Of a stretch of DNA of 52,602 nucleotides, positions 1 through 52,602 are shown piece by piece. Source of the DNA: Nitrospinota bacterium. Lineage in GTDB: Bacteria > Nitrospinota > Nitrospinia > Nitrospinales > VA-1. The notes below the pieces were generated by a model that saw nothing but the letters and a program-made list of their open reading frames with translations, did not search any database and was not told the DNA's origin. Position 1 is the first letter of the stretch, and the number at the start of each line of letters is the position of its first letter. A program made the translations under genes and the position numbers. The stretch covers positions 1 through 52,602 of the forward strand of contig JAQCGX010000025.1 of NCBI GenBank assembly GCA_027619975.1, read 5' to 3'.

Positions 1-63
1 GGAAAGGCTGTGCCACTTAAAAGCAAAAACCTGCAAAACTTAACTCGCTGACGGATTTTTCTC

Positions 64-82
64 TTTTTCGGCAACCTGCTAA
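64..82. repeat. Diverged copy of dispersed CAGGTTGC repeat end
   Basis: The stretch just before the first gene matches, with one mismatch, the inverted-repeat end seen at 20257-20280 and 52513-52536. It reads TTTTTCGGCAACCTGCTAA, where the other copies have CAGCAACC. Only this end is visible, because the rest of any element would lie in bases 1-63 or outside the window. It leaves the following gene without an obvious ribosome binding site. Confidence 0.5.
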
Positions 83-1021
83 ATGTCCCCTGCACTGATA
101 AAATTTATAAAATATTTAATGACAGCGATCCTGCTGGGGATTTTCGTTTTTTTTCTGCTCCGCTATAAGGAACAACTTTATACGGTGCGTGATATTTCCT
201 TCGGCCAATTCAGCCTGTTATTTGTACTGGTTCTCTGTTCGGTCACTTTGAACGGCTCAAAGCTAAATCAATTGACTCGATTTTTCTCCTTGAACCTTAC
301 CACCAGGGAATGGTTCGGCTTATCGTCGATCACGACCACATTAAACTCTATCTTTTTCAAGGCCGGTTCGCTGGCGACATCAAACTATTTAAAACGAAAA
401 CATGACTTTCCGTACATGTCGTTCCTAGGGTCTTTGGGGGCCGATCAATTGATCTTATTTTTCATGTGCGGCACAGCGGGAGGCGCAATTTCTTTTTATT
501 TGATGACCGGGACAACAGTCGAGGGGTTTCAACCCATCGCTTTCGCTTATCTTTTTATCGTCCTGACTCTTTTTCTAGCCGCCAAATTTGCTCCCCGTCT
601 CCAAAAGCAAAATCATAAAATTTTAGACGCTCTGGTGCGGGCGATTCATGCCTTGCACCGCATCCTGAAAAATCGAAAGTTATTTTCGACGCTATGCGCA
701 CACAATATCGCCTTGATCGTTCTGACTTCCCTTCGATTTTTCGTCGTCTGCAAAGTTCTGCAACTGCAAGTTCCGCTGGTTTATTGTTTTTTGTTCACCA
801 CCGTGATGATCTTCGTATCCGCCGTTCCCTTGTTCCAAAGCGATATCGGCTCTCGAGAAATGGCCGTCGGTCTTTTATCGGAGCTGGCGGGAACCGGCTT
901 CAATGAAGGATTGCTGGCCACGCTCATCGACCGGATCTTCGTGTTTCTTCTGACCCTGCTCTTCACGATTTTCTTTAAAAACCTCCTGGCCCCTTCCCAG
1001 CCTCCCATAGAGAAGGCTTGA
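83..1021 (+). CDS. Flippase-like integral membrane protein (LPG synthase TM/AglD family)
   Basis: A 312-residue polytopic membrane protein with about eight hydrophobic segments spread over its length. It resembles the lysylphosphatidylglycerol-synthase transmembrane or AglD-like family (PF03706), whose members are linked to lipid or lipid-linked sugar handling in the inner membrane. A typical family stretch is seen around residues 85-130, where a KAGSLATSNYLKR segment precedes a membrane span. No aminoacyl-transfer domain is present, so it is not a full MprF. The ATG has no clear ribosome site and sits directly after a repeat end; a second ATG lies 12 codons in. A role in envelope glycan export is suggested by neighbouring glycosyltransferases but not shown. 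Confidence 0.7.
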   Translation: MSPALIKFIKYLMTAILLGIFVFFLLRYKEQLYTVRDISFGQFSLLFVLVLCSVTLNGSKLNQLTRFFSLNLTTREWFGLSSITTTLNSIFFKAGSLATSNYLKRKHDFPYMSFLGSLGADQLILFFMCGTAGGAISFYLMTGTTVEGFQPIAFAYLFIVLTLFLAAKFAPRLQKQNHKILDALVRAIHALHRILKNRKLFSTLCAHNIALIVLTSLRFFVVCKVLQLQVPLVYCFLFTTVMIFVSAVPLFQSDIGSREMAVGLLSELAGTGFNEGLLATLIDRIFVFLLTLLFTIFFKNLLAPSQPPIEKA

Positions 1022-1033
1022 ACCGACCGCTGT

Positions 1034-1513
1034 TTATTGGTTCAAACGGCACATTCCGAACCCAAAATCGGTCAATGCAATACGGGAGGATTGCTTGCAA
1101 AACTCCGGTTCCCATTCCGACGAGTAAACAAAATAGGATTCTTTAGACGGGTCAGCACGCTTCAATTCCACTGTATAATTTTCATCCTCGCCGAAAAATA
1201 TTTTTCGCGGATACAGAATCTGGATCGTCGCCGAACGAAACGACCCTTGCATCCTGTCTCCCGGCGGCATAAAAATCGTCGCATCTGTAGGAGTTAACTC
1301 GCGAATCCGGTTGACCACTGCATAAGTTTGCGTAAGCTGGTTGGGCATATCGCGCGACCCTGCTGTTACTGTCAATTGACTCGGGGTGAGATCCCTGTGG
1401 GCCAGTAGAAACTGTATTCTGGGGAAAAGAAAAAAAGTCGCAAGGATGACAAGATTGCCGGTCACGATAACAACGATGATTTTCTTCACCCAGCGCCCGT
1501 CACTCATTTTCAA
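1034..1513 (-). CDS. Small membrane-anchored extracytoplasmic protein, unknown function
   Basis: A 159-residue protein with one hydrophobic segment at about residues 10-30 preceded by lysines, so it is probably anchored with its C-terminal part outside the cytoplasm. The rest is soluble, with two cysteines near the end that could pair. I recognise no family. Its start overlaps the end of the large membrane protein gene by 14 bases, with two possible ATG codons at 1513 and 1507, which suggests translational coupling. It is probably an accessory to that membrane protein. Confidence 0.6.
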   Translation of the reverse strand: MKMSDGRWVKKIIVVIVTGNLVILATFFLFPRIQFLLAHRDLTPSQLTVTAGSRDMPNQLTQTYAVVNRIRELTPTDATIFMPPGDRMQGSFRSATIQILYPRKIFFGEDENYTVELKRADPSKESYFVYSSEWEPEFCKQSSRIALTDFGFGMCRLNQ

Positions 1514-3023
1514 AACCCCTTTTAATGACAGGCAAGCCGGCGATAAAAAACAGGAGGATCGGATAAAATGCCAGCATCCCCCGCGTATCGGAAAGATTGA
1601 TCGAATGCCCCGGATGCACCCACAGGACTTTCAGGTAAGTGGATATTTCAGTCCACTTAGGTTCGGAGTAAGAGAAGATCAAGAAATGCACCAGCGGATA
1701 AAAAATAAGCAACCATCCCAGTAGTTTTACAGGTTGAGAAAGCGATCTCAGCTTCTCTCTGAATAAAAACAAGGCCAGAAAGGATGTACCCATATAAAAT
1801 ACATGCACGCTGATTGAGCGGATTGAAGTGATCATGAGCGCTTTTCCAAGAGACACCCGTTGCGGCCCTCCCACCACCATCAACGCTAAATACAAGACAG
1901 CCGCCAAGGCTCCCATCCCAATCAACTGTTTTCTGTTAAAATTAAAACTCAATTTTAAATTTAGAAATACCAGCGCCCACATCCCCATGCCTACCAGGCC
2001 TACGGCCAGGACCCGCCTTTCCAGCGGCGAGTCAAAATTTGTAAGCGTCAAACACCATAGGGTAGAGAAGAACAGCAGGGGAACGACAAGACAAAGCAAT
2101 ATTATATTTTTCTCTTTTTTCTCGAGCGTCGTATTCCCGTCCAGGGCATAAATCAAAATCAGCAATGGAATCGCATCATACAAAAGAAATTCCAAACGGT
2201 TCCAGGCCGCAAGCCCCAATAGCGTCCCACTGAGAAAAGCCAATGCCAAGGGGTTTGACTCCCGTGCTTCAGGAGTTCCCCGTTTGCAAACACTCTGAAT
2301 CAGGGAAAACCAGAACATAACACCAATGGAATAATAAAACCCGGTCGTCAAATCTAGAAAAGGCAAAGTGCTGTGCCACCAGAAGTAGGGCGTGGTCCCC
2401 AGGATCAGGGTGAAGGCGGAGGCAATATTTTTGCTTTTAGCAAAGGAATGGACACGGAAATAAAAAATCACCAGCAAAAATAAATAAAAAAATGGAAAAA
2501 CTACTTTTACATTGCCAAAATCAAATGACCCCAAGTACGCGAACAGCAACGATAGAAATGGCGGGTATTGCCGGAACTGAGAAACAATCGTCTCGGAATC
2601 AAACGCCCCCTCATGCAAAAAAACCATCCCTTTGATGTGATACCAAATCCCGTCCGCTTCGGTGATCGGGAAAAAGGATGCGCTCGCCAGACTCAATAAA
2701 AATAGAATTCCAAGTATAATGACCAGCGCTATAACAGGCAGGGATTTTTTTTCAGGAGCGCGTGACGGTAAAATCGAATGAACTCGCAGTCTGCGGCGAA
2801 GAATTAAAACAAGAACAAGAGCGCCGAAACTCAGCCCGGTCTGCATCAGGGGCTCAGGAAACTCTCCGACACTTGCCATCCAACCAAATAGCATCAGGCT
2901 CTTCAACCCGAGTGCCAGTGCAAAGGCCAGGGCGGCCTTTTCACCGATCGCGGCAATCAGGTTCAACCTTCCCACAAGAAGATACGTCAGAGCCCAAAGA
3001 GCTCCAAAGTCAATGAGCAACAT
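1500..3023 (-). CDS. Polytopic membrane protein, glycosyltransferase-39-like
   Basis: A 507-residue protein with ten or more hydrophobic spans. After three spans and a short basic loop comes a loop with the acidic segment ITEADGIWYHIKG (about residue 125), then further spans. This layout resembles C-type membrane glycosyltransferases that use polyprenyl-phosphate sugars, where an acidic residue in the first large outer loop is catalytic. The match is by architecture only. An AAAGGT ribosome site precedes the ATG. It is cotranscribed with an upstream methyltransferase gene and overlaps the downstream small gene, which supports an envelope-glycan role. Confidence 0.6.
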   Translation of the reverse strand: MLLIDFGALWALTYLLVGRLNLIAAIGEKAALAFALALGLKSLMLFGWMASVGEFPEPLMQTGLSFGALVLVLILRRRLRVHSILPSRAPEKKSLPVIALVIILGILFLLSLASASFFPITEADGIWYHIKGMVFLHEGAFDSETIVSQFRQYPPFLSLLFAYLGSFDFGNVKVVFPFFYLFLLVIFYFRVHSFAKSKNIASAFTLILGTTPYFWWHSTLPFLDLTTGFYYSIGVMFWFSLIQSVCKRGTPEARESNPLALAFLSGTLLGLAAWNRLEFLLYDAIPLLILIYALDGNTTLEKKEKNIILLCLVVPLLFFSTLWCLTLTNFDSPLERRVLAVGLVGMGMWALVFLNLKLSFNFNRKQLIGMGALAAVLYLALMVVGGPQRVSLGKALMITSIRSISVHVFYMGTSFLALFLFREKLRSLSQPVKLLGWLLIFYPLVHFLIFSYSEPKWTEISTYLKVLWVHPGHSINLSDTRGMLAFYPILLFFIAGLPVIKRGFENE

Positions 3024-3055
3024 CTCGACCTTTACTCAAGCAAGTGATTGCGATT

Positions 3056-3733
3056 TTACGGGGTGTGTTTTTCAAATACGGAAAAATCGGCAAACGATCC
3101 TTGACCGAAATCTCCCTTTCCTGGATACGGATTCTTGATTTTCTCCAGCAATTTCCAATCCGGGAAACGCTCTTGCACCCTTTGAGAGAAATTTCTGTGT
3201 CGGACGTGCCGGGCATGCGTCCCGCCTTCCTTATTCACATCGCTGGAATAAATGATTATAAATTTTCTGGACGCATTAAATAAATGGTCCATATAGGCGT
3301 TATAGACATCATCTTCCACGAGATGATAAATGACATCCAGGGAAAGACCCAGATCCGCATGGAAAACGTTTTGATGATCCACAAAACAAGAGGGACTGTA
3401 CAGAAAAAAACTTTTATTTTTATCTTCAATAAATTTCGCCCGGCAAAGGGAAAGGGCGGTTGCAGAAACATCCAACCCGATGTATTGCGGATATTCGGAA
3501 AGGGACAGCTGATTCCCATCGCCACAGCCAAATTCTATGACCGAGCGGATTTCCTTTTCCTTAACAAAGTCATTCAGAACATCCGCCTTGAATTCCGCGA
3601 ACTTCCCGTAGGAACCCGAGCCCGAGTTGCCTCCCAAAGAATACCGGGTTTCCCAGAAATCCTTCGACCCCGGAAACAGGATTTGTTTCAGTTTGATCGT
3701 TAAAAGAGCTGGCAGGGAAGGTTTATTTTTCAT
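3056..3733 (-). CDS. Class I SAM-dependent methyltransferase
   Basis: A 225-residue soluble protein with a Rossmann-type SAM-binding motif, VIEFGCGDGNQ, at about residue 65, followed by the acidic strand end IGLDVSATAL. Motif IV is less clear, near the segment LDVIYHLVEDD. The N-terminal segment ending in FWETRYSLGGNSGSGS is typical of methyltransferases in glycan clusters. The substrate cannot be read from sequence. It lies 32 bases upstream of the large membrane protein gene on the same strand and about 50 bases after the RNase Z-like gene. Confidence 0.75.
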   Translation of the reverse strand: MKNKPSLPALLTIKLKQILFPGSKDFWETRYSLGGNSGSGSYGKFAEFKADVLNDFVKEKEIRSVIEFGCGDGNQLSLSEYPQYIGLDVSATALSLCRAKFIEDKNKSFFLYSPSCFVDHQNVFHADLGLSLDVIYHLVEDDVYNAYMDHLFNASRKFIIIYSSDVNKEGGTHARHVRHRNFSQRVQERFPDWKLLEKIKNPYPGKGDFGQGSFADFSVFEKHTP

Positions 3734-3785
3734 GGATATGCCAATTCTGGCAAAATTCTCAGGTCATGATAGTCAGCCAATTTTT

Positions 3786-4826
3786 TTAATCCACAGGGAC
3801 GGGCTTTTTACTTTCGCCCCGGCTTTCCTGAAATGCCGCCTGTGCTTCCTCGCGCAATTGCACCTTGCGCCCCATGTGCTTGGGTGAAAAATGAAAAGTC
3901 CGTAATTCCCGCACTCCCGCTTCACCCGCAAGCAGACCGGCCTGACGGGAGGTGAGGTGAAACCGATCCAAACCTCTTTTCTCTTCTTCGGCAATAAAAG
4001 GAGACTCGCAGAAAAACAGGTCCGCCTCGTGAACCAAATCCACAATTCTGGATTTGTTGTCCGCATTATAGACCGTATCGACCACGTAAGCGATCTTCTG
4101 CCCCGGCGATTGAAGAGTGAGATCCTCTTTCAGCGGCCCTAAAGGAAGTTCCTTGAATTCCGATCGACCTTTCTCCGGACAGGGAACCCGGACTAAAAAA
4201 TCATCCGGCTTGCTTTCAAGGATCGCCTGTTTCAATTCATTCAGCCAGGCACCGGCGGGAAGATGTGCCGCATCCAGACGTTCCTTGCTGATATTGACAT
4301 GAAACATTTCTTTGAGAGCAAATCCTAAACAGGGAACGCGGTGCTCAAGCACCGCCGTATGCACGGAAAACGAAGGCTCTTCCAATAAAAGACCGTTAAC
4401 AAACGGTTCCACGCGCTCGTCGCTCCGTTTAAACTGGTCAACGGCCCGAAAGCGCGCCCGGCGCAGATGATCCTCGTGAACCTCTGTCACGTCCAGGGTG
4501 ATGGAGTTACTGTAGCGGTCCACCAGGTTCCAGGTGAAGCCCGCCAATTTGCCTTCCACGTTGGCGATGAAATTGCGGGGACCGTAAAGCCTGAGCGTTT
4601 TGCCTCGGCCAAAAACAATTCTCAGCAGGTGATCGAAGCCGACAAAATGGTCGATGTGCGTGTGACTGACAAAAACGTCGCTGACCTTGAGCAACGTGCC
4701 ATTGGGAATCGCGGAGATATCCCCAAGGTCAAACAGGAGAGCGCGTCGTTCATCAAAAAACTCCACAAGCAGACCGGGGTCGCCAAAGACATCGTTGACC
4801 AATCGGGGATGAAAAATTGGCTTCAT
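3786..4826 (-). CDS. rnz: RNase Z-type metallo-beta-lactamase-fold hydrolase
   Basis: A 346-residue MBL-fold protein. The metal-binding motif HTHIDH is at about residues 55-60 and the C-terminal histidine lies in the segment FHFSPKH near residue 311, both as in tRNase Z. RNase Z cuts the 3' trailer from tRNA precursors. The segment AYVVDT around residue 245 supplies the metal-bridging aspartate of the family. The start lies four bases after the prfB stop with a GAGGT ribosome site inside the prfB end, so the two are translated from one message. Assignment to tRNase Z rather than a paralogous MBL hydrolase is likely but not certain. Confidence 0.72.
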   Translation of the reverse strand: MKPIFHPRLVNDVFGDPGLLVEFFDERRALLFDLGDISAIPNGTLLKVSDVFVSHTHIDHFVGFDHLLRIVFGRGKTLRLYGPRNFIANVEGKLAGFTWNLVDRYSNSITLDVTEVHEDHLRRARFRAVDQFKRSDERVEPFVNGLLLEEPSFSVHTAVLEHRVPCLGFALKEMFHVNISKERLDAAHLPAGAWLNELKQAILESKPDDFLVRVPCPEKGRSEFKELPLGPLKEDLTLQSPGQKIAYVVDTVYNADNKSRIVDLVHEADLFFCESPFIAEEEKRGLDRFHLTSRQAGLLAGEAGVRELRTFHFSPKHMGRKVQLREEAQAAFQESRGESKKPVPVD

Positions 4827-4830
4827 TGCG

Positions 4831-5935
4831 TTACCTCGACACCGGATTCTTGCTTTGCATCAAATACGCTTCGATGAACGCCCTGAGATCGCCATCCAAA
4901 ACAGCATCCACATTGCCCATTTCCACGTTGGTCCTCAAGTCCTTCGCCAAGCGGTAAGGGTGCAGGACGTAAGAACGAATCTGGCTCCCCCACTCGATTT
5001 TTTTCTTCGATTTTTCCATCGACCGTTTTTCTTCTTCCTGCTTTTCCATTTCAAACTCATAAAGCCGCGATTTAAGCACTTTCATGGCCGAGGCTTTATT
5101 TTTAAACTGGGATCTCTCGTTCTGACACTGAACGACGATGCCTGAAGGGATGTGCGTCAACCGAACCGCGGAATCAGTAGTGTTAACGCCCTGCCCGCCC
5201 GGCCCCGAGGCGCGGTAAACATCGGTCTTGAGATCTTCATCCTTAATTTCAATATCGATTTCGTCATCCACTTCCGGATAAACAAAAACGGAAGCAAATG
5301 AAGTGTGACGCCGCTTGTTAGCGTCGAACGGAGAAATACGCACCAGCCGATGGACTCCTATTTCCGCTTTCAGGTAGCCAAAGGCATAATCCCCGGTAAA
5401 ATTGATGGTGGCGCTTTTGATCCCCGCCTCCTCCCCGTACTGGGTGTCCAGAATTTCAGATTTGTAGCCGTTGCGATCGGCCCAGCGGAGGTACATGCGC
5501 AACAACATATGCGCCCAGTCCTGCGATTCGGTCCCGCCTGCTCCCGAATTGATGGTCATGATGGCGTTATTAAAGTCGTTGTCCTCAGACAACATCGCCT
5601 TTAATTCCGCTCGTGCCACCTTTTCCCAGAGAGCTGTTACAGCGACTTTGATTTCCGCAACCAGAGAATCATCCTCTTCCGCAAGCTCGATCAGCGCATC
5701 CAGATCCTCGCATTCCCCGTTGAGATCATTCCAGGCTTTCACCGTTCGCTGTAATTGCGCCCGCTTTTGCTGAACTTTCTGGGCCTTTTCATTGTCATTC
5801 CAAAACCCCGGCTGCGCCACTTCCTGATCCAGACTTTCAATTTCTACAATATAGTTATCGACGTCAAAGATACCCCCGTAGAAGATCTATCTTCCGTCGT
5901 AATTCTTCGCTGTCCTTTTTTACGTCTTCCTGCAT
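4831..5935 (-). CDS. prfB: Peptide chain release factor 2, with programmed +1 frameshift
   Basis: RF2 ends translation at UGA and UAA. The gene starts at ATG 5935 with AGGAG seven bases upstream. After 23 codons there is an in-frame TGA (5866-5864) in the context GGGGG-TAT-CTT-TGA-C, the classical RF2 autoregulatory shift site with an internal Shine-Dalgarno-like purine run. A +1 slip at CTT gives a 367-residue protein, close to the 365 of E. coli RF2. The GGQ peptidyl-release motif is at about residues 246-248, and the stop-codon recognition segment ISPFDANKRR precedes it. A GTG at 5820 could be mistaken for the start but is an internal codon of the shifted frame. It heads a probable operon with rnz. 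Confidence 0.96.
5860..5882 (-). promoter_or_regulatory. RF2 programmed frameshift site
   Basis: Read on the minus strand, the segment is CTACGGGGGTATCTTTGACG. The G-run sits just upstream of CTT-TGA-C, as in most bacterial prfB genes. Low RF2 slows reading of the TGA and favours the +1 shift, so the factor controls its own synthesis. Both required parts are seen directly. Confidence 0.95.
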
Positions 5936-6035
5936 TAAAAAACTCCTTGTTTAATTTTATAATCCTTGTCAATCTAGTCTCCCCGATACCCCTCGGGAAA
6001 TTAATAGGATAAACGCCTTAAAATAGCTCAAATTC

Positions 6036-7010
6036 GTGGCAAAGGATACCTTTTTGACCCCGCTCCCCTTCCAGTTTTCTGAGAGTCCCACCTTAGACCT
6101 TTCCATCGTCATCGTCAATTTCAACACGCGCGACATCACCCTCGACTGTTTGCGATCCATCCATACCCACACCCAGGATATTTCTTTTGAAATTCTGGTG
6201 CTGGACAATCATTCCAGCGATGGCAGTGCTCAAGCCATCAGGGAGAATTTCCCGCAGGTGGTGCTGATTGAAAATGAGGACAACCGGGGGTTTTCCGCCG
6301 CCAATAACCAGGGCCTGCGCATTTCAAAGGGAAGATACGCCGTTTTGCTCAACAGCGACACCCTGTTAGTGGAAAACTGTTTTGCCGCCATCGTCTGCTA
6401 CCTCGATGCCCACCCGGAGTTCTCCATTCTGGGGCCGGAGATTCTCGATGCCAATAATCAGCCCTGCTCCATGCGTTTATGGGAGGACACCGCCTATGAT
6501 GCGGCCTTAAAAATTCTCGGTCGCTTCGACGTCGCTTCCGAATTCAATAAAATGGGCGTGCGGGAAACCAAAGAGGTGGAGGTGGTCGGCGGTTCCTGTT
6601 TTGTCATCAAGAGAGAGATTTTTGCAACGATGGGTTTACTGGACGAAAATTATTTTTTATACAACGAGGAAGATGACTTCTGTCGCCGCGCCCGCCGTCT
6701 GGGGAAAAAGATCTGCTATTTTCCCGAAGCCCACCTGCAGCATCTGCTAGGCCAAAGCACGCATCAGCCCGAAATCAGGGAAAAAGTGATTCTCGAAACT
6801 TACAAGAGCAACCTGTATTTTTTCTCCAAATACTACTCGGTCCCCTGGAATATTCTATTACGATCCCTCTACAACCTGACCTTTGCATTTGGAATTCTAC
6901 GTTCGCTCTGGAAGATCACGACCGGCAGGACGCCTCTGGAAGAGGAAGACTCCATACCTCTCAAATTAAAACTGCTATTCATGAAAATTCAAAAACCTGG
7001 AAAATCTTGA
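6036..7010 (+). CDS. Family 2 glycosyltransferase (rhamnosyltransferase-like)
   Basis: A 324-residue GT-A fold enzyme. It begins with the nucleotide-binding strand LSIVIVNFNTRD near residue 22, then LDNHSSDGS and GFSAANNQG, and has the metal-site segment LLNSDTLL at about residue 107. A later motif, VGGSCFVIKREIF followed by DENYFLYNEEDDFCRR, is typical of dTDP-rhamnosyltransferase-like GT2 enzymes. It is cytosolic, and a hydrophobic C-terminal stretch may touch the membrane. The start is GTG 6036 without a strong ribosome site. It is divergent from prfB. Confidence 0.85.
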   Translation: MAKDTFLTPLPFQFSESPTLDLSIVIVNFNTRDITLDCLRSIHTHTQDISFEILVLDNHSSDGSAQAIRENFPQVVLIENEDNRGFSAANNQGLRISKGRYAVLLNSDTLLVENCFAAIVCYLDAHPEFSILGPEILDANNQPCSMRLWEDTAYDAALKILGRFDVASEFNKMGVRETKEVEVVGGSCFVIKREIFATMGLLDENYFLYNEEDDFCRRARRLGKKICYFPEAHLQHLLGQSTHQPEIREKVILETYKSNLYFFSKYYSVPWNILLRSLYNLTFAFGILRSLWKITTGRTPLEEEDSIPLKLKLLFMKIQKPGKS

Positions 7011-7021
7011 TTTAAAAGTAA

Positions 7022-7771
7022 TTTCCCCAAAAAAACCCGATACACCGGCGCTCCACAGCCATCTTTTCACTCAAGCAAAATTCCATTTTTGCCGATTGGG
7101 GAAATTCTCCCGGTTTTTTCAAATACCCGGTCAATGTTCAGGCGGACCGTCAGGGATGCCTTTATGTTGTCGATGAAAAAAATACCCGGATTCAAAAATT
7201 CAATTCCCAAGGGAAATTCCTGTTGTCGTTTGGCGATCAGGAGAATGAGGATCAACGACTGGGTCCTGTGTTTTCCCTCTCTATCGACACCGAGAATCAG
7301 GTTTGGGTGGCGGACCCTTCCCATAACAGGATTCAGATTTATTCATCGAACGGAAAACTGATCCGCTGCCTGCAAAATGAGGGAGAGTCACCAGAAGATC
7401 TTCAAGAGCCCGTCAGTGTCTGTTGCATGGCAAACGGAGAAATCCTGATCGGGGACAAATCCATTTACCTGCTCAAACATTTTGACGCCGACGGGGAAAT
7501 GCGGCACGGGTTAAAAAAAGAAGGGCTGGCGTTTAGCGAAATTTATTTCCTGGACAGCCATCCCGATCACGGCATTTTCGCCACGGATTATTGGAACAAC
7601 CAGATCCTTCATCTAAATTTTAAATTGGAAGTGATTTCGATAGCAAAAAACCCCGGCATACGCGCGGGGCAACTGGGCAAGGTCGGTGGACTCGTCATCT
7701 CAAAAGATCAATTGATGGTGGCCGACTTCGAAAACTTCCGTGTCCAGGCTCTCAAGGTTCCCCACATTTAA
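7022..7771 (+). pseudogene. NHL-repeat protein frame without a normal start codon
   Basis: The frame is open from 7022 to the stop at 7771. NHL/beta-propeller-like repeats start at about 7085 with the segment IFADWGNSPGFFKYP, continue through YVVDEKNTRIQKF and WVADPSHNRIQIY, and end with LMVADFENFRVQAL. No ATG, GTG or TTG occurs in this frame before TTG 7223, which would cut off the first repeat. Stops at 7013 and 7019 close the frame upstream. It is either a gene that has lost its 5' part (signal peptide and first blades), or it starts at a rare codon such as ATT 7085, or the sequence has an error. It follows the glycosyltransferase at once and meets the spermidine-synthase-like gene tail to tail with a 4-base overlap. 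Confidence 0.55.
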
Positions 7772-8748
7772 GAATAGCTCTTGATCGGGTATTGAATTTT
7801 TTTCCCGCGATGGGTGTTATTTTCCTCGACCGCCCTGCGAAAATCCCTGGTTTCAAAATCATCTAGGAATTTTTCCCCCTTGGCAGGACCCAGCAGGTCC
7901 GGACGGTACATCGATGCAAGCTCGGGCATGGAAAACGGGACGCTGACTTTAAAAGCATCGGCGGCGCGGCGAACATCACCCTCGGACCAGAATCGCTCCT
8001 GATTGGTCGCAATCAGCACGGTCGCAACTTGTTCCGGATCTTCAAAAAAATACAAATTGCTAAACATGGTATCGAATGTGGTGCGGTCATTTGGTTTTTG
8101 CAAGTTACTTTTTCCATAGAGGTTGGACGCGACCACCCCATTCGGAGATAGCACTTCCAGAATTTCCTGATAAAATTCTTCGGTTTTCAAATGAAATGGA
8201 ACCGAGCCGCTTTTAAAAGCATCCAGTAAAATCAGGTCATAAGTATTCTTTCCGATCTGGCTTTGAATGAAGATGCGGGCATCCATCGGGTGGATTCTAT
8301 AATTTTCTGTTTCGCGTAAATAAAAAAACCGCTTGCAGATGTCGATAACGTTGGGGTCCACTTCGACCACATCAATGTGAGTTTCAGGGAACGCATGATG
8401 CAGTGCATTTGAAATAGACCCTCCCCCTAAGCCCATCATCAAAATCCTTCCCGGGAAACTCTGGAACAACAGGGAGGCCAGCATCATTTTAGAATAGATC
8501 AATACCGGCGATTCCCGGCTTTCCAGGTTCAGACGACTTTGAAGAAAAAATTGTCCACCTTCCTTGAACCACATTTCTATCTGATCGCCATTTTTAATCA
8601 CATAAATTTCGTTGAACCGACTGCGAGTCCTGGAAAGTATTTCGAACTTGGAGGAAGGGGGTGGATCCTTGAAAAGTTTCATGATCTGCACTCGCTGAGC
8701 CGGTTTAATGGGATGGCAGGGTTCTGCTCCGAAGACCAGGGATGCCAT
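7768..8748 (-). CDS. Spermidine-synthase-like (aminopropyltransferase-fold) protein
   Basis: A 326-residue protein with the polyamine-synthase Rossmann core: the glycine-rich motif RILMMGLGGGSISNAL near residue 100, the acidic strand end HIDVVEVDPNVIDI, and YDLILLDAF near residue 170. The C-terminal region with FHLKTEEFYQEILEVLSPNGVV fits the fold. The expected upstream gatekeeper segment is replaced by a divergent N-terminal domain, and the catalytic aspartate region is not canonical, so it may be a spermidine-synthase-related protein without polyamine activity. The ATG at 8748 has only a weak ribosome site; a second ATG lies at 8682. Confidence 0.7.
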   Translation of the reverse strand: MASLVFGAEPCHPIKPAQRVQIMKLFKDPPPSSKFEILSRTRSRFNEIYVIKNGDQIEMWFKEGGQFFLQSRLNLESRESPVLIYSKMMLASLLFQSFPGRILMMGLGGGSISNALHHAFPETHIDVVEVDPNVIDICKRFFYLRETENYRIHPMDARIFIQSQIGKNTYDLILLDAFKSGSVPFHLKTEEFYQEILEVLSPNGVVASNLYGKSNLQKPNDRTTFDTMFSNLYFFEDPEQVATVLIATNQERFWSEGDVRRAADAFKVSVPFSMPELASMYRPDLLGPAKGEKFLDDFETRDFRRAVEENNTHRGKKIQYPIKSYS

Positions 8749-8827
8749 TTATTCTCAAGTTTTACAGAAATTGTCATGAAAACCCGCCCTGGAGAGGAAA
8801 TTTATCTTCCCCTCTCGGAATTATGTG

Positions 8828-8860
8828 TTAATATTAATGTTATCAATCGTTTATTATATT
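8828..8860 (+). promoter_or_regulatory. AT-rich promoter-like region ahead of pckA
   Basis: A perfect TTAATATTAA palindrome (8828-8837) lies 17 bases before TATATT (8855-8860), which could serve as a -10 box; the -35 is poor. The palindrome could be an operator. Transcription from here would run through the hairpin at 8879-8900 before pckA. Confidence 0.3.
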
Positions 8861-8878
8861 TAAACTCTCCTGTTTTTT

Positions 8879-8900
8879 AAAGGGAGAAATCCCTTTTTTT
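8879..8900 (+). terminator. Terminator-like hairpin in the pckA leader
   Basis: A 7-base-pair stem, AAAGGGA with TCCCTTT, closes a GAAA loop and runs into a T tract. It is oriented for the plus strand and lies about 55 bases before the pckA start codon. The upstream gene points the other way, so there is nothing for it to terminate except a pckA leader transcript or antisense readthrough. It may act as an attenuator. Confidence 0.5.
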
Positions 8901-8953
8901 CAATACTTTAATATATTTCTTTCAGAGACAGTACCGGATAAGGAGATAAATTC

Positions 8954-10606
8954 ATGCCTCTCAAAGGCCTCAAGCACAAGATCGGTTTAGAGCACCACGG
9001 GATCAGGAATGTCAAGGAAGTTCACTGGAATCTTTCGACACCCGACCTTTACGAACATATCATCCGCAGATCTGAAGGCGTTCTTTCCCATCTGGGACCC
9101 ATTTGTGTTGCCACCGGCGAACATACCGGCCGTGCCCCCAACGACAAATTCATTGTTCACGAATCTTCCAGCCATGAAAATATCTGGTGGGAAAACAACA
9201 AGTCCTTCACGGTGGAACAGTTTGACGCCCTGCATGCACGCGTCCTGGCCTATCTGCAGGGAAGAGAGATTTATGTTCAGGATTGTTATGCCGGAGCCGC
9301 ATCAGAACATCAACTGCATATCCGCGTCATGACAGAAAACGCCTGGCACAGTCTGTTTGCCCGCAACATGTTTATCCAGATCAAGGATCTGACCAAATTA
9401 GAATCTCATGACCCCGGATTTACAGTCATTCACGTTCCCGGTTTCAAAGCGGTTCCTGCCATAGACGGAACCAATTCGGATGTGTTCGTGATCGTCGACT
9501 ACAGCAAACAGCTGGTATTGATCGGCGGAACCAGCTACGCAGGGGAAATCAAAAAGTCCATATTCTCGGTTCTCAATTATATTCTGCCGCAGAAAAATAA
9601 CGTGCTGTCCATGCATTGTTCCGCAAATATTGGCAAAGACGGGAACAGTGCGATTTTCTTTGGTTTGTCGGGAACCGGAAAGACCACGCTTTCTGCGGAT
9701 AAAGACCGGGTTCTGATCGGAGATGACGAGCACGGATGGAGCGACGATGGCGTATTCAATTTTGAAGGCGGATGTTACGCCAAGGTCATCCGCCTGTCCC
9801 AGGAAGCAGAACCGGATATTTACCAGTGCACCCGGCAATTCGGCACCATCCTGGAGAATGTGCCGGTAGACGTGACCACGCGCCGTCTGGACCTGGATGA
9901 TTCCAGCCTGACGGAAAACACCCGGGCCAGCTATCCGATTTCACACATCCCCAATGCCACACCAACAGGACAGGGCGGCCACCCCAATCATGTGATCATG
10001 CTGACCTGCGACGCTTACGGCATCATGCCTCCTGTCTCAAAATTAACGCCTGAGCAGGCTATGTACCATTTCATCTCAGGGTACACAGCCAAAATCGCTG
10101 GAACCGAAAAGGGACTGAGCCGGGAACCCACCGCGATTTTCAGCACCTGCTTTGGGGCGCCGTTCATGACTCTCCATCCTTCCGTGTATGCGAATATGCT
10201 GGGAGAAAAAATTGCGAAACATAATGTATCTTGCTGGCTGGTCAACACCGGCTGGACCGGAGGCCCCTACGGAGTGGGAACCCGGATGGAAATCGCCCAT
10301 ACCCGTGCCATGATCAAGGCGATTCTTGAAGGACAACTCGATAAAGTGTCCACCACTAAAGACCCCGTTTTTGGACTGCAAATTCCCGACCAGGTCGCCG
10401 ATGTTCCGTCTGAAGTGCTCAACCCCAGAAATACCTGGAAACGGCCGCAAGATTACGATGAAAAAGCCAAGGAACTGGCCAAGCAGTTTGTTGAAAACTT
10501 TAAGAAATATGAAAAAACCGTCACCAAGGAAATTCTTGCAGCCAGCCCCAGTCCTGCGGCGACGGTTGGTAAGAGCCCGGTAAAGATTCACAAGTTGAAA
10601 AAATAA
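8954..10606 (+). CDS. pckA: Phosphoenolpyruvate carboxykinase (ATP)
   Basis: A 550-residue enzyme converting oxaloacetate and ATP to phosphoenolpyruvate, CO2 and ADP, or the reverse. The P-loop (kinase-1a) GLSGTGKT is at residues 237-244 and is followed by the metal-binding GDDEHGW segment (kinase-2). The N-terminal segment TGEHTGRAPNDKF and the TRASYPISHIPN segment are family signatures. The ATG has a GGAGATAAATTC ribosome site. A basic tail of about 20 residues after the usual C-terminus carries no domain. It is a single-gene unit with a hairpin in its leader and an inverted repeat just after the stop. In an autotroph it would serve gluconeogenesis or anaplerosis. Confidence 0.96.
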   Translation: MPLKGLKHKIGLEHHGIRNVKEVHWNLSTPDLYEHIIRRSEGVLSHLGPICVATGEHTGRAPNDKFIVHESSSHENIWWENNKSFTVEQFDALHARVLAYLQGREIYVQDCYAGAASEHQLHIRVMTENAWHSLFARNMFIQIKDLTKLESHDPGFTVIHVPGFKAVPAIDGTNSDVFVIVDYSKQLVLIGGTSYAGEIKKSIFSVLNYILPQKNNVLSMHCSANIGKDGNSAIFFGLSGTGKTTLSADKDRVLIGDDEHGWSDDGVFNFEGGCYAKVIRLSQEAEPDIYQCTRQFGTILENVPVDVTTRRLDLDDSSLTENTRASYPISHIPNATPTGQGGHPNHVIMLTCDAYGIMPPVSKLTPEQAMYHFISGYTAKIAGTEKGLSREPTAIFSTCFGAPFMTLHPSVYANMLGEKIAKHNVSCWLVNTGWTGGPYGVGTRMEIAHTRAMIKAILEGQLDKVSTTKDPVFGLQIPDQVADVPSEVLNPRNTWKRPQDYDEKAKELAKQFVENFKKYEKTVTKEILAASPSPAATVGKSPVKIHKLKK

Positions 10607-10626
10607 TCACTATTCTTCCTTAAAAA

Positions 10627-10668
10627 TTTCAGGCAACCTGGTTCCCGTGGTTGCCTGAAATTAATTTC
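10627..10668 (+). terminator. Terminator after pckA
   Basis: A 12-base inverted repeat (TTTCAGGCAACC at 10627-10638 and its complement at 10649-10660) with a 10-base loop is followed by TTAATTT. It lies between pckA and pdxA, so it probably separates the two units. Confidence 0.7.
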
Positions 10669-10694
10669 TATTCACTCCAGAGGGATTCCAAATC

Positions 10695-11699
10695 TTGAAG
10701 CATCCATCGCGAATCGCCATTACGATGGGAGACCCCGCTGGTGTCGGTCCCGAAATCATCATCAAAGCCTTTCAGGATGGAGACCTGTTCTCCCTGTGCC
10801 AGGGAATGGTCGTCGGCGATGCACGCTTTCTGGAAGCCATCGCCCGGCAGATGGGATTTCAAATCGCCGTCCACTCGATTTCTTCTCTTGAACAGGCCCG
10901 GTTTGAGCCCGGCACACTCGATGTTCTCGATCTAAAAAACGTTCCGGAAGATCTGCAATGCGGAAAGGCCACGGCGGCAGGAGGAAAAGCCTCTGTTGAG
11001 TTCATTCGCCGCGCCGTCAAACTGGCGATGGACCATCAGGTCGATGCCATCACCACCGCCCCCATCAACAAGGAAAGCATCCATAAAGCAGGGTTCCACT
11101 TTCCCGGCCACACGGAACTGCTGGCCCATGAAACCAAAAGCCTCAATGTCGCCCTGATGCTGGCCGGAGACAACCTGCGCGTCGTCCTTACGACCACTCA
11201 CTTGCCGCTAAGTGAAGTCGCATCACAGGTCACGGAGGAACGGGTCCTGACCACGATTCGCTTGACGCACCAGTGGCTCAAACAACATGTGACAGAGAAA
11301 CCAAAAATCGCGGTCACCGGATTGAACCCGCATTGCGGCGATGGCGGAATTTTTGGGGATGAAGAAACAACAGCCATCCTCCCGGCGTTGGCAACTGCTC
11401 AGGAAGAGGGCTTGCAGGTGGACGGACCCTTCCCCGCCGACTCGTTGTTCGCTCGCAATCAGTATAAAACTTATGACGCCGTGATCGCCATGTATCACGA
11501 CCAGGGAATGATTCCCATCAAAATGGATTCCAAGGGAACCGCAGTAAATATCACCCTGGGCCTGCCGATTCTTCGGACATCGGTGGACCACGGCACCGCC
11601 TACGATATTGCAGGTACGGGAACCGCCTGCCCTGAAAGTCTGAAAATCGCCGTCAAAGCCGCGATTAAACTTTCCAGGCCGACAACAGTAACTCACTGA
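10695..11699 (+). CDS. pdxA: 4-hydroxythreonine-4-phosphate dehydrogenase
   Basis: A 334-residue cytosolic enzyme oxidising 4-phosphohydroxy-L-threonine in the DXP-dependent pyridoxal phosphate pathway. Family marks are the N-terminal ITMGDPAGVGPEI, the metal-ligand segment FPGHTELLA, and MYHDQGMIPIK near residue 262. The start is TTG 10695 with an AGAGGG ribosome site about ten bases upstream; no ATG fits the conserved N-terminus. The stop TGA shares its last base with the start of rsmA, the usual pdxA-rsmA order in many bacteria. Confidence 0.95.
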   Translation: MKHPSRIAITMGDPAGVGPEIIIKAFQDGDLFSLCQGMVVGDARFLEAIARQMGFQIAVHSISSLEQARFEPGTLDVLDLKNVPEDLQCGKATAAGGKASVEFIRRAVKLAMDHQVDAITTAPINKESIHKAGFHFPGHTELLAHETKSLNVALMLAGDNLRVVLTTTHLPLSEVASQVTEERVLTTIRLTHQWLKQHVTEKPKIAVTGLNPHCGDGGIFGDEETTAILPALATAQEEGLQVDGPFPADSLFARNQYKTYDAVIAMYHDQGMIPIKMDSKGTAVNITLGLPILRTSVDHGTAYDIAGTGTACPESLKIAVKAAIKLSRPTTVTH

Positions 11700-12484
11700 T
11701 GAAGAAGCGGCCCCTCGGTCAAAACTTTTTAACCGACCTGTCCATCGCCCAGGAAATCGTTCAGTTGGCCGGAATATCTCCTGCCGATGCAGTCCTGGAA
11801 ATTGGACCCGGCAAAGGTGTGCTCACCCGATACCTGTTGGATAGCGCAAACCCATTGACCGCATTGGAGATCGACAAAAAACTGTGCCAGGAACTTGCAC
11901 AAAAATTTGCCGGAAAAACCAACTTTCAACTGATCGAAGCCGATGCCACCAAATTTGATTACAGCAGCGCCGGGCCCCGGTTCAAGGTGATATCCAACCT
12001 GCCCTATTACGCGGCAACCCACATCGTCAAGCGGCTGATCGACTATCGGTCGCGAATCACTGACATGACGGTGATGCTGCAAAAAGAGGTCGTGGACCGG
12101 TTTGTCGCCAGCCCCGGTCAAAAGGAATATGGCTCGCTCAGCGTGTTCATTCAATTTCACTGCCAGGTCGAGCGTCTGCTGGAAATTCCAAATACCGCTT
12201 TTTTTCCGCCGCCCAAAATAGATTCATCATTGGTTAAATTGACGCCCCGGCTTGCCCCCGAAGTACAAGTCGAGGATCAGGATACTTTTTTCAAAGTCGT
12301 GCATGCCGCGTTTTTTCATAAGCGAAAAATGTTGAAAAACAATTTGAAAGTCTGGGAAGATCAATTCCTGCAAGACAACAATAAAATTCGCCTGGCGGGA
12401 ATCGATCTTTCCCGCAGGGGAGAAACACTTTCCATGCAGGAATTTGCCACTCTGTCAAATTACCTCCACACACTTCATGACTGA
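11699..12484 (+). CDS. rsmA: 16S rRNA dimethyladenosine transferase
   Basis: A 261-residue SAM enzyme (KsgA) that dimethylates two adjacent adenines in the 3' hairpin of 16S rRNA during small-subunit maturation. Seen are the N-terminal GQNFLTD segment, SAM motif VLEIGPGKGVLT near residue 38, the catalytic motif NLPYY near residue 100, and FFPPPKIDSSLV in the C-terminal part. It starts with ATG overlapping the pdxA stop and ends overlapping the next gene, so translation is coupled across all three. Confidence 0.96.
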   Translation: MKKRPLGQNFLTDLSIAQEIVQLAGISPADAVLEIGPGKGVLTRYLLDSANPLTALEIDKKLCQELAQKFAGKTNFQLIEADATKFDYSSAGPRFKVISNLPYYAATHIVKRLIDYRSRITDMTVMLQKEVVDRFVASPGQKEYGSLSVFIQFHCQVERLLEIPNTAFFPPPKIDSSLVKLTPRLAPEVQVEDQDTFFKVVHAAFFHKRKMLKNNLKVWEDQFLQDNNKIRLAGIDLSRRGETLSMQEFATLSNYLHTLHD

Positions 12485-14018
12485 TACGACCCCTCCAAAA
12501 GGCCGCGTCGTTCTGGTCGGAGCCGGCCCCGGCGATGAAGGTCTGCTGACCTTAAGAGGCAAGGAATGGCTGGAGAAGGCCGATGTCATCGTTTATGACC
12601 ATCTGGTCAATGGCAACATGATGCGTTTCGCCAGTGAAAATACCGAAACCATTTATGCCGGGAAAAAGGAAGGCTATGCCACCCTTTCCCAGGAAGAGAT
12701 CAATTCGCTTCTCATCAGCCACGCAAGACAAGGAAAAACCGTGATCCGCCTGAAAGGCGGAGACCCCTTCCTGTTTGGTCGTGGCGGCGAAGAAGCACTG
12801 GCACTAAAAGAAGCGGGAATCGAGTTTACCATCGTCCCCGGCGTCACCTCGCCATTCGGGGTTGCGGCCTACGCCGGCATCCCTTTAACGCATAGGGACA
12901 TCTCCTCCACCGTGACCATTGTCACTGGAAGCAACGAAAAAAACCAGAAAGACGCCCACATCGACTGGGAAAAAATCGCCAGCCGGTCGGGAACGCTGGT
13001 CTTTCTCATGGGAGCCCGCAAGCTTCCGCTCATCTGCGAGAAGCTGATGAAATTCGGAAAGGATCCCGAAACCCCGATAGCGGTGATCCAATGGGGAACC
13101 ACCGCCCGGCAAAAAACCTGGAAAGGCACCTTAAAAACCATCGTTGCGACCGCGATGCAGGAAAAAATCGCCCCGCCCGCCTTGACCATCATCGGCGAAG
13201 TGGTGAACATGAAACCCATGATCGAGTGGTATGAACGCTTGCCGCTGTTCGGAAAAACAATCGTCATCACCCGAGCGGAGAACCAATCCGACTCCATGGT
13301 TCAGCTGTTACAGGAAAAAGGAGCGGATCCGTTTTCCTTCCCGGTCATCCAAACGGTTCCCCCTGAAAATTGGACTCCTCTCGATCAAGCTCTAGCGCGC
13401 ATATCCGAATACCATGGTCTGATATTCACCAGCGCCAACGGGGTGAAATTTTTCATGCAACGGTTAAAGGAAAAACAGCAAGACATCCGCGATCTTAAAG
13501 GAGTCAGAATATTCACCATCGGCCCAAAAACCGAGAACGCAATCAACGCTTTCGGTATTCAGGTAGATGTAGTACCAGAAGATTTCGTTGCTGAATCCTT
13601 GATCGAAAGTCTGGGCCAGGAAAATGTGAAAGGAAAACGCTTCCTGATTCCCCGCGCAGCGGTGGCGAGAGAAATTCTGCCCGATCAACTGCGGCAAATG
13701 GGAGCCGAGGTCGATGTAGTTCCCGCATACCAAACCATTCTGCCAAAAAGAAAAAACCCGGACTTTGCCCGCCGCTTGCAAGACGGCGCCATTTCGGTTA
13801 TCACCTTCACCTCCTCTTCCACGGTGACCAATTTCCTTGATTTGCTCGACCCCGAATTGCACCCTCATTTGCAGCGCGTCGCCTTCGCCTGCATCGGCCC
13901 GATCACTGCCGACACTGCCAGAGCGAGAGGACTGAACGTAGAGATTGTCCCAAAACAATACACCGTAGAGGCCCTGGTCGCCGCGATTGAAGATCACTAT
14001 GCCGATAAAACCGGGTAA
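12477..14018 (+). CDS. Fused uroporphyrinogen-III methyltransferase / uroporphyrinogen-III synthase
   Basis: A two-domain tetrapyrrole enzyme of 513 residues. Residues 1 to about 245 form a CobA/SUMT domain with VLVGAGPGDEGLLTLRG, VYDHLVN, RLKGGDPFLFGRGGEE and VPGVTSPFGVAAYAGIPLTHR. The remainder is a HemD-type domain with GKTIVITRAENQ, LIFTSANGVKFF, and VITFTSSSTVTNFLD. It would make uroporphyrinogen III and methylate it to precorrin-2, feeding siroheme, B12 or heme d1. I prefer ATG 12477, which overlaps the rsmA end by eight bases, over an upstream ATG at 12444. The fusion is common in Firmicutes and some other phyla. Confidence 0.93.
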   Translation: MTDTTPPKGRVVLVGAGPGDEGLLTLRGKEWLEKADVIVYDHLVNGNMMRFASENTETIYAGKKEGYATLSQEEINSLLISHARQGKTVIRLKGGDPFLFGRGGEEALALKEAGIEFTIVPGVTSPFGVAAYAGIPLTHRDISSTVTIVTGSNEKNQKDAHIDWEKIASRSGTLVFLMGARKLPLICEKLMKFGKDPETPIAVIQWGTTARQKTWKGTLKTIVATAMQEKIAPPALTIIGEVVNMKPMIEWYERLPLFGKTIVITRAENQSDSMVQLLQEKGADPFSFPVIQTVPPENWTPLDQALARISEYHGLIFTSANGVKFFMQRLKEKQQDIRDLKGVRIFTIGPKTENAINAFGIQVDVVPEDFVAESLIESLGQENVKGKRFLIPRAAVAREILPDQLRQMGAEVDVVPAYQTILPKRKNPDFARRLQDGAISVITFTSSSTVTNFLDLLDPELHPHLQRVAFACIGPITADTARARGLNVEIVPKQYTVEALVAAIEDHYADKTG

Positions 14019-14115
14019 CCTTGGTTGTTTATAGAACCGCTTGACCACCCGCTAAAATTTTTGGACAGCTAAATTCATCTGTGATAAAAATAAATTCTAT
14101 TCGGCCTTAGACCAT

Positions 14116-14937
14116 TTGCAGACCTCTATTTGTGTTATGGAATACGGATCAGAAGAGCATAAAGAACTGTTTTGCCGGTTTTTTATCGACACGCACAAAC
14201 CGTTCACGCCTGAAGAACTGCCGTGGCCGGATTTGCGTGAGGAAACCGTCCAAAAACTTGCCAATTTTCCTATTTGGGATTATGCCGTGCATACCGAGCG
14301 GCAGGTGTTCAACAAGCTGAGAGCCTATTCCGAGGAAATAACCGACCCGCTGCTCAAGAAAGCCATGTCTCTGCAGGGCTATGAGGAAGGCAGGCACGCC
14401 GACCTGCTCAAATATTTCCTCAAACACTACAACATTCCTCTGGAAGAAAAACCCGACAACCCCCTGCCGGACAATCTTGAGATGTGTTTTTTGAGGACCG
14501 GAGCCGGGGAATGCATCGACTCTTTTTTTGCCTTCGGTTTCCTGGAAATTTCCAAATCAACGGAAGATTACCCCATCGAGCTGATCGAAGTGATGGAACC
14601 CATCGTTCAGGAAGAAGCGCGGCACATTCTGTTCATCGCCAACTGGATTCTTTACCAGCGTTTCCAAAGACCCGCTTTGCTCCAGCCCCTGCATGCGCTA
14701 CAAACCCTTTGGTCCTTCTGGGACGCGGGCTGGTCGCGACTCATGGATTTAAAAAATCTCGGCGGTTCCTCCTTCACCATCCAGGCACGGGAGTACGAAA
14801 ACTCCTCCCTGTCACCCAAAGCATTCATACAACTGTGCCTCAGGGAAAACAAACGCCGACTGAGCGAATACGACCCCAGACTCGCCCGCCCCAAGTTGAT
14901 CCCCCGGATCATGAGCGGTGCCAGTTTCCTGCTTTAA
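14116..14937 (+). CDS. Ferritin-like di-iron carboxylate protein
   Basis: A 273-residue helical protein with the ligand pattern of a di-iron four-helix bundle: E61 in HTERQ, E91 and H94 in EEGRH, E132 in GEC, and E167 and H170 in EEARH. This is the E...ExxH...E...ExxH order used by ferritin-like oxygenases and oxidases. I cannot name the substrate. It has no signal peptide and is therefore cytosolic. It lies alone between the tetrapyrrole gene and the parvulin unit, with its own weak promoter-like sequence near 14070. It could act on oxidised lipids, quinones or aldehydes, but nothing in the sequence decides this. Confidence 0.7.
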   Translation: MQTSICVMEYGSEEHKELFCRFFIDTHKPFTPEELPWPDLREETVQKLANFPIWDYAVHTERQVFNKLRAYSEEITDPLLKKAMSLQGYEEGRHADLLKYFLKHYNIPLEEKPDNPLPDNLEMCFLRTGAGECIDSFFAFGFLEISKSTEDYPIELIEVMEPIVQEEARHILFIANWILYQRFQRPALLQPLHALQTLWSFWDAGWSRLMDLKNLGGSSFTIQAREYENSSLSPKAFIQLCLRENKRRLSEYDPRLARPKLIPRIMSGASFLL

Positions 14938-14967
14938 AGCCCTTCCCGGCAACCCCGGCATTAATTC

Positions 14968-14995
14968 TTGTATATTTCTGCAAAATCGCTACAAT
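14968..14995 (+). promoter_or_regulatory. Sigma-70-type promoter for the parvulin-VOC-mqnC unit
   Basis: TTGTAT (14968-14973) and TACAAT (14990-14995) are separated by 16 bases, giving a predicted start near 15002. The leader of about 75 bases then contains two strong hairpins before the ATG at 15077. Confidence 0.5.
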
Positions 14996-14997
14996 TT

Positions 14998-15047
14998 AAG
15001 GTCAAACAACCTTGAAAACCATGGTTTTCTGCCACTGCTACAGTGGC
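14998..15047 (+). other. Three adjacent hairpins in a leader
   Basis: Three inverted repeats follow without gaps: AAGGT/ACCTT (14998-15013), the perfect 16-base palindrome GAAAACCATGGTTTTC (15014-15029), and GCCACTG-CTA-CAGTGGC (15031-15047). None is followed by a T tract, so they are not simple terminators. They may be operator sites or a structured leader. Confidence 0.6.
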
Positions 15048-15076
15048 GTAATAACCAACCTTTTTAAAATATTCTT

Positions 15077-15442
15077 ATGCGATCACTCCAAATCAGCCAT
15101 ATTGTACTGACCAGCAAAGACGTTGCGGAGGTTCTCCTCGAACACCTGAAAACCTATGACAACTATGAACATATGATGAAGGTGTTTGCCAAATCGGCCA
15201 AGAAATACAGCGCCTGCGGGTCCCGCAATCAGGGGGGCGACCTGGGGTTTCTGGAAGTGCACACCGCAGCACCCGAACTGTATCAAGCCGCCATGAAAGC
15301 GCCGGTCAAGGAACTTCAGGGTCTGGTCCAAACCAAGTTCGGCCACCATATTTTCGTCATCACCTTTGAAGAAGAAATGGGGGACACGGGAATCGACGGA
15401 CTCACCGCTCCTTCTTTGGGCGCTGGCGACGGCACTTTATAA
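15077..15442 (+). CDS. Parvulin-type peptidyl-prolyl isomerase, stand-alone
   Basis: A 121-residue single-domain rotamase of the PpiC/parvulin family. The N-terminal strand ISHIVLTSKDVAE, the segment SACGSRNQGGDLGFLE and the end strand FGHHIFVI are the conserved marks. There is no signal peptide or membrane segment, so it acts in the cytoplasm. The insert between the first strand and the SACGSRNQGG motif fits the usual domain length of about 95 residues plus a C-terminal tail. It is followed after 20 bases by a VOC gene. Confidence 0.82.
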   Translation: MRSLQISHIVLTSKDVAEVLLEHLKTYDNYEHMMKVFAKSAKKYSACGSRNQGGDLGFLEVHTAAPELYQAAMKAPVKELQGLVQTKFGHHIFVITFEEEMGDTGIDGLTAPSLGAGDGTL

Positions 15443-15462
15443 AGAGAGAACGACCTTAAGCC

Positions 15463-15849
15463 ATGCAGCTAGACGGGATTCATCATATCGCCCTCAATGT
15501 CAGGGATCTGGACCGCGCTGAATGGTTTTATACGGAAGTTCTGGGCTTTCAGGTCACCCATCGGTTCTCAAAGGGCTTGCGGCACTTGATGCTGGATACG
15601 GGAAACGCCGCCATCGCCCTGTTTGAAGCGCCTGAGCTGGAGGTAAAAGAGGCTCTTGACCAATTGAGCGATAAAGGCTACATGCACCTGGCCTTCAAAA
15701 TTCAACGAGACCGATTTCCCGCCATTCTGGACGAACTGAAAAAACACAACGTCGCAATCGATGGCGGCCCGGTGAAACGCGGCGACGGGGAATCGATTTA
15801 TTTCAACGACCCGGATTACAATCACCTCGAAATTCATTACGATAATTGA
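15463..15849 (+). CDS. VOC-family (glyoxalase/dioxygenase fold) protein
   Basis: A 128-residue protein with two beta-alpha-beta-beta-beta modules. The first begins IHHIALNVRDLDRAEWFYTE with a metal-ligand histidine, and the second has YMHLAFKI. It ends with FNDPDYNHLEIHY, whose glutamate is a usual metal ligand. It may be a lyase, isomerase or dioxygenase; the substrate is unknown. The stop is one base before the mqnC start, so the two are coupled. A second VOC gene lies at 40626. Confidence 0.82.
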   Translation: MQLDGIHHIALNVRDLDRAEWFYTEVLGFQVTHRFSKGLRHLMLDTGNAAIALFEAPELEVKEALDQLSDKGYMHLAFKIQRDRFPAILDELKKHNVAIDGGPVKRGDGESIYFNDPDYNHLEIHYDN

Positions 15850-15850
15850 C

Positions 15851-16918
15851 ATGGTAGAAGCGATCTTAAAAAAGGCCCTCGATGGAGAACGAATCGAGGG
15901 CAGAGAAGCAGTGCAGTTGTTTTCCATGAACGATGCCCTGCTTTTGGGCAACGTAGCGTCACGCCTGGCCCGCAAGAAAAGCAAAAACCGGGTCATCACT
16001 TACATCGTCGATCGCAATATCAACTACACGAATATCTGCGTCACCGACTGCGCGTTCTGTGCTTTCTATCGCAAGGAAAATGACGCCGACGCCTACGTCC
16101 ATCCCTTTGCAACCATCGCCGAAAAAATTGAAGAGACGATGGCACTGGGGGGAAGGCAGATTCTTTTGCAGGGCGGGCACAATATCCACCTGCGCATCGA
16201 CTATTTCGAGCAACTGTTCCGCCAGATCAAGGAAAAATACGACATCCACCTGCACGCCCTGTCCCCACCGGAAATCGTACATACCAGTAAAATTTCCAAG
16301 TTAACTATTGGCGAAACTTTGAAGCGTTTGCACGCGGCAGGGCTGGACTCGATTCCCGGCGGCGGCGCAGAGATTCTGGTGGACCGGGTGCGCGGTAAAA
16401 TCAGCCCTTTAAAATGCTCCACGGACCAGTGGCTCGAAGTAATGGACAAAGCCCACGGGTTGGGAATACCGACCACCGCCACCATGATGTTCGGCCACGT
16501 TGAGACTTTGGAAGACCGGGTGGAACATCTTCTGCGCCTTCGGGAACAGCAGGACAAAACGGGAGGGTTCACGGCCTTCATCCCCTGGCCCTTTCAGCCG
16601 GGAAACACCGAACTCAGCATTGATATGGGAATAACAACTTCCGTCAGCGGTCTGGATTATTTAAAAACCCTGGCAATCAGCCGCATCGTGCTGGACAATT
16701 TCGATAACATCCAGTCTTCGTGGGTGACGCAGGGGCCTAAGGTGGGGCAGGTGGCGCTTTATTACGGCGCCAATGACATGGGAAGCACCATGCTGGAAGA
16801 AAACGTCGTCCGCGCCGCAGGTACGGTGCATTGCCTCGACGAAAGCGATATTCGCCGACTCATCACCGATGGCGGCTTCACCCCGCAGAAACGCAACATG
16901 CGCTACGAGTTCGTCTGA
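15851..16918 (+). CDS. mqnC: Cyclic dehypoxanthinyl futalosine synthase (menaquinone, futalosine route)
   Basis: A 355-residue radical SAM enzyme that cyclises dehypoxanthinyl futalosine. The iron-sulfur motif CVTDCAFC has cysteines at residues 63, 67 and 70 (CxxxCxxC). Strong MqnC marks are ILLQGGHN, LSPPEIVHTSKIS, DSIPGGGAEILVDRVR and TTATMMFGHVETLEDR, followed by FIPWPFQPGNTEL. The other mqn genes are not in the window. Menaquinone made by this route points to a non-enterobacterial lineage and an anaerobic or microaerobic electron chain. It is transcribed with the parvulin and VOC genes. Confidence 0.93.
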   Translation: MVEAILKKALDGERIEGREAVQLFSMNDALLLGNVASRLARKKSKNRVITYIVDRNINYTNICVTDCAFCAFYRKENDADAYVHPFATIAEKIEETMALGGRQILLQGGHNIHLRIDYFEQLFRQIKEKYDIHLHALSPPEIVHTSKISKLTIGETLKRLHAAGLDSIPGGGAEILVDRVRGKISPLKCSTDQWLEVMDKAHGLGIPTTATMMFGHVETLEDRVEHLLRLREQQDKTGGFTAFIPWPFQPGNTELSIDMGITTSVSGLDYLKTLAISRIVLDNFDNIQSSWVTQGPKVGQVALYYGANDMGSTMLEENVVRAAGTVHCLDESDIRRLITDGGFTPQKRNMRYEFV

Positions 16919-16931
16919 CCCGCGTGACGCT

Positions 16932-16982
16932 GTCCAGGGGAACCCTGGACTAAATATTAAAGTTTTCCTCCCGCGTAGCGGG
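16932..16982. other. Two compact hairpins between convergent genes
   Basis: GTCCAGGG-GAA-CCCTGGAC (16932-16950) and CCCGC-GTA-GCGGG (16970-16982) lie between the mqnC stop and the recombinase stop. They may be a bidirectional terminator. Because they adjoin the odd 3' end of a recombinase, a recombination site is also possible. No long T tract is seen on either strand. Confidence 0.55.
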
Positions 16983-17012
16983 TGTGAGCAAACTCGCCCT
17001 CTGCGGAAGAAT

Positions 17013-17822
17013 CTATACGGCCCCGGCAACCGGCATCGTCCGGCGTAGCCCCAACAGGTTTTTCACCACTTTCGGGTGGTTTCCGTTTTTCAGCATGAAC
17101 GCCCCAAACGAATGACGCAGGGAATGCGGAGTCACAGGTTTGTTCACTCCTGAAATTTCCAAGGCCGACTTGAAAAATTTGGCTACCGCCCGTGTCGTCA
17201 AGGCCCCCCCCCGTTCACTGGGAAAAAGCAGACCTTCCGGTTTTTTGTTGCCAACCTGCCTCGCCAAAGCATCGCGGATACTGCCAGAAAAAATTGTCGT
17301 CCGTCCCTCACCCTCATTGTCGGAATCGGGAACAAATAATTTGAGCTTTGCCAGATCCAGATGTTTGACTTTCACGTTGACCACTTCCGAAACGCGCAAC
17401 CCGGCTGTATAAGTGAGCTCGATCATGAGCCTGTGTTTGGGATTCTCCGCTGAGATAGCTATTTTTTTCACTTCGTCCAGGGTCAACAGAGCCGGCGCGG
17501 CCTTTTTCTTGGGCGGCCTTTTGAATCCGCTCAAATCCAGCCAAAATCCCAGCGTCGATTTACAGAAAAAATCCAGGGCGTTCACCGCCTGGTCGATCGT
17601 GGAACGGGACAAATCGCTTGCAACCAGTTGATTGAGGTAATCCCGGATCTCCACCGCTGTCACCACGTACGGTTCCTGCGGATGAACGTGGCGGAAAAAA
17701 ATCTTCAACTGGCCAATATAGGCCTTAATTGTTTGAGCGCTGTATTCCCCCGATTCTAATTTCGAGCGAACACCGAGTAAAACATTGGTGGTGGACAGGG
17801 GATGGGAAACCAGTTTGTTCAT
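17013..17822 (-). CDS. Tyrosine recombinase (XerC/phage integrase family), lacking the catalytic tyrosine region
   Basis: A 269-residue protein with an N-terminal SAM-like core-binding domain (to about residue 100) and a catalytic domain with R143 in GLRVSE, H233 and R236 in HSLRH, and the LLG segment at 257-259. In active relatives LLG is followed by H/W and, about nine residues later, the nucleophilic tyrosine. Here the frame continues LRRTMPVAGAV and stops, with no histidine or tyrosine. Neither other frame restores the motif in the next 100 bases. ATG 17822 has AGGAG eight bases upstream, so it is well expressed in principle. It may be inactive or a remnant. Confidence 0.85.
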   Translation of the reverse strand: MNKLVSHPLSTTNVLLGVRSKLESGEYSAQTIKAYIGQLKIFFRHVHPQEPYVVTAVEIRDYLNQLVASDLSRSTIDQAVNALDFFCKSTLGFWLDLSGFKRPPKKKAAPALLTLDEVKKIAISAENPKHRLMIELTYTAGLRVSEVVNVKVKHLDLAKLKLFVPDSDNEGEGRTTIFSGSIRDALARQVGNKKPEGLLFPSERGGALTTRAVAKFFKSALEISGVNKPVTPHSLRHSFGAFMLKNGNHPKVVKNLLGLRRTMPVAGAV

Positions 17823-18070
17823 AAACTATCTCCTTGATAGGAGGAGGGCGGGAAGGAGAAACCCTCTTCGGTTATGTTTAAACGCCTGGGGGAAACCTCA
17901 ATCGGTTTCAGGCATTTTAAATTTTGTAGAAGAATCCGGTGTGATATAAAAACACCGTTTTATCATATTAACTTCATGCTAAATATATGCAAATTAGGCC
18001 TTCCGGTCAAGGGAAATTATGCCTTTAATTGGATGTTATCTATTTGAATTAAAATAGCTACGCATGTGGC
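17823..18070. other. Gap of 248 bases with two imperfect hairpins, upstream of the recombinase
   Basis: No convincing gene is seen. A hairpin GCCT...GAAACC/GGTTTC-AGGC spans 17884-17913, and CGGTGT/ACACCG spans 17937-17957. The stretch is A/T-rich from 17914 on. It carries the recombinase leader and the tail of the AI-2E gene transcript. Confidence 0.4.
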
Positions 18071-19141
18071 TCAAGGGCTGAAAAATGCGGATTTTTTATA
18101 GTGCAGAATTCCCCGGCGGATCAACACATTGAGCACCGCCACCAGCGGCACGCCCAGAATGATTCCCACCAGCCCGAATAACTCGCCGCCTAAGAGGACC
18201 GCAAATATGACGGCAACCGGATGCAATCCAATATTTTCGCCCAATACTCGAGGTGTGATGACCATGCCTTCCAGCATCTGCACCACGCCAAACACACCCA
18301 CCACCCACAAAACCGGCAGCCATTCCTGAACTTGCAGATAAGTCAACAGGGCGGCGGGAAAAAACCCAACGATGACCCCAAGATAGGGCACCAGATTTGC
18401 CAGTCCTGCAACCAGCCCTATGAAAAGACTCATGGGAGTTCCGATCACATAAAGGCCTGTGGAATACAGCAACCCCATCAAAAGCCCCACCATCAACTGG
18501 CCACGAACAAAACTGGCAAGAACCCGGTCAACCTCTCGAACGGTCTCCACGGTTTTTTCCTTGAACCGAGGCGGAATCAGGGCCAGAACCTTTTCGTTGA
18601 TCGTGTCAAAATCCCGCAAAAGATAAAACATCACAACGGGAATGATGACCAGATTGGCAATCATAAGGAGGACGCTAAACAGGCTGGACAGGGAATCCCA
18701 GAGAAACGTGCTGACGAAACTGAGGATTTTTAAGGGAAGCTCGCCAAACCGGGCCATGCCTTCGTTCAGAATTTCCTGAATTTTCTGCTGATCCAAACCG
18801 GCGACTTTTTCCAAAAACGGGCGCAGCCAGTTTTGCACCACGTCGATATAGGTTGGTAAACTCTTAGTGAGATTTTCGGCCTGCAATCTGAGAAGCGGAA
18901 ATATCAGGAGGCACGCGCCCAGTATCAATGCAAAGAAAACCAGCATCAGGGAAACAACGGATAAGGTTCGGGACAGCTTCCAGTTTTCCAACCGATCCAC
19001 CAAGGGATCCAGCAAATAGGCCAGGGCAAATGCCACGAAAAACGGCATGATCACCCGCCGGGAATAATAAAGAAAAACCGTGAGCAGGGCCGATATCATC
19101 AGGGTAAGAATGAACGTCTGATAATTTGTTTTCTGGTCCAT
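18071..19141 (-). CDS. AI-2E family transporter (PerM/TqsA-like)
   Basis: A 356-residue inner-membrane protein with about eight spans. Family features are the N-terminal pair of spans with FVAFALAYLLDPLVDRLE, a long helical middle region, and the C-terminal GLVAGLANLVPYLGVIVGFFPAALL and GLHPVAVIFAVLLGGELFGLVGIILGVPL segments. Members export small molecules (autoinducer-2 in E. coli) or act as sodium/proton antiporters, so the family name does not fix the substrate. The ATG follows the stop of the upstream periplasmic-protein gene by three bases, so the two are coupled. Confidence 0.88.
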   Translation of the reverse strand: MDQKTNYQTFILTLMISALLTVFLYYSRRVIMPFFVAFALAYLLDPLVDRLENWKLSRTLSVVSLMLVFFALILGACLLIFPLLRLQAENLTKSLPTYIDVVQNWLRPFLEKVAGLDQQKIQEILNEGMARFGELPLKILSFVSTFLWDSLSSLFSVLLMIANLVIIPVVMFYLLRDFDTINEKVLALIPPRFKEKTVETVREVDRVLASFVRGQLMVGLLMGLLYSTGLYVIGTPMSLFIGLVAGLANLVPYLGVIVGFFPAALLTYLQVQEWLPVLWVVGVFGVVQMLEGMVITPRVLGENIGLHPVAVIFAVLLGGELFGLVGIILGVPLVAVLNVLIRRGILHYKKSAFFSP

Positions 19142-19144
19142 GCA

Positions 19145-20140
19145 CTAGAGATCTTCCAAGGGTAAAGGAGACGCCACCGATGGCGGCGACACGCGTGGAA
19201 CATTTTGGGAAGCTGAAGGGGCCTCCCAATGCCGATTCAGCGAACTCAGCAAAAAATCAGATAGTTTTCCGCTCACCACTCCAAACGCCTCCAGTTCGCC
19301 GGCCAGCAGGTCCTCGTTGCGAGCCGTGGCAAAATCGCTTTTCGCGGCGATAACTTCCGATTTCAACGCCGAAATCACCCGCACACTGATATTGGTCTGA
19401 ATGGTGTATTCTCCTGATACGCTTTGGCTTTCAAGCTTTTTAGACATGGCATTGCCCAAAATCACGATATCCGCCCCGACTTTTAAACCGATTTGAATGG
19501 CATCGTTGACATTACCTTTAACGGCATTCAACACCATTTCTTCAGACACATTATCCCGGATCGGGTCACGAAGCACCACATTCACTCCCGCTTCGGTGAG
19601 ATTCTGCACCAGGGCCGCCTCGGAAATGGGCATCACATCCCAGAAACCTCCCTCTTCGCCGGAGGTAATGCTGGTTTCAGAAATTAGTAGAACCACATGT
19701 TTCATGCTACCCGGTACGGTGACCAACCCGGTATGACCTAAAGAATTCCCCAGAGCATTTGGAAACAGGGTCACTTCCATTATCACTTCACTCGTTTTTC
19801 CAACGGGGTCATCCACAGCTTCAATAAACCGGTAACTTTGAACATAAAGATCGGCTTGCGCCAAAACCTCGGCAAAATCTTTTTGGTTGTCTCTGAATTT
19901 CTGGTCCCCCATGAAATTTCGCAGGGCTTTTTCCAGGGCCGACTGAAATGCCAGGGACACGGCTTTTTCCCTTGCCTTCACATAATTATTGCCCTGCACA
20001 GAAACTTTAGCAGTGACCTGATGGGTCAGTTTCACCTGCACCTGGGCGTGAATCGTGGTCGCAGGAAAAAACAACGCCCCCACAGCCAGCATGAGGGTTA
20101 GGAGCGAACGCAAAAAATTTTCTTTATATGCAATCTTCAA
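19145..20140 (-). CDS. Exported periplasmic protein with FlgT/LpoB-like features
   Basis: A signal peptide of about 32 residues (basic start, LLTLMLAVGALFF core, cut after IHA) is followed by a domain with the segment VQGNNYVKAREKAVSLAFQSALEKAL, like the N-terminal domain of FlgT-type proteins. A later part with VGADIVILGNAM resembles the FlgT-middle/LpoB-type fold. No flagellar genes are nearby, so a motility role is unsupported. I place the start at TTG 20140, which gives a normal signal peptide; a longer frame from 20197 would begin inside the inverted repeat at 20176-20279 and is unlikely. It is coupled to the AI-2E family gene. Confidence 0.6.
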   Translation of the reverse strand: MKIAYKENFLRSLLTLMLAVGALFFPATTIHAQVQVKLTHQVTAKVSVQGNNYVKAREKAVSLAFQSALEKALRNFMGDQKFRDNQKDFAEVLAQADLYVQSYRFIEAVDDPVGKTSEVIMEVTLFPNALGNSLGHTGLVTVPGSMKHVVLLISETSITSGEEGGFWDVMPISEAALVQNLTEAGVNVVLRDPIRDNVSEEMVLNAVKGNVNDAIQIGLKVGADIVILGNAMSKKLESQSVSGEYTIQTNISVRVISALKSEVIAAKSDFATARNEDLLAGELEAFGVVSGKLSDFLLSSLNRHWEAPSASQNVPRVSPPSVASPLPLEDL

Positions 20141-20175
20141 GGAAACATTTTTGGGGTTGAAGTGGGCAAAGCTAA

Positions 20176-20279
20176 CAGGTTGCTGAAAAAGTCCCATCCA
20201 CGAGGGTTTCCACTGCTGTCACACTGAGCTTGTGATATTCGACAATTGCGAGTAGAAAAAATAGTTTTTCAGCAACCTG
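20176..20279. mobile_element. MITE-like element with 15-base terminal inverted repeats
   Basis: CAGGTTGCTGAAAAA at 20176-20190 is repeated as its exact complement at 20265-20279. The enclosed 74 bases hold no gene. The right end extends to a 24-base exact match with 52513-52536, and a one-mismatch copy of the end is at 64-82. This is the form of a small non-autonomous transposable element or dispersed palindromic repeat. No target duplication is evident. Confidence 0.65.
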
Positions 20280-20309
20280 CCAAAACAACGGCTCGGAAAC
20301 TTTGACTGT

Positions 20310-21041
20310 TCAGGCGCTCTTGGTGACAGAACTATAAAGAGATTTGATCTCCAGAGGCGAAAGAAAACGGAAACTGCCCAGGGGCAGACCCGTCAGGTTT
20401 AATTTACTGAAATGGGTCCTCTTCAGCTTTACGACAGGATGGCCGATCACTTCACAAATCCGTTTGATATGACGGTTTTTTCCCTCGACCAGTGTCATTG
20501 TCAAAATGCAGTTTTTCCCGCTGGTCCTGAATACTTTAACGTTAACCGGAGACGTTTTAATATCATCCAGACGAATTCCTTTTCTCATCCGGCTCAGCTT
20601 CTTTTCATCGGGAACGCCCCGGACTTTGACCTGATAGGTGCGCTCCACCTGGTACCTGGGATCGAGTAATTTTTTGGCGAGACTGCCGTCATTGGTGAAT
20701 AACAAAATCCCCTGGGTGTTGAAATCCAATCGCCCGACAGGAAACACCCGCCCCGGCACCTTTTTCACGAATTCCATGACGGTTCGCCGGTCACGCGCAT
20801 CATCTTTCATGGTGGTCAAGCAACTCGGGGGCTTGTTGAGAATAAGAAAGGACTTTTCCTGCGGCTTCGGGAGTAACTTTCCCTTAACCACAATTTTATC
20901 CACGGCAGGATCGGCCAGGGACCCCAATTTCGTAACGACCTGGTCGTTCACCTTGACCTTGCCTTCGTCCACCCAGCGTTCCGCTTCCCGGCGTGAGGCC
21001 AACCCGGCTTCGGCAATAATTTTTTGTATGCGTATTTTCAT
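20310..21041 (-). CDS. rluB: 23S rRNA pseudouridine synthase, RsuA/RluB family
   Basis: A 243-residue enzyme with an N-terminal S4 RNA-binding domain (RIQKIIAEAGLASRREAERWVDEG) and the pseudouridine synthase domain with the catalytic motif GRLDFNTQGILLFTND near residue 102. The segment KNRHIKRICEVIGHPVVKLKR is the family end motif. It likely modifies a uridine in 23S rRNA (position 2605 for RluB) or in 16S rRNA if it is RsuA. Its position directly downstream of scpB favours RluB. There is no long acidic or basic C-terminal tail. Confidence 0.88.
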   Translation of the reverse strand: MKIRIQKIIAEAGLASRREAERWVDEGKVKVNDQVVTKLGSLADPAVDKIVVKGKLLPKPQEKSFLILNKPPSCLTTMKDDARDRRTVMEFVKKVPGRVFPVGRLDFNTQGILLFTNDGSLAKKLLDPRYQVERTYQVKVRGVPDEKKLSRMRKGIRLDDIKTSPVNVKVFRTSGKNCILTMTLVEGKNRHIKRICEVIGHPVVKLKRTHFSKLNLTGLPLGSFRFLSPLEIKSLYSSVTKSA

Positions 21042-21073
21042 TTAACAACTATTCCTTTGGTAGTACAACATCT

Positions 21074-21802
21074 TCAAATTTCTGGTTCCAAATCATCCGT
21101 TGAGGAAGCCGCATCGTCTCCATCAGGCTCTCGGGTTTCCTCTTCAGAGAATATTATTTCAGTTGAGTCTTCGCTCACCGCCTGATCGGAATGGGTAGTG
21201 GCAACGTCCGATACGGTTTGCTTCGCAAGAGAATTGTCAAAGTCCATTTCAGCTTGAGCGCTGGAATCCGACTCACCGCCGAGCTCTACCTGTAAGTCCT
21301 CCAACGTAGGCAGATCGCTCAAATCCTTCAACCCGAAATATTCGAGAAATTTTCGGGTCGTTCGATACATGATCGGCCGACCGGGAACTTTTTTCCTGCC
21401 CCCAGGTCCGATGATTTTTTTGTCCAAAAGCGTTTTGATCACGCCACCGCAGTCGACGCCGCGCACCTCTTCCACTTCCTGCTTGGTGAGAGGTTGCTTG
21501 TAAGCAATGATAGACAGAGTATCAAGACTCGGCTGGGACAGCTTGGTGGTTTTATCAAGCTTGAGAAATTTCCGAATCCAGTCGGAATATTCATGACGGG
21601 TGCATAACTGGTAACCTTCCGCCACTTCATCAATCTGAAGATTCCGGGACCGATATTCCTCCTGCAATTCCTCCAGAATGGATCGGAGAGCCGCCTTTTC
21701 CGTGCCGTTCATGATGGTCTTTTGCAGATCATCCACTGTGACAGGCTGATCGGAAGCCAGGAGAATATTCTCGACGATGGCTTTTAGATTTTCTTGTTCC
21801 AA
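21074..21802 (-). CDS. scpB: Segregation and condensation protein B
   Basis: A 242-residue protein with two winged-helix domains. Marks are the first domain ENILLASDQPVTVDDL and the segment LSIIAYKQPLTKQEVEEVRGVDCGGVIKTLL near residue 95, followed by GRPIMYRTTRKFLEYFGLKDL. ScpB works with ScpA and SMC to compact the chromosome. The C-terminal 60 residues are acidic and low in complexity. It starts at TTG 21802 with a GGGGAAGAG ribosome site. scpA, its usual neighbour, is not in the window; a dCTP deaminase gene sits upstream instead. Confidence 0.93.
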   Translation of the reverse strand: MEQENLKAIVENILLASDQPVTVDDLQKTIMNGTEKAALRSILEELQEEYRSRNLQIDEVAEGYQLCTRHEYSDWIRKFLKLDKTTKLSQPSLDTLSIIAYKQPLTKQEVEEVRGVDCGGVIKTLLDKKIIGPGGRKKVPGRPIMYRTTRKFLEYFGLKDLSDLPTLEDLQVELGGESDSSAQAEMDFDNSLAKQTVSDVATTHSDQAVSEDSTEIIFSEEETREPDGDDAASSTDDLEPEI

Positions 21803-21896
21803 GTGCTCTTCCCCGATGGTTACAGTTTTATTCTATTACAGAAAGGTCACACGGCAAAAAAACATTCAGGAATCGCAGTATTCCATCCTTTACCCT

Positions 21897-23081
21897 TTAA
21901 CAATCATTTTTAAAATACTTGCTGAGCGCCAACTCCTGGGAATGATAATTGGAGTGGATGGTTTTTCCATAAATTTTGGTTGGCGTTTCAATCACTTTTT
22001 CAAATTTCAAACGGCAAAACGTTTGCCCATCTTCCACCAGGAAGGGAACATCGTGCGGACGCACTTCCATCACCGCATGGGTGCCAAGATTGAGGCGCGT
22101 CTCCTCTGCCGCCCAACCAAAGCCGGGGTCGAAAAAACCAGCGTAATGCGTGCGCAATTCTCCGCTGTTGGGCTCATAGGCGACCATTTCCGCAAGCAGG
22201 TTGGGAGCAATGCAGATTTTTTCTTTCGACATCATGATGTAGAAACATTCCGGCTCCAGGATCAAACGGTCGTTTCGGGTCCGATAAATGGGTTCCCAAA
22301 AATCTCCCGCGCGGTAATGATTTATTTTTGATAAATCAATCACGCTGGAATTGGTCTTGGCTTTGTAGGCGATGATGTCTTCTTTGTGTTTTCCGGATAA
22401 TTCGACGCTGATGTAAATCCCTTCCTTAACCTTGATTAAATTATAAGGAATGGCAAAGCCATTGCCATCGAACAAAATGGGAGATTTTCTGTATTCAGGC
22501 TCCAGCCCCTGGTTTCCCAATGTGGCTGAAGAGACAACTCCAATCCTCAACTGATTGAGAGACAGACCGGCTTTGACCTTGACGGGAAACGACCGGGGAA
22601 TGATCTCCAGATACAACTTGCCGTTATATTCCTTGCGGATTTCATCGAAGCGGTGCCCCCGGTCAATGATCACCCGGGTGAACATATCCAGCCGCCCGGT
22701 GGAACTTTTCGGATTGGCCAGCCCAAACATGGAGGGGGGGAAATTCACCTCCTCCATGAGCGGAATCAAGTAAATCGCTCCCTTTTCGAGAATGCCTCCA
22801 TCCCCTGATATATCGAACTCATACAGTGTGACATCCTTGAGCTTCTCTTCCACCGTATCGTTTTCAGGCAAAAAACTGCACTGGATGCGGTACGCCTTGG
22901 GTCCCAACCGTAAATCCACGCTCACCGGCTGGAACTGGGAAGGGTTTATCGGAACTTCCGAATGAATGTAACCTTCCTGGCAAGCCATTTCGATCATCTG
23001 GAAAGGCAGATAGCCGCGTTTGCCCTTCAAAACCTCGAGAAGGTCCATACTGGCCGGAGAATTTGTTGTCACAGGCTGCAT
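21897..23081 (-). CDS. dcd: 2'-deoxycytidine 5'-triphosphate deaminase, long type
   Basis: A 394-residue protein of the double-length dCTP deaminase type, with two related dUTPase-fold halves. The first half has FQPVSVDLRLG, GLANPKSSTGRLDMFTRVIIDRG (near residue 125) and a Y-G-K-LY-EI-PRSFPV motif; the second carries an ECFYIMMSKEKICIAP stretch and a PGFGWAAE motif. It converts dCTP to dUTP for thymidylate supply. Classical Dcd is about 190 residues, so the length is twofold, as in alphaproteobacterial relatives. It is divergently transcribed from the zinc ribbon gene. Confidence 0.85.
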   Translation of the reverse strand: MQPVTTNSPASMDLLEVLKGKRGYLPFQMIEMACQEGYIHSEVPINPSQFQPVSVDLRLGPKAYRIQCSFLPENDTVEEKLKDVTLYEFDISGDGGILEKGAIYLIPLMEEVNFPPSMFGLANPKSSTGRLDMFTRVIIDRGHRFDEIRKEYNGKLYLEIIPRSFPVKVKAGLSLNQLRIGVVSSATLGNQGLEPEYRKSPILFDGNGFAIPYNLIKVKEGIYISVELSGKHKEDIIAYKAKTNSSVIDLSKINHYRAGDFWEPIYRTRNDRLILEPECFYIMMSKEKICIAPNLLAEMVAYEPNSGELRTHYAGFFDPGFGWAAEETRLNLGTHAVMEVRPHDVPFLVEDGQTFCRLKFEKVIETPTKIYGKTIHSNYHSQELALSKYFKNDC

Positions 23082-23166
23082 AATTTGATCCAGGGATAAA
23101 AATATCTTTGTAGCGACAGGGTGTGTGGTTGATTGAGCGGAGAAAGCCCAAGGACTGTAAATTCAA

Positions 23167-23196
23167 TTGACAGGCCGTTTACGGCTATGATTTAAT
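23167..23196 (+). promoter_or_regulatory. Promoter ahead of the zinc ribbon gene
   Basis: A consensus TTGACA (23167-23172) stands 18 bases from TTTAAT (23191-23196). The spacer holds the palindrome GCCGTTTACGGC, a possible operator. Confidence 0.5.
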
Positions 23197-23248
23197 CCTA
23201 ATATCCATCATTTTTCAACTGGATAATTGAACGAGGTGCGAGAAACTT

Positions 23249-23500
23249 ATGCCTTTGTACGAGTATTTCTGTGAAGATTGCCAAAAAGAGTTCACTCTTT
23301 TGCAGTCTGCCAGCGTCAATAAAGACGAAACCACCTGCTCGGAGTGCGGGTCATCCGAGGTGAATTATAAATTTTCCACCTTTGCCTCCAAAACCCAGAA
23401 AGTGACAAAATCTGTCAATAGAACCCCCGTGACAGAAAAGGATTACCCAAACAAAGACGTGTTCAAATTGCCCATTCCCCGGCTGAGATCAGAACTATAA
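23249..23500 (+). CDS. FmdB-family zinc ribbon protein
   Basis: An 83-residue protein starting MPLYEYFCEDCQKEFTLLQ. Two CxxC pairs, CEDC at residues 8-11 and CSEC near residue 31, form a zinc ribbon as in the FmdB regulatory-protein family (PF09723). The exact function is unknown; members are proposed regulators. A GAGGTG ribosome site precedes the ATG. It lies 88 bases upstream of the TPR-cupredoxin gene on the same strand. Confidence 0.82.
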   Translation: MPLYEYFCEDCQKEFTLLQSASVNKDETTCSECGSSEVNYKFSTFASKTQKVTKSVNRTPVTEKDYPNKDVFKLPIPRLRSEL

Positions 23501-23588
23501 TTCCAAACCTGGGAATATTTTGCAGTCCAGAGGATCTAACCCCAGACACACCCTAAATAAACGTAATTAAAGGAAGTATCTCCTGAAA

Positions 23589-25586
23589 ATGAGCGCTAAA
23601 AAAAATAAATTTAAAAACACATCTGCCCATAAAAACGTTGGATCACCCACAGTCATCCACCCTGTAAAGCGATTCGGTGTTCCCGTTTTGTCGGTGGCGG
23701 TCCTTGCCGTTGGCCTTTGGGCTTTAATGGAACTTTCCACTCCATCCAGCAACCTGGTTCCTTATGATTCGGTCAAGCAGGTAAAAAATGACACCTCGGA
23801 AGAACCGTCTAACGAAAAAAAGCCGGAAAAAGTGTCCACCGAAATGGAAAGAAATATTTCGGATTTGGTGAAGCAAGCGTCCAACACCCCGGAGCCAAGA
23901 AGCCAGCTGCCGCGTGCAACCCTGGAGCACATTGCTAACGGAATGGATTTGACGGAGCAAGGGAAATACAACCAGGCCGATGCCGAGTTTGGTGAAGCCG
24001 CTAAAATCAGCCCCGACTCGCATGAAGTGTATTCTATTTGGGGCGCGGCCCTGAAGATGCAGAAAAAATACAAGGGCGCCAACAGGAAATTTGCAAAGGC
24101 TCATACATTGGCCCCTGCAGACTCGGAAATCATTTTCAACTGGGCGATGTCGACGCTGGAACAACGCGATTCCGACGAAGCCATTCGCCTGTTTACAAAA
24201 TCAGTTGAAATGGAGCCCAGCAACTACCTGGCCTACAATTACCTCGGCAAAGCCTACGGACAGAAAAAATTCTATGACGACGAAATTGCCAGCTACGAAA
24301 AAGCCATCTCCATGAACCCCCAATTTGCCCCGCCGCATTTCAACCTCGGTGTGGTGCTCAGCATTCAAAAGAAGTTTGAAAAAGCCGCCCCGCATTTTGA
24401 AAAAGCCATAGAAATTGACAAAAGCTTTGAAAAACCGTTTGTTGTACAAATGCTCACGGCTTTGGGTCGCTATAAAACAGACAAATCCAAACCGGCAAAA
24501 ACGGGAGACGCCAAACCCGAGCCTGTGCAGGAAGCCAAAGTGGATATTGGCGCAGAAGTAAAAAAAACGTTGGAGCAGAAATCTGAAGGGTCTGGATCCG
24601 ATCACAAGATGGAAGAAGGGTCCAAGAATGTCAAGGACACCACAACTGTTAAAGGCAGGGTGCTGGTCAACGGAGCGCCGCTTTCCCCTCTGGGCGTGGT
24701 GTTTCTGGAAACCAAATCCAAATTAAGAGCCCCCGAACAGAAGAAACAGGCCATGACCGTCAAGCAAAGCAGTCTTCAGTTTTTCCCTAAACATAATATC
24801 GTTTCTGTCGGGTCTACTGTCACCTTTGCCAATGAAGACCGGGAAGTCCACAATATTTATTCAAAATCCAGGAACAATCAGTTCAATCTGGGGGCTATGG
24901 CCGCCGGCGCCGCCAAGACCATCACTCTCGATCAGCCGGGCCCCATCGTTTTGCGCTGTAATATGCATAAAGATATGATCGGCACCATTTTCGTCGTGCC
25001 CAACGGCTACTACACGCACACCGATGCAAAAGGGGAATACTCCTTCACCGACGTTAAAAGCCAGGGCTACCTCCTCGAATACTGGCACCCACAGCTGATC
25101 CCGGATGAAGTCGAAACCCACATGAAGCAAGTGGATTTAAAAGGCGTGGATCAATCCGTCAATTTCGATATTAAATCAGCGTCACAACCGGGGGAAATCC
25201 ATGATCTGGTGGACCCCACGGATTACAACACCATTGTCGACAATATCGAAAAAGAAGTTCTTCAAGCCATTGCGGACTGGAAAGCGGGAAAAAAAACCAT
25301 CCCCAGAAAACGCATGTTGATGGCCATCACCAAACATTACGACGGTGAAGGACTCAAAGGCGCTCTCGCCAAGAGCTTCAGTCAGAAGAGAAGCATGGGT
25401 TTGGAAAAGAAATTGGATGAAATCCGTAAAGAAATCTCGGGAATTGGAGTTTCCAAGGGGGATGTCACTGAGGAATCGCTCACCAGCAAGGCAAAATTTG
25501 TCATCACGCAACTGCGCAATAACGTGCAGGAACTTGAGGCCCGTTTGAATCCGGATTTTAACAAAAAAGAAAATTCTAAAGAATAA
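23589..25586 (+). CDS. Membrane-anchored TPR protein with an amicyanin-like copper domain
   Basis: A 665-residue protein. A basic N-terminus and one membrane span (about 28-48) anchor it with the rest outside the cytoplasm. A Lys/Glu-rich linker is followed by four to six TPR units (about 110-300), then a cupredoxin domain (about 360-475) with type-1 copper ligands H421, C457, H460 and M463. The C-x2-H-x2-M spacing is that of amicyanin rather than plastocyanin. A helical C-terminal domain follows (about 530-655) with no haem motif. It could be an electron-transfer or copper-handling scaffold in the periplasm. The combination of TPRs with a cupredoxin is uncommon to me. Confidence 0.78.
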   Translation: MSAKKNKFKNTSAHKNVGSPTVIHPVKRFGVPVLSVAVLAVGLWALMELSTPSSNLVPYDSVKQVKNDTSEEPSNEKKPEKVSTEMERNISDLVKQASNTPEPRSQLPRATLEHIANGMDLTEQGKYNQADAEFGEAAKISPDSHEVYSIWGAALKMQKKYKGANRKFAKAHTLAPADSEIIFNWAMSTLEQRDSDEAIRLFTKSVEMEPSNYLAYNYLGKAYGQKKFYDDEIASYEKAISMNPQFAPPHFNLGVVLSIQKKFEKAAPHFEKAIEIDKSFEKPFVVQMLTALGRYKTDKSKPAKTGDAKPEPVQEAKVDIGAEVKKTLEQKSEGSGSDHKMEEGSKNVKDTTTVKGRVLVNGAPLSPLGVVFLETKSKLRAPEQKKQAMTVKQSSLQFFPKHNIVSVGSTVTFANEDREVHNIYSKSRNNQFNLGAMAAGAAKTITLDQPGPIVLRCNMHKDMIGTIFVVPNGYYTHTDAKGEYSFTDVKSQGYLLEYWHPQLIPDEVETHMKQVDLKGVDQSVNFDIKSASQPGEIHDLVDPTDYNTIVDNIEKEVLQAIADWKAGKKTIPRKRMLMAITKHYDGEGLKGALAKSFSQKRSMGLEKKLDEIRKEISGIGVSKGDVTEESLTSKAKFVITQLRNNVQELEARLNPDFNKKENSKE

Positions 25587-25703
25587 GAACCTGTCCTGCC
25601 TGGGGTCCCCTCCCCTTATGCCTGAGTGGAAGTAAAGTTTCTCAAGGAAGTTTCAAAAAGCTTTTTTTGACTTTTTCGTTTGCTGAATGATAATTTGACC
25701 GTT

Positions 25704-27155
25704 ATGAGCCTTCGTTTATACAACTCATTGACCCGGAAAAAAGAGGATTTTGTCCCACTCGATAAGAATCGTGTTGGGATGTATGTGTGCGGTGTGACCG
25801 TTTACGATTACTGTCATATTGGGCATGCACGGGCCGCCGTGGCATTCGACACCATTTTCAGGTACTTGAAGCATCTCGGCTATCAAGTGAACTACGCGCG
25901 GAATTTCACCGATATCGACGACAAAATCATCAACCGCGCCAATGAAGAAGGCATTCCCTGGCAGGAAGTGACGGAGAAATACATCCAGGCTTTCTATGAT
26001 GACATGGGCCAACTCAACATTGAACTCCCCACCGTAGAACCCAAAGCCACCGACCATATCCCCGAGATGATCGCCATGATCGCATCTCTCATTGAACAGG
26101 GCAAAGCTTATAACTCAGATGGCGATGTTTTCTATTCCGTCCTGTCATTTCCCGACTACGGCCAACTTTCCGGAAAAAACACCGACGATCTTCTTTCCGG
26201 AGCCCGCGTCGATGTCAACGAAAGCAAACGCAATCCCCTCGATTTCGCACTGTGGAAAAAAAGCAAGCCGGGAGAACCGGCATGGGACAGCCCCTGGGGC
26301 CAAGGTCGCCCAGGATGGCATATTGAATGCTCCGCTATGGGAACACGCTACCTGGGAGAAACCTTCGACATTCATGGCGGCGGCAAGGACCTGATCTTTC
26401 CGCACCACGAAAACGAAATCGCCCAGTCCTGCGGGGCCTCGGGAAAAGCCCCGGTCAAATATTGGCTGCATAATGGATTTGTCAATATCGATAAAGAAAA
26501 AATGTCCAAATCGCTGGGCAATTTTTCGACCATTCGCGACATTTATCAACGCCATCACCCTGAGGTTTTGCGGCTGTTTTTGATCAGCAGTCATTACCGC
26601 AATCCGATAGACTTTTCCGAAAAAAACATCGAAGATGCGGAGAAGGTCCTGATCCGACTTTACGAAGGCATCGAAGCGGCGGAAGCCATTCTCAAGGACA
26701 AAAATAACGCGGAAATCCCCTCTTCCGACGACAAGGTGAAATCCAGCCCGTTGATGCAAAAGTTTGAAGAAGCCATGAACGATGACTTCAACACTTCTGT
26801 CGCCCTGGCCCACATGAACGAAGAGTTGAGAAACCTCAACCGTCTGGTGAGCGAACCGCAAACCAATTCCGGTGCGTCGAGTGAACTGCAAATCAGCCTC
26901 GCTTCCCTGAAAGCCGTGGGAGGGGTGTTGGGCCTGTTCTACCAGACACCCGAACAATTCCAGGCGGAAATTTTCCAATTGAAGAACAGCGCGTTGAACC
27001 TGGATACCGATAAAATCGAAGCCCTCATTGCCGCCAGAAATGCCGCCAGAAAAGCCAAGGACTGGGGCAAGGCCGATCAATGCAGGAATGACCTGACCGC
27101 CATGGGAGTGGCCATCGAAGACACTCCTGGCGGCACAGAGTGGAAAATAAAATGA
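25704..27155 (+). CDS. cysS: Cysteinyl-tRNA synthetase
   Basis: A class I aminoacyl-tRNA synthetase of 483 residues charging tRNA-Cys. The zinc and HIGH-type motifs are in YVCGVTVYDYCHIGHARA, further zinc ligands lie in the WHIECSAM and HHENEIAQS segments, and the KMSKS loop is EKMSKSLGN. ATG 25704 gives the usual short N-terminus; TTG 25680 is an alternative eight codons upstream. The stop overlaps the next gene (ATGA). Confidence 0.95.
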   Translation: MSLRLYNSLTRKKEDFVPLDKNRVGMYVCGVTVYDYCHIGHARAAVAFDTIFRYLKHLGYQVNYARNFTDIDDKIINRANEEGIPWQEVTEKYIQAFYDDMGQLNIELPTVEPKATDHIPEMIAMIASLIEQGKAYNSDGDVFYSVLSFPDYGQLSGKNTDDLLSGARVDVNESKRNPLDFALWKKSKPGEPAWDSPWGQGRPGWHIECSAMGTRYLGETFDIHGGGKDLIFPHHENEIAQSCGASGKAPVKYWLHNGFVNIDKEKMSKSLGNFSTIRDIYQRHHPEVLRLFLISSHYRNPIDFSEKNIEDAEKVLIRLYEGIEAAEAILKDKNNAEIPSSDDKVKSSPLMQKFEEAMNDDFNTSVALAHMNEELRNLNRLVSEPQTNSGASSELQISLASLKAVGGVLGLFYQTPEQFQAEIFQLKNSALNLDTDKIEALIAARNAARKAKDWGKADQCRNDLTAMGVAIEDTPGGTEWKIK

Positions 27156-28687
27156 ACCCGGCCCCCGAACTATTCACAAACTCTTTCAGTAAATACACCC
27201 ACGACTTCACCCAGATTCAGGTGGATGAGAAAGAGCGCAAGATCCGCGTCCCCGAAAAAACCATCCGCTGTATCTGGAACGAACAACTGTTCAAAACCAA
27301 ACAATTGCAAACCACAAGCGGCGAAGAACTGGAAATCATTTTTCCGGGACACTGGAATTTTGGACCGGGGCCCGACTTCAAAAACGCCGCCATGAAGGTG
27401 AACGGTAAAATTCTGGAAGGGGATGTGCAAATCCACGTCTATTCCTCAGACTGGCAGGCAAATGACCTGACCGGCAACCCCGAATATGACAACGTGATTC
27501 TCCACGTTTTTTTATGGAAGAGCCAGGACGAAACCTTTTCCGATGAAAAAACTTCCGTTCGCGAACTGGAGTTAAAAAGTGTCCTGACCAAGGGAATTCT
27601 CGACCTCAACGATGAATTGGATTTTGACAGCTATCCCGTCCTGTATCAACACAACTACGGGCGGTGCCACCAGCCGCTGTCTCTGCTCTCAAAGGAAAAA
27701 CTGACGCATCTTTTGAACGCCGCAGGCGACGCCCGGATACTGGTCAAAATGGAACGATTTCACGACCGGACCCTTATCAACGGCTACGAGCAAACCTTTT
27801 ACGAGGGCGTCGCTGAAGCTCTGGGTTATCCCAATAACAAGGAGCCTTTTCAGAAACTGGCCGGGACGCTCTCTTTAAACACTCTGAATGCATTATTGCC
27901 CGTAAACCTCAACCAGCCGGAAAAAATTCTTCACGTTCAGGCGCTATTATTCGGAGTTGCAGGGCTCATCGAGTTCAAGTCTCTGGACACCGCGTCACTG
28001 TTCCCGGACGACCGGCAATATTTTGAAACATTACAGCACTTATGGGAAACCCACCGCTCCCAGGTTCCGGCCAGCCGATTGACCCAGAGTTCCTGGAAAT
28101 TCGGTGGCATTCGACCGGCGAATTTTCCGTACCGCAGAATCGCGGCGCTGTCACATTTGATCGTCCGGCATGAGGCCAACGGCATGTTCGCCGATTACAT
28201 AGAGACGCTCCAGTCATGTATTGCCCATGACGAAAACAAGGGCTATCACATCAGCATTCCGAAAAGCTTTTACGATTTTTTCTGTGTCGAGGCCGATGAT
28301 TACTGGGCCAACCACTATTCCCCCGGCGGCAAACGATTGGCCAAGGGGCAGCTTCTAATTGGCTCCACACGGTCCAAAGAAATAACCATCAATATTGTGA
28401 TCCCCATCGGGCTGATTTATGCACGCGCCAGCAAATCGGTTTCACTGGAAACCGCCTTCAATGTCATTTTTCAGTCCGGGACAAAGTCCGGCGACAACAA
28501 GTTACTGCGCTTCATGCGGCATTACATCTTTGGGGACAAAAAGGACATGATTGCGGTGCTGGCCAACGACAAACAAACGCAGGGATTGATGCAGATCTAT
28601 CAGGACTTTTGCACGCAGAATGAAAATAATTGTCTGAAGTGTCAATTCCCCGATGTCATCAACAGATATTTTTCAAAATCTGTTTAA
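27152..28687 (+). CDS. DUF2851 family protein
   Basis: A 511-residue soluble protein of the DUF2851 family, recognised by the N-terminal FPGHWNFGPGPDFKNAAMKVNG and GDVQIHVYSSDWQ segments and the middle stretch ILVKMERFHDRTLINGYEQTFYEGVAEALGY. The function is unknown. The C-terminal part ends with an NNCLKCQFPDVI segment that is rather like a metal-binding end. The ATG overlaps the cysS stop, so the two are coupled, although no functional link is evident. Confidence 0.85.
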   Translation: MNPAPELFTNSFSKYTHDFTQIQVDEKERKIRVPEKTIRCIWNEQLFKTKQLQTTSGEELEIIFPGHWNFGPGPDFKNAAMKVNGKILEGDVQIHVYSSDWQANDLTGNPEYDNVILHVFLWKSQDETFSDEKTSVRELELKSVLTKGILDLNDELDFDSYPVLYQHNYGRCHQPLSLLSKEKLTHLLNAAGDARILVKMERFHDRTLINGYEQTFYEGVAEALGYPNNKEPFQKLAGTLSLNTLNALLPVNLNQPEKILHVQALLFGVAGLIEFKSLDTASLFPDDRQYFETLQHLWETHRSQVPASRLTQSSWKFGGIRPANFPYRRIAALSHLIVRHEANGMFADYIETLQSCIAHDENKGYHISIPKSFYDFFCVEADDYWANHYSPGGKRLAKGQLLIGSTRSKEITINIVIPIGLIYARASKSVSLETAFNVIFQSGTKSGDNKLLRFMRHYIFGDKKDMIAVLANDKQTQGLMQIYQDFCTQNENNCLKCQFPDVINRYFSKSV

Positions 28688-28898
28688 AAATCGACACCGA
28701 AGCCTCCCTGGAGGGTAGTTTCAAGCCAGCTATTCAAGCCCGTTTTTCTGCCCCGGGACTCCTGAACAGAAAAATCCGTTGCGAGCCGTCTCCCTGGGTT
28801 CTAAAAAGGACCTTAGGGCTTGATTCCAGCGCCTCAACACGATAAAGTGTCAGTAACCCCATTGGTTTTTAATCTTTTATCAGGATAACCGAAATATC
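28688..28898 (+). other. 211-base gap before cysD
   Basis: I see no gene or tRNA here. A short stem, CCTCC-CT-GGAGG, sits at about 28704-28715. The length is enough for a promoter and a structured leader for the sulfate-activation genes, but no known riboswitch pattern was recognised. Confidence 0.3.
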
Positions 28899-29705
28899 AT
28901 GGATCATTTGGACGATCTGGAAAGTCAAAGCATATTCATCCTCCGCGAGGCGTACAAGAACTTCAAAAACCTGGCCATGTTGTGGTCCATCGGTAAGGAC
29001 TCCACGGTCATGGCCTGGCTGGCGCGTAAAGCCTTTTTTGGCTACTGTCCCATGCCTTTCGTGCACATCGACACCAGTTTTAAAATCCCGGCCATGATCG
29101 AATACCGCGACAAAATGGCAAAGGAATGGGGGCTGAACCTGGTTGTCGGCCAGAACAAAAAGGCTCTCGCTGAGGGGATGAACCATACTATGGGCCGCAT
29201 GGTTTGCTGTGAAGCCTTAAAAACCCAGGGTTTGCAGCAGGTTATGGAGGCCAAGGGATACACCGGTCTGATTCTGGGGATCCGCCGGGATGAAGAAGGA
29301 ACCCGCGCCAAGGAGCGCTATTTTTCGCCGCGGGATAAAAATTTTGAGTGGGATTTCAAAGATCAGCCGCCTGAGCTCTGGGACCAGTTCAAAACGACGT
29401 TTAAAGAGGGAACCCACATCCGCATCCACCCTATATTGCATTGGACGGAACTCAACGTCTGGGAGTACATCCAACGGGAGAAAATCCCCATCATCGACCT
29501 CTATTTTGCCAACAAAGAAGGCAGGCGCTACCGATCCCTCGGTTGCGCCCCCTGCACCGGCTCCATAGAGTCGAATGCAAAGACGGTTGAAGAGATCGTG
29601 GACGAGTTAAAAAATAACACCACCACTGCGGAACGTTCTGGCAGAGCCCAGGATCAGGAAGACACCTATGCCATGCAGAAACTTCGCGCCAAAGGATACA
29701 TGTAA
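28899..29705 (+). CDS. cysD: Sulfate adenylyltransferase small subunit
   Basis: A 268-residue PP-loop ATPase that, with CysN, turns sulfate and ATP into APS. The PP-loop is [14 protein letters not shown] near residue 28 (consensus SGGKDS, here SIGKDS). Other marks are [31 protein letters not shown], and [13 protein letters not shown]. It has an AGGATAAC ribosome site. The stop abuts the cysN ATG directly. Confidence 0.93.
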
Positions 29706-31538
29706 ATGAACGATAACGGAAACGTCCCAACTCTCTCCAGCCGGCAAATGAAGCTGGTGATCGTGGGGCATGTGGATCACGGAAAGTCCACTTTGGTGGG
29801 ACGACTGCTTTCCGACACGGGCAGTCTGCCGGAAGGTAAAATAGACTTCATCAAGAACATCTGCGAGCGGCAGGGAAAAGTCTTCGAGTTCGCGTTCCTT
29901 CTCGATGCGTTGGAAGAGGAACAGGACCAGGGCATCACCATCGATACCTCGCAAATATTTTTTAAAACTAAAAAACGACACTACGTCATCATCGACGCTC
30001 CCGGCCATAAGGAATTTTTGAAAAACATGGTGACCGGAGCCGCCAATGCCGAATCGGCGCTCCTCCTGATAGACGCTTACGAAGGCGTGCAGGAACAATC
30101 CCGCCGACATGGCTATATCTTAAAGCTCTTGGGGCTGGATCAGGTAGCGGTGGTGGTCAACAAAATGGATCTGGTGAACTACGACCCGGAAGTTTTTTTC
30201 AAGATTAAATCCGAATACACCGCTTTTCTGGCATCCATTGGAGTTCAAGCCGCTGACTTTATTCCGGTTTCCGCAAAACTGGGGACTAACATCGCCAAAC
30301 GTGAAGATGAAATGCCCTGGTATAAAGGTCCCACGGTTCTGGAAATGCTGGATCGGTTCGAGGAAAAAGTTCATCCCGATCATCTACCGTTCCGCTTTCC
30401 GGTTCAGGATGTCTACAAATTCGACGAACGCCGGATCATCGCCGGGCGGGTCGAATCCGGGCGGCTCAAGGTTGGAGACCACCTCACGTTTTCACCTTCC
30501 AACAAAAAGAGCGTGGTCAAATCAATTGAAGCCTGGAGTGTGCCCAAGCAACCGACAGAAGCCTCCGCATCCCAGTCCATCGGATTCACCCTTGAAGAAC
30601 AGATTTTTGTCGAACGCGGAGATGTCGCCACCCTGGTGGATGAATTGCCCATCGTTTCTTCAACCTTTGACGTCAATCTGTTCTGGATGGGAAAACGGCA
30701 TTTGGAAAAGGGCCGCACCTATACCTTGAAACTCACCACCCAGGAAGTGGCCTGCGAAGTGGTGGAATTCAAAAAAGTGATCGACGCTTCCACCCTGGAA
30801 ACTCTGGCCGATCAGGATTTTCTTGCCAAGAATGATGTAGCCGAATTGACCTTAAAAACCAAGAGACCGGTGGCATTCGACCTTTTTGGAACCAGCGCGA
30901 CTACCGGACGCTTTGTGATGGTGGATGAATATGACGTGTGCGGAGGCGGCATCATCACCACCTACACTCCGTCAAATAAAGAAGATAAATTACGCGATGA
31001 AGTCCGCTTCCGGAATTTCAACTGGGTGCAGAGCGGTATCAAGGCCGAGGAACGGGCTTACCGCAATGGTCACCGGGCGGCGCTCATTCTCATTTCCGGC
31101 GACAGCGGCGTTGGCAAGGCCAAACTGGCCCGGCATCTCGAAGAAAAACTGTTCAAATTGAATTTCCAGAGCTATCTTCTGGACCGTCGCAATGTGAGGC
31201 TGGGAGTTTCCGCCGATATCACAGCAGGTGATCAGGACTACTTGGACGGAGAAACCGTGCGACGGTTCGGAGAAGTCACGAAATTATTCCTCGACGCCGG
31301 TCACGTGGTCATTTCCACCTCCAACGCATTCAATCAGGACCAGGACTCAGACATTCGCCTGCTGTCGGAACCGCACCCGGTGATTGATATCTCGGTTACT
31401 GATGCGCCGGTCACAGCAGGCACGGTCGATGTGACTCTGTCTTTGCAGGAAGCCGAAAACGAGGTTGAAGCGGCCAATAAAATTTACCATTATCTGAAAG
31501 ACCAGAAAATCCTGACCGGCCACAATTACTCCATTTAA
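29706..31538 (+). CDS. cysN: CysN GTPase subunit of sulfate adenylyltransferase with degenerate C-terminal APS-kinase domain
   Basis: A 610-residue protein. The N-terminal GTPase has [13 protein letters not shown], the switch segment [21 protein letters not shown] and NKMDL, then two beta-barrel domains to about residue 440. The rest matches an APS kinase (CysC), but the P-loop reads GDSGVGKA at 465-472, without the Ser/Thr that binds magnesium. The expected DGDNxRHGL is DRRNVRLGV, and the FISPFR segment is altered to one with SNAFNQ. Thus the kinase half is probably inactive, while ATP sulfurylase activation by GTP should be intact. Fusions (CysNC) are common with active kinases. It follows cysD without a gap. 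Confidence 0.92.
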
Positions 31539-31626
31539 GGATTGACTTTTCCTCGTTCTGATGGAAAATGAGCGGCTCAATATTCGCTGGAATTTTAACC
31601 ATAGATTGACACAGGACTGATTTGTC

Positions 31627-31935
31627 ATGCCCAAGATCACCGTAATCAACACCGAGACCGATGAGACCAAAACCTTCAAAGCAGGTTATGGAGCTAATTT
31701 GCGTAAAGCCGCCGCGTATAAGGATGTTGAAATCTACAAGGGAATGGCGAAAATGCTGAATTGCCGGGGAATGGGGGTGTGCGGCACCTGTCTGATCGAA
31801 GTGGAGCCCATGGAAAATGTCGACCCGCAAACGTTCATGGAAAGACTTCATAAAGTCGGCCCCAACCAGAAGCTGGGTTGCCGAGCCAAAGTTTACGGCG
31901 ACATCACCATCAAAGCCGCCATCAAAGACCTCTAG
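31627..31935 (+). CDS. 2Fe-2S ferredoxin-like protein
   Basis: A 102-residue protein of the plant-type 2Fe-2S fold. The cluster cysteines are in CRGMGVCGTC (C-x5-C-x2-C) near residue 46 with a fourth cysteine at GCRAKVYGD. An insert of about ten residues with EVEPMENVDPQTFMERL precedes the last ligand. It is 88 bases after cysN with its own spacing, so it could be cotranscribed. It may supply electrons to a reductase encoded elsewhere. Confidence 0.85.
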   Translation: MPKITVINTETDETKTFKAGYGANLRKAAAYKDVEIYKGMAKMLNCRGMGVCGTCLIEVEPMENVDPQTFMERLHKVGPNQKLGCRAKVYGDITIKAAIKDL

Positions 31936-31967
31936 CTCGACCCGCCCTAAGGAATGGAAACTTCCTG

Positions 31968-31988
31968 AAACCTGCCATCGGTTTTTTT
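31968..31988 (+). terminator. Weak terminator after the ferredoxin gene
   Basis: A 5-base-pair stem AAACC/GGTTT with a 7-base loop runs into seven T's. A second small stem (AGGAA/TTCCT) lies just upstream. Confidence 0.4.
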
Positions 31989-32100
31989 CTAAACTCATCT
32001 CTGTGGTAATTTTTTCCTTTATTCTTCCTCCCCTCATCAGCCTTATCGTCACGCAACTTGAAATAACCTGGCAACCGCATCCCGTCGAAGCGTGCTAATT

Positions 32101-32454
32101 TTAGAGTTGCAACAGCACCAGCACCGGAAGCAGGGTCAAACCAACTATGGATAAAAAAGCATGCAGTAGGACATCCCATCGTTTGCTGAGCGGAATGACT
32201 GTGATAAAGTAAAGAAAGATCAGGATTTCCCAAATAGTCAGCCTGTAATTAATACGCTGACAGATCAGAAAACCCATAAAACAGATCAGGACCGCGAGAT
32301 ACCCCAAGAGGTGAGCTTTTATCAGCGGCTTTGTGCGCTTAAGAAAAGCCATGTAAGCGCCAAGAAAAATATTGAGGATGTGAAACCCGATCGCCGCGAA
32401 GACCCAGGGCAAAGCGGGAGAGGAAGTGATTTTAGATAGAATGAGGGAGTCCAC
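32101..32454 (-). CDS. Small polytopic membrane protein, unknown
   Basis: A 117-residue protein with four hydrophobic segments at about 15-37, 45-65, 72-90 and 95-116. A basic stretch KRTKPLIKAH separates the first two. It looks like a small DUF420-type or other membrane-module protein but I recognise no conserved residues. It is divergent from the SDR gene and converges on the ferredoxin gene. Confidence 0.55.
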   Translation of the reverse strand: MDSLILSKITSSPALPWVFAAIGFHILNIFLGAYMAFLKRTKPLIKAHLLGYLAVLICFMGFLICQRINYRLTIWEILIFLYFITVIPLSKRWDVLLHAFLSIVGLTLLPVLVLLQL

Positions 32455-32504
32455 AGTCTGGAGTTTATGATGGCTATTATCAGGAAAGAAAACGGGATTT
32501 TATC

Positions 32505-33302
32505 ATGGATTTAAGTCTTAAAGGCAGGAAAGTTCTCATCACCGGAGCGGGAGACGGCATTGGCCGCACCCTGGCCCTTGATTTCGCCGAAATGGGCGCT
32601 CGTGTGGCCGGTTGCGCCCGGAGTGAGGACCGACTGACCAGCCTTTCCAGGGAAATAGAGGGAACGGGCCATTTTTTCCATGCCGCCGATTTGACCCGTC
32701 CCGAGGACATTCAGACCTTTCATGACCAAGTGATGGAAGAATTTGGCGGGTTGGATGTTCTGATCAACAACGCCGGGTCGATCATCAAAATGGGTGGTTT
32801 TTTTGACGTATCTGATGCTGACTGGCAGGATTCTTTTAACATTAACTTGATGCCTGCGGTCCGGCTTTCCCGGCTTTTCATTCCCACCCTCAAGCATTCC
32901 GGCGCCCCAAGGATCATCAACATTTCTTCCATCGCCGGCTCCCTACCTGGAGAAATATTTCCGCATTACAGCGCCATCAAGGCCGCGCTTTCAAACTTTA
33001 CCGTGTCCCTGGCGCAAACGTTGGCGCCGGAAAAAATTCTGGTCAACTCCGTATCTCCGGGCCCCGTATGGACCCGCTCCTGGGAAAAAGAAGCCCAGCT
33101 TGCCAGTAAAAAATCAGGGAAAAATTTGCACGAGGTGATCGACGACATCAAAACCCAAACCGCCCAGAGCGTCCTTCTAAAACGCATGGGCATGCCGGAA
33201 GATGTCACCGGGATTATCTTGTTCCTGGCATCCGACCGCTCAAGCTGGATCACCGGCTCCAATTTTACCGTCGACGGAGGCATCAACCTGGATCCCTACT
33301 GA
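32505..33302 (+). CDS. Short-chain dehydrogenase/reductase
   Basis: A 265-residue classical SDR. The cofactor motif is TGAGDGIG near residue 14, followed by the NNAGSI segment near 87, the catalytic Ser in NISSIAGS (about 142) and the Tyr/Lys in YSAIKAA (about 155). The C-terminal GMPEDVTGIILFLASDRSSWITGSNFTVDGG motif is typical of FabG-like and related reductases. The substrate cannot be assigned. It has no operon partner on the same strand apart from the HtrA gene 58 bases later. Confidence 0.85.
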   Translation: MDLSLKGRKVLITGAGDGIGRTLALDFAEMGARVAGCARSEDRLTSLSREIEGTGHFFHAADLTRPEDIQTFHDQVMEEFGGLDVLINNAGSIIKMGGFFDVSDADWQDSFNINLMPAVRLSRLFIPTLKHSGAPRIINISSIAGSLPGEIFPHYSAIKAALSNFTVSLAQTLAPEKILVNSVSPGPVWTRSWEKEAQLASKKSGKNLHEVIDDIKTQTAQSVLLKRMGMPEDVTGIILFLASDRSSWITGSNFTVDGGINLDPY

Positions 33303-33360
33303 AGATCATGCAGACTCTTCCTATGCACGAAATCATTTCCAACCCTACCCGGAATAAAAT

Positions 33361-34662
33361 ATGAAAAACCACAGCAATCCTACTACTGCCCATAGGGGCA
33401 TAATTTTTATCGCTTCCTGCCTGTCAGTTTTTTTTGCACTGGTCCTCAACGGGTGTTCTGTCTCACCCAAGCCCAAGGAATCCACCGAGTCGCTTATCAG
33501 CGCCGATTCGCCTATCTTCGACAAGCGCTTCCAGGAAGTGTCTTTCAAAGATCTCAATCTGGATAATTTCTGGGTGGAACGGGAAGATCAGAAGAAAATG
33601 GAATCGATCCCTATCACCAACAACACGTTCGCGGACCTGACCGACAAAGTCAAAAACGGGGTGGTTAATATTTATACCCTGCGAATCGAAGAGCGAAACG
33701 CCAACTTCGGAATATCTCCGAATGATATTCTACCTTTCAGAATCCCGCTGGTTTCCACAATATTCGAAATCATTCCGTTCCAGGTTCCCATTTCTTTCAA
33801 CACCCAGGGGTTGAGTCTGGGGTCTGGATTTATCATCAACGAGCAGGGTTACATCCTCACCAACGCCCACGTCGTGCAGAACGCCCTGGACATTCAGGTG
33901 TTGTTATCCGAAGGGACGAAAGGCTATCCTGCAAAAATCATCGGCATGGACCGTCTCACAGACACCGCCCTCCTGAAAATTGAAGCAGACCAGCCGTTGA
34001 CAGCTCTGCCGCTCGGCGACTCAGACCGCTTGCGAATGGGCGAAATGGCTCTGGCAGTCGGCAATCCCATGGGACTGCGGCACACCGTGACTTCCTGCCT
34101 TATCAGCGCCAAAGAAAGAGTTTCTTCACAACCCGATGACAAATATGCGTTTTTCATTCAGACCGACTCTGCAATCAATCCCGGAAGCAGTGGCGGCCCT
34201 CTCATCAATCTTCACGGCGAAGTGGTCGGCATCAACACCGCCATCGTTTCAGAGGCCCAATTGATCGGCTTTGCCGTTCCCGTGAACACCGTGAAAGAAG
34301 TCATGCCCTTGCTGGTTTTGGGTCAAACCGAACGCGGCTGGTTTGGGGCCAAGGCTTCCCCGCTCAGCCTGGAGCAAGCCGTGGAGTTGAACTACAGCGG
34401 GGGAAGCGCCATGTGGGTGGAGGAGGTCGAAAAAGACAGTCCGGCGCAAAAATCCGGACTGCAAGCCAATGACGTCATTGTAAAACTTAACGGCCAAGCG
34501 ATGGAAAGTTTCCTCATATTCCGCAGAAAACTGCTGGGACTGGCGCCGGGAAAGAAGATCCATCTGACGATTGTGAGAAACGGCGAGGAAAAAGAAATTA
34601 CCAGCACCTTGGTCCGACGCGCAATGAACGCACCCGCCAGCCCTTTAACAACTGGGGAATGA
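33361..34662 (+). CDS. HtrA/DegP-like trypsin-fold protease, lipoprotein
   Basis: A 433-residue protein. The N-terminal signal ends with LNGC, a lipobox, so it should be lipid-anchored and face the periplasm. The protease domain has H170 (TNAHVV), D201 (TDTALL) and S277 (GSSGG), with a serine in place of the more usual Asn in GNSGG. One PDZ domain (about 330-415) follows, with FRRKLLGLAPGKKI at its end. This is the DegS/HtrA layout with one PDZ. The lipid anchor and a stretch of unusual sequence at 40-130 ahead of the protease are distinctive. It probably degrades or senses misfolded envelope proteins. Confidence 0.85.
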   Translation: MKNHSNPTTAHRGIIFIASCLSVFFALVLNGCSVSPKPKESTESLISADSPIFDKRFQEVSFKDLNLDNFWVEREDQKKMESIPITNNTFADLTDKVKNGVVNIYTLRIEERNANFGISPNDILPFRIPLVSTIFEIIPFQVPISFNTQGLSLGSGFIINEQGYILTNAHVVQNALDIQVLLSEGTKGYPAKIIGMDRLTDTALLKIEADQPLTALPLGDSDRLRMGEMALAVGNPMGLRHTVTSCLISAKERVSSQPDDKYAFFIQTDSAINPGSSGGPLINLHGEVVGINTAIVSEAQLIGFAVPVNTVKEVMPLLVLGQTERGWFGAKASPLSLEQAVELNYSGGSAMWVEEVEKDSPAQKSGLQANDVIVKLNGQAMESFLIFRRKLLGLAPGKKIHLTIVRNGEEKEITSTLVRRAMNAPASPLTTGE

Positions 34663-34666
34663 GCCC

Positions 34667-35728
34667 TCAAAAACGCGCGCACAACCCCTGGTGGATATCC
34701 AGCAGGATGCGGTTCATGTCGTAGGTGTAATCCCATTCGGGATAATCTTTGCGAAAACGGCTGACATCGCTCACCCACCAGATGTGATCCCCCGTTCGGT
34801 TTTGTTCCGCATAAGTCCAGAGAAGTTTATTTCCGGTGATCTCCTCACAAAGCGAGATCGCTTCCAGAACGGAGCAATGGCTGAACCGCCCACCGCCCAT
34901 ATTATAAACTTTCGCCTGCTCAGGCTTGCAATAAAAATGATAAAGCGCATTCACCAGGTCGTAACTGTGGATATTATCGCGCACCTGTTTGCCCTGATAA
35001 CCAAACACCGTATATGGCTTTTTCTGTATCGTGCATAGCATCAGATAAGACAAAAACCCGTGCAGCTCCGCACCGGAATGCCCCGACCCCGTCAGACAGC
35101 CGCCCCGGAAACAGGCGGTTCGGATGCCGAAATAGCGGCCATACTCCTGCACCAGAAGATCCGCCGCGGCTTTTGAAGCCCCGAACAGACTGTGGGTGGT
35201 TTGATCGATACTCATCGACTCGTCAATCCCGTGCTCGTAAAAAGGATGCGAGTCGTCCAGCTCCCAGCGGGTTTCCAATTCCACCAGGGGCAGGGAATTA
35301 GGCGTATCGCCATAAACCTTGTTGGTGGACAAATAAATAAAAACCGCCTCGGGGCAATATTTCCGCGTCATTTCCAGCAACACCAGCGTGCCGTTGGCGT
35401 TCACCGTGAAATCTTTTATCGGGTCCTTCGCCGCCCAATCGTGAGACGGCTGCGCCGCCGCATGGATGATGAGCTTGACATCCTTGCCATATTCTGCAAA
35501 CAACCCACCCATCTCTTTCTCCGAACGGATATCCAGAGAGTGATGGCGATAATGCCCGCATTCATTTTCCAGAACCTTGCGGTTCCATGCGGTGGAGGCT
35601 TCTTCTCCAAAAAATTCACGGCGCATGTCGTTGTCCACGCCCACGACCTGCATGCCCTTTTGATCGAAAAACCGGACCGCCTCCGACCCTATCAGCCCCG
35701 CCGACCCTGTAATAATTACCGTATCCAA
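34667..35728 (-). CDS. NAD-dependent nucleotide-sugar epimerase (CDP-paratose 2-epimerase-like)
   Basis: A 353-residue extended SDR. It has GSAGLIGSE at the N-terminus, [13 protein letters not shown] near residue 87, [11 protein letters not shown] near 134, and the active-site segment [10 protein letters not shown]. Its C-terminal [15 protein letters not shown] and GDHIWWVSD are typical of the tyvelose-epimerase-like group. The catalytic YxxxK position has Phe (FGASK) rather than Tyr, which may be subfamily-wide. It sits in a minus-strand group with glycosyltransferase and radical SAM genes, so a role in an unusual sugar of the envelope is likely. Confidence 0.8.
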
Positions 35729-35753
35729 GTTATTTCTCTTTGTTGAATGGGTT

Positions 35754-37310
35754 TTATTTTGCAGAAAGCACGATGTCCTTGCCCGACCATTTACGTCCTA
35801 TCAACCTGAAAAGAACGCGTATGTAGTTGGGGCCGGTCTTGAACAGATTGAAACTGGAAAATCCCATATCCACCGACCGGTTGATCCAGGAAATGGGCAC
35901 CTCCCGGACATTATACCCCAACAAAATGGGTTGCAGTCCCGTCTCCGCGTTGGCGGCAAAATCGTCGGACTCCAGGTGAATGTGATCGAGCACTTCTCGT
36001 TTCATCAGTTTGAGATTATTCGTCGCGTCGCGGAAGTGTTTGCCCAGCAGAAGATTGGCGACAATGTGAAACCCCCTATTGGCGAGAATTTTTGTGAACG
36101 CATAGTTCAGCAGTACGCTGTTGCGCGAAAACCGGCTGCCGATGGCCACATCCGCGCCTGCGTCAACCGCATCGAACAGCCCGGTGAGTTCCGGCATGAT
36201 GTGCTGAAAGTCGCAATCCATCGTTAAAAGGAAGTCTCCTGTGACTGCGGCAAATCCATCTCGGAGCGCCCGGCCCACCCCATTGGGCATTTCCCTGCGG
36301 ATCAGCCGGATGCGCGAATCTTTTTCCTGCAAGTCGAGAATCACCCTGGCGGTTTCATCGCGGCTGTTGTCATCCACCAAAATCACCTCATGCAGATAGT
36401 CCCCGTAACACGCGATCAGGTTTTCAACCAGCGAAGGGATGTTGTCCTCCTCATTGCGGCAGGGAACCACAACGGAAACTTTCCCCTTGAACATTTGGTG
36501 ACGCGCCAGATTGGACGTTTTTCTCTTCGCCCCCTCGACAGGTGGTTTTTGCGCCAGGATATAAAGTGAACCCGCACAGTTTCTCAGAAAGGGAAAGTTC
36601 TCCAATATTAAACTCAAGTTCTGCACCGGCCAGAGAAGAAATCGAGGTATCGGCGGATACACAAAATCATAGGGCAGGATTTTGATCCCGGTATAACCCA
36701 CCTCTGACAGGATGGTGAACAGATCAATCCGGTTAAGGGAACTTCCCTCTTCCCTGCTTTTTAATAAAAATGAAACCGCTCTGCAAAAAAAACGCCGGGA
36801 AATATAATACGGGTTCCAGGGGTTGGCATCGAAAAATAAAATCTTGCCACCGGGTTTGAGAAGTTTTTTCACCTCCAACAACAGCGGGCCGCAGTTATCG
36901 TCAGTCAACAGATTCCAGCCGACAATGGTGTCAAATTGCCGACCTTGCAGAGAACCAGGAAACGCGTCCAGTAAAACCGGTTCAATATTTTCCGGAACCC
37001 GGTCCCGCAACATTTGTTCATAACTGGCGCTATCAAATGTTGCGGCGCAGATTTTATTGGTGTCGCCATTGGCTGCAGAAAGTTTCCGAGACCATTGGCC
37101 CGCAGAACAACCTATTTCCAGAATGCTTTCATCCGGAAACAGATGAAACAGGTGACGGGTCATGCGTGCCCGCCACTCCAGCCTCTGAGGAAGAAAATAA
37201 TCTTTTTCTTTCCAATAGTGAGCCCGAAACTGCTCCTGATCTTTGAGGCTGGCTCCCAACTCCCGGCCACGCCGGGCGCCTATTTCTCGTAAAATAGTAT
37301 CCATCGTCAT
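35754..37310 (-). CDS. Fused methyltransferase / family 2 glycosyltransferase
   Basis: A 518-residue two-domain protein. Residues 1 to about 270 hold a SAM methyltransferase with [15 protein letters not shown] near residue 63. Residues from about 275 form a GT2 domain of the dolichol-phosphate-mannose-synthase type, with [36 protein letters not shown] (DxD) and [10 protein letters not shown]. No C-terminal membrane spans follow, unlike many DPM enzymes. A single polypeptide suggests coupled sugar transfer and methylation. It lies upstream of the epimerase gene with 25 bases between. Confidence 0.85.
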
Positions 37311-37430
37311 ATTATAAATTCAAGCAAATACCCTTGCAGGGCATCCATTAGATTTGATCGCACCGAAAATAATTTGCCGGAGTATATCACAGTCCGAACC
37401 AACGATAACTTGGGGAAAGGTGGCTCTGGG

Positions 37431-38960
37431 TCACACCCGGATTAATTTATTTTTTACCAGGGTAAAGGCGTCTTTGAGGAAGGATTTCGCCATCTTGGTG
37501 CTTTTGTTGCTGGAGGATTGGGAAAAGAGATCGGTGAACAATTGCAGGATGCGGGTGGGTTTGCGCAAAAAATAAACGAAGTAAAACAAGCCCACCCCAA
37601 ACAGCACCATGAGAGACAATTCCCAGTCACTGAAGTGTTTGTTATAGGATGTCTTTTTTGCGCCAAAATCCTGAAACGTGAACAAACTCATCAGGTAGTC
37701 ATCGGAAAGCTCGGTGATCACGCCATCTTCCCGCAGTTGATTGAAGGACTCTGTATTCGGCTGGGGAGAATAAGCGTTCAGGTTGACGTTGGTCAAACCG
37801 ATCATCCCGCATTTGACGATGGCGGCGTAAGTTCTCAATACGCTTTTGTAGTCGTCCTCCGGAAAGCCGATGATAAAAAAACAGCCCACATTGATTCCGG
37901 CGCGCAGGGCGGATTTAGCCGATTGGAACATGGTCGGCAGATGCACCTTTTTCTTGATCGCCTGAAGAATCCTGGGGTCTCCCGATTCCGGCGCAAAGGC
38001 AAACTCATGACACCCTGCGGCTTTCAGTTTACAGGCGATTTCATAGTCAATGCCTTCGCTTCGCGTGCCCGACGGCAGTTGAAAGGTGATGTTCATTTTC
38101 CGGGCAATGATCTCATCGCAAAAATCGCTGATCCATTGCTTTTTGACGATAGCGGTCAGATCCTCGAACTGAAAGTCAGTGACGCCATATTGATTGTAAT
38201 AATCCTGCATTTCATCGACCACCAGCTTATAGTTTCTGGGGGTCCATTCCGTGGTCCACATTTTAGGGCTGGTGCAGAAGGTGCAGGAGAACGGGCATCC
38301 GCGTGTCGCCAGCATGGGCATGAATTTCCCCTGGGACGCTCCGTGCGGCTGATTGACCTCGTTATATTTCTGGATATCAAACAACTCCCAGGCCGGACGG
38401 GGAATGGCGTCGATATCGCGGATTCTTTGTCGCCGTTCATTCACGCGAATCGTATCATCTGCGGCGCGATAAGCCACGCCAGCAACTGTGTCCAGGGGTT
38501 TGCCGTTTTCCACATGTTCCAGCAATTCGACGATGATTTCCTCGCCCTCTCCCATAACCACAGCATCGAGAGGAGCGCCTTCCAGGGAAAACTCCGGAAA
38601 GCCGGTCACGTGCTCCCCTCCCATAATCAGAAAGACATCGGGAAACACGCGGCGAATGTCCTTCAGCAATTCGCGGACAAGCACCCAGTGGGATGTGAAC
38701 ATGCACCCCAAACCAATGACTTGAACGTCGCGGGGAATTCTTTCCACAATCTGTTCATTCGTCAATCCCCGGATGCGCACATCGTTGAATTGGAAAAAAT
38801 TTCTCGGCGCGGAACCCGGCCCATCCACCACACTGACTTCATGCCCCGCTTCCTTAAGGGACGCGGCAATATAGGCCAAGCCAAGAGGAGGCATACTGAT
38901 CGTCGAAACAAAATTGGTCAGGGATACAAATTTGGAAGGCTCAATCAAACAAACTTTCAT
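37431..38960 (-). CDS. B12-binding-domain radical SAM protein
   Basis: A 509-residue protein from ATG 38960 (MKVCLIEPSKF). An N-terminal cobalamin-binding-like domain with PPLGLAYIAASLKEAGH and VIGLGCMFTSHW is followed by a radical SAM domain with RGCPFSCTFC, whose cysteines are CxxxCxxC, and a C-terminal hydrophobic stretch (FGVGLFYFVYFL). Such class B enzymes methylate or rearrange inactive carbon, often in lipid or glycan pathways. The substrate is unknown. A longer frame to 39005 exists but starts less naturally. The C-terminal segment may anchor it to the membrane. Confidence 0.85.
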   Translation of the reverse strand: MKVCLIEPSKFVSLTNFVSTISMPPLGLAYIAASLKEAGHEVSVVDGPGSAPRNFFQFNDVRIRGLTNEQIVERIPRDVQVIGLGCMFTSHWVLVRELLKDIRRVFPDVFLIMGGEHVTGFPEFSLEGAPLDAVVMGEGEEIIVELLEHVENGKPLDTVAGVAYRAADDTIRVNERRQRIRDIDAIPRPAWELFDIQKYNEVNQPHGASQGKFMPMLATRGCPFSCTFCTSPKMWTTEWTPRNYKLVVDEMQDYYNQYGVTDFQFEDLTAIVKKQWISDFCDEIIARKMNITFQLPSGTRSEGIDYEIACKLKAAGCHEFAFAPESGDPRILQAIKKKVHLPTMFQSAKSALRAGINVGCFFIIGFPEDDYKSVLRTYAAIVKCGMIGLTNVNLNAYSPQPNTESFNQLREDGVITELSDDYLMSLFTFQDFGAKKTSYNKHFSDWELSLMVLFGVGLFYFVYFLRKPTRILQLFTDLFSQSSSNKSTKMAKSFLKDAFTLVKNKLIRV

Positions 38961-39174
38961 GCAGGAAACCTGAATCTGGGGGAAATCAACACCTGTCTTA
39001 GGCAAAAAACAACGTCTAATCGTAACATAATAGAGAAGTCGCCCCTAGCGATTTCCCTTTCCTTATAAGACCTTATTATTTTTTCCTTTGCCGGAAAATA
39101 TTGTGAAAGCATTTGAAAAATCAGCTCCGGCCAACAGCCTGCCGTTTGCGAACCCTTGGCCATAAATTCCCCGA

Positions 39175-39203
39175 TTGCCATATTCAAATGGATGCCTTAT
39201 CCT
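39175..39203 (+). promoter_or_regulatory. Promoter-like sequence ahead of the phosphohexomutase gene
   Basis: TTGCCA (39175-39180) and TATCCT (39198-39203) are 17 bases apart, with ATG at 39247. This is a fair but not strong match. Confidence 0.35.
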
Positions 39204-39246
39204 TGCATCTGATAAAAATATTTTACAACCTCAAATCCAGTGGACG

Positions 39247-40629
39247 ATGCCAAATACCATTAATCCAAATATTTTTCGAGAGTATGACATTCGCGGTGTG
39301 GTCGGAGATGACTTGACTCCGGATAGCGTAGAACTGATCGGTAAAGCGATCGGATCTTATATTAAACGCAACGGCGGCAAAACCCTCACCGTTGGCCGCG
39401 ATATGCGCCAAAGCTCGGTCGATTTCAGAGACGCCCTGACAAGGGGACTGCTTTCCACCGGTTGCGATGTCATCGACATCGGCATGGTACCGACTCCGGT
39501 TTCCTATTTTTCACTCCACCACCTGAAACCGGATGGCGGGGTCATGATCACCGGCAGTCACAACCCTTCCAATTTTAACGGCTTTAAAATCAGCCTGGGA
39601 TTACACAGTCTTTACGGAGAAAAAATTCAGCATCTACGGGATCTCATCGAACGTTCGGATTTTGAAACCGGGCAAGGGAAACAACAACACGAGGAAGTCC
39701 TGGAAACGTATATGGAAAAAGTTTCCGAGATCATTAAAATTTCCCGTCCGGTCAAAGTGGTGGTGGACGGCGGCAACGGCTGTTTCGGCATCACCGGACC
39801 GGAACTCCTGAAGCGGCTGGGAATGGACATCGTCGAACTGTACTGCGAACCGGACGGGAACTTTCCCAATCACCATCCCGACCCGACCGTGGCCGAGAAC
39901 CTGGTCGATTTGATCGCTAAAGTGAAATCGGAAAAAGCTGAACTGGGCATCGGGTTCGATGGAGACGCCGACCGTATCGGCCTGGTCGATGAGAAAGGCA
40001 ATATCATCTGGGGAGACCAGATATTGATTCTTCTGGCGCGCGATCTTTTGCAAAAACATCCCGGCGCCACCATCGTCGGTGAAGTGAAATGCTCGCAAAA
40101 CCTGTTCCAGGACATTCAGAAGCACGGCGGCACGGCAGTGATGGCCCCTGCCGGACATTCCCTGATCAAAAAGAAAATGCGCGAAACAGGCGCCCTGCTC
40201 GCCGGTGAGATGAGCGGTCACATCTGCTTTTCAGATAATTACTACGGCTATGACGACGCTATTTTCGCCGCCTGCCGTCTGCTCGAAATCATCGCGTCCT
40301 CAGACAAAAAATTGTCCGAAATGCTCGCCGACGTTCCGGTCACTGCGTACACACCGGAAATCCGCATCGATTGTCCCGATGATCAAAAATTTAAAATCGT
40401 GGCGGAACTCACCGAGTATTTTCGAGGAAAGTACGATGTGGTGGACATCGACGGGGTCCGCATCAACCTCGATGACGGATGGGGCTTGATACGCGCCTCC
40501 AATACCCAGCCGGTTCTGGTCCTGAGATTTGAGGCTGAAACAAAAGACCGGCTCAATGAAATCATTGCGATGGTTCAGGAACAATTGAAAAAATACGAGC
40601 CTGTGGTTCAATTCAGACCGGAACTGTGA
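39247..40629 (+). CDS. Phosphomannomutase/phosphoglucomutase
   Basis: A 460-residue alpha-D-phosphohexomutase. Marks are FREYDIRGVVGDDL at the N-terminus, the phosphoserine loop ITGSHNPSNFNGFK near residue 100, the metal loop GFDGDADRIG near residue 237, the sugar-specificity loop GEMSGHICF near residue 320, and the C-terminal phosphate-binding RASNTQPVLVLRFEA. GEMSGH is the form found in PMM/PGM enzymes that act on mannose and glucose phosphates. It would feed nucleotide-sugar synthesis for the nearby glycan genes. The stop overlaps the next gene's GTG. Confidence 0.92.
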   Translation: MPNTINPNIFREYDIRGVVGDDLTPDSVELIGKAIGSYIKRNGGKTLTVGRDMRQSSVDFRDALTRGLLSTGCDVIDIGMVPTPVSYFSLHHLKPDGGVMITGSHNPSNFNGFKISLGLHSLYGEKIQHLRDLIERSDFETGQGKQQHEEVLETYMEKVSEIIKISRPVKVVVDGGNGCFGITGPELLKRLGMDIVELYCEPDGNFPNHHPDPTVAENLVDLIAKVKSEKAELGIGFDGDADRIGLVDEKGNIIWGDQILILLARDLLQKHPGATIVGEVKCSQNLFQDIQKHGGTAVMAPAGHSLIKKKMRETGALLAGEMSGHICFSDNYYGYDDAIFAACRLLEIIASSDKKLSEMLADVPVTAYTPEIRIDCPDDQKFKIVAELTEYFRGKYDVVDIDGVRINLDDGWGLIRASNTQPVLVLRFEAETKDRLNEIIAMVQEQLKKYEPVVQFRPEL

Positions 40630-41015
40630 TCAAAAAATATTTACACACTCGCCTCAGGGTATCGGACATGGATCAATCCATTCGATTTTACTCCAAAATC
40701 CTGGGGCTGAAACTCATCGAACGGAAAACATCCCCCAGAGGTTCCGAACTGGCCTTTTTGCAGGCGCCCGGGACCGACAGTGAAATCGAGCTTTGCGTTT
40801 TCCCGGCAAGCGGCAAGATCGACGTTCCAGAAGACCTGATGCACCTGGCCTTTCAGGTGGATGATATGGAGAGTTGCATCAACCGTTTGAAAAAAGCCGG
40901 TGTTCCCATCACCGAAGGCCCGGTGAAAACTTCCAATGGCACCTGTTTTATTTTTACCGAAGACCCCGATAAATACGAAATTGAATTGCTGGAATATCCG
41001 CAAGAAAAGAAGTGA
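40626..41015 (+). CDS. VOC-family protein, glyoxalase I-like
   Basis: A 129-residue protein with two VOC modules. It begins YLHTRLRVSDMDQSIRFYSKILGLKLI and has an ELCVFP strand and DLMHLAFQVDDM, ending with DKYEIELLEY. These positions match lactoylglutathione lyase (metal ligands His, Glu, His, Glu), the closest of the VOC types, but glutathione use is unproven in this organism. It starts at GTG overlapping the mutase stop. Confidence 0.78.
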   Translation: MIKKYLHTRLRVSDMDQSIRFYSKILGLKLIERKTSPRGSELAFLQAPGTDSEIELCVFPASGKIDVPEDLMHLAFQVDDMESCINRLKKAGVPITEGPVKTSNGTCFIFTEDPDKYEIELLEYPQEKK

Positions 41016-41028
41016 AACCTGCATTTCT

Positions 41029-41874
41029 TCAGCTAACGATCATCCCCGCATAACCCACCACCTGATCGAAATCTCCGGTGACATCGCCTGACGTCATGTA
41101 CTTGATAAGCTCAGAATGGCTCGCTCCCATTGCATTGGCGCACAGCAACATCACGGTGACGGGATTCACCCCGCACATGCTGATATGATTTTTTTCGACG
41201 GTTTTATATAAGCCCTCCGCATCCCGATCCACAATCCGGTCAATGGCTTGTTTGTCTTTTTGTAACGCGCTCGCCTGCGACTCGTAATGGGTCATGTCGG
41301 AGCTGGCAATAATCAGCACGGGACGGTCCACTTTCTTGATGCCCGCCAAAATGGCGCGGCTCACCTCTTCACAGTCCTTGAAGGAAATACGCTTCAGACA
41401 GATAGGAACGATTTTAAATTCCTTGCGAAAATATTACAGAAAAGGCAGTTGCGTTTCCAGGGAATGTTCGTATCGATGGGCGCTGGAATCGGTATGAACT
41501 TTTGGAGACGCTGCGCAAATCGCTGCCGCTAATTCGGTGTCGATGCCCAGATCGCCAAAAGGCATGGACCAAGTCCCCCCGGTCATCACCGCAATCGTCG
41601 CGCCCTCTCCCGTATGATTCGGACCGATCAGGACGACTGTCTCAGGAATTTCAATACGGGAATAGACCGCACCCGCCGCATCGCCCGAATACATGAACCC
41701 GGCATGCGGAGACACAATACCGATCACGCGGCTTTTTTCGGAACCTTCAACGGTATGTTTGTTAATTTCCTCAGTCAACCCATCACAATCCGCCGGATAG
41801 AATTGTCCGGCAACCGCAGGAGCTCGATGCATCATTTCGCCCCCCTTCTCTCTCTTCCGCTCCAGGCCGGTCAT
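41029..41874 (-). pseudogene. amrB: AmrB/Memo-family gene interrupted by an in-frame TAA
   Basis: Both parts lie in one frame. The upstream part (41874-41437) has MHRAPAVAGQFYPAD, GIVSPHAGFMYSGD, LIGPNHTG and the segment HSLETQLPFL, then TAA at 41436-41434. Translation resumes in the same frame as YFRKEFKIVPICLKRI and continues through IIASSDMTHYE to the true stop at 41029. Family members read QLPFLQ at this point, so a single CAA-to-TAA change explains it. The full length of about 280 residues is normal for the AMMECR1-linked Memo/AmrB family. The start overlaps the pcm stop (ATGA). It is a recent nonsense mutation, a sequencing error, or, less likely, readthrough. Confidence 0.85.
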
Positions 41875-42683
41875 TGCCTGATCTCCCCGGTCATGGGAAC
41901 AAATACGACCCCCGTAATAAACTCCTTGTGCAGTCCATCTTTCTTTTTGGTCAAAACCACCAGATCCTGAGACAAACGGTGATCTCCCAGCGGCATCACC
42001 ATGCGCCCTCCGAGTTTCAACTGGTCCGCCAGCGGCTCAGGAATTTCCGGCGCCGCCGCAGTGATGAGTATGGCATCGAAAGGACCGGCCTCCTGCCAAC
42101 CCTGATAACCGTCCCCATGCCGGACATTTACATTCCGGTAGCCAAGCCGGGTCAGTCGTTTGGCCGCTGACTTTGCCAGAGTTTCAACAATCTCGATGGT
42201 ATAAACTTCTGCGGCGATTTCCGCCAGCACCGCCGCCTGATAAGCCGAACCGGTGCCAACTTCCAGCACCCGGTCCCCCGGTTTCAGGCGCGCGCTCTGG
42301 GTCATCAGAGCAACAATATAGGGCTGGGAAATGGTCTGATTTTCCGTGATAGGAAGGGCGCGGTCACTATAAGAAAGATCGCGGTAACTGAAGTCCGTAA
42401 ATTCGTGGCGTGGAACGCTCAACATCGCGTCTAGAACGGCAGGATCTGTGATCCCTTGTCCCCGGATGTCGATTTCAACCATCCGTTTTCGCTGTTCGCT
42501 AAAGTCTTCGCTGGCGACGGCTTCGGGCCAGGTCCAAAGCAGGAGGGGTAAGGCAGTGGCGGCCAGGGAGAGAAAAAAACCCTTAGAGAATAAGCCCGTT
42601 TTTTTTGAGCCAGGCTTGGCTGTCAAACTGCTTATTATTAAATTCCTGAAACTCAATCTCTTTTTTAGAAAGTCGATCACCAT
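41871..42683 (-). CDS. pcm: Protein-L-isoaspartate O-methyltransferase, probably exported
   Basis: The catalytic domain is a clear Pcm, repairing isoaspartyl residues with SAM: MLSVPRHEFTD, ENQTISQPYIVALMTQ, VLEVGTGSAYQAAVLAEI and LGGRMVMPLGD. Before it lies a hydrophobic segment FFLSLAATALPLLLW and a small-residue cut site (AVAS), which would send the enzyme to the periplasm, as in some Gram-negative relatives. The start is unsure: ATG 42683 gives 270 residues, TTG 42626 gives a tidier signal peptide, and both overlap the upstream small gene. The stop overlaps the amrB start. Confidence 0.85.
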   Translation of the reverse strand: MVIDFLKKRLSFRNLIISSLTAKPGSKKTGLFSKGFFLSLAATALPLLLWTWPEAVASEDFSEQRKRMVEIDIRGQGITDPAVLDAMLSVPRHEFTDFSYRDLSYSDRALPITENQTISQPYIVALMTQSARLKPGDRVLEVGTGSAYQAAVLAEIAAEVYTIEIVETLAKSAAKRLTRLGYRNVNVRHGDGYQGWQEAGPFDAILITAAAPEIPEPLADQLKLGGRMVMPLGDHRLSQDLVVLTKKKDGLHKEFITGVVFVPMTGEIRQ

Positions 42684-42960
42684 CGATATATTGAGGCCGC
42701 TCACTGGATTTTCTCTTGCTGGCCTTTTTTGCAGGGAGCGTATCCAGAAAGTCTTCCTCAACCTCCATTTCAAGGGATTCCGTCAAAACCTGCATTTTCA
42801 ATACAAGCACCATAAAACTTTGAGGGCAGATTTTTTCCTTTTTTTGGATCTGGGCAACGATATTTTTGACCTTCTCAGAATTCATCACCGCATCGGTGAT
42901 CGCTCTGGATAATCTTTCAAAATCACGCTCAGAACCTTCCGAATCATGTGCTTCGCTCAC
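42583..42960 (-). CDS. Small soluble protein, unknown function
   Basis: A 125-residue charged protein with a helical N-terminal half (EKVKNIVAQIQKKEKICPQSF) and a basic middle. I recognise no domain. The GTG start has an AGGGGG ribosome site and a near-consensus promoter lies 58-86 bases upstream, which supports a real gene. It overlaps the N-terminal coding part of pcm by about 100 bases, depending on the pcm start chosen. Confidence 0.55.
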   Translation of the reverse strand: MSEAHDSEGSERDFERLSRAITDAVMNSEKVKNIVAQIQKKEKICPQSFMVLVLKMQVLTESLEMEVEEDFLDTLPAKKASKRKSSERPQYIDGDRLSKKEIEFQEFNNKQFDSQAWLKKNGLIL

Positions 42961-43017
42961 AAAACCCCCTTTGTTTATGTTCCCTTCTTACTCAATAAAA
43001 CTTTACTACCTGTTTTT

Positions 43018-43046
43018 AACATAAACTTGCCAATGTATATTGTCAA
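43018..43046 (-). promoter_or_regulatory. Near-consensus promoter, minus strand
   Basis: Read on the minus strand, TTGACA (43046-43041) is 17 bases from TATGTT (43023-43018). It drives the small unknown gene and probably pcm and amrB with it. Confidence 0.65.
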
Positions 43047-43126
43047 GTCCGTTCAATTTTCCCAGCCCTTGCATATGAAGAGAAGATTTCTTATGACTTT
43101 TTAGGGTACATTTTAAAGGATGGCTG

Positions 43127-44281
43127 TCAATACTTGGGAACCGATGCATCGATTTTATCGGACCATTCCGTGATCCCGCCGCGCATGCTTTTGACGTTGG
43201 AGTAGCCCATTTTAATCAGCGCGTTTGCCGCTTTCAAACTGCGGACCCCGGCTTTGCAATGGAGAACAATTTCATCCTGTTGGCGCAGACCGTTGAGCCT
43301 GGCCGGATCCATCGCTTCAAATTCGCCCAGAGGGATCAAGGTCGTGCCGTTGATTTTGCAAATCTGATATTCCGAAGGTTCGCGAACATCGATCAGCTTG
43401 AAGTTTTTTCCGCTATCCAGCATTTTCTTGACTTCCAAAACGTCAATCTCCAGGGGGTCAACAGCGGAAGATTCTTCCTGCGGGACGATGCCGCAAAACT
43501 GCTCATAATCGATGAGTTCCTTGATGGTTGGATTGTCTCCACAGATCGGGCAATTCTTGTCTTTACGAAGCTTCAATTCCTTGAATTTCATTGCCAGAGC
43601 GTCAAACAAAAGCAATCGCCCCACCAGGGTTTCGCCTTTTCCCAAAATCAGTTTGATCACTTCGTTGGCCTGGATCAAACCAATAATGCCGGGCAATATA
43701 CCCAGTACGCCGCCTTCCGCACAACTGGGCACCAGACCCGGTGGCGGTGGCTCGGGATACAGACAGCGGTAGCAGGGACCCTCTTTTGAATAGAAAACGG
43801 AAGCCTGGCCCTCAAAACGCAAAATACAGCCGTAAATATAGGGTTTGCCCAAAAGAACAGCCGCATCATTGGCGAGATATCGGGTGGGGAAATTATCCGT
43901 CCCATCGACGATGATGTCGTAGTCTTTAAAAATATCCAGAGCATTTTCAGAGGTCAACCGGGTGTTGTAGGTGACCACGTCGATGCTGGAATTCAGGTCG
44001 CTGATCCGCGCCTTGGCTGAATCCACCTTCAGTTTTCCAAGGGTCGATTCGCCGTGGATGACCTGGCGCTGAAGATTGCTGAAATCCACAACATCAAAAT
44101 CCACCATCCCCAGTTTGCCCACGCCTGCGGCGGCCAGGTACAAGCCCAGAGGCGCTCCCAGCCCTCCGGTTCCAATGCACAGCACCTTGGCATTACAAAT
44201 TTTCTCCTGCCCCTCGACACCCACTTCCGGCAACAGCAGGTGTCTGCTATAACGGTTGATCTGATCTTGAGATAAAGCCAT
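43127..44281 (-). CDS. moeB: MoeB/ThiF-type adenylyltransferase with rhodanese domain
   Basis: A 384-residue protein. The N-terminal E1-like domain binds ATP through CIGTGGLGAP, and the zinc site uses C170, C173, C244 and C247. The candidate thioester cysteine is C187 in PSCAEGG. A C-terminal rhodanese domain (about 275-384) has its active cysteine at 342 in HCKAGVRS. It adenylates a sulfur-carrier protein (MoaD-, ThiS- or CysO-like) and can hand over sulfur, for molybdopterin, thiamine or cysteine. The carrier gene is not seen here. The rhodanese fusion is widespread. Confidence 0.92.
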   Translation of the reverse strand: MALSQDQINRYSRHLLLPEVGVEGQEKICNAKVLCIGTGGLGAPLGLYLAAAGVGKLGMVDFDVVDFSNLQRQVIHGESTLGKLKVDSAKARISDLNSSIDVVTYNTRLTSENALDIFKDYDIIVDGTDNFPTRYLANDAAVLLGKPYIYGCILRFEGQASVFYSKEGPCYRCLYPEPPPPGLVPSCAEGGVLGILPGIIGLIQANEVIKLILGKGETLVGRLLLFDALAMKFKELKLRKDKNCPICGDNPTIKELIDYEQFCGIVPQEESSAVDPLEIDVLEVKKMLDSGKNFKLIDVREPSEYQICKINGTTLIPLGEFEAMDPARLNGLRQQDEIVLHCKAGVRSLKAANALIKMGYSNVKSMRGGITEWSDKIDASVPKY

Positions 44282-44350
44282 ATCGCACCCTTCAGTAATT
44301 TAATAGGTCCCGGTTTTCTGTCTATCTTTTTTGACGAAAAAGGGACATTC

Positions 44351-44421
44351 AAATCCCCCCAGCCCCCTTTATAAAGGGGGGAACCTTACTCCCCCTTCTA
44401 CGAAGAGGGATGGGGGGATTT
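44351..44421. repeat. Palindromic dispersed-repeat-like element
   Basis: AAATCCCCCCA at 44351-44361 pairs with TGGGGGGATTT at 44411-44421. Inside are the perfect palindrome CCCCCTTTATAAAGGGGG (44363-44380) and a CCCTTC-TAC-GAAGAGGG stem. The nested design is that of REP-type or MITE-like repeats. It lies upstream of moeB, between two minus-strand genes. Confidence 0.75.
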
Positions 44422-44491
44422 AATTTTTATGCCTTATATTTAAGATATCATTTTATCAAAAAAGGTTCACGGCGGACAAATTTAATGCCGC

Positions 44492-45682
44492 TCATCCCTT
44501 CCCCGCCGTCTCCCGAAACGCTTCTTCAAAGCCTGGAATCGAGCCTTCGAGCACCGAATCCGGCAGGCAGTAGGACAGACGGAAATAACCCGGCAGGCCG
44601 AATCCCCTGCCCGGAACCACAAGCACCCGTTTGGATGCCAGAATCCGCACAAATTCGACTTCATCGGCCAACGGTGATTTTGGGAAAAAATAAAACGCGC
44701 CTTGAGGTTTCACTACCGAATAGCCGATGCGGGTCAGTTCTCCGTATAGAAAATCGCGTTTGCGCTGGTATTCCTTAACATCCACCATCGCTCCCTGGGC
44801 GTTTTTCACCGCCCGCTGGATCAAGGCCGGGGCGTTGACAAATCCCAGCACCCGGTTGCAGAAGATCAACCCGGCCATCAGCTCTTTAGCGCTTTCCGCA
44901 CGCGGATGGACGACGACCATGCCGATGCGCTCCCCCGGCACCGCCAGATCCTTGGAATGCGAAGTGATATAAATACTGTTATCGTAAAATTCGCAGATAT
45001 TGGGCGTCTCTACGCCGTCGAAGGCGATTTTCTTGTAGGGATCGTCGGAAATCAGATACACCGCGCGTCCCATCTTTCGCGATTGCCTTTCAAGACAAGC
45101 CGCCAAGGCTGTGAGCGACTGCCGGGAATAGACCACGCCGGTCGGGTTATTAGGGGAGTTGATCATGACCGCCCGGGTACGCTCGGTAAACGCTTTTTCC
45201 AGCGCCTCCAGATTCAGGGTGAAATCCTCGTTCGTAGCAACCGGAACCGCCTTGCCGCCATGATTGTCGGCATAAAACAAGTATTCCACGAAATAAGGCG
45301 AAAAGATGATGACTTCATCACCGGGGTCCAGCAGGGTCTTGAGAGTGATGTTCAATCCTCCCGCCGCCCCACAGACCAGGACCAAATCATCGGGAGAAAG
45401 ATCCACCTTGCACTCCGGTGCCAGCGACCGTGCGAGAGTTTCCCGAACATCGGGAAGCCCGGCATTGGGCATGTAACGGTGCAATCCGGGGGTCGGATCC
45501 TTTGCCGCCGCGACCAAAGCCTGTTTCAATGCCTCAGGGGGTTCAACCACAGGATTGCCGAGCGACAGGTCAAAGACGTTGTCTGCTCCAAATTCCTGCT
45601 TGAGGCGAATGCCTTCTTCGAACATTTTGCGAATCCAGGAAGAATTTTCCATGAATCCAATGATTTTTCGGGAGATCGCCAT
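44492..45682 (-). CDS. Class I/II pyridoxal-phosphate aminotransferase
   Basis: A 396-residue fold-type I enzyme. The PLP lysine is in SHSKDLAVPGERIG, and SPNNPTG and SDDPYKK are the usual substrate/cofactor segments. The N-terminal FDLSLGNPVVEPPEAL and CGAAGGLNITLKTLLDPGDEV fit aspartate/alanine-type aminotransferases. I chose ATG 45682, with AAGGCAG upstream, over a frame that starts at 45724. The specific amino acid cannot be given. Confidence 0.9.
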   Translation of the reverse strand: MAISRKIIGFMENSSWIRKMFEEGIRLKQEFGADNVFDLSLGNPVVEPPEALKQALVAAAKDPTPGLHRYMPNAGLPDVRETLARSLAPECKVDLSPDDLVLVCGAAGGLNITLKTLLDPGDEVIIFSPYFVEYLFYADNHGGKAVPVATNEDFTLNLEALEKAFTERTRAVMINSPNNPTGVVYSRQSLTALAACLERQSRKMGRAVYLISDDPYKKIAFDGVETPNICEFYDNSIYITSHSKDLAVPGERIGMVVVHPRAESAKELMAGLIFCNRVLGFVNAPALIQRAVKNAQGAMVDVKEYQRKRDFLYGELTRIGYSVVKPQGAFYFFPKSPLADEVEFVRILASKRVLVVPGRGFGLPGYFRLSYCLPDSVLEGSIPGFEEAFRETAGKG

Positions 45683-45864
45683 ACGCTGCCTTTTTAATAG
45701 ATAGGAAAAACCATTAAATAGCATAAAGCGGCATTGGGTTCAATGGGGAGAACCTGAAGCGGGAAATTAATTCAAATTTTTAGAAGGGGCGCGGCATTGG
45801 CTTGCAGGAGGGTAAATATTCCCGGGAAGGGCGGAGTGCTTATTTTATGAAGTTATTTGAAAAA

Positions 45865-46155
45865 TTAAGTCTCCACAGAAAAATCATATCGGCTTTTTTC
45901 ATCGTTTTGAATCAACTCGCCGAGTTTTTTAATATCCAGCGACAGATTGTATTTGGCAGGATCGCCTTTAGGATCAGAGGCCTGGAGTTTTTTAAAAGAT
46001 TGGCGCACGCCGGGGGATTGCAAAATTGCTTTTTCAATCTCTAGCCACAAGGTTTCGGCTAATTGTCTTTGCGTTTCTTTTAGTTTCACTTTTATATCCA
46101 GAGCATCGTTAGGTAGAATAAAGATTTTACTGAGCCGATATTGCGGCTGAGTCAA
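45865..46155 (-). CDS. Small conserved-looking hypothetical protein
   Basis: A 96-residue protein with an amphipathic helix-rich middle (VKLKETQRQLAETLWLEIEKAIL) and no cysteines or membrane span. No family is recognised. The start is TTG 46155, with only a weak ribosome site. It is upstream of the aminotransferase on the same strand and divergent from the ABC genes. It may be non-coding. Confidence 0.4.
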   Translation of the reverse strand: MTQPQYRLSKIFILPNDALDIKVKLKETQRQLAETLWLEIEKAILQSPGVRQSFKKLQASDPKGDPAKYNLSLDIKKLGELIQNDEKSRYDFSVET

Positions 46156-46266
46156 TGGAAAGTCACAAACTTGTCACCTTCCGTTGCATGAGCGCCCGGA
46201 TTTGTGAATTTGATTTAATGATATTATGCTTCTTTCTTTATTCTTTCAGCCCGATACCCATACCCG

Positions 46267-46950
46267 ATGACGGACAATCCGGTAATAAAATTTAATAAGG
46301 TCAGCAAATATTATATGGCGGGCGGCACTCGCGTCACCGCGCTCAAGAGCGTCGATATGGAATTGCACTCGGGAGACTTTGTCACCGTCATGGGACCCAG
46401 CGGCGGCGGCAAGACCACCCTGCTCAACTGCATCGGCGGGCTGGACGCGCCAGACGAAGGCGAAATATTCCTCAACAACCGTTTGATCTCGAAAATGAGC
46501 GACCGGGAATTGACGCAGTTACGCCGCCAGGAAATCGGATTCGTGTTTCAGTTTTTCAATCTCATGCCCACTTTGACCCTTTGGGAAAATGTGGAGCTTC
46601 CCCTGCTGTTAAGCCATTCCTCAAAAACTGATGACAAGAGGATTCACACGTTGCTGGAATATGTGGGGCTTCAGAACCGGGCGCAATCCTTCCCGGCGGA
46701 ATTGTCCGGCGGAGAAATGCAGAGAGTCGCCATCGCCAGGGCGCTGGTGCATCAACCGGCTATCATCCTGGCAGACGAACCCACCGGCAACCTCGACTCG
46801 GAAAACGGGACCAAAATTCTGGAGTTGATGAAAAAGGTATCGGTCGAATTTCAAACCACACTTGTAGTGGTCACACACAACCCGCAAATCGCTTCCTACG
46901 GAAATTGTCATTTTGAAATCCGCGATGGGGAATTGACCCAAAAAGAATGA
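46267..46950 (+). CDS. ABC transporter ATP-binding protein, LolD/MacB-like
   Basis: A 227-residue ATPase. Walker A is GPSGGGKTTLL near residue 45, the signature LSGGEMQRVAIARAL is near residue 142, and Walker B is IILADEPTGNLD with the catalytic glutamate. This three-piece pattern is the LolCDE/MacB subgroup, which moves lipids, lipoproteins or peptides across the periplasm. The ATGA overlap with the permease shows coupling. Confidence 0.92.
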   Translation: MTDNPVIKFNKVSKYYMAGGTRVTALKSVDMELHSGDFVTVMGPSGGGKTTLLNCIGGLDAPDEGEIFLNNRLISKMSDRELTQLRRQEIGFVFQFFNLMPTLTLWENVELPLLLSHSSKTDDKRIHTLLEYVGLQNRAQSFPAELSGGEMQRVAIARALVHQPAIILADEPTGNLDSENGTKILELMKKVSVEFQTTLVVVTHNPQIASYGNCHFEIRDGELTQKE

Positions 46951-49526
46951 ACTTTCTTTTTTATTTCAAGGATCTGTTCACCGCCCTCATCCTGCGCCCT
47001 CTCCTGCGCGATCCGTTTCGCACCGGCGTCACTATTCTGGGCGTGGCCATTGGCGTCGCGGTATTCTTAAGCATCCGTCTCACCAATGCGCAAACCATGC
47101 TTTCGTTTCAGGAAAGCGTCGATCTCGTTCTTGGAAAATCCAACGCAGTGATCCATGCCGAGGGCATGAGTTTTGACGAAAATCATTTCAAAAAACTCCT
47201 CACTCTAAGAGAATGGATCAAAGTCTACCCGGTGATAGAAGGTTACGGCGTGGAATCCAGCACGGGCGAAGTTGTAGAGATCCTCGGAACCGATCTATTG
47301 CAGGACAGCGGCATTCGCGATTTTTCCCTCAAGACGGTAGAGCCGGACTTGAAAGGCCTGCTCCCCATCATCCTGGACCCCAAAGGCATCGTCCTGCCGG
47401 AAAAATTCATCCCCGTAACCCGGTTTCAGCCGGGCGACAGTATTCGGTTCCTGGTCAACGGCCAACCTCGAGACTTGAAAGTTACAGCCGTGTTGGAAAA
47501 TAAAGGCATCGCAAAAGCGTTAAACGGCAATTTCGCCATGATGGATATCGCCGCCGCTCAGTTGGCTTTGAACAAATTGGGCAAGCTCGACCGTATCGAC
47601 GTGGAGTTCCTTAAAGACACCGATTTTGACCGCATGCAAGCAAAGATCGCCACAGTACTGCCGGATTTTCTCAACATCGACCGCCCGGACAGAAAAAACA
47701 AACAGGTGGAAAAAATGCTCAGGGCGTTCCAGTACAACCTGACGGCATTGAGCTTCGTCGCCCTGCTCGTCGCGCTTTATCTGATCTACAACATGATCGC
47801 CCTGTCCGTCGTCCGCCGCCGCATGGAAATCGGCACGCTTCGGGCCTTGGGAGCGACACCTACGCTTATAGCCGTCATCTTTTTTCTGGAAGCCGGGATC
47901 ATCGGTACGGCGGGATCGTTTCTGGGAATCGGGCTCGGGTATTATTTCGCCCAGTTTTCACTGGACGCGGTCACGCTCACGATCAACAACCTGTATGCGC
48001 CCAGCTACGTGACAGAAGTGGATTTCCACTGGCAAAAAATGTGGCCTTATGTCGTTTTAGGCATCGGGCTCTCTCTGGTTTCGGCTCTCATTCCGGCTTA
48101 CGATGCGGCCAAAACATCGCCCACCCTGGTGATGCGCCGTGGCAGTTACGATCTCAAACTGTTTCGCGGCAACCGCAAGCTGAATCTGTCTGCGCTCCTG
48201 ACGATACTTCTGTCCGCCGGGTGTACGCAATTGCCGGCCATCAATAATTTCCCCTATTTCGGGTTTCTGTCGGTCTTCCTGCTCATTCTGGGGTTGTCCC
48301 TGCTGTCGCCCTCGGCGCTTCTTCTGGCCCGTCGCCTCCTGCATGGATCGTGCAAAAAGTTATTTGGCGGCGAAGGTCTGCTCGCCAGCATGAACCTCTC
48401 GCAAAATGTCGGACGCAACTCGCTGGCGGTTTCGTCTCTGGCCATTGCCTTCATGATGGTCATCAGCATGTCGATCATGGTTCACAGTTTCAGAACAACG
48501 GTAATCGTCTGGATCGGCCAGACGTTACGGGCGGATCTGTTTGTCCGCATCGCCGGGGGCCGTGACATCGATTACCAGTACACCCTGCCCTCGGATCGCG
48601 TGAAGCAACTGAAACAGATTGCGGGAGTCGCCGCGATCGACCAATTCCGGGCCATCGATATTTCATACAACGACAAGCCCGTGGTTTTAGCGACAGGGGA
48701 TTTCTCGGTGCTTTCGCAATTTGGAAACCTGGTGATCAAAACCGGCCCCCCAGCGCAGGAACTGGACCGCTGGATGGTCGGACACAACCGGGCCATCGTC
48801 TCCGAAGCGTTTTCTCTCAAGCACAAGGTGAAGACAGGAGACCGTTTACACCTGACAACACCGGGCGGCCCGCTGGATGTTGAGATTATCGCTGTGTATT
48901 TCGATTACTCCCGCGAACGCGGCTACATCATCCTCGATCGGACGACGTTTCTGAAATATTACCAGGACCCGGCCATCAACAGCTTTATCATTTATCTTGC
49001 GGATAAAAACCAGCTCACAAACGTTCGTAAAAACGTGTTGAACACCATCGGCAAAGATTATCAACTCGTCATCCGCTCGAATGCGGAACTGAAAAAAGAC
49101 GTTCTTGACGTGTTCGACCGAACCTTCGCCATCACCTACGCCCTGGAAATCATCGCCATTGGCGTTGCGGTATTGGGTCTTTTCAACACCCTGATATCTC
49201 TCATTCTGGAGCGCAAGCGCGAGGTTGGAATTTTGCGCTTTCTGGGCGCGTTTAAAGATCAGGTCAAGCGCGTGGTGTTGATCGAGGCGGGGATATTAGG
49301 TTTGATCGGGTCGGGCATGGGTTTGATCGCAGGGGTGATCGTTTCCTACATCCTGATCTTTGTCATCAACAAGCAGTCCTTCGGCTGGACCATTCAGGTG
49401 CATTTCCCTTATCTGTTTATCCTTCTCACCACCCTCCTCTTTTGGGTAGTTTCCACATCCGCCGGGCTGTATCCTGCCCGTCTCGCCGCCAAACTCAACC
49501 CGAAAGAAGCCGTGCGGGTGGAATAA
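46947..49526 (+). CDS. FtsX-like ABC permease, 859 residues, two FtsX domains
   Basis: A membrane protein with one N-terminal span, a periplasmic MacB-PCD-like domain (about 45-250), three spans (about 270-400), further spans at about 415-520, a second periplasmic domain (about 530-720), and three last spans (about 735-855). Two FtsX/MacB-type modules are thus fused, so one chain could serve as a full permease dimer. The segment RRRMEIGTLRALGATPTLIAV and the matching ERKREVGILRFLGAFKDQV are the coupling helices. It works with the ATPase above; the cargo is unknown. Confidence 0.88.
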   Translation: MNFLFYFKDLFTALILRPLLRDPFRTGVTILGVAIGVAVFLSIRLTNAQTMLSFQESVDLVLGKSNAVIHAEGMSFDENHFKKLLTLREWIKVYPVIEGYGVESSTGEVVEILGTDLLQDSGIRDFSLKTVEPDLKGLLPIILDPKGIVLPEKFIPVTRFQPGDSIRFLVNGQPRDLKVTAVLENKGIAKALNGNFAMMDIAAAQLALNKLGKLDRIDVEFLKDTDFDRMQAKIATVLPDFLNIDRPDRKNKQVEKMLRAFQYNLTALSFVALLVALYLIYNMIALSVVRRRMEIGTLRALGATPTLIAVIFFLEAGIIGTAGSFLGIGLGYYFAQFSLDAVTLTINNLYAPSYVTEVDFHWQKMWPYVVLGIGLSLVSALIPAYDAAKTSPTLVMRRGSYDLKLFRGNRKLNLSALLTILLSAGCTQLPAINNFPYFGFLSVFLLILGLSLLSPSALLLARRLLHGSCKKLFGGEGLLASMNLSQNVGRNSLAVSSLAIAFMMVISMSIMVHSFRTTVIVWIGQTLRADLFVRIAGGRDIDYQYTLPSDRVKQLKQIAGVAAIDQFRAIDISYNDKPVVLATGDFSVLSQFGNLVIKTGPPAQELDRWMVGHNRAIVSEAFSLKHKVKTGDRLHLTTPGGPLDVEIIAVYFDYSRERGYIILDRTTFLKYYQDPAINSFIIYLADKNQLTNVRKNVLNTIGKDYQLVIRSNAELKKDVLDVFDRTFAITYALEIIAIGVAVLGLFNTLISLILERKREVGILRFLGAFKDQVKRVVLIEAGILGLIGSGMGLIAGVIVSYILIFVINKQSFGWTIQVHFPYLFILLTTLLFWVVSTSAGLYPARLAAKLNPKEAVRVE

Positions 49527-49578
49527 AGCCTTCCAAGAAAATAGTCGGAGTAATATACTGATAAAAATTCCAGAGAGA

Positions 49579-50616
49579 TTGAAAATGCCATCTATCGGCA
49601 AAGTTCTAGACATTCTAAGATACTGGGGAAGGGAGGACCTAGTAAGGATACTTGATAATTCAGAGATCAACTTCGAAATTTCAGACTCTTATGGGAAGAT
49701 GGCTAAATTTTCCCGGCTAACCACAGTTGAAATTTTTTCTTCCATCCAAAATTGTGAACGTCTGCGAGCTCTTCTCTCAAATGATCAACAGTTAATTATT
49801 AAAGCTTTCTTGGAAATCTATCCTCCAAGAGAAAATGACATTGAAATTTGTGACCTGAAATTTGTTGTCAACCAAGAAGCACCTACGGCACCAGAACCTG
49901 CTATGAAACAATTAATTAAAGAGATTGAGGCTCAACGAAATTTGATGATAGCTGTATCTACAGGGGGTCCTAGGATACAAGAAGTTAATCATGAGTATGA
50001 TAATAGGCGAAGACAGATTCAATCCAACCTTTCTCAACTGCACATCGATGATCCTAACCCCTATGGAACCCTTTGGGAATGGTATGGTAAATGGAGTAGT
50101 GGTGATTTACCAACCTACCAATCTCGTCGATTATATATTAACGAGCTTTATAACCCACTTCTCGATAGGCTTTCCAAGGGAACTTTGATTGATGAAACCT
50201 CACTTCGAGAACCAACTGGATGGGCTCGCGTTGATCGATGTTTGGACAAAGTCCGAATTCAGTTGGAACGATCTTCAACTGAAGAAGATTTCCAATCTGT
50301 GGGGCTCCTTTGTAGGGAAACTCTTATTTCTCTTGCACAGGCAGTATATGATCCTAAAAATCATAGCACCAGTGATGGAACTGTTCCAAGTAAAACCGAT
50401 GCGAAAAGAATGCTGGAAGCCTTTATTGAGAAGGAACTTTCAGGAGGAAGTCACGAAGCTACGCGGAGGCACGCGAAAGCATCACTTCAACTTGCCAATG
50501 ATGTTCAACATCGACGAGACGCTCAATTCCGTGATGCGGCTTTATGCGCCGAAGCAACTTCGTCCGTAGTTAACGTAATTGCAATAATTTCTGGACGACG
50601 AGATCCCGTCAATTAA
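49579..50616 (+). CDS. Accessory protein of unknown function, compositionally distinct
   Basis: A 345-residue soluble protein. A compact N-terminal domain (about 1-95) is followed by a linker and a helical region from about 160, with a WEWYGKWSSGDLPTYQSRR segment and a C-terminal part with LLCRETLISLAQAVYDP, TDAKRMLEAFIEKELSGGS and ANDVQHRRDAQFRDAALCAEAT. The last part reads as an intact conserved domain, possibly of HEPN-like helical type (RRHAK and QHRR stretches), but I cannot name it with confidence. The gene is visibly more A/T-rich than its neighbours. It is flanked by an ABC permease and a porter gene, with no mobile genes. Horizontal acquisition is likely. A defence-related role is speculation. 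Confidence 0.55.
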   Translation: MKMPSIGKVLDILRYWGREDLVRILDNSEINFEISDSYGKMAKFSRLTTVEIFSSIQNCERLRALLSNDQQLIIKAFLEIYPPRENDIEICDLKFVVNQEAPTAPEPAMKQLIKEIEAQRNLMIAVSTGGPRIQEVNHEYDNRRRQIQSNLSQLHIDDPNPYGTLWEWYGKWSSGDLPTYQSRRLYINELYNPLLDRLSKGTLIDETSLREPTGWARVDRCLDKVRIQLERSSTEEDFQSVGLLCRETLISLAQAVYDPKNHSTSDGTVPSKTDAKRMLEAFIEKELSGGSHEATRRHAKASLQLANDVQHRRDAQFRDAALCAEATSSVVNVIAIISGRRDPVN

Positions 50617-50632
50617 ATTGGGATTTGGACCA

Positions 50633-52048
50633 TTACTGGTAGGAAACGTGCAATTTCTTGAAGGATTGCAAAAGCAACAGGCACAAACAAACCACAATTG
50701 CGTAGCCGCCGATGATTCTAAAAAAATCCTGGGCACTCACCAGACTGTAGGCGGTTAAAAAGAACACCGCCCCGACATTTCCATAAGCCCCGGCCATGCC
50801 CGCCATTTTTCCCGTCAGGTCTTTGCGGATGAGCGGCACGGCGGCAAAGCAGGCTCCGTTTCCCGCCTGCAGAAATACCGAACAGGTAATCGCCAGCAGA
50901 ATCACCCACCCCAGGTGCCAGCTGGCGTTTATTTCCCCCATAGCCCAAAAGCCTGCCAGGGCTCCAAGAACTAAAACCGCCAAGGTCTGCCTTCTTCCAA
51001 GCAGGTCGGACAACCAACCGCCGCTGGGCCGGGTGATCAGGTTCATCACCGCAAAGCTCGAACCCAAAATACCGGCAGTGGCCACTGAAAGACCAAAGGT
51101 GGTTTCCAAAAATTGCGGAAACATGGAAACCACGGCCAACTCCGCTCCAAAAGTCAGCGCGTAAACCAGACTTAGAATAAATATCTGCCGGAATTCGTAG
51201 TGTTCTTCTTTGGGGATGGCTCGTTTAAGGTTCGGCAAATTAACGCGGAGGGACTCTACCAAATTCAAGAAGAAAATTCCGCTGACACCGGCATAAAGCA
51301 GCAGGGTGACGTCCTGTGAAAATAGCGGCGACGACAGCGCGGATAATTTCCACACCAGAGCCAGGAGGGAACCGTAAACAGGAAGCATCAATACGATCTG
51401 TAAAATTAGATCCTTGCGGGACGTCACCTCAATGGAGTGAATCAGGCTGACCTTGAAATCGCGCCCGCGGTCGGGAATTTCTACAGCCCATTTCCAGTAG
51501 ACCCCGGCCCAGATCAGACACAACAAGCCGGAAAATGCCGTAGCCGCCCGCCAACCCATTTCTTCGGGAAACAACAGCGCAACGACAGGCAGGGAAAATG
51601 CCGCGGCGGCGGCTCCAAAATTTCCCCATCCGGCATAAATCCCCTGGGCGATTCCCATTTTTTCCGGCGGAAACCATTCGGCGATCATTTTGATTCCGAC
51701 CACAAAGCCAGCGCCCACGATGCCCATCAGCAGACGGGCAATCAGAAACTCAAAAAACTGGGTGGACGTGGCAAAATAAAAACAAACTGAGGCAGCAAAC
51801 AGCAGCAGACCACAGAACACCTTTCTCGGCCCGTGACGGTCGACCAGGACGCCGATGATGATCCTTGCGGGTATCGTCAGAGCCACATTGCAGATCATCA
51901 GGATTTCGATCTGATCCAACGACAGGCCCACCTGCTTCATGATCGTGGTGTTGAACGGGGCCATGTTGAACCAGGCCACGAAGGTCAAAAAAAAAGCGAC
52001 CCACGTCAAATGCAGGGCGCTTTTCTGCTGATCACTGAATCCAAGCAT
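50633..52048 (-). CDS. narK: Nitrate/nitrite porter, NarK family (MFS)
   Basis: A 471-residue polytopic protein with about 12 spans. The nitrate/nitrite porter signatures are GAGFVVGIKMIAEWFPPEK and GIYAGWGNFGAAAAA in the first half and QAGNGACFAAVPLIRKDLTG followed by GAYGNVGAVFFL in the second. Direction and choice between nitrate and nitrite cannot be read from sequence. No nitrate or nitrite reductase/oxidoreductase genes are in the window. The start has no clear ribosome site. It lies 28 bases after the small lipoprotein gene on the same strand. Confidence 0.88.
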   Translation of the reverse strand: MLGFSDQQKSALHLTWVAFFLTFVAWFNMAPFNTTIMKQVGLSLDQIEILMICNVALTIPARIIIGVLVDRHGPRKVFCGLLLFAASVCFYFATSTQFFEFLIARLLMGIVGAGFVVGIKMIAEWFPPEKMGIAQGIYAGWGNFGAAAAAFSLPVVALLFPEEMGWRAATAFSGLLCLIWAGVYWKWAVEIPDRGRDFKVSLIHSIEVTSRKDLILQIVLMLPVYGSLLALVWKLSALSSPLFSQDVTLLLYAGVSGIFFLNLVESLRVNLPNLKRAIPKEEHYEFRQIFILSLVYALTFGAELAVVSMFPQFLETTFGLSVATAGILGSSFAVMNLITRPSGGWLSDLLGRRQTLAVLVLGALAGFWAMGEINASWHLGWVILLAITCSVFLQAGNGACFAAVPLIRKDLTGKMAGMAGAYGNVGAVFFLTAYSLVSAQDFFRIIGGYAIVVCLCLLLLQSFKKLHVSYQ

Positions 52049-52076
52049 TAAAATGTTTATCAGGAACGGAGCAAGG

Positions 52077-52397
52077 TCATTGCGAGGTGGCTTGACTGCT
52101 CATGAATTGATGGGTTTCGACCACACCGGATCTATCGAAGGTGACAACCAGATCTTTGGAGGTGTCTTGACCTATCAAACGATACTTATTGTGCTCATAA
52201 ACCCAGATCTCTTTTCCATTTTGAACGCCTTTTTTAAAAGGCTGTCCAAACATGGATTCCATTTCCTCCTTGGTGGTGTGGCCATTCTCAATACTGTCGT
52301 AAAGAACTTCATTAAACTCTTTGCCGCTGGTTCCACAACCCGTGACCGCAAGAATCGCCAACAGAATTCCAATAAATAAAAAACGTTTCATGTGCAT
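52077..52397 (-). CDS. Small lipoprotein, BamE/SmpA-like
   Basis: A 106-residue protein. The signal peptide KRFLFIGILLAILAVTGC ends in a lipobox cysteine, so it is a lipid-anchored envelope protein. The mature part, with KEEMESMFGQPFKKGVQNGKEIWVYE, is like the BamE/SmpA fold in which a helix-turn precedes a beta-sheet. GGAGG stands five bases before ATG 52397, which I take as the start; ATG 52391 and ATG 52409 are alternatives. It may be cotranscribed with the porter gene. Confidence 0.72.
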   Translation of the reverse strand: MHMKRFLFIGILLAILAVTGCGTSGKEFNEVLYDSIENGHTTKEEMESMFGQPFKKGVQNGKEIWVYEHNKYRLIGQDTSKDLVVTFDRSGVVETHQFMSSQATSQ

Positions 52398-52454
52398 CAC
52401 TGCCTCCATTTTCTAAAATCTTACCATGCTGTTGGTAAATACAAGAAATGATTT

Positions 52455-52474
52455 CCCTGGAAATGTATCCAGGG
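52455..52474. other. Hairpin upstream of the lipoprotein gene
   Basis: CCCTGG at 52455-52460 pairs with CCAGGG at 52469-52474 across an 8-base loop. It may belong to the lipoprotein leader on the minus strand or to a gene beyond the window. Confidence 0.4.
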
Positions 52475-52512
52475 TCAGGCTCCGACAGAATCGGGCTGAT
52501 GTTTTAACATTA

Positions 52513-52536
52513 GCAGGTTGCTGAAAAACTATTTTT
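52513..52536. repeat. Dispersed repeat end, exact copy of 20257-20280 in opposite orientation
   Basis: The 24 bases beginning GCAGGTTGCTGAAAAACTAT are identical, as complement, to the right end of the element at 20176-20279. The other end, if present, would lie in the next bases or beyond the window; none is seen in the remaining 66 bases. Confidence 0.7.
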
Positions 52537-52602
52537 GGGACCTTAAAATGTTAATTTCAAGTTTACTGTTAATTTAAGAAAACCAGTAGCACAGGCGACC
52601 TA

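Follow-up and report, generated by a model that had tools for sequence, protein, structure and literature searches.

An A/T-rich gene stands alone between two transport genes in a 52,602-nucleotide stretch of Nitrospinota DNA (the window, one whole contig of its genome), raising the question of how it came to be there and what its protein does. The gene is present at positions 49579-50616 of the forward strand as an ORF of 345 aa counted from TTG 49579, with an 85% identical copy in another genome of the genus (G027). Before it lies a permease (46947-49526, forward strand), whose G027 orthologue matches the Pfam families FtsX and MacB_PCD, and after it, on the reverse strand, an ORF (50633-52048) which we take to be a NarK-like MFS nitrate porter. 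These are the neighbours, an ABC permease and a nitrate porter, that an earlier, sequence-only reading of the locus had described. That reading had also called the gene an A/T-rich single-gene island with odd codon use, and the comparison of codon usage with the flanking genes that it proposed bears this out. Set against 42 other window ORFs (mechanically chosen, non-overlapping, at least 120 aa), the gene ranks lowest of the 43 in GC (0.415, against a mean of 0.507 and sd of 0.025 for the others; z -3.7), in GC3 (0.31, against a mean of 0.60; z -6.9), and in codon-usage likelihood (z -7.2), whereas both flanking genes are of ordinary composition.

Translation probably starts at ATG 49585 rather than at TTG 49579, giving a product of 343 aa, since the ATG lies 7 nt downstream of a Shine-Dalgarno-like AGAGAG (49572-49577). 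The G027 copy has, on inspection, an identical TTG-AAA-ATG layout after CAGAGATA. The TTG and the ATG are 52 and 58 bp past the permease stop, respectively, and the gap to the convergent porter is 16 bp. The 5′ intergenic stretch (49527-49578, forward strand) also contains a TATACT (49554-49559) and may serve as a promoter; a promoter scan did not flag it.

Comparison within the genus, represented by five genomes (the window's own, G000, together with G024, G025, G026, and G027), points to insertion of a single gene. The sequence-only reading had allowed for homologues of normal composition at the same place in most relatives, but the gene occupies the permease-porter site in only two of the five genomes, G000 and G027, and both copies are A/T-rich. 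The gap without the gene measures 71 bp in G025 and 70 bp in G026. Across the 77 genomes of the phylum, relatives were found in the same two genomes of this one genus. The 52-53 bp preceding the two copies align with each other (score 26, reached by none of 1000 shuffles), whereas alignments with the two empty sites score below zero, so that the insert appears to consist of one gene and its own upstream stretch. A chimeric contig is an unlikely source of the insert, because G027, a separate assembly, shows the same arrangement. DNA identity between G000 and G027 is 86.1% in the gene, above both the porter (71.3%) and the end of the permease (78.8%), which suggests a likely transfer between lineages, although one left unproved, since A/T bias at third positions increases the identity expected by chance; slower evolution of the gene could also inflate its identity relative to the flanks. 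An origin by transposon or integrase is unsupported, as none occurs among the flanking ORFs inspected, and intergenic alignments at the site, read by eye rather than with a dedicated repeat search, showed no target duplication. In G024, the permease-porter gap holds another gene, of 210 aa (L018:866-1495), presumably MarC-like, and the convergent gap apparently takes different single genes.

The inserted gene does not look like debris. A genome collection scan returned 57 loci, including G027's own copy (L022), and in four of them the ORF is split across two frames, as might be expected of a decaying, functionless mobile-element remnant. For the window gene, this explanation is very improbable: between the window and G027 copies dN is 0.083 and dS 0.456, with similar constraint across three domains, and the two proteins differ at 51 amino acids with no indel. 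The resulting dN/dS of ~0.18 indicates a gene maintained under purifying selection and not decaying. The window's own genome holds a second, diverged copy (G000:C3:18879-19595; L002:1168-2226; 352 aa, GC 0.42, GC3 0.37) among ordinary-looking neighbours, which is 51% identical to the window protein over residues 105-342 and has an N-terminal region with a DNWNGG pattern as in Bacteroidota forms.

Family searches gave the protein no name. It matched nothing in Pfam, PADLOC, or NCBIfam up to E 10, nothing among PDB sequences, and only weak noise in PHROGs (0.21 and 0.24); a housekeeping domain, which the sequence-only reading had considered as a possible outcome, is thus absent as far as the three family libraries go. 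We recognized no description of the family in the literature searched, which took in few subscription journals and no supplements.

Structure prediction was more informative. An AlphaFold2 model (mean pLDDT 90.5) was built from an alignment of 42 sequences (A3: 41 of the 57 loci plus the window, leaving out ORFs that were broken, cut off, or of another architecture, as well as several near-duplicates). It divides into three parts, residues 1-98, 106-205, and 212-340, which are individually modelled without their mutual arrangement being fixed (whole-model pTM 0.49). The first is alpha/beta, the second helical (helices at 106-199), and the third a set of five helices (214-337). The sequence-only reading had posited a two-part protein: both domains that it proposed, a distinct N-terminal one and a coherent helical C-terminal one, appear in the model, and a middle domain had been overlooked. 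One database match was rejected against this model. The A3 profile hit CFA/I fimbrial subunit chains among PDB sequences (best E 2.9e-5), with no single stretch significant by itself. We judge the match an artefact because it covers profile positions 71-150, where two domains meet, and because the model there is not beta-rich as a fimbrial subunit would be.

The N-terminal domain (residues 1-98; 49579-49872, forward strand) is the variable part of the protein. It is modelled in the order helix-helix-strand-strand-helix-helix-strand, and structure alignment to PDB chains finds a fold like that of SirA, a DnaA-binding sporulation protein (4tps_B; Z 8.3, rmsd 2.3, 77 residues). The likeness concerns the fold of this domain alone, the window protein having no SirA Pfam match up to E 10. 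In profile comparison, a Rhizobiales form (prob 95.5) and a Bacteroidota form (prob 90) connect to the window form and two other N-terminal forms do not (prob 14.9 and 0.1), and six of the 42 rows of A3 have fewer than 30 residues in the region.

As judged from profile comparison, the middle helical domain (about residues 106-205; 49894-50193, forward strand) provides the firmest tie to proteins annotated as abortive-infection (Abi), being homologous to the front half of Abi_C proteins. With hhalign, A3 matched an alignment (A7) of eight plasmid homologues, all annotated "abortive infection family protein", at prob 97.5, E 8.9e-12, and a score of 86.8, compared to at most 27.6 for 60 column shuffles and 19.1 for a reversed profile. 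An Abi_C protein from the same phylum as the window, L083, shares an ATGG ... Y-x-x-RR-x-x-I pattern, and in proteins of the L083/A7 type the homologous front domain reads ATGG ... RR-x-x-I-x-x-x-F-x-x-L-L. These proteins parallel the window protein in layout, ending in a helical Abi_C domain, but they lack its extra N-terminal domain and carry a C-terminal LRN-x5-H where the window protein has A-x4-H-x-R. The Abi_C domain (PF14355) gave no Pfam match on the window protein up to E 10 and is not among the families listed for the 42 homologues (25 of 42 families), and the C-terminal domain of the window family shows no sequence relation to Abi_C (A5, described below, against A7; hhalign prob 0.2).

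That C-terminal domain (residues 212-340; 50212-50598, forward strand) is predicted with high confidence to adopt a five-helix HEPN fold. Modelled alone with AlphaFold (pLDDT 93.2), it finds HEPN chains as its top PDB matches: 2hsb (Z 11.0, rmsd 2.9 over 113 residues), 3mfn (Z 10.3), 3o10 (10.1), 2q00 (9.7), and HEPN/HepT toxins down to 8.2, the first unrelated bundle being alpha-catenin at Z 8.1. The margin is modest, and the aligner cautions that helical bundles with Z below ~13, as all of these HEPN matches are, may reflect a common arrangement, but the agreement of many HEPN chains over ~110 residues is consistent. PDB titles of 3mfn, 2q00, 1wwp, and 1wty do not include the word HEPN; PMC3710099 counts 2q00, 2hsb, and 1wwp among HEPN proteins. 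Foldseek returned no match at E ≤0.001, and a viral structure library offered nothing convincing.

While the predicted fold is that of HEPN proteins, the active site would be an altered one. We aligned 41 C-terminal domains (A5: 40 of the 57 loci plus the window, including single-frame pieces of the split ORFs L030, L034, L075, and L077), and the catalytic HEPN motif Rx4-6H occurs in none of them. Instead, they carry a degenerate motif (50494-50511 in the window, forward strand) in which A306 takes the place of R and is followed by four residues and H311. Position 306 is A in 36 domains, T in four, S in one, and the canonical R in none, whereas H311 is found in all 41 and R313 in 39. R246, Q254, D274, and R296 (codon 50464-50466, forward strand) are likewise invariant in all 41. 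In a set of 13 proteins including actinobacterial plasmid homologues (A1), R296, A306, and H311 again never vary, but R246 and R313 do. The domain therefore resembles the HEPN superfamily (HepT toxins, AF0298/2hsb, Parep1-8/2q00, and sacsin HEPN) in its predicted five-helix fold and in a conserved H right before the last helix, and departs from it in missing the canonical R and in having no family-profile match.

Such departures have precedents: some accepted HEPN families lack the Rx4-6H motif, and the c2405 and Parep1/8 families keep H and not R (Anantharaman et al. 2013, PMC3710099), with other basic residues possibly substituting for R in Parep1/8 according to the same source. The c2405 family with AbiTii, characterized there as "Conserved H but lacks R" with fusion to an Abi domain, is alike by description only, and unlike it the window protein has no AbiTii (PF18864), which was also absent from the 77 phylum genomes and from 31 genomes of homologues. 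No sequence relation was seen between the C-terminal domain and the single Ymh protein compared. On a Roseomonas plasmid, a TIGR02391 (Ymh) gene lies directly before an AbiJ_NTD3-Abi_C gene (L101:180-1903).

Whether such a domain still cuts RNA is close to an even call, and we lean towards cleavage. In that case, the invariant H311 and a substitute basic residue would do the cutting, R296 being the most widely kept candidate. In a substantial minority of our expectation, which falls inside that of the preferred reading below, the domain would serve in a defence protein of the same architecture without being an RNase, either blocking translation by binding RNA or ribosomes or acting as a dimerizing scaffold. 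That none of the 41 domains keeps the R of Rx4-6H, having A, T, or S instead, fits this alternative, and motif-less HEPN proteins can be toxic and may act non-catalytically (PMC3710099). However, the invariance of H311, R296, R246, Q254, and D274 across the same 41 goes beyond what a scaffold needs, and HEPN families with altered motifs may retain catalysis, as the same source notes for some of them.

The distribution of the C-terminal domain is broad and patchy. Its tree (41 domains, from 40 loci and the window) spans 15 phylum labels and takes 18 label changes against a possible minimum of 14, in line with transfer while constituting, by the program's own account, no proof. Relatives occur in 27 plasmid records, four of which cover at least 80% of the query, whereas phage records and two scans of viral contigs yielded no homologue. 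At 43 of 53 loci, the GC of the homologue lies below that of its flanks, compared to 76 of 213 control ORFs. Different front domains also precede it: AbiJ_NTD3 (PF18860) does so in two of the 13 A1 proteins, one fusion being clear (L013, E 5.4e-52) and the other (L008) probable, as the gene is split across two annotated ORFs. The PADLOC candidate PDC-M01A matches two of the 13 A1 proteins, presumably this same pair. AbiJ_NTD3 is in turn joined to Abi_C in L101, so that two C-terminal domains with no detected relation in sequence, the one described here and Abi_C, each follow front domains of these two types. The window protein itself bears a different N-terminal domain, with no AbiJ N-terminal domain among its Pfam results (no family up to E 10).

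Gene neighbourhoods give a mixed picture. In gut Bacteroidota, Eco57I/TaqI_C type IIG enzymes end 7 bp (L067), 14 bp (L068), and 1 bp (L071) before the homologue. Aligned parts of these three enzymes share no more than 28% identity, which makes a single operon of recent inheritance an improbable source of the pairing. Also in gut Bacteroidota, BrxL ends 36 bp before the homologue (L059), a C5 methylase lies 93 bp before it (L074), and a TIR gene directly behind it overlaps it by 4 bp (L065). A SLATT_6-like gene 2 bp after the L067 homologue scores 26.8 against a Pfam cut-off of 27.1, and a MauJ match in one picked neighbour is also just below its cut-off (27.7 vs 28). In all, ten neighbours (seven upstream and three downstream) were picked at eight loci from 284 as close and same-strand, hence as examples and not a rate, and six of them carry a defence-type Pfam match above the cut-off, two fall just below, and two have none. 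The sequence-only reading had proposed looking for the C-terminal domain in defence islands, and a coarse near/far comparison lent that idea no support: 128 ORFs within 1.2 kb of the gene gave 232 PADLOC families and 128 random ORFs at least 4.5 kb away gave 335 (all ORFs at least 150 aa; the families are overlapping models, not protein counts), which shows no excess close to the gene and lends no support to a general enrichment. The neighbour sets drop L052, L054, L058, L061, and L072 as near-duplicates or fragments, the far set also drops L002, and in A4 two L002 ORFs were left out of 130. Pfam families in the near set were mostly single occurrences and many were ordinary (among 25 of 182 families listed).

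In the window itself, no defence gene adjoins the gene, which sits between two transport genes, and a cellular regulator without a defence role, such as an RNA-binding repressor resembling the HEPN regulator MtlR (PMC3710099), could be imagined in this position. We regard this as unlikely given the patchy spread, the foreign composition, the empty sites in congeners, the restriction-modification, BREX, and TIR genes close to some loci elsewhere, and the AbiJ_NTD3 fusion. Less probable still is the toxin of a two-gene toxin-antitoxin pair of the HepT/MntA kind. HepT/HEPN toxins of MNT pairs are among the best fold matches, but neither a nucleotidyltransferase/MNT antitoxin nor a small partner adjoins the window gene or its G027 copy, and no neighbour family defined by BLAST recurs beside more than three of 63 loci.

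Taken together, these results make it probable that the gene encodes a single-gene, Abi-type phage-defence protein with a HEPN-fold effector, acquired as a one-gene cassette; this probability covers both modes of action, cutting RNA or merely binding it, and the defence role is one we infer. The reading draws on the homology of the middle domain to Abi_C proteins, the resemblance of the C-terminal model to HEPN toxins, the AbiJ_NTD3 fusions, the six close defence-type neighbours, the patchy spread, and a one-gene insert with empty sites, low GC, and a dN/dS of ~0.18. The sequence-only guess of a defence or toxin-like protein thereby gains support, from the Abi_C-protein homology, the predicted fold, the fusion, and the linkage to restriction-modification and BREX genes. 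Several observations count against this reading as a whole: the absence of the HEPN motif in 41 of 41 domains and the loss of R246 and R313 from the set kept in all 13 A1 proteins; the lack of a sequence relation of the C-terminal domain to Abi_C, of a PADLOC excess, of an adjacent defence gene in the window, and of a phage or viral homologue; and, from the modelling, the lack of a Foldseek match at E ≤0.001 and HEPN Z values below ~13.

If the protein is an Abi-type defence protein, the likely sensor of a phage cue would be the variable N-terminal domain, possibly acting together with the middle one. These two domains would sense or restrain, the middle one being a module found in Abi_C proteins as well, and the HEPN-fold domain, to judge by its fold, place, and company, would attack or block RNA once released. 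The infected cell would then stop growing ahead of phage maturation. Tha, from Staphylococcus aureus prophages, can serve as a model for how a HEPN defence protein works: it has 301 aa, ends in a HEPN domain, leads to an abortive outcome, is triggered by phage tail proteins, and requires H270 for protection (PMC11087260). Compared by description, Tha is like the window protein in size and in its C-terminal HEPN, and unlike it in having a canonical R265-x4-H270 and no recognized N-terminal domain.

The known kind to which the protein would belong is that of Abi proteins with a HEPN-type effector, from which its effector domain and active site differ, as the domain lacks the defining features both of Abi_C and of canonical HEPN RNases. 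A bolder proposal, which we hold tentatively and at slightly less than an even chance, is that this C-terminal domain is the first of a new class of Abi effector that has spread widely by transfer. It would be a rewired HEPN (A-x4-H with an invariant R296 and often H-x-R) that takes the position of Abi_C after two or more kinds of defence front domain, AbiJ_NTD3 and the middle domain shared with Abi_C proteins, and that in gut bacteria has come to be used downstream of type IIG enzymes and BrxL. If the defence reading is right, the protein would add an unlisted effector domain to the abortive-infection kit and reveal effector swapping behind conserved modules. It would also provide a natural test of the residues that a HEPN RNase needs, with H kept and R not across 15 phylum labels, and a marker with which to search for defence genes left unnamed by the profile libraries used here.

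Further arrangements were seen among the homologues. In L073 and L078, two more N-terminal regions, neither with a Pfam match at E 0.01, precede the C-terminal domain in the same protein. Two actinobacterial plasmid homologues have erm genes nearby, L010 at ~1 kb and L015 at ~4.6 kb, and the L010 homologue overlaps a YfbU-family gene by 4 bp. On a Clavibacter plasmid (L016), the homologue is present twice, and the genes that flank it, a replication gene among them, recur in mirrored order.
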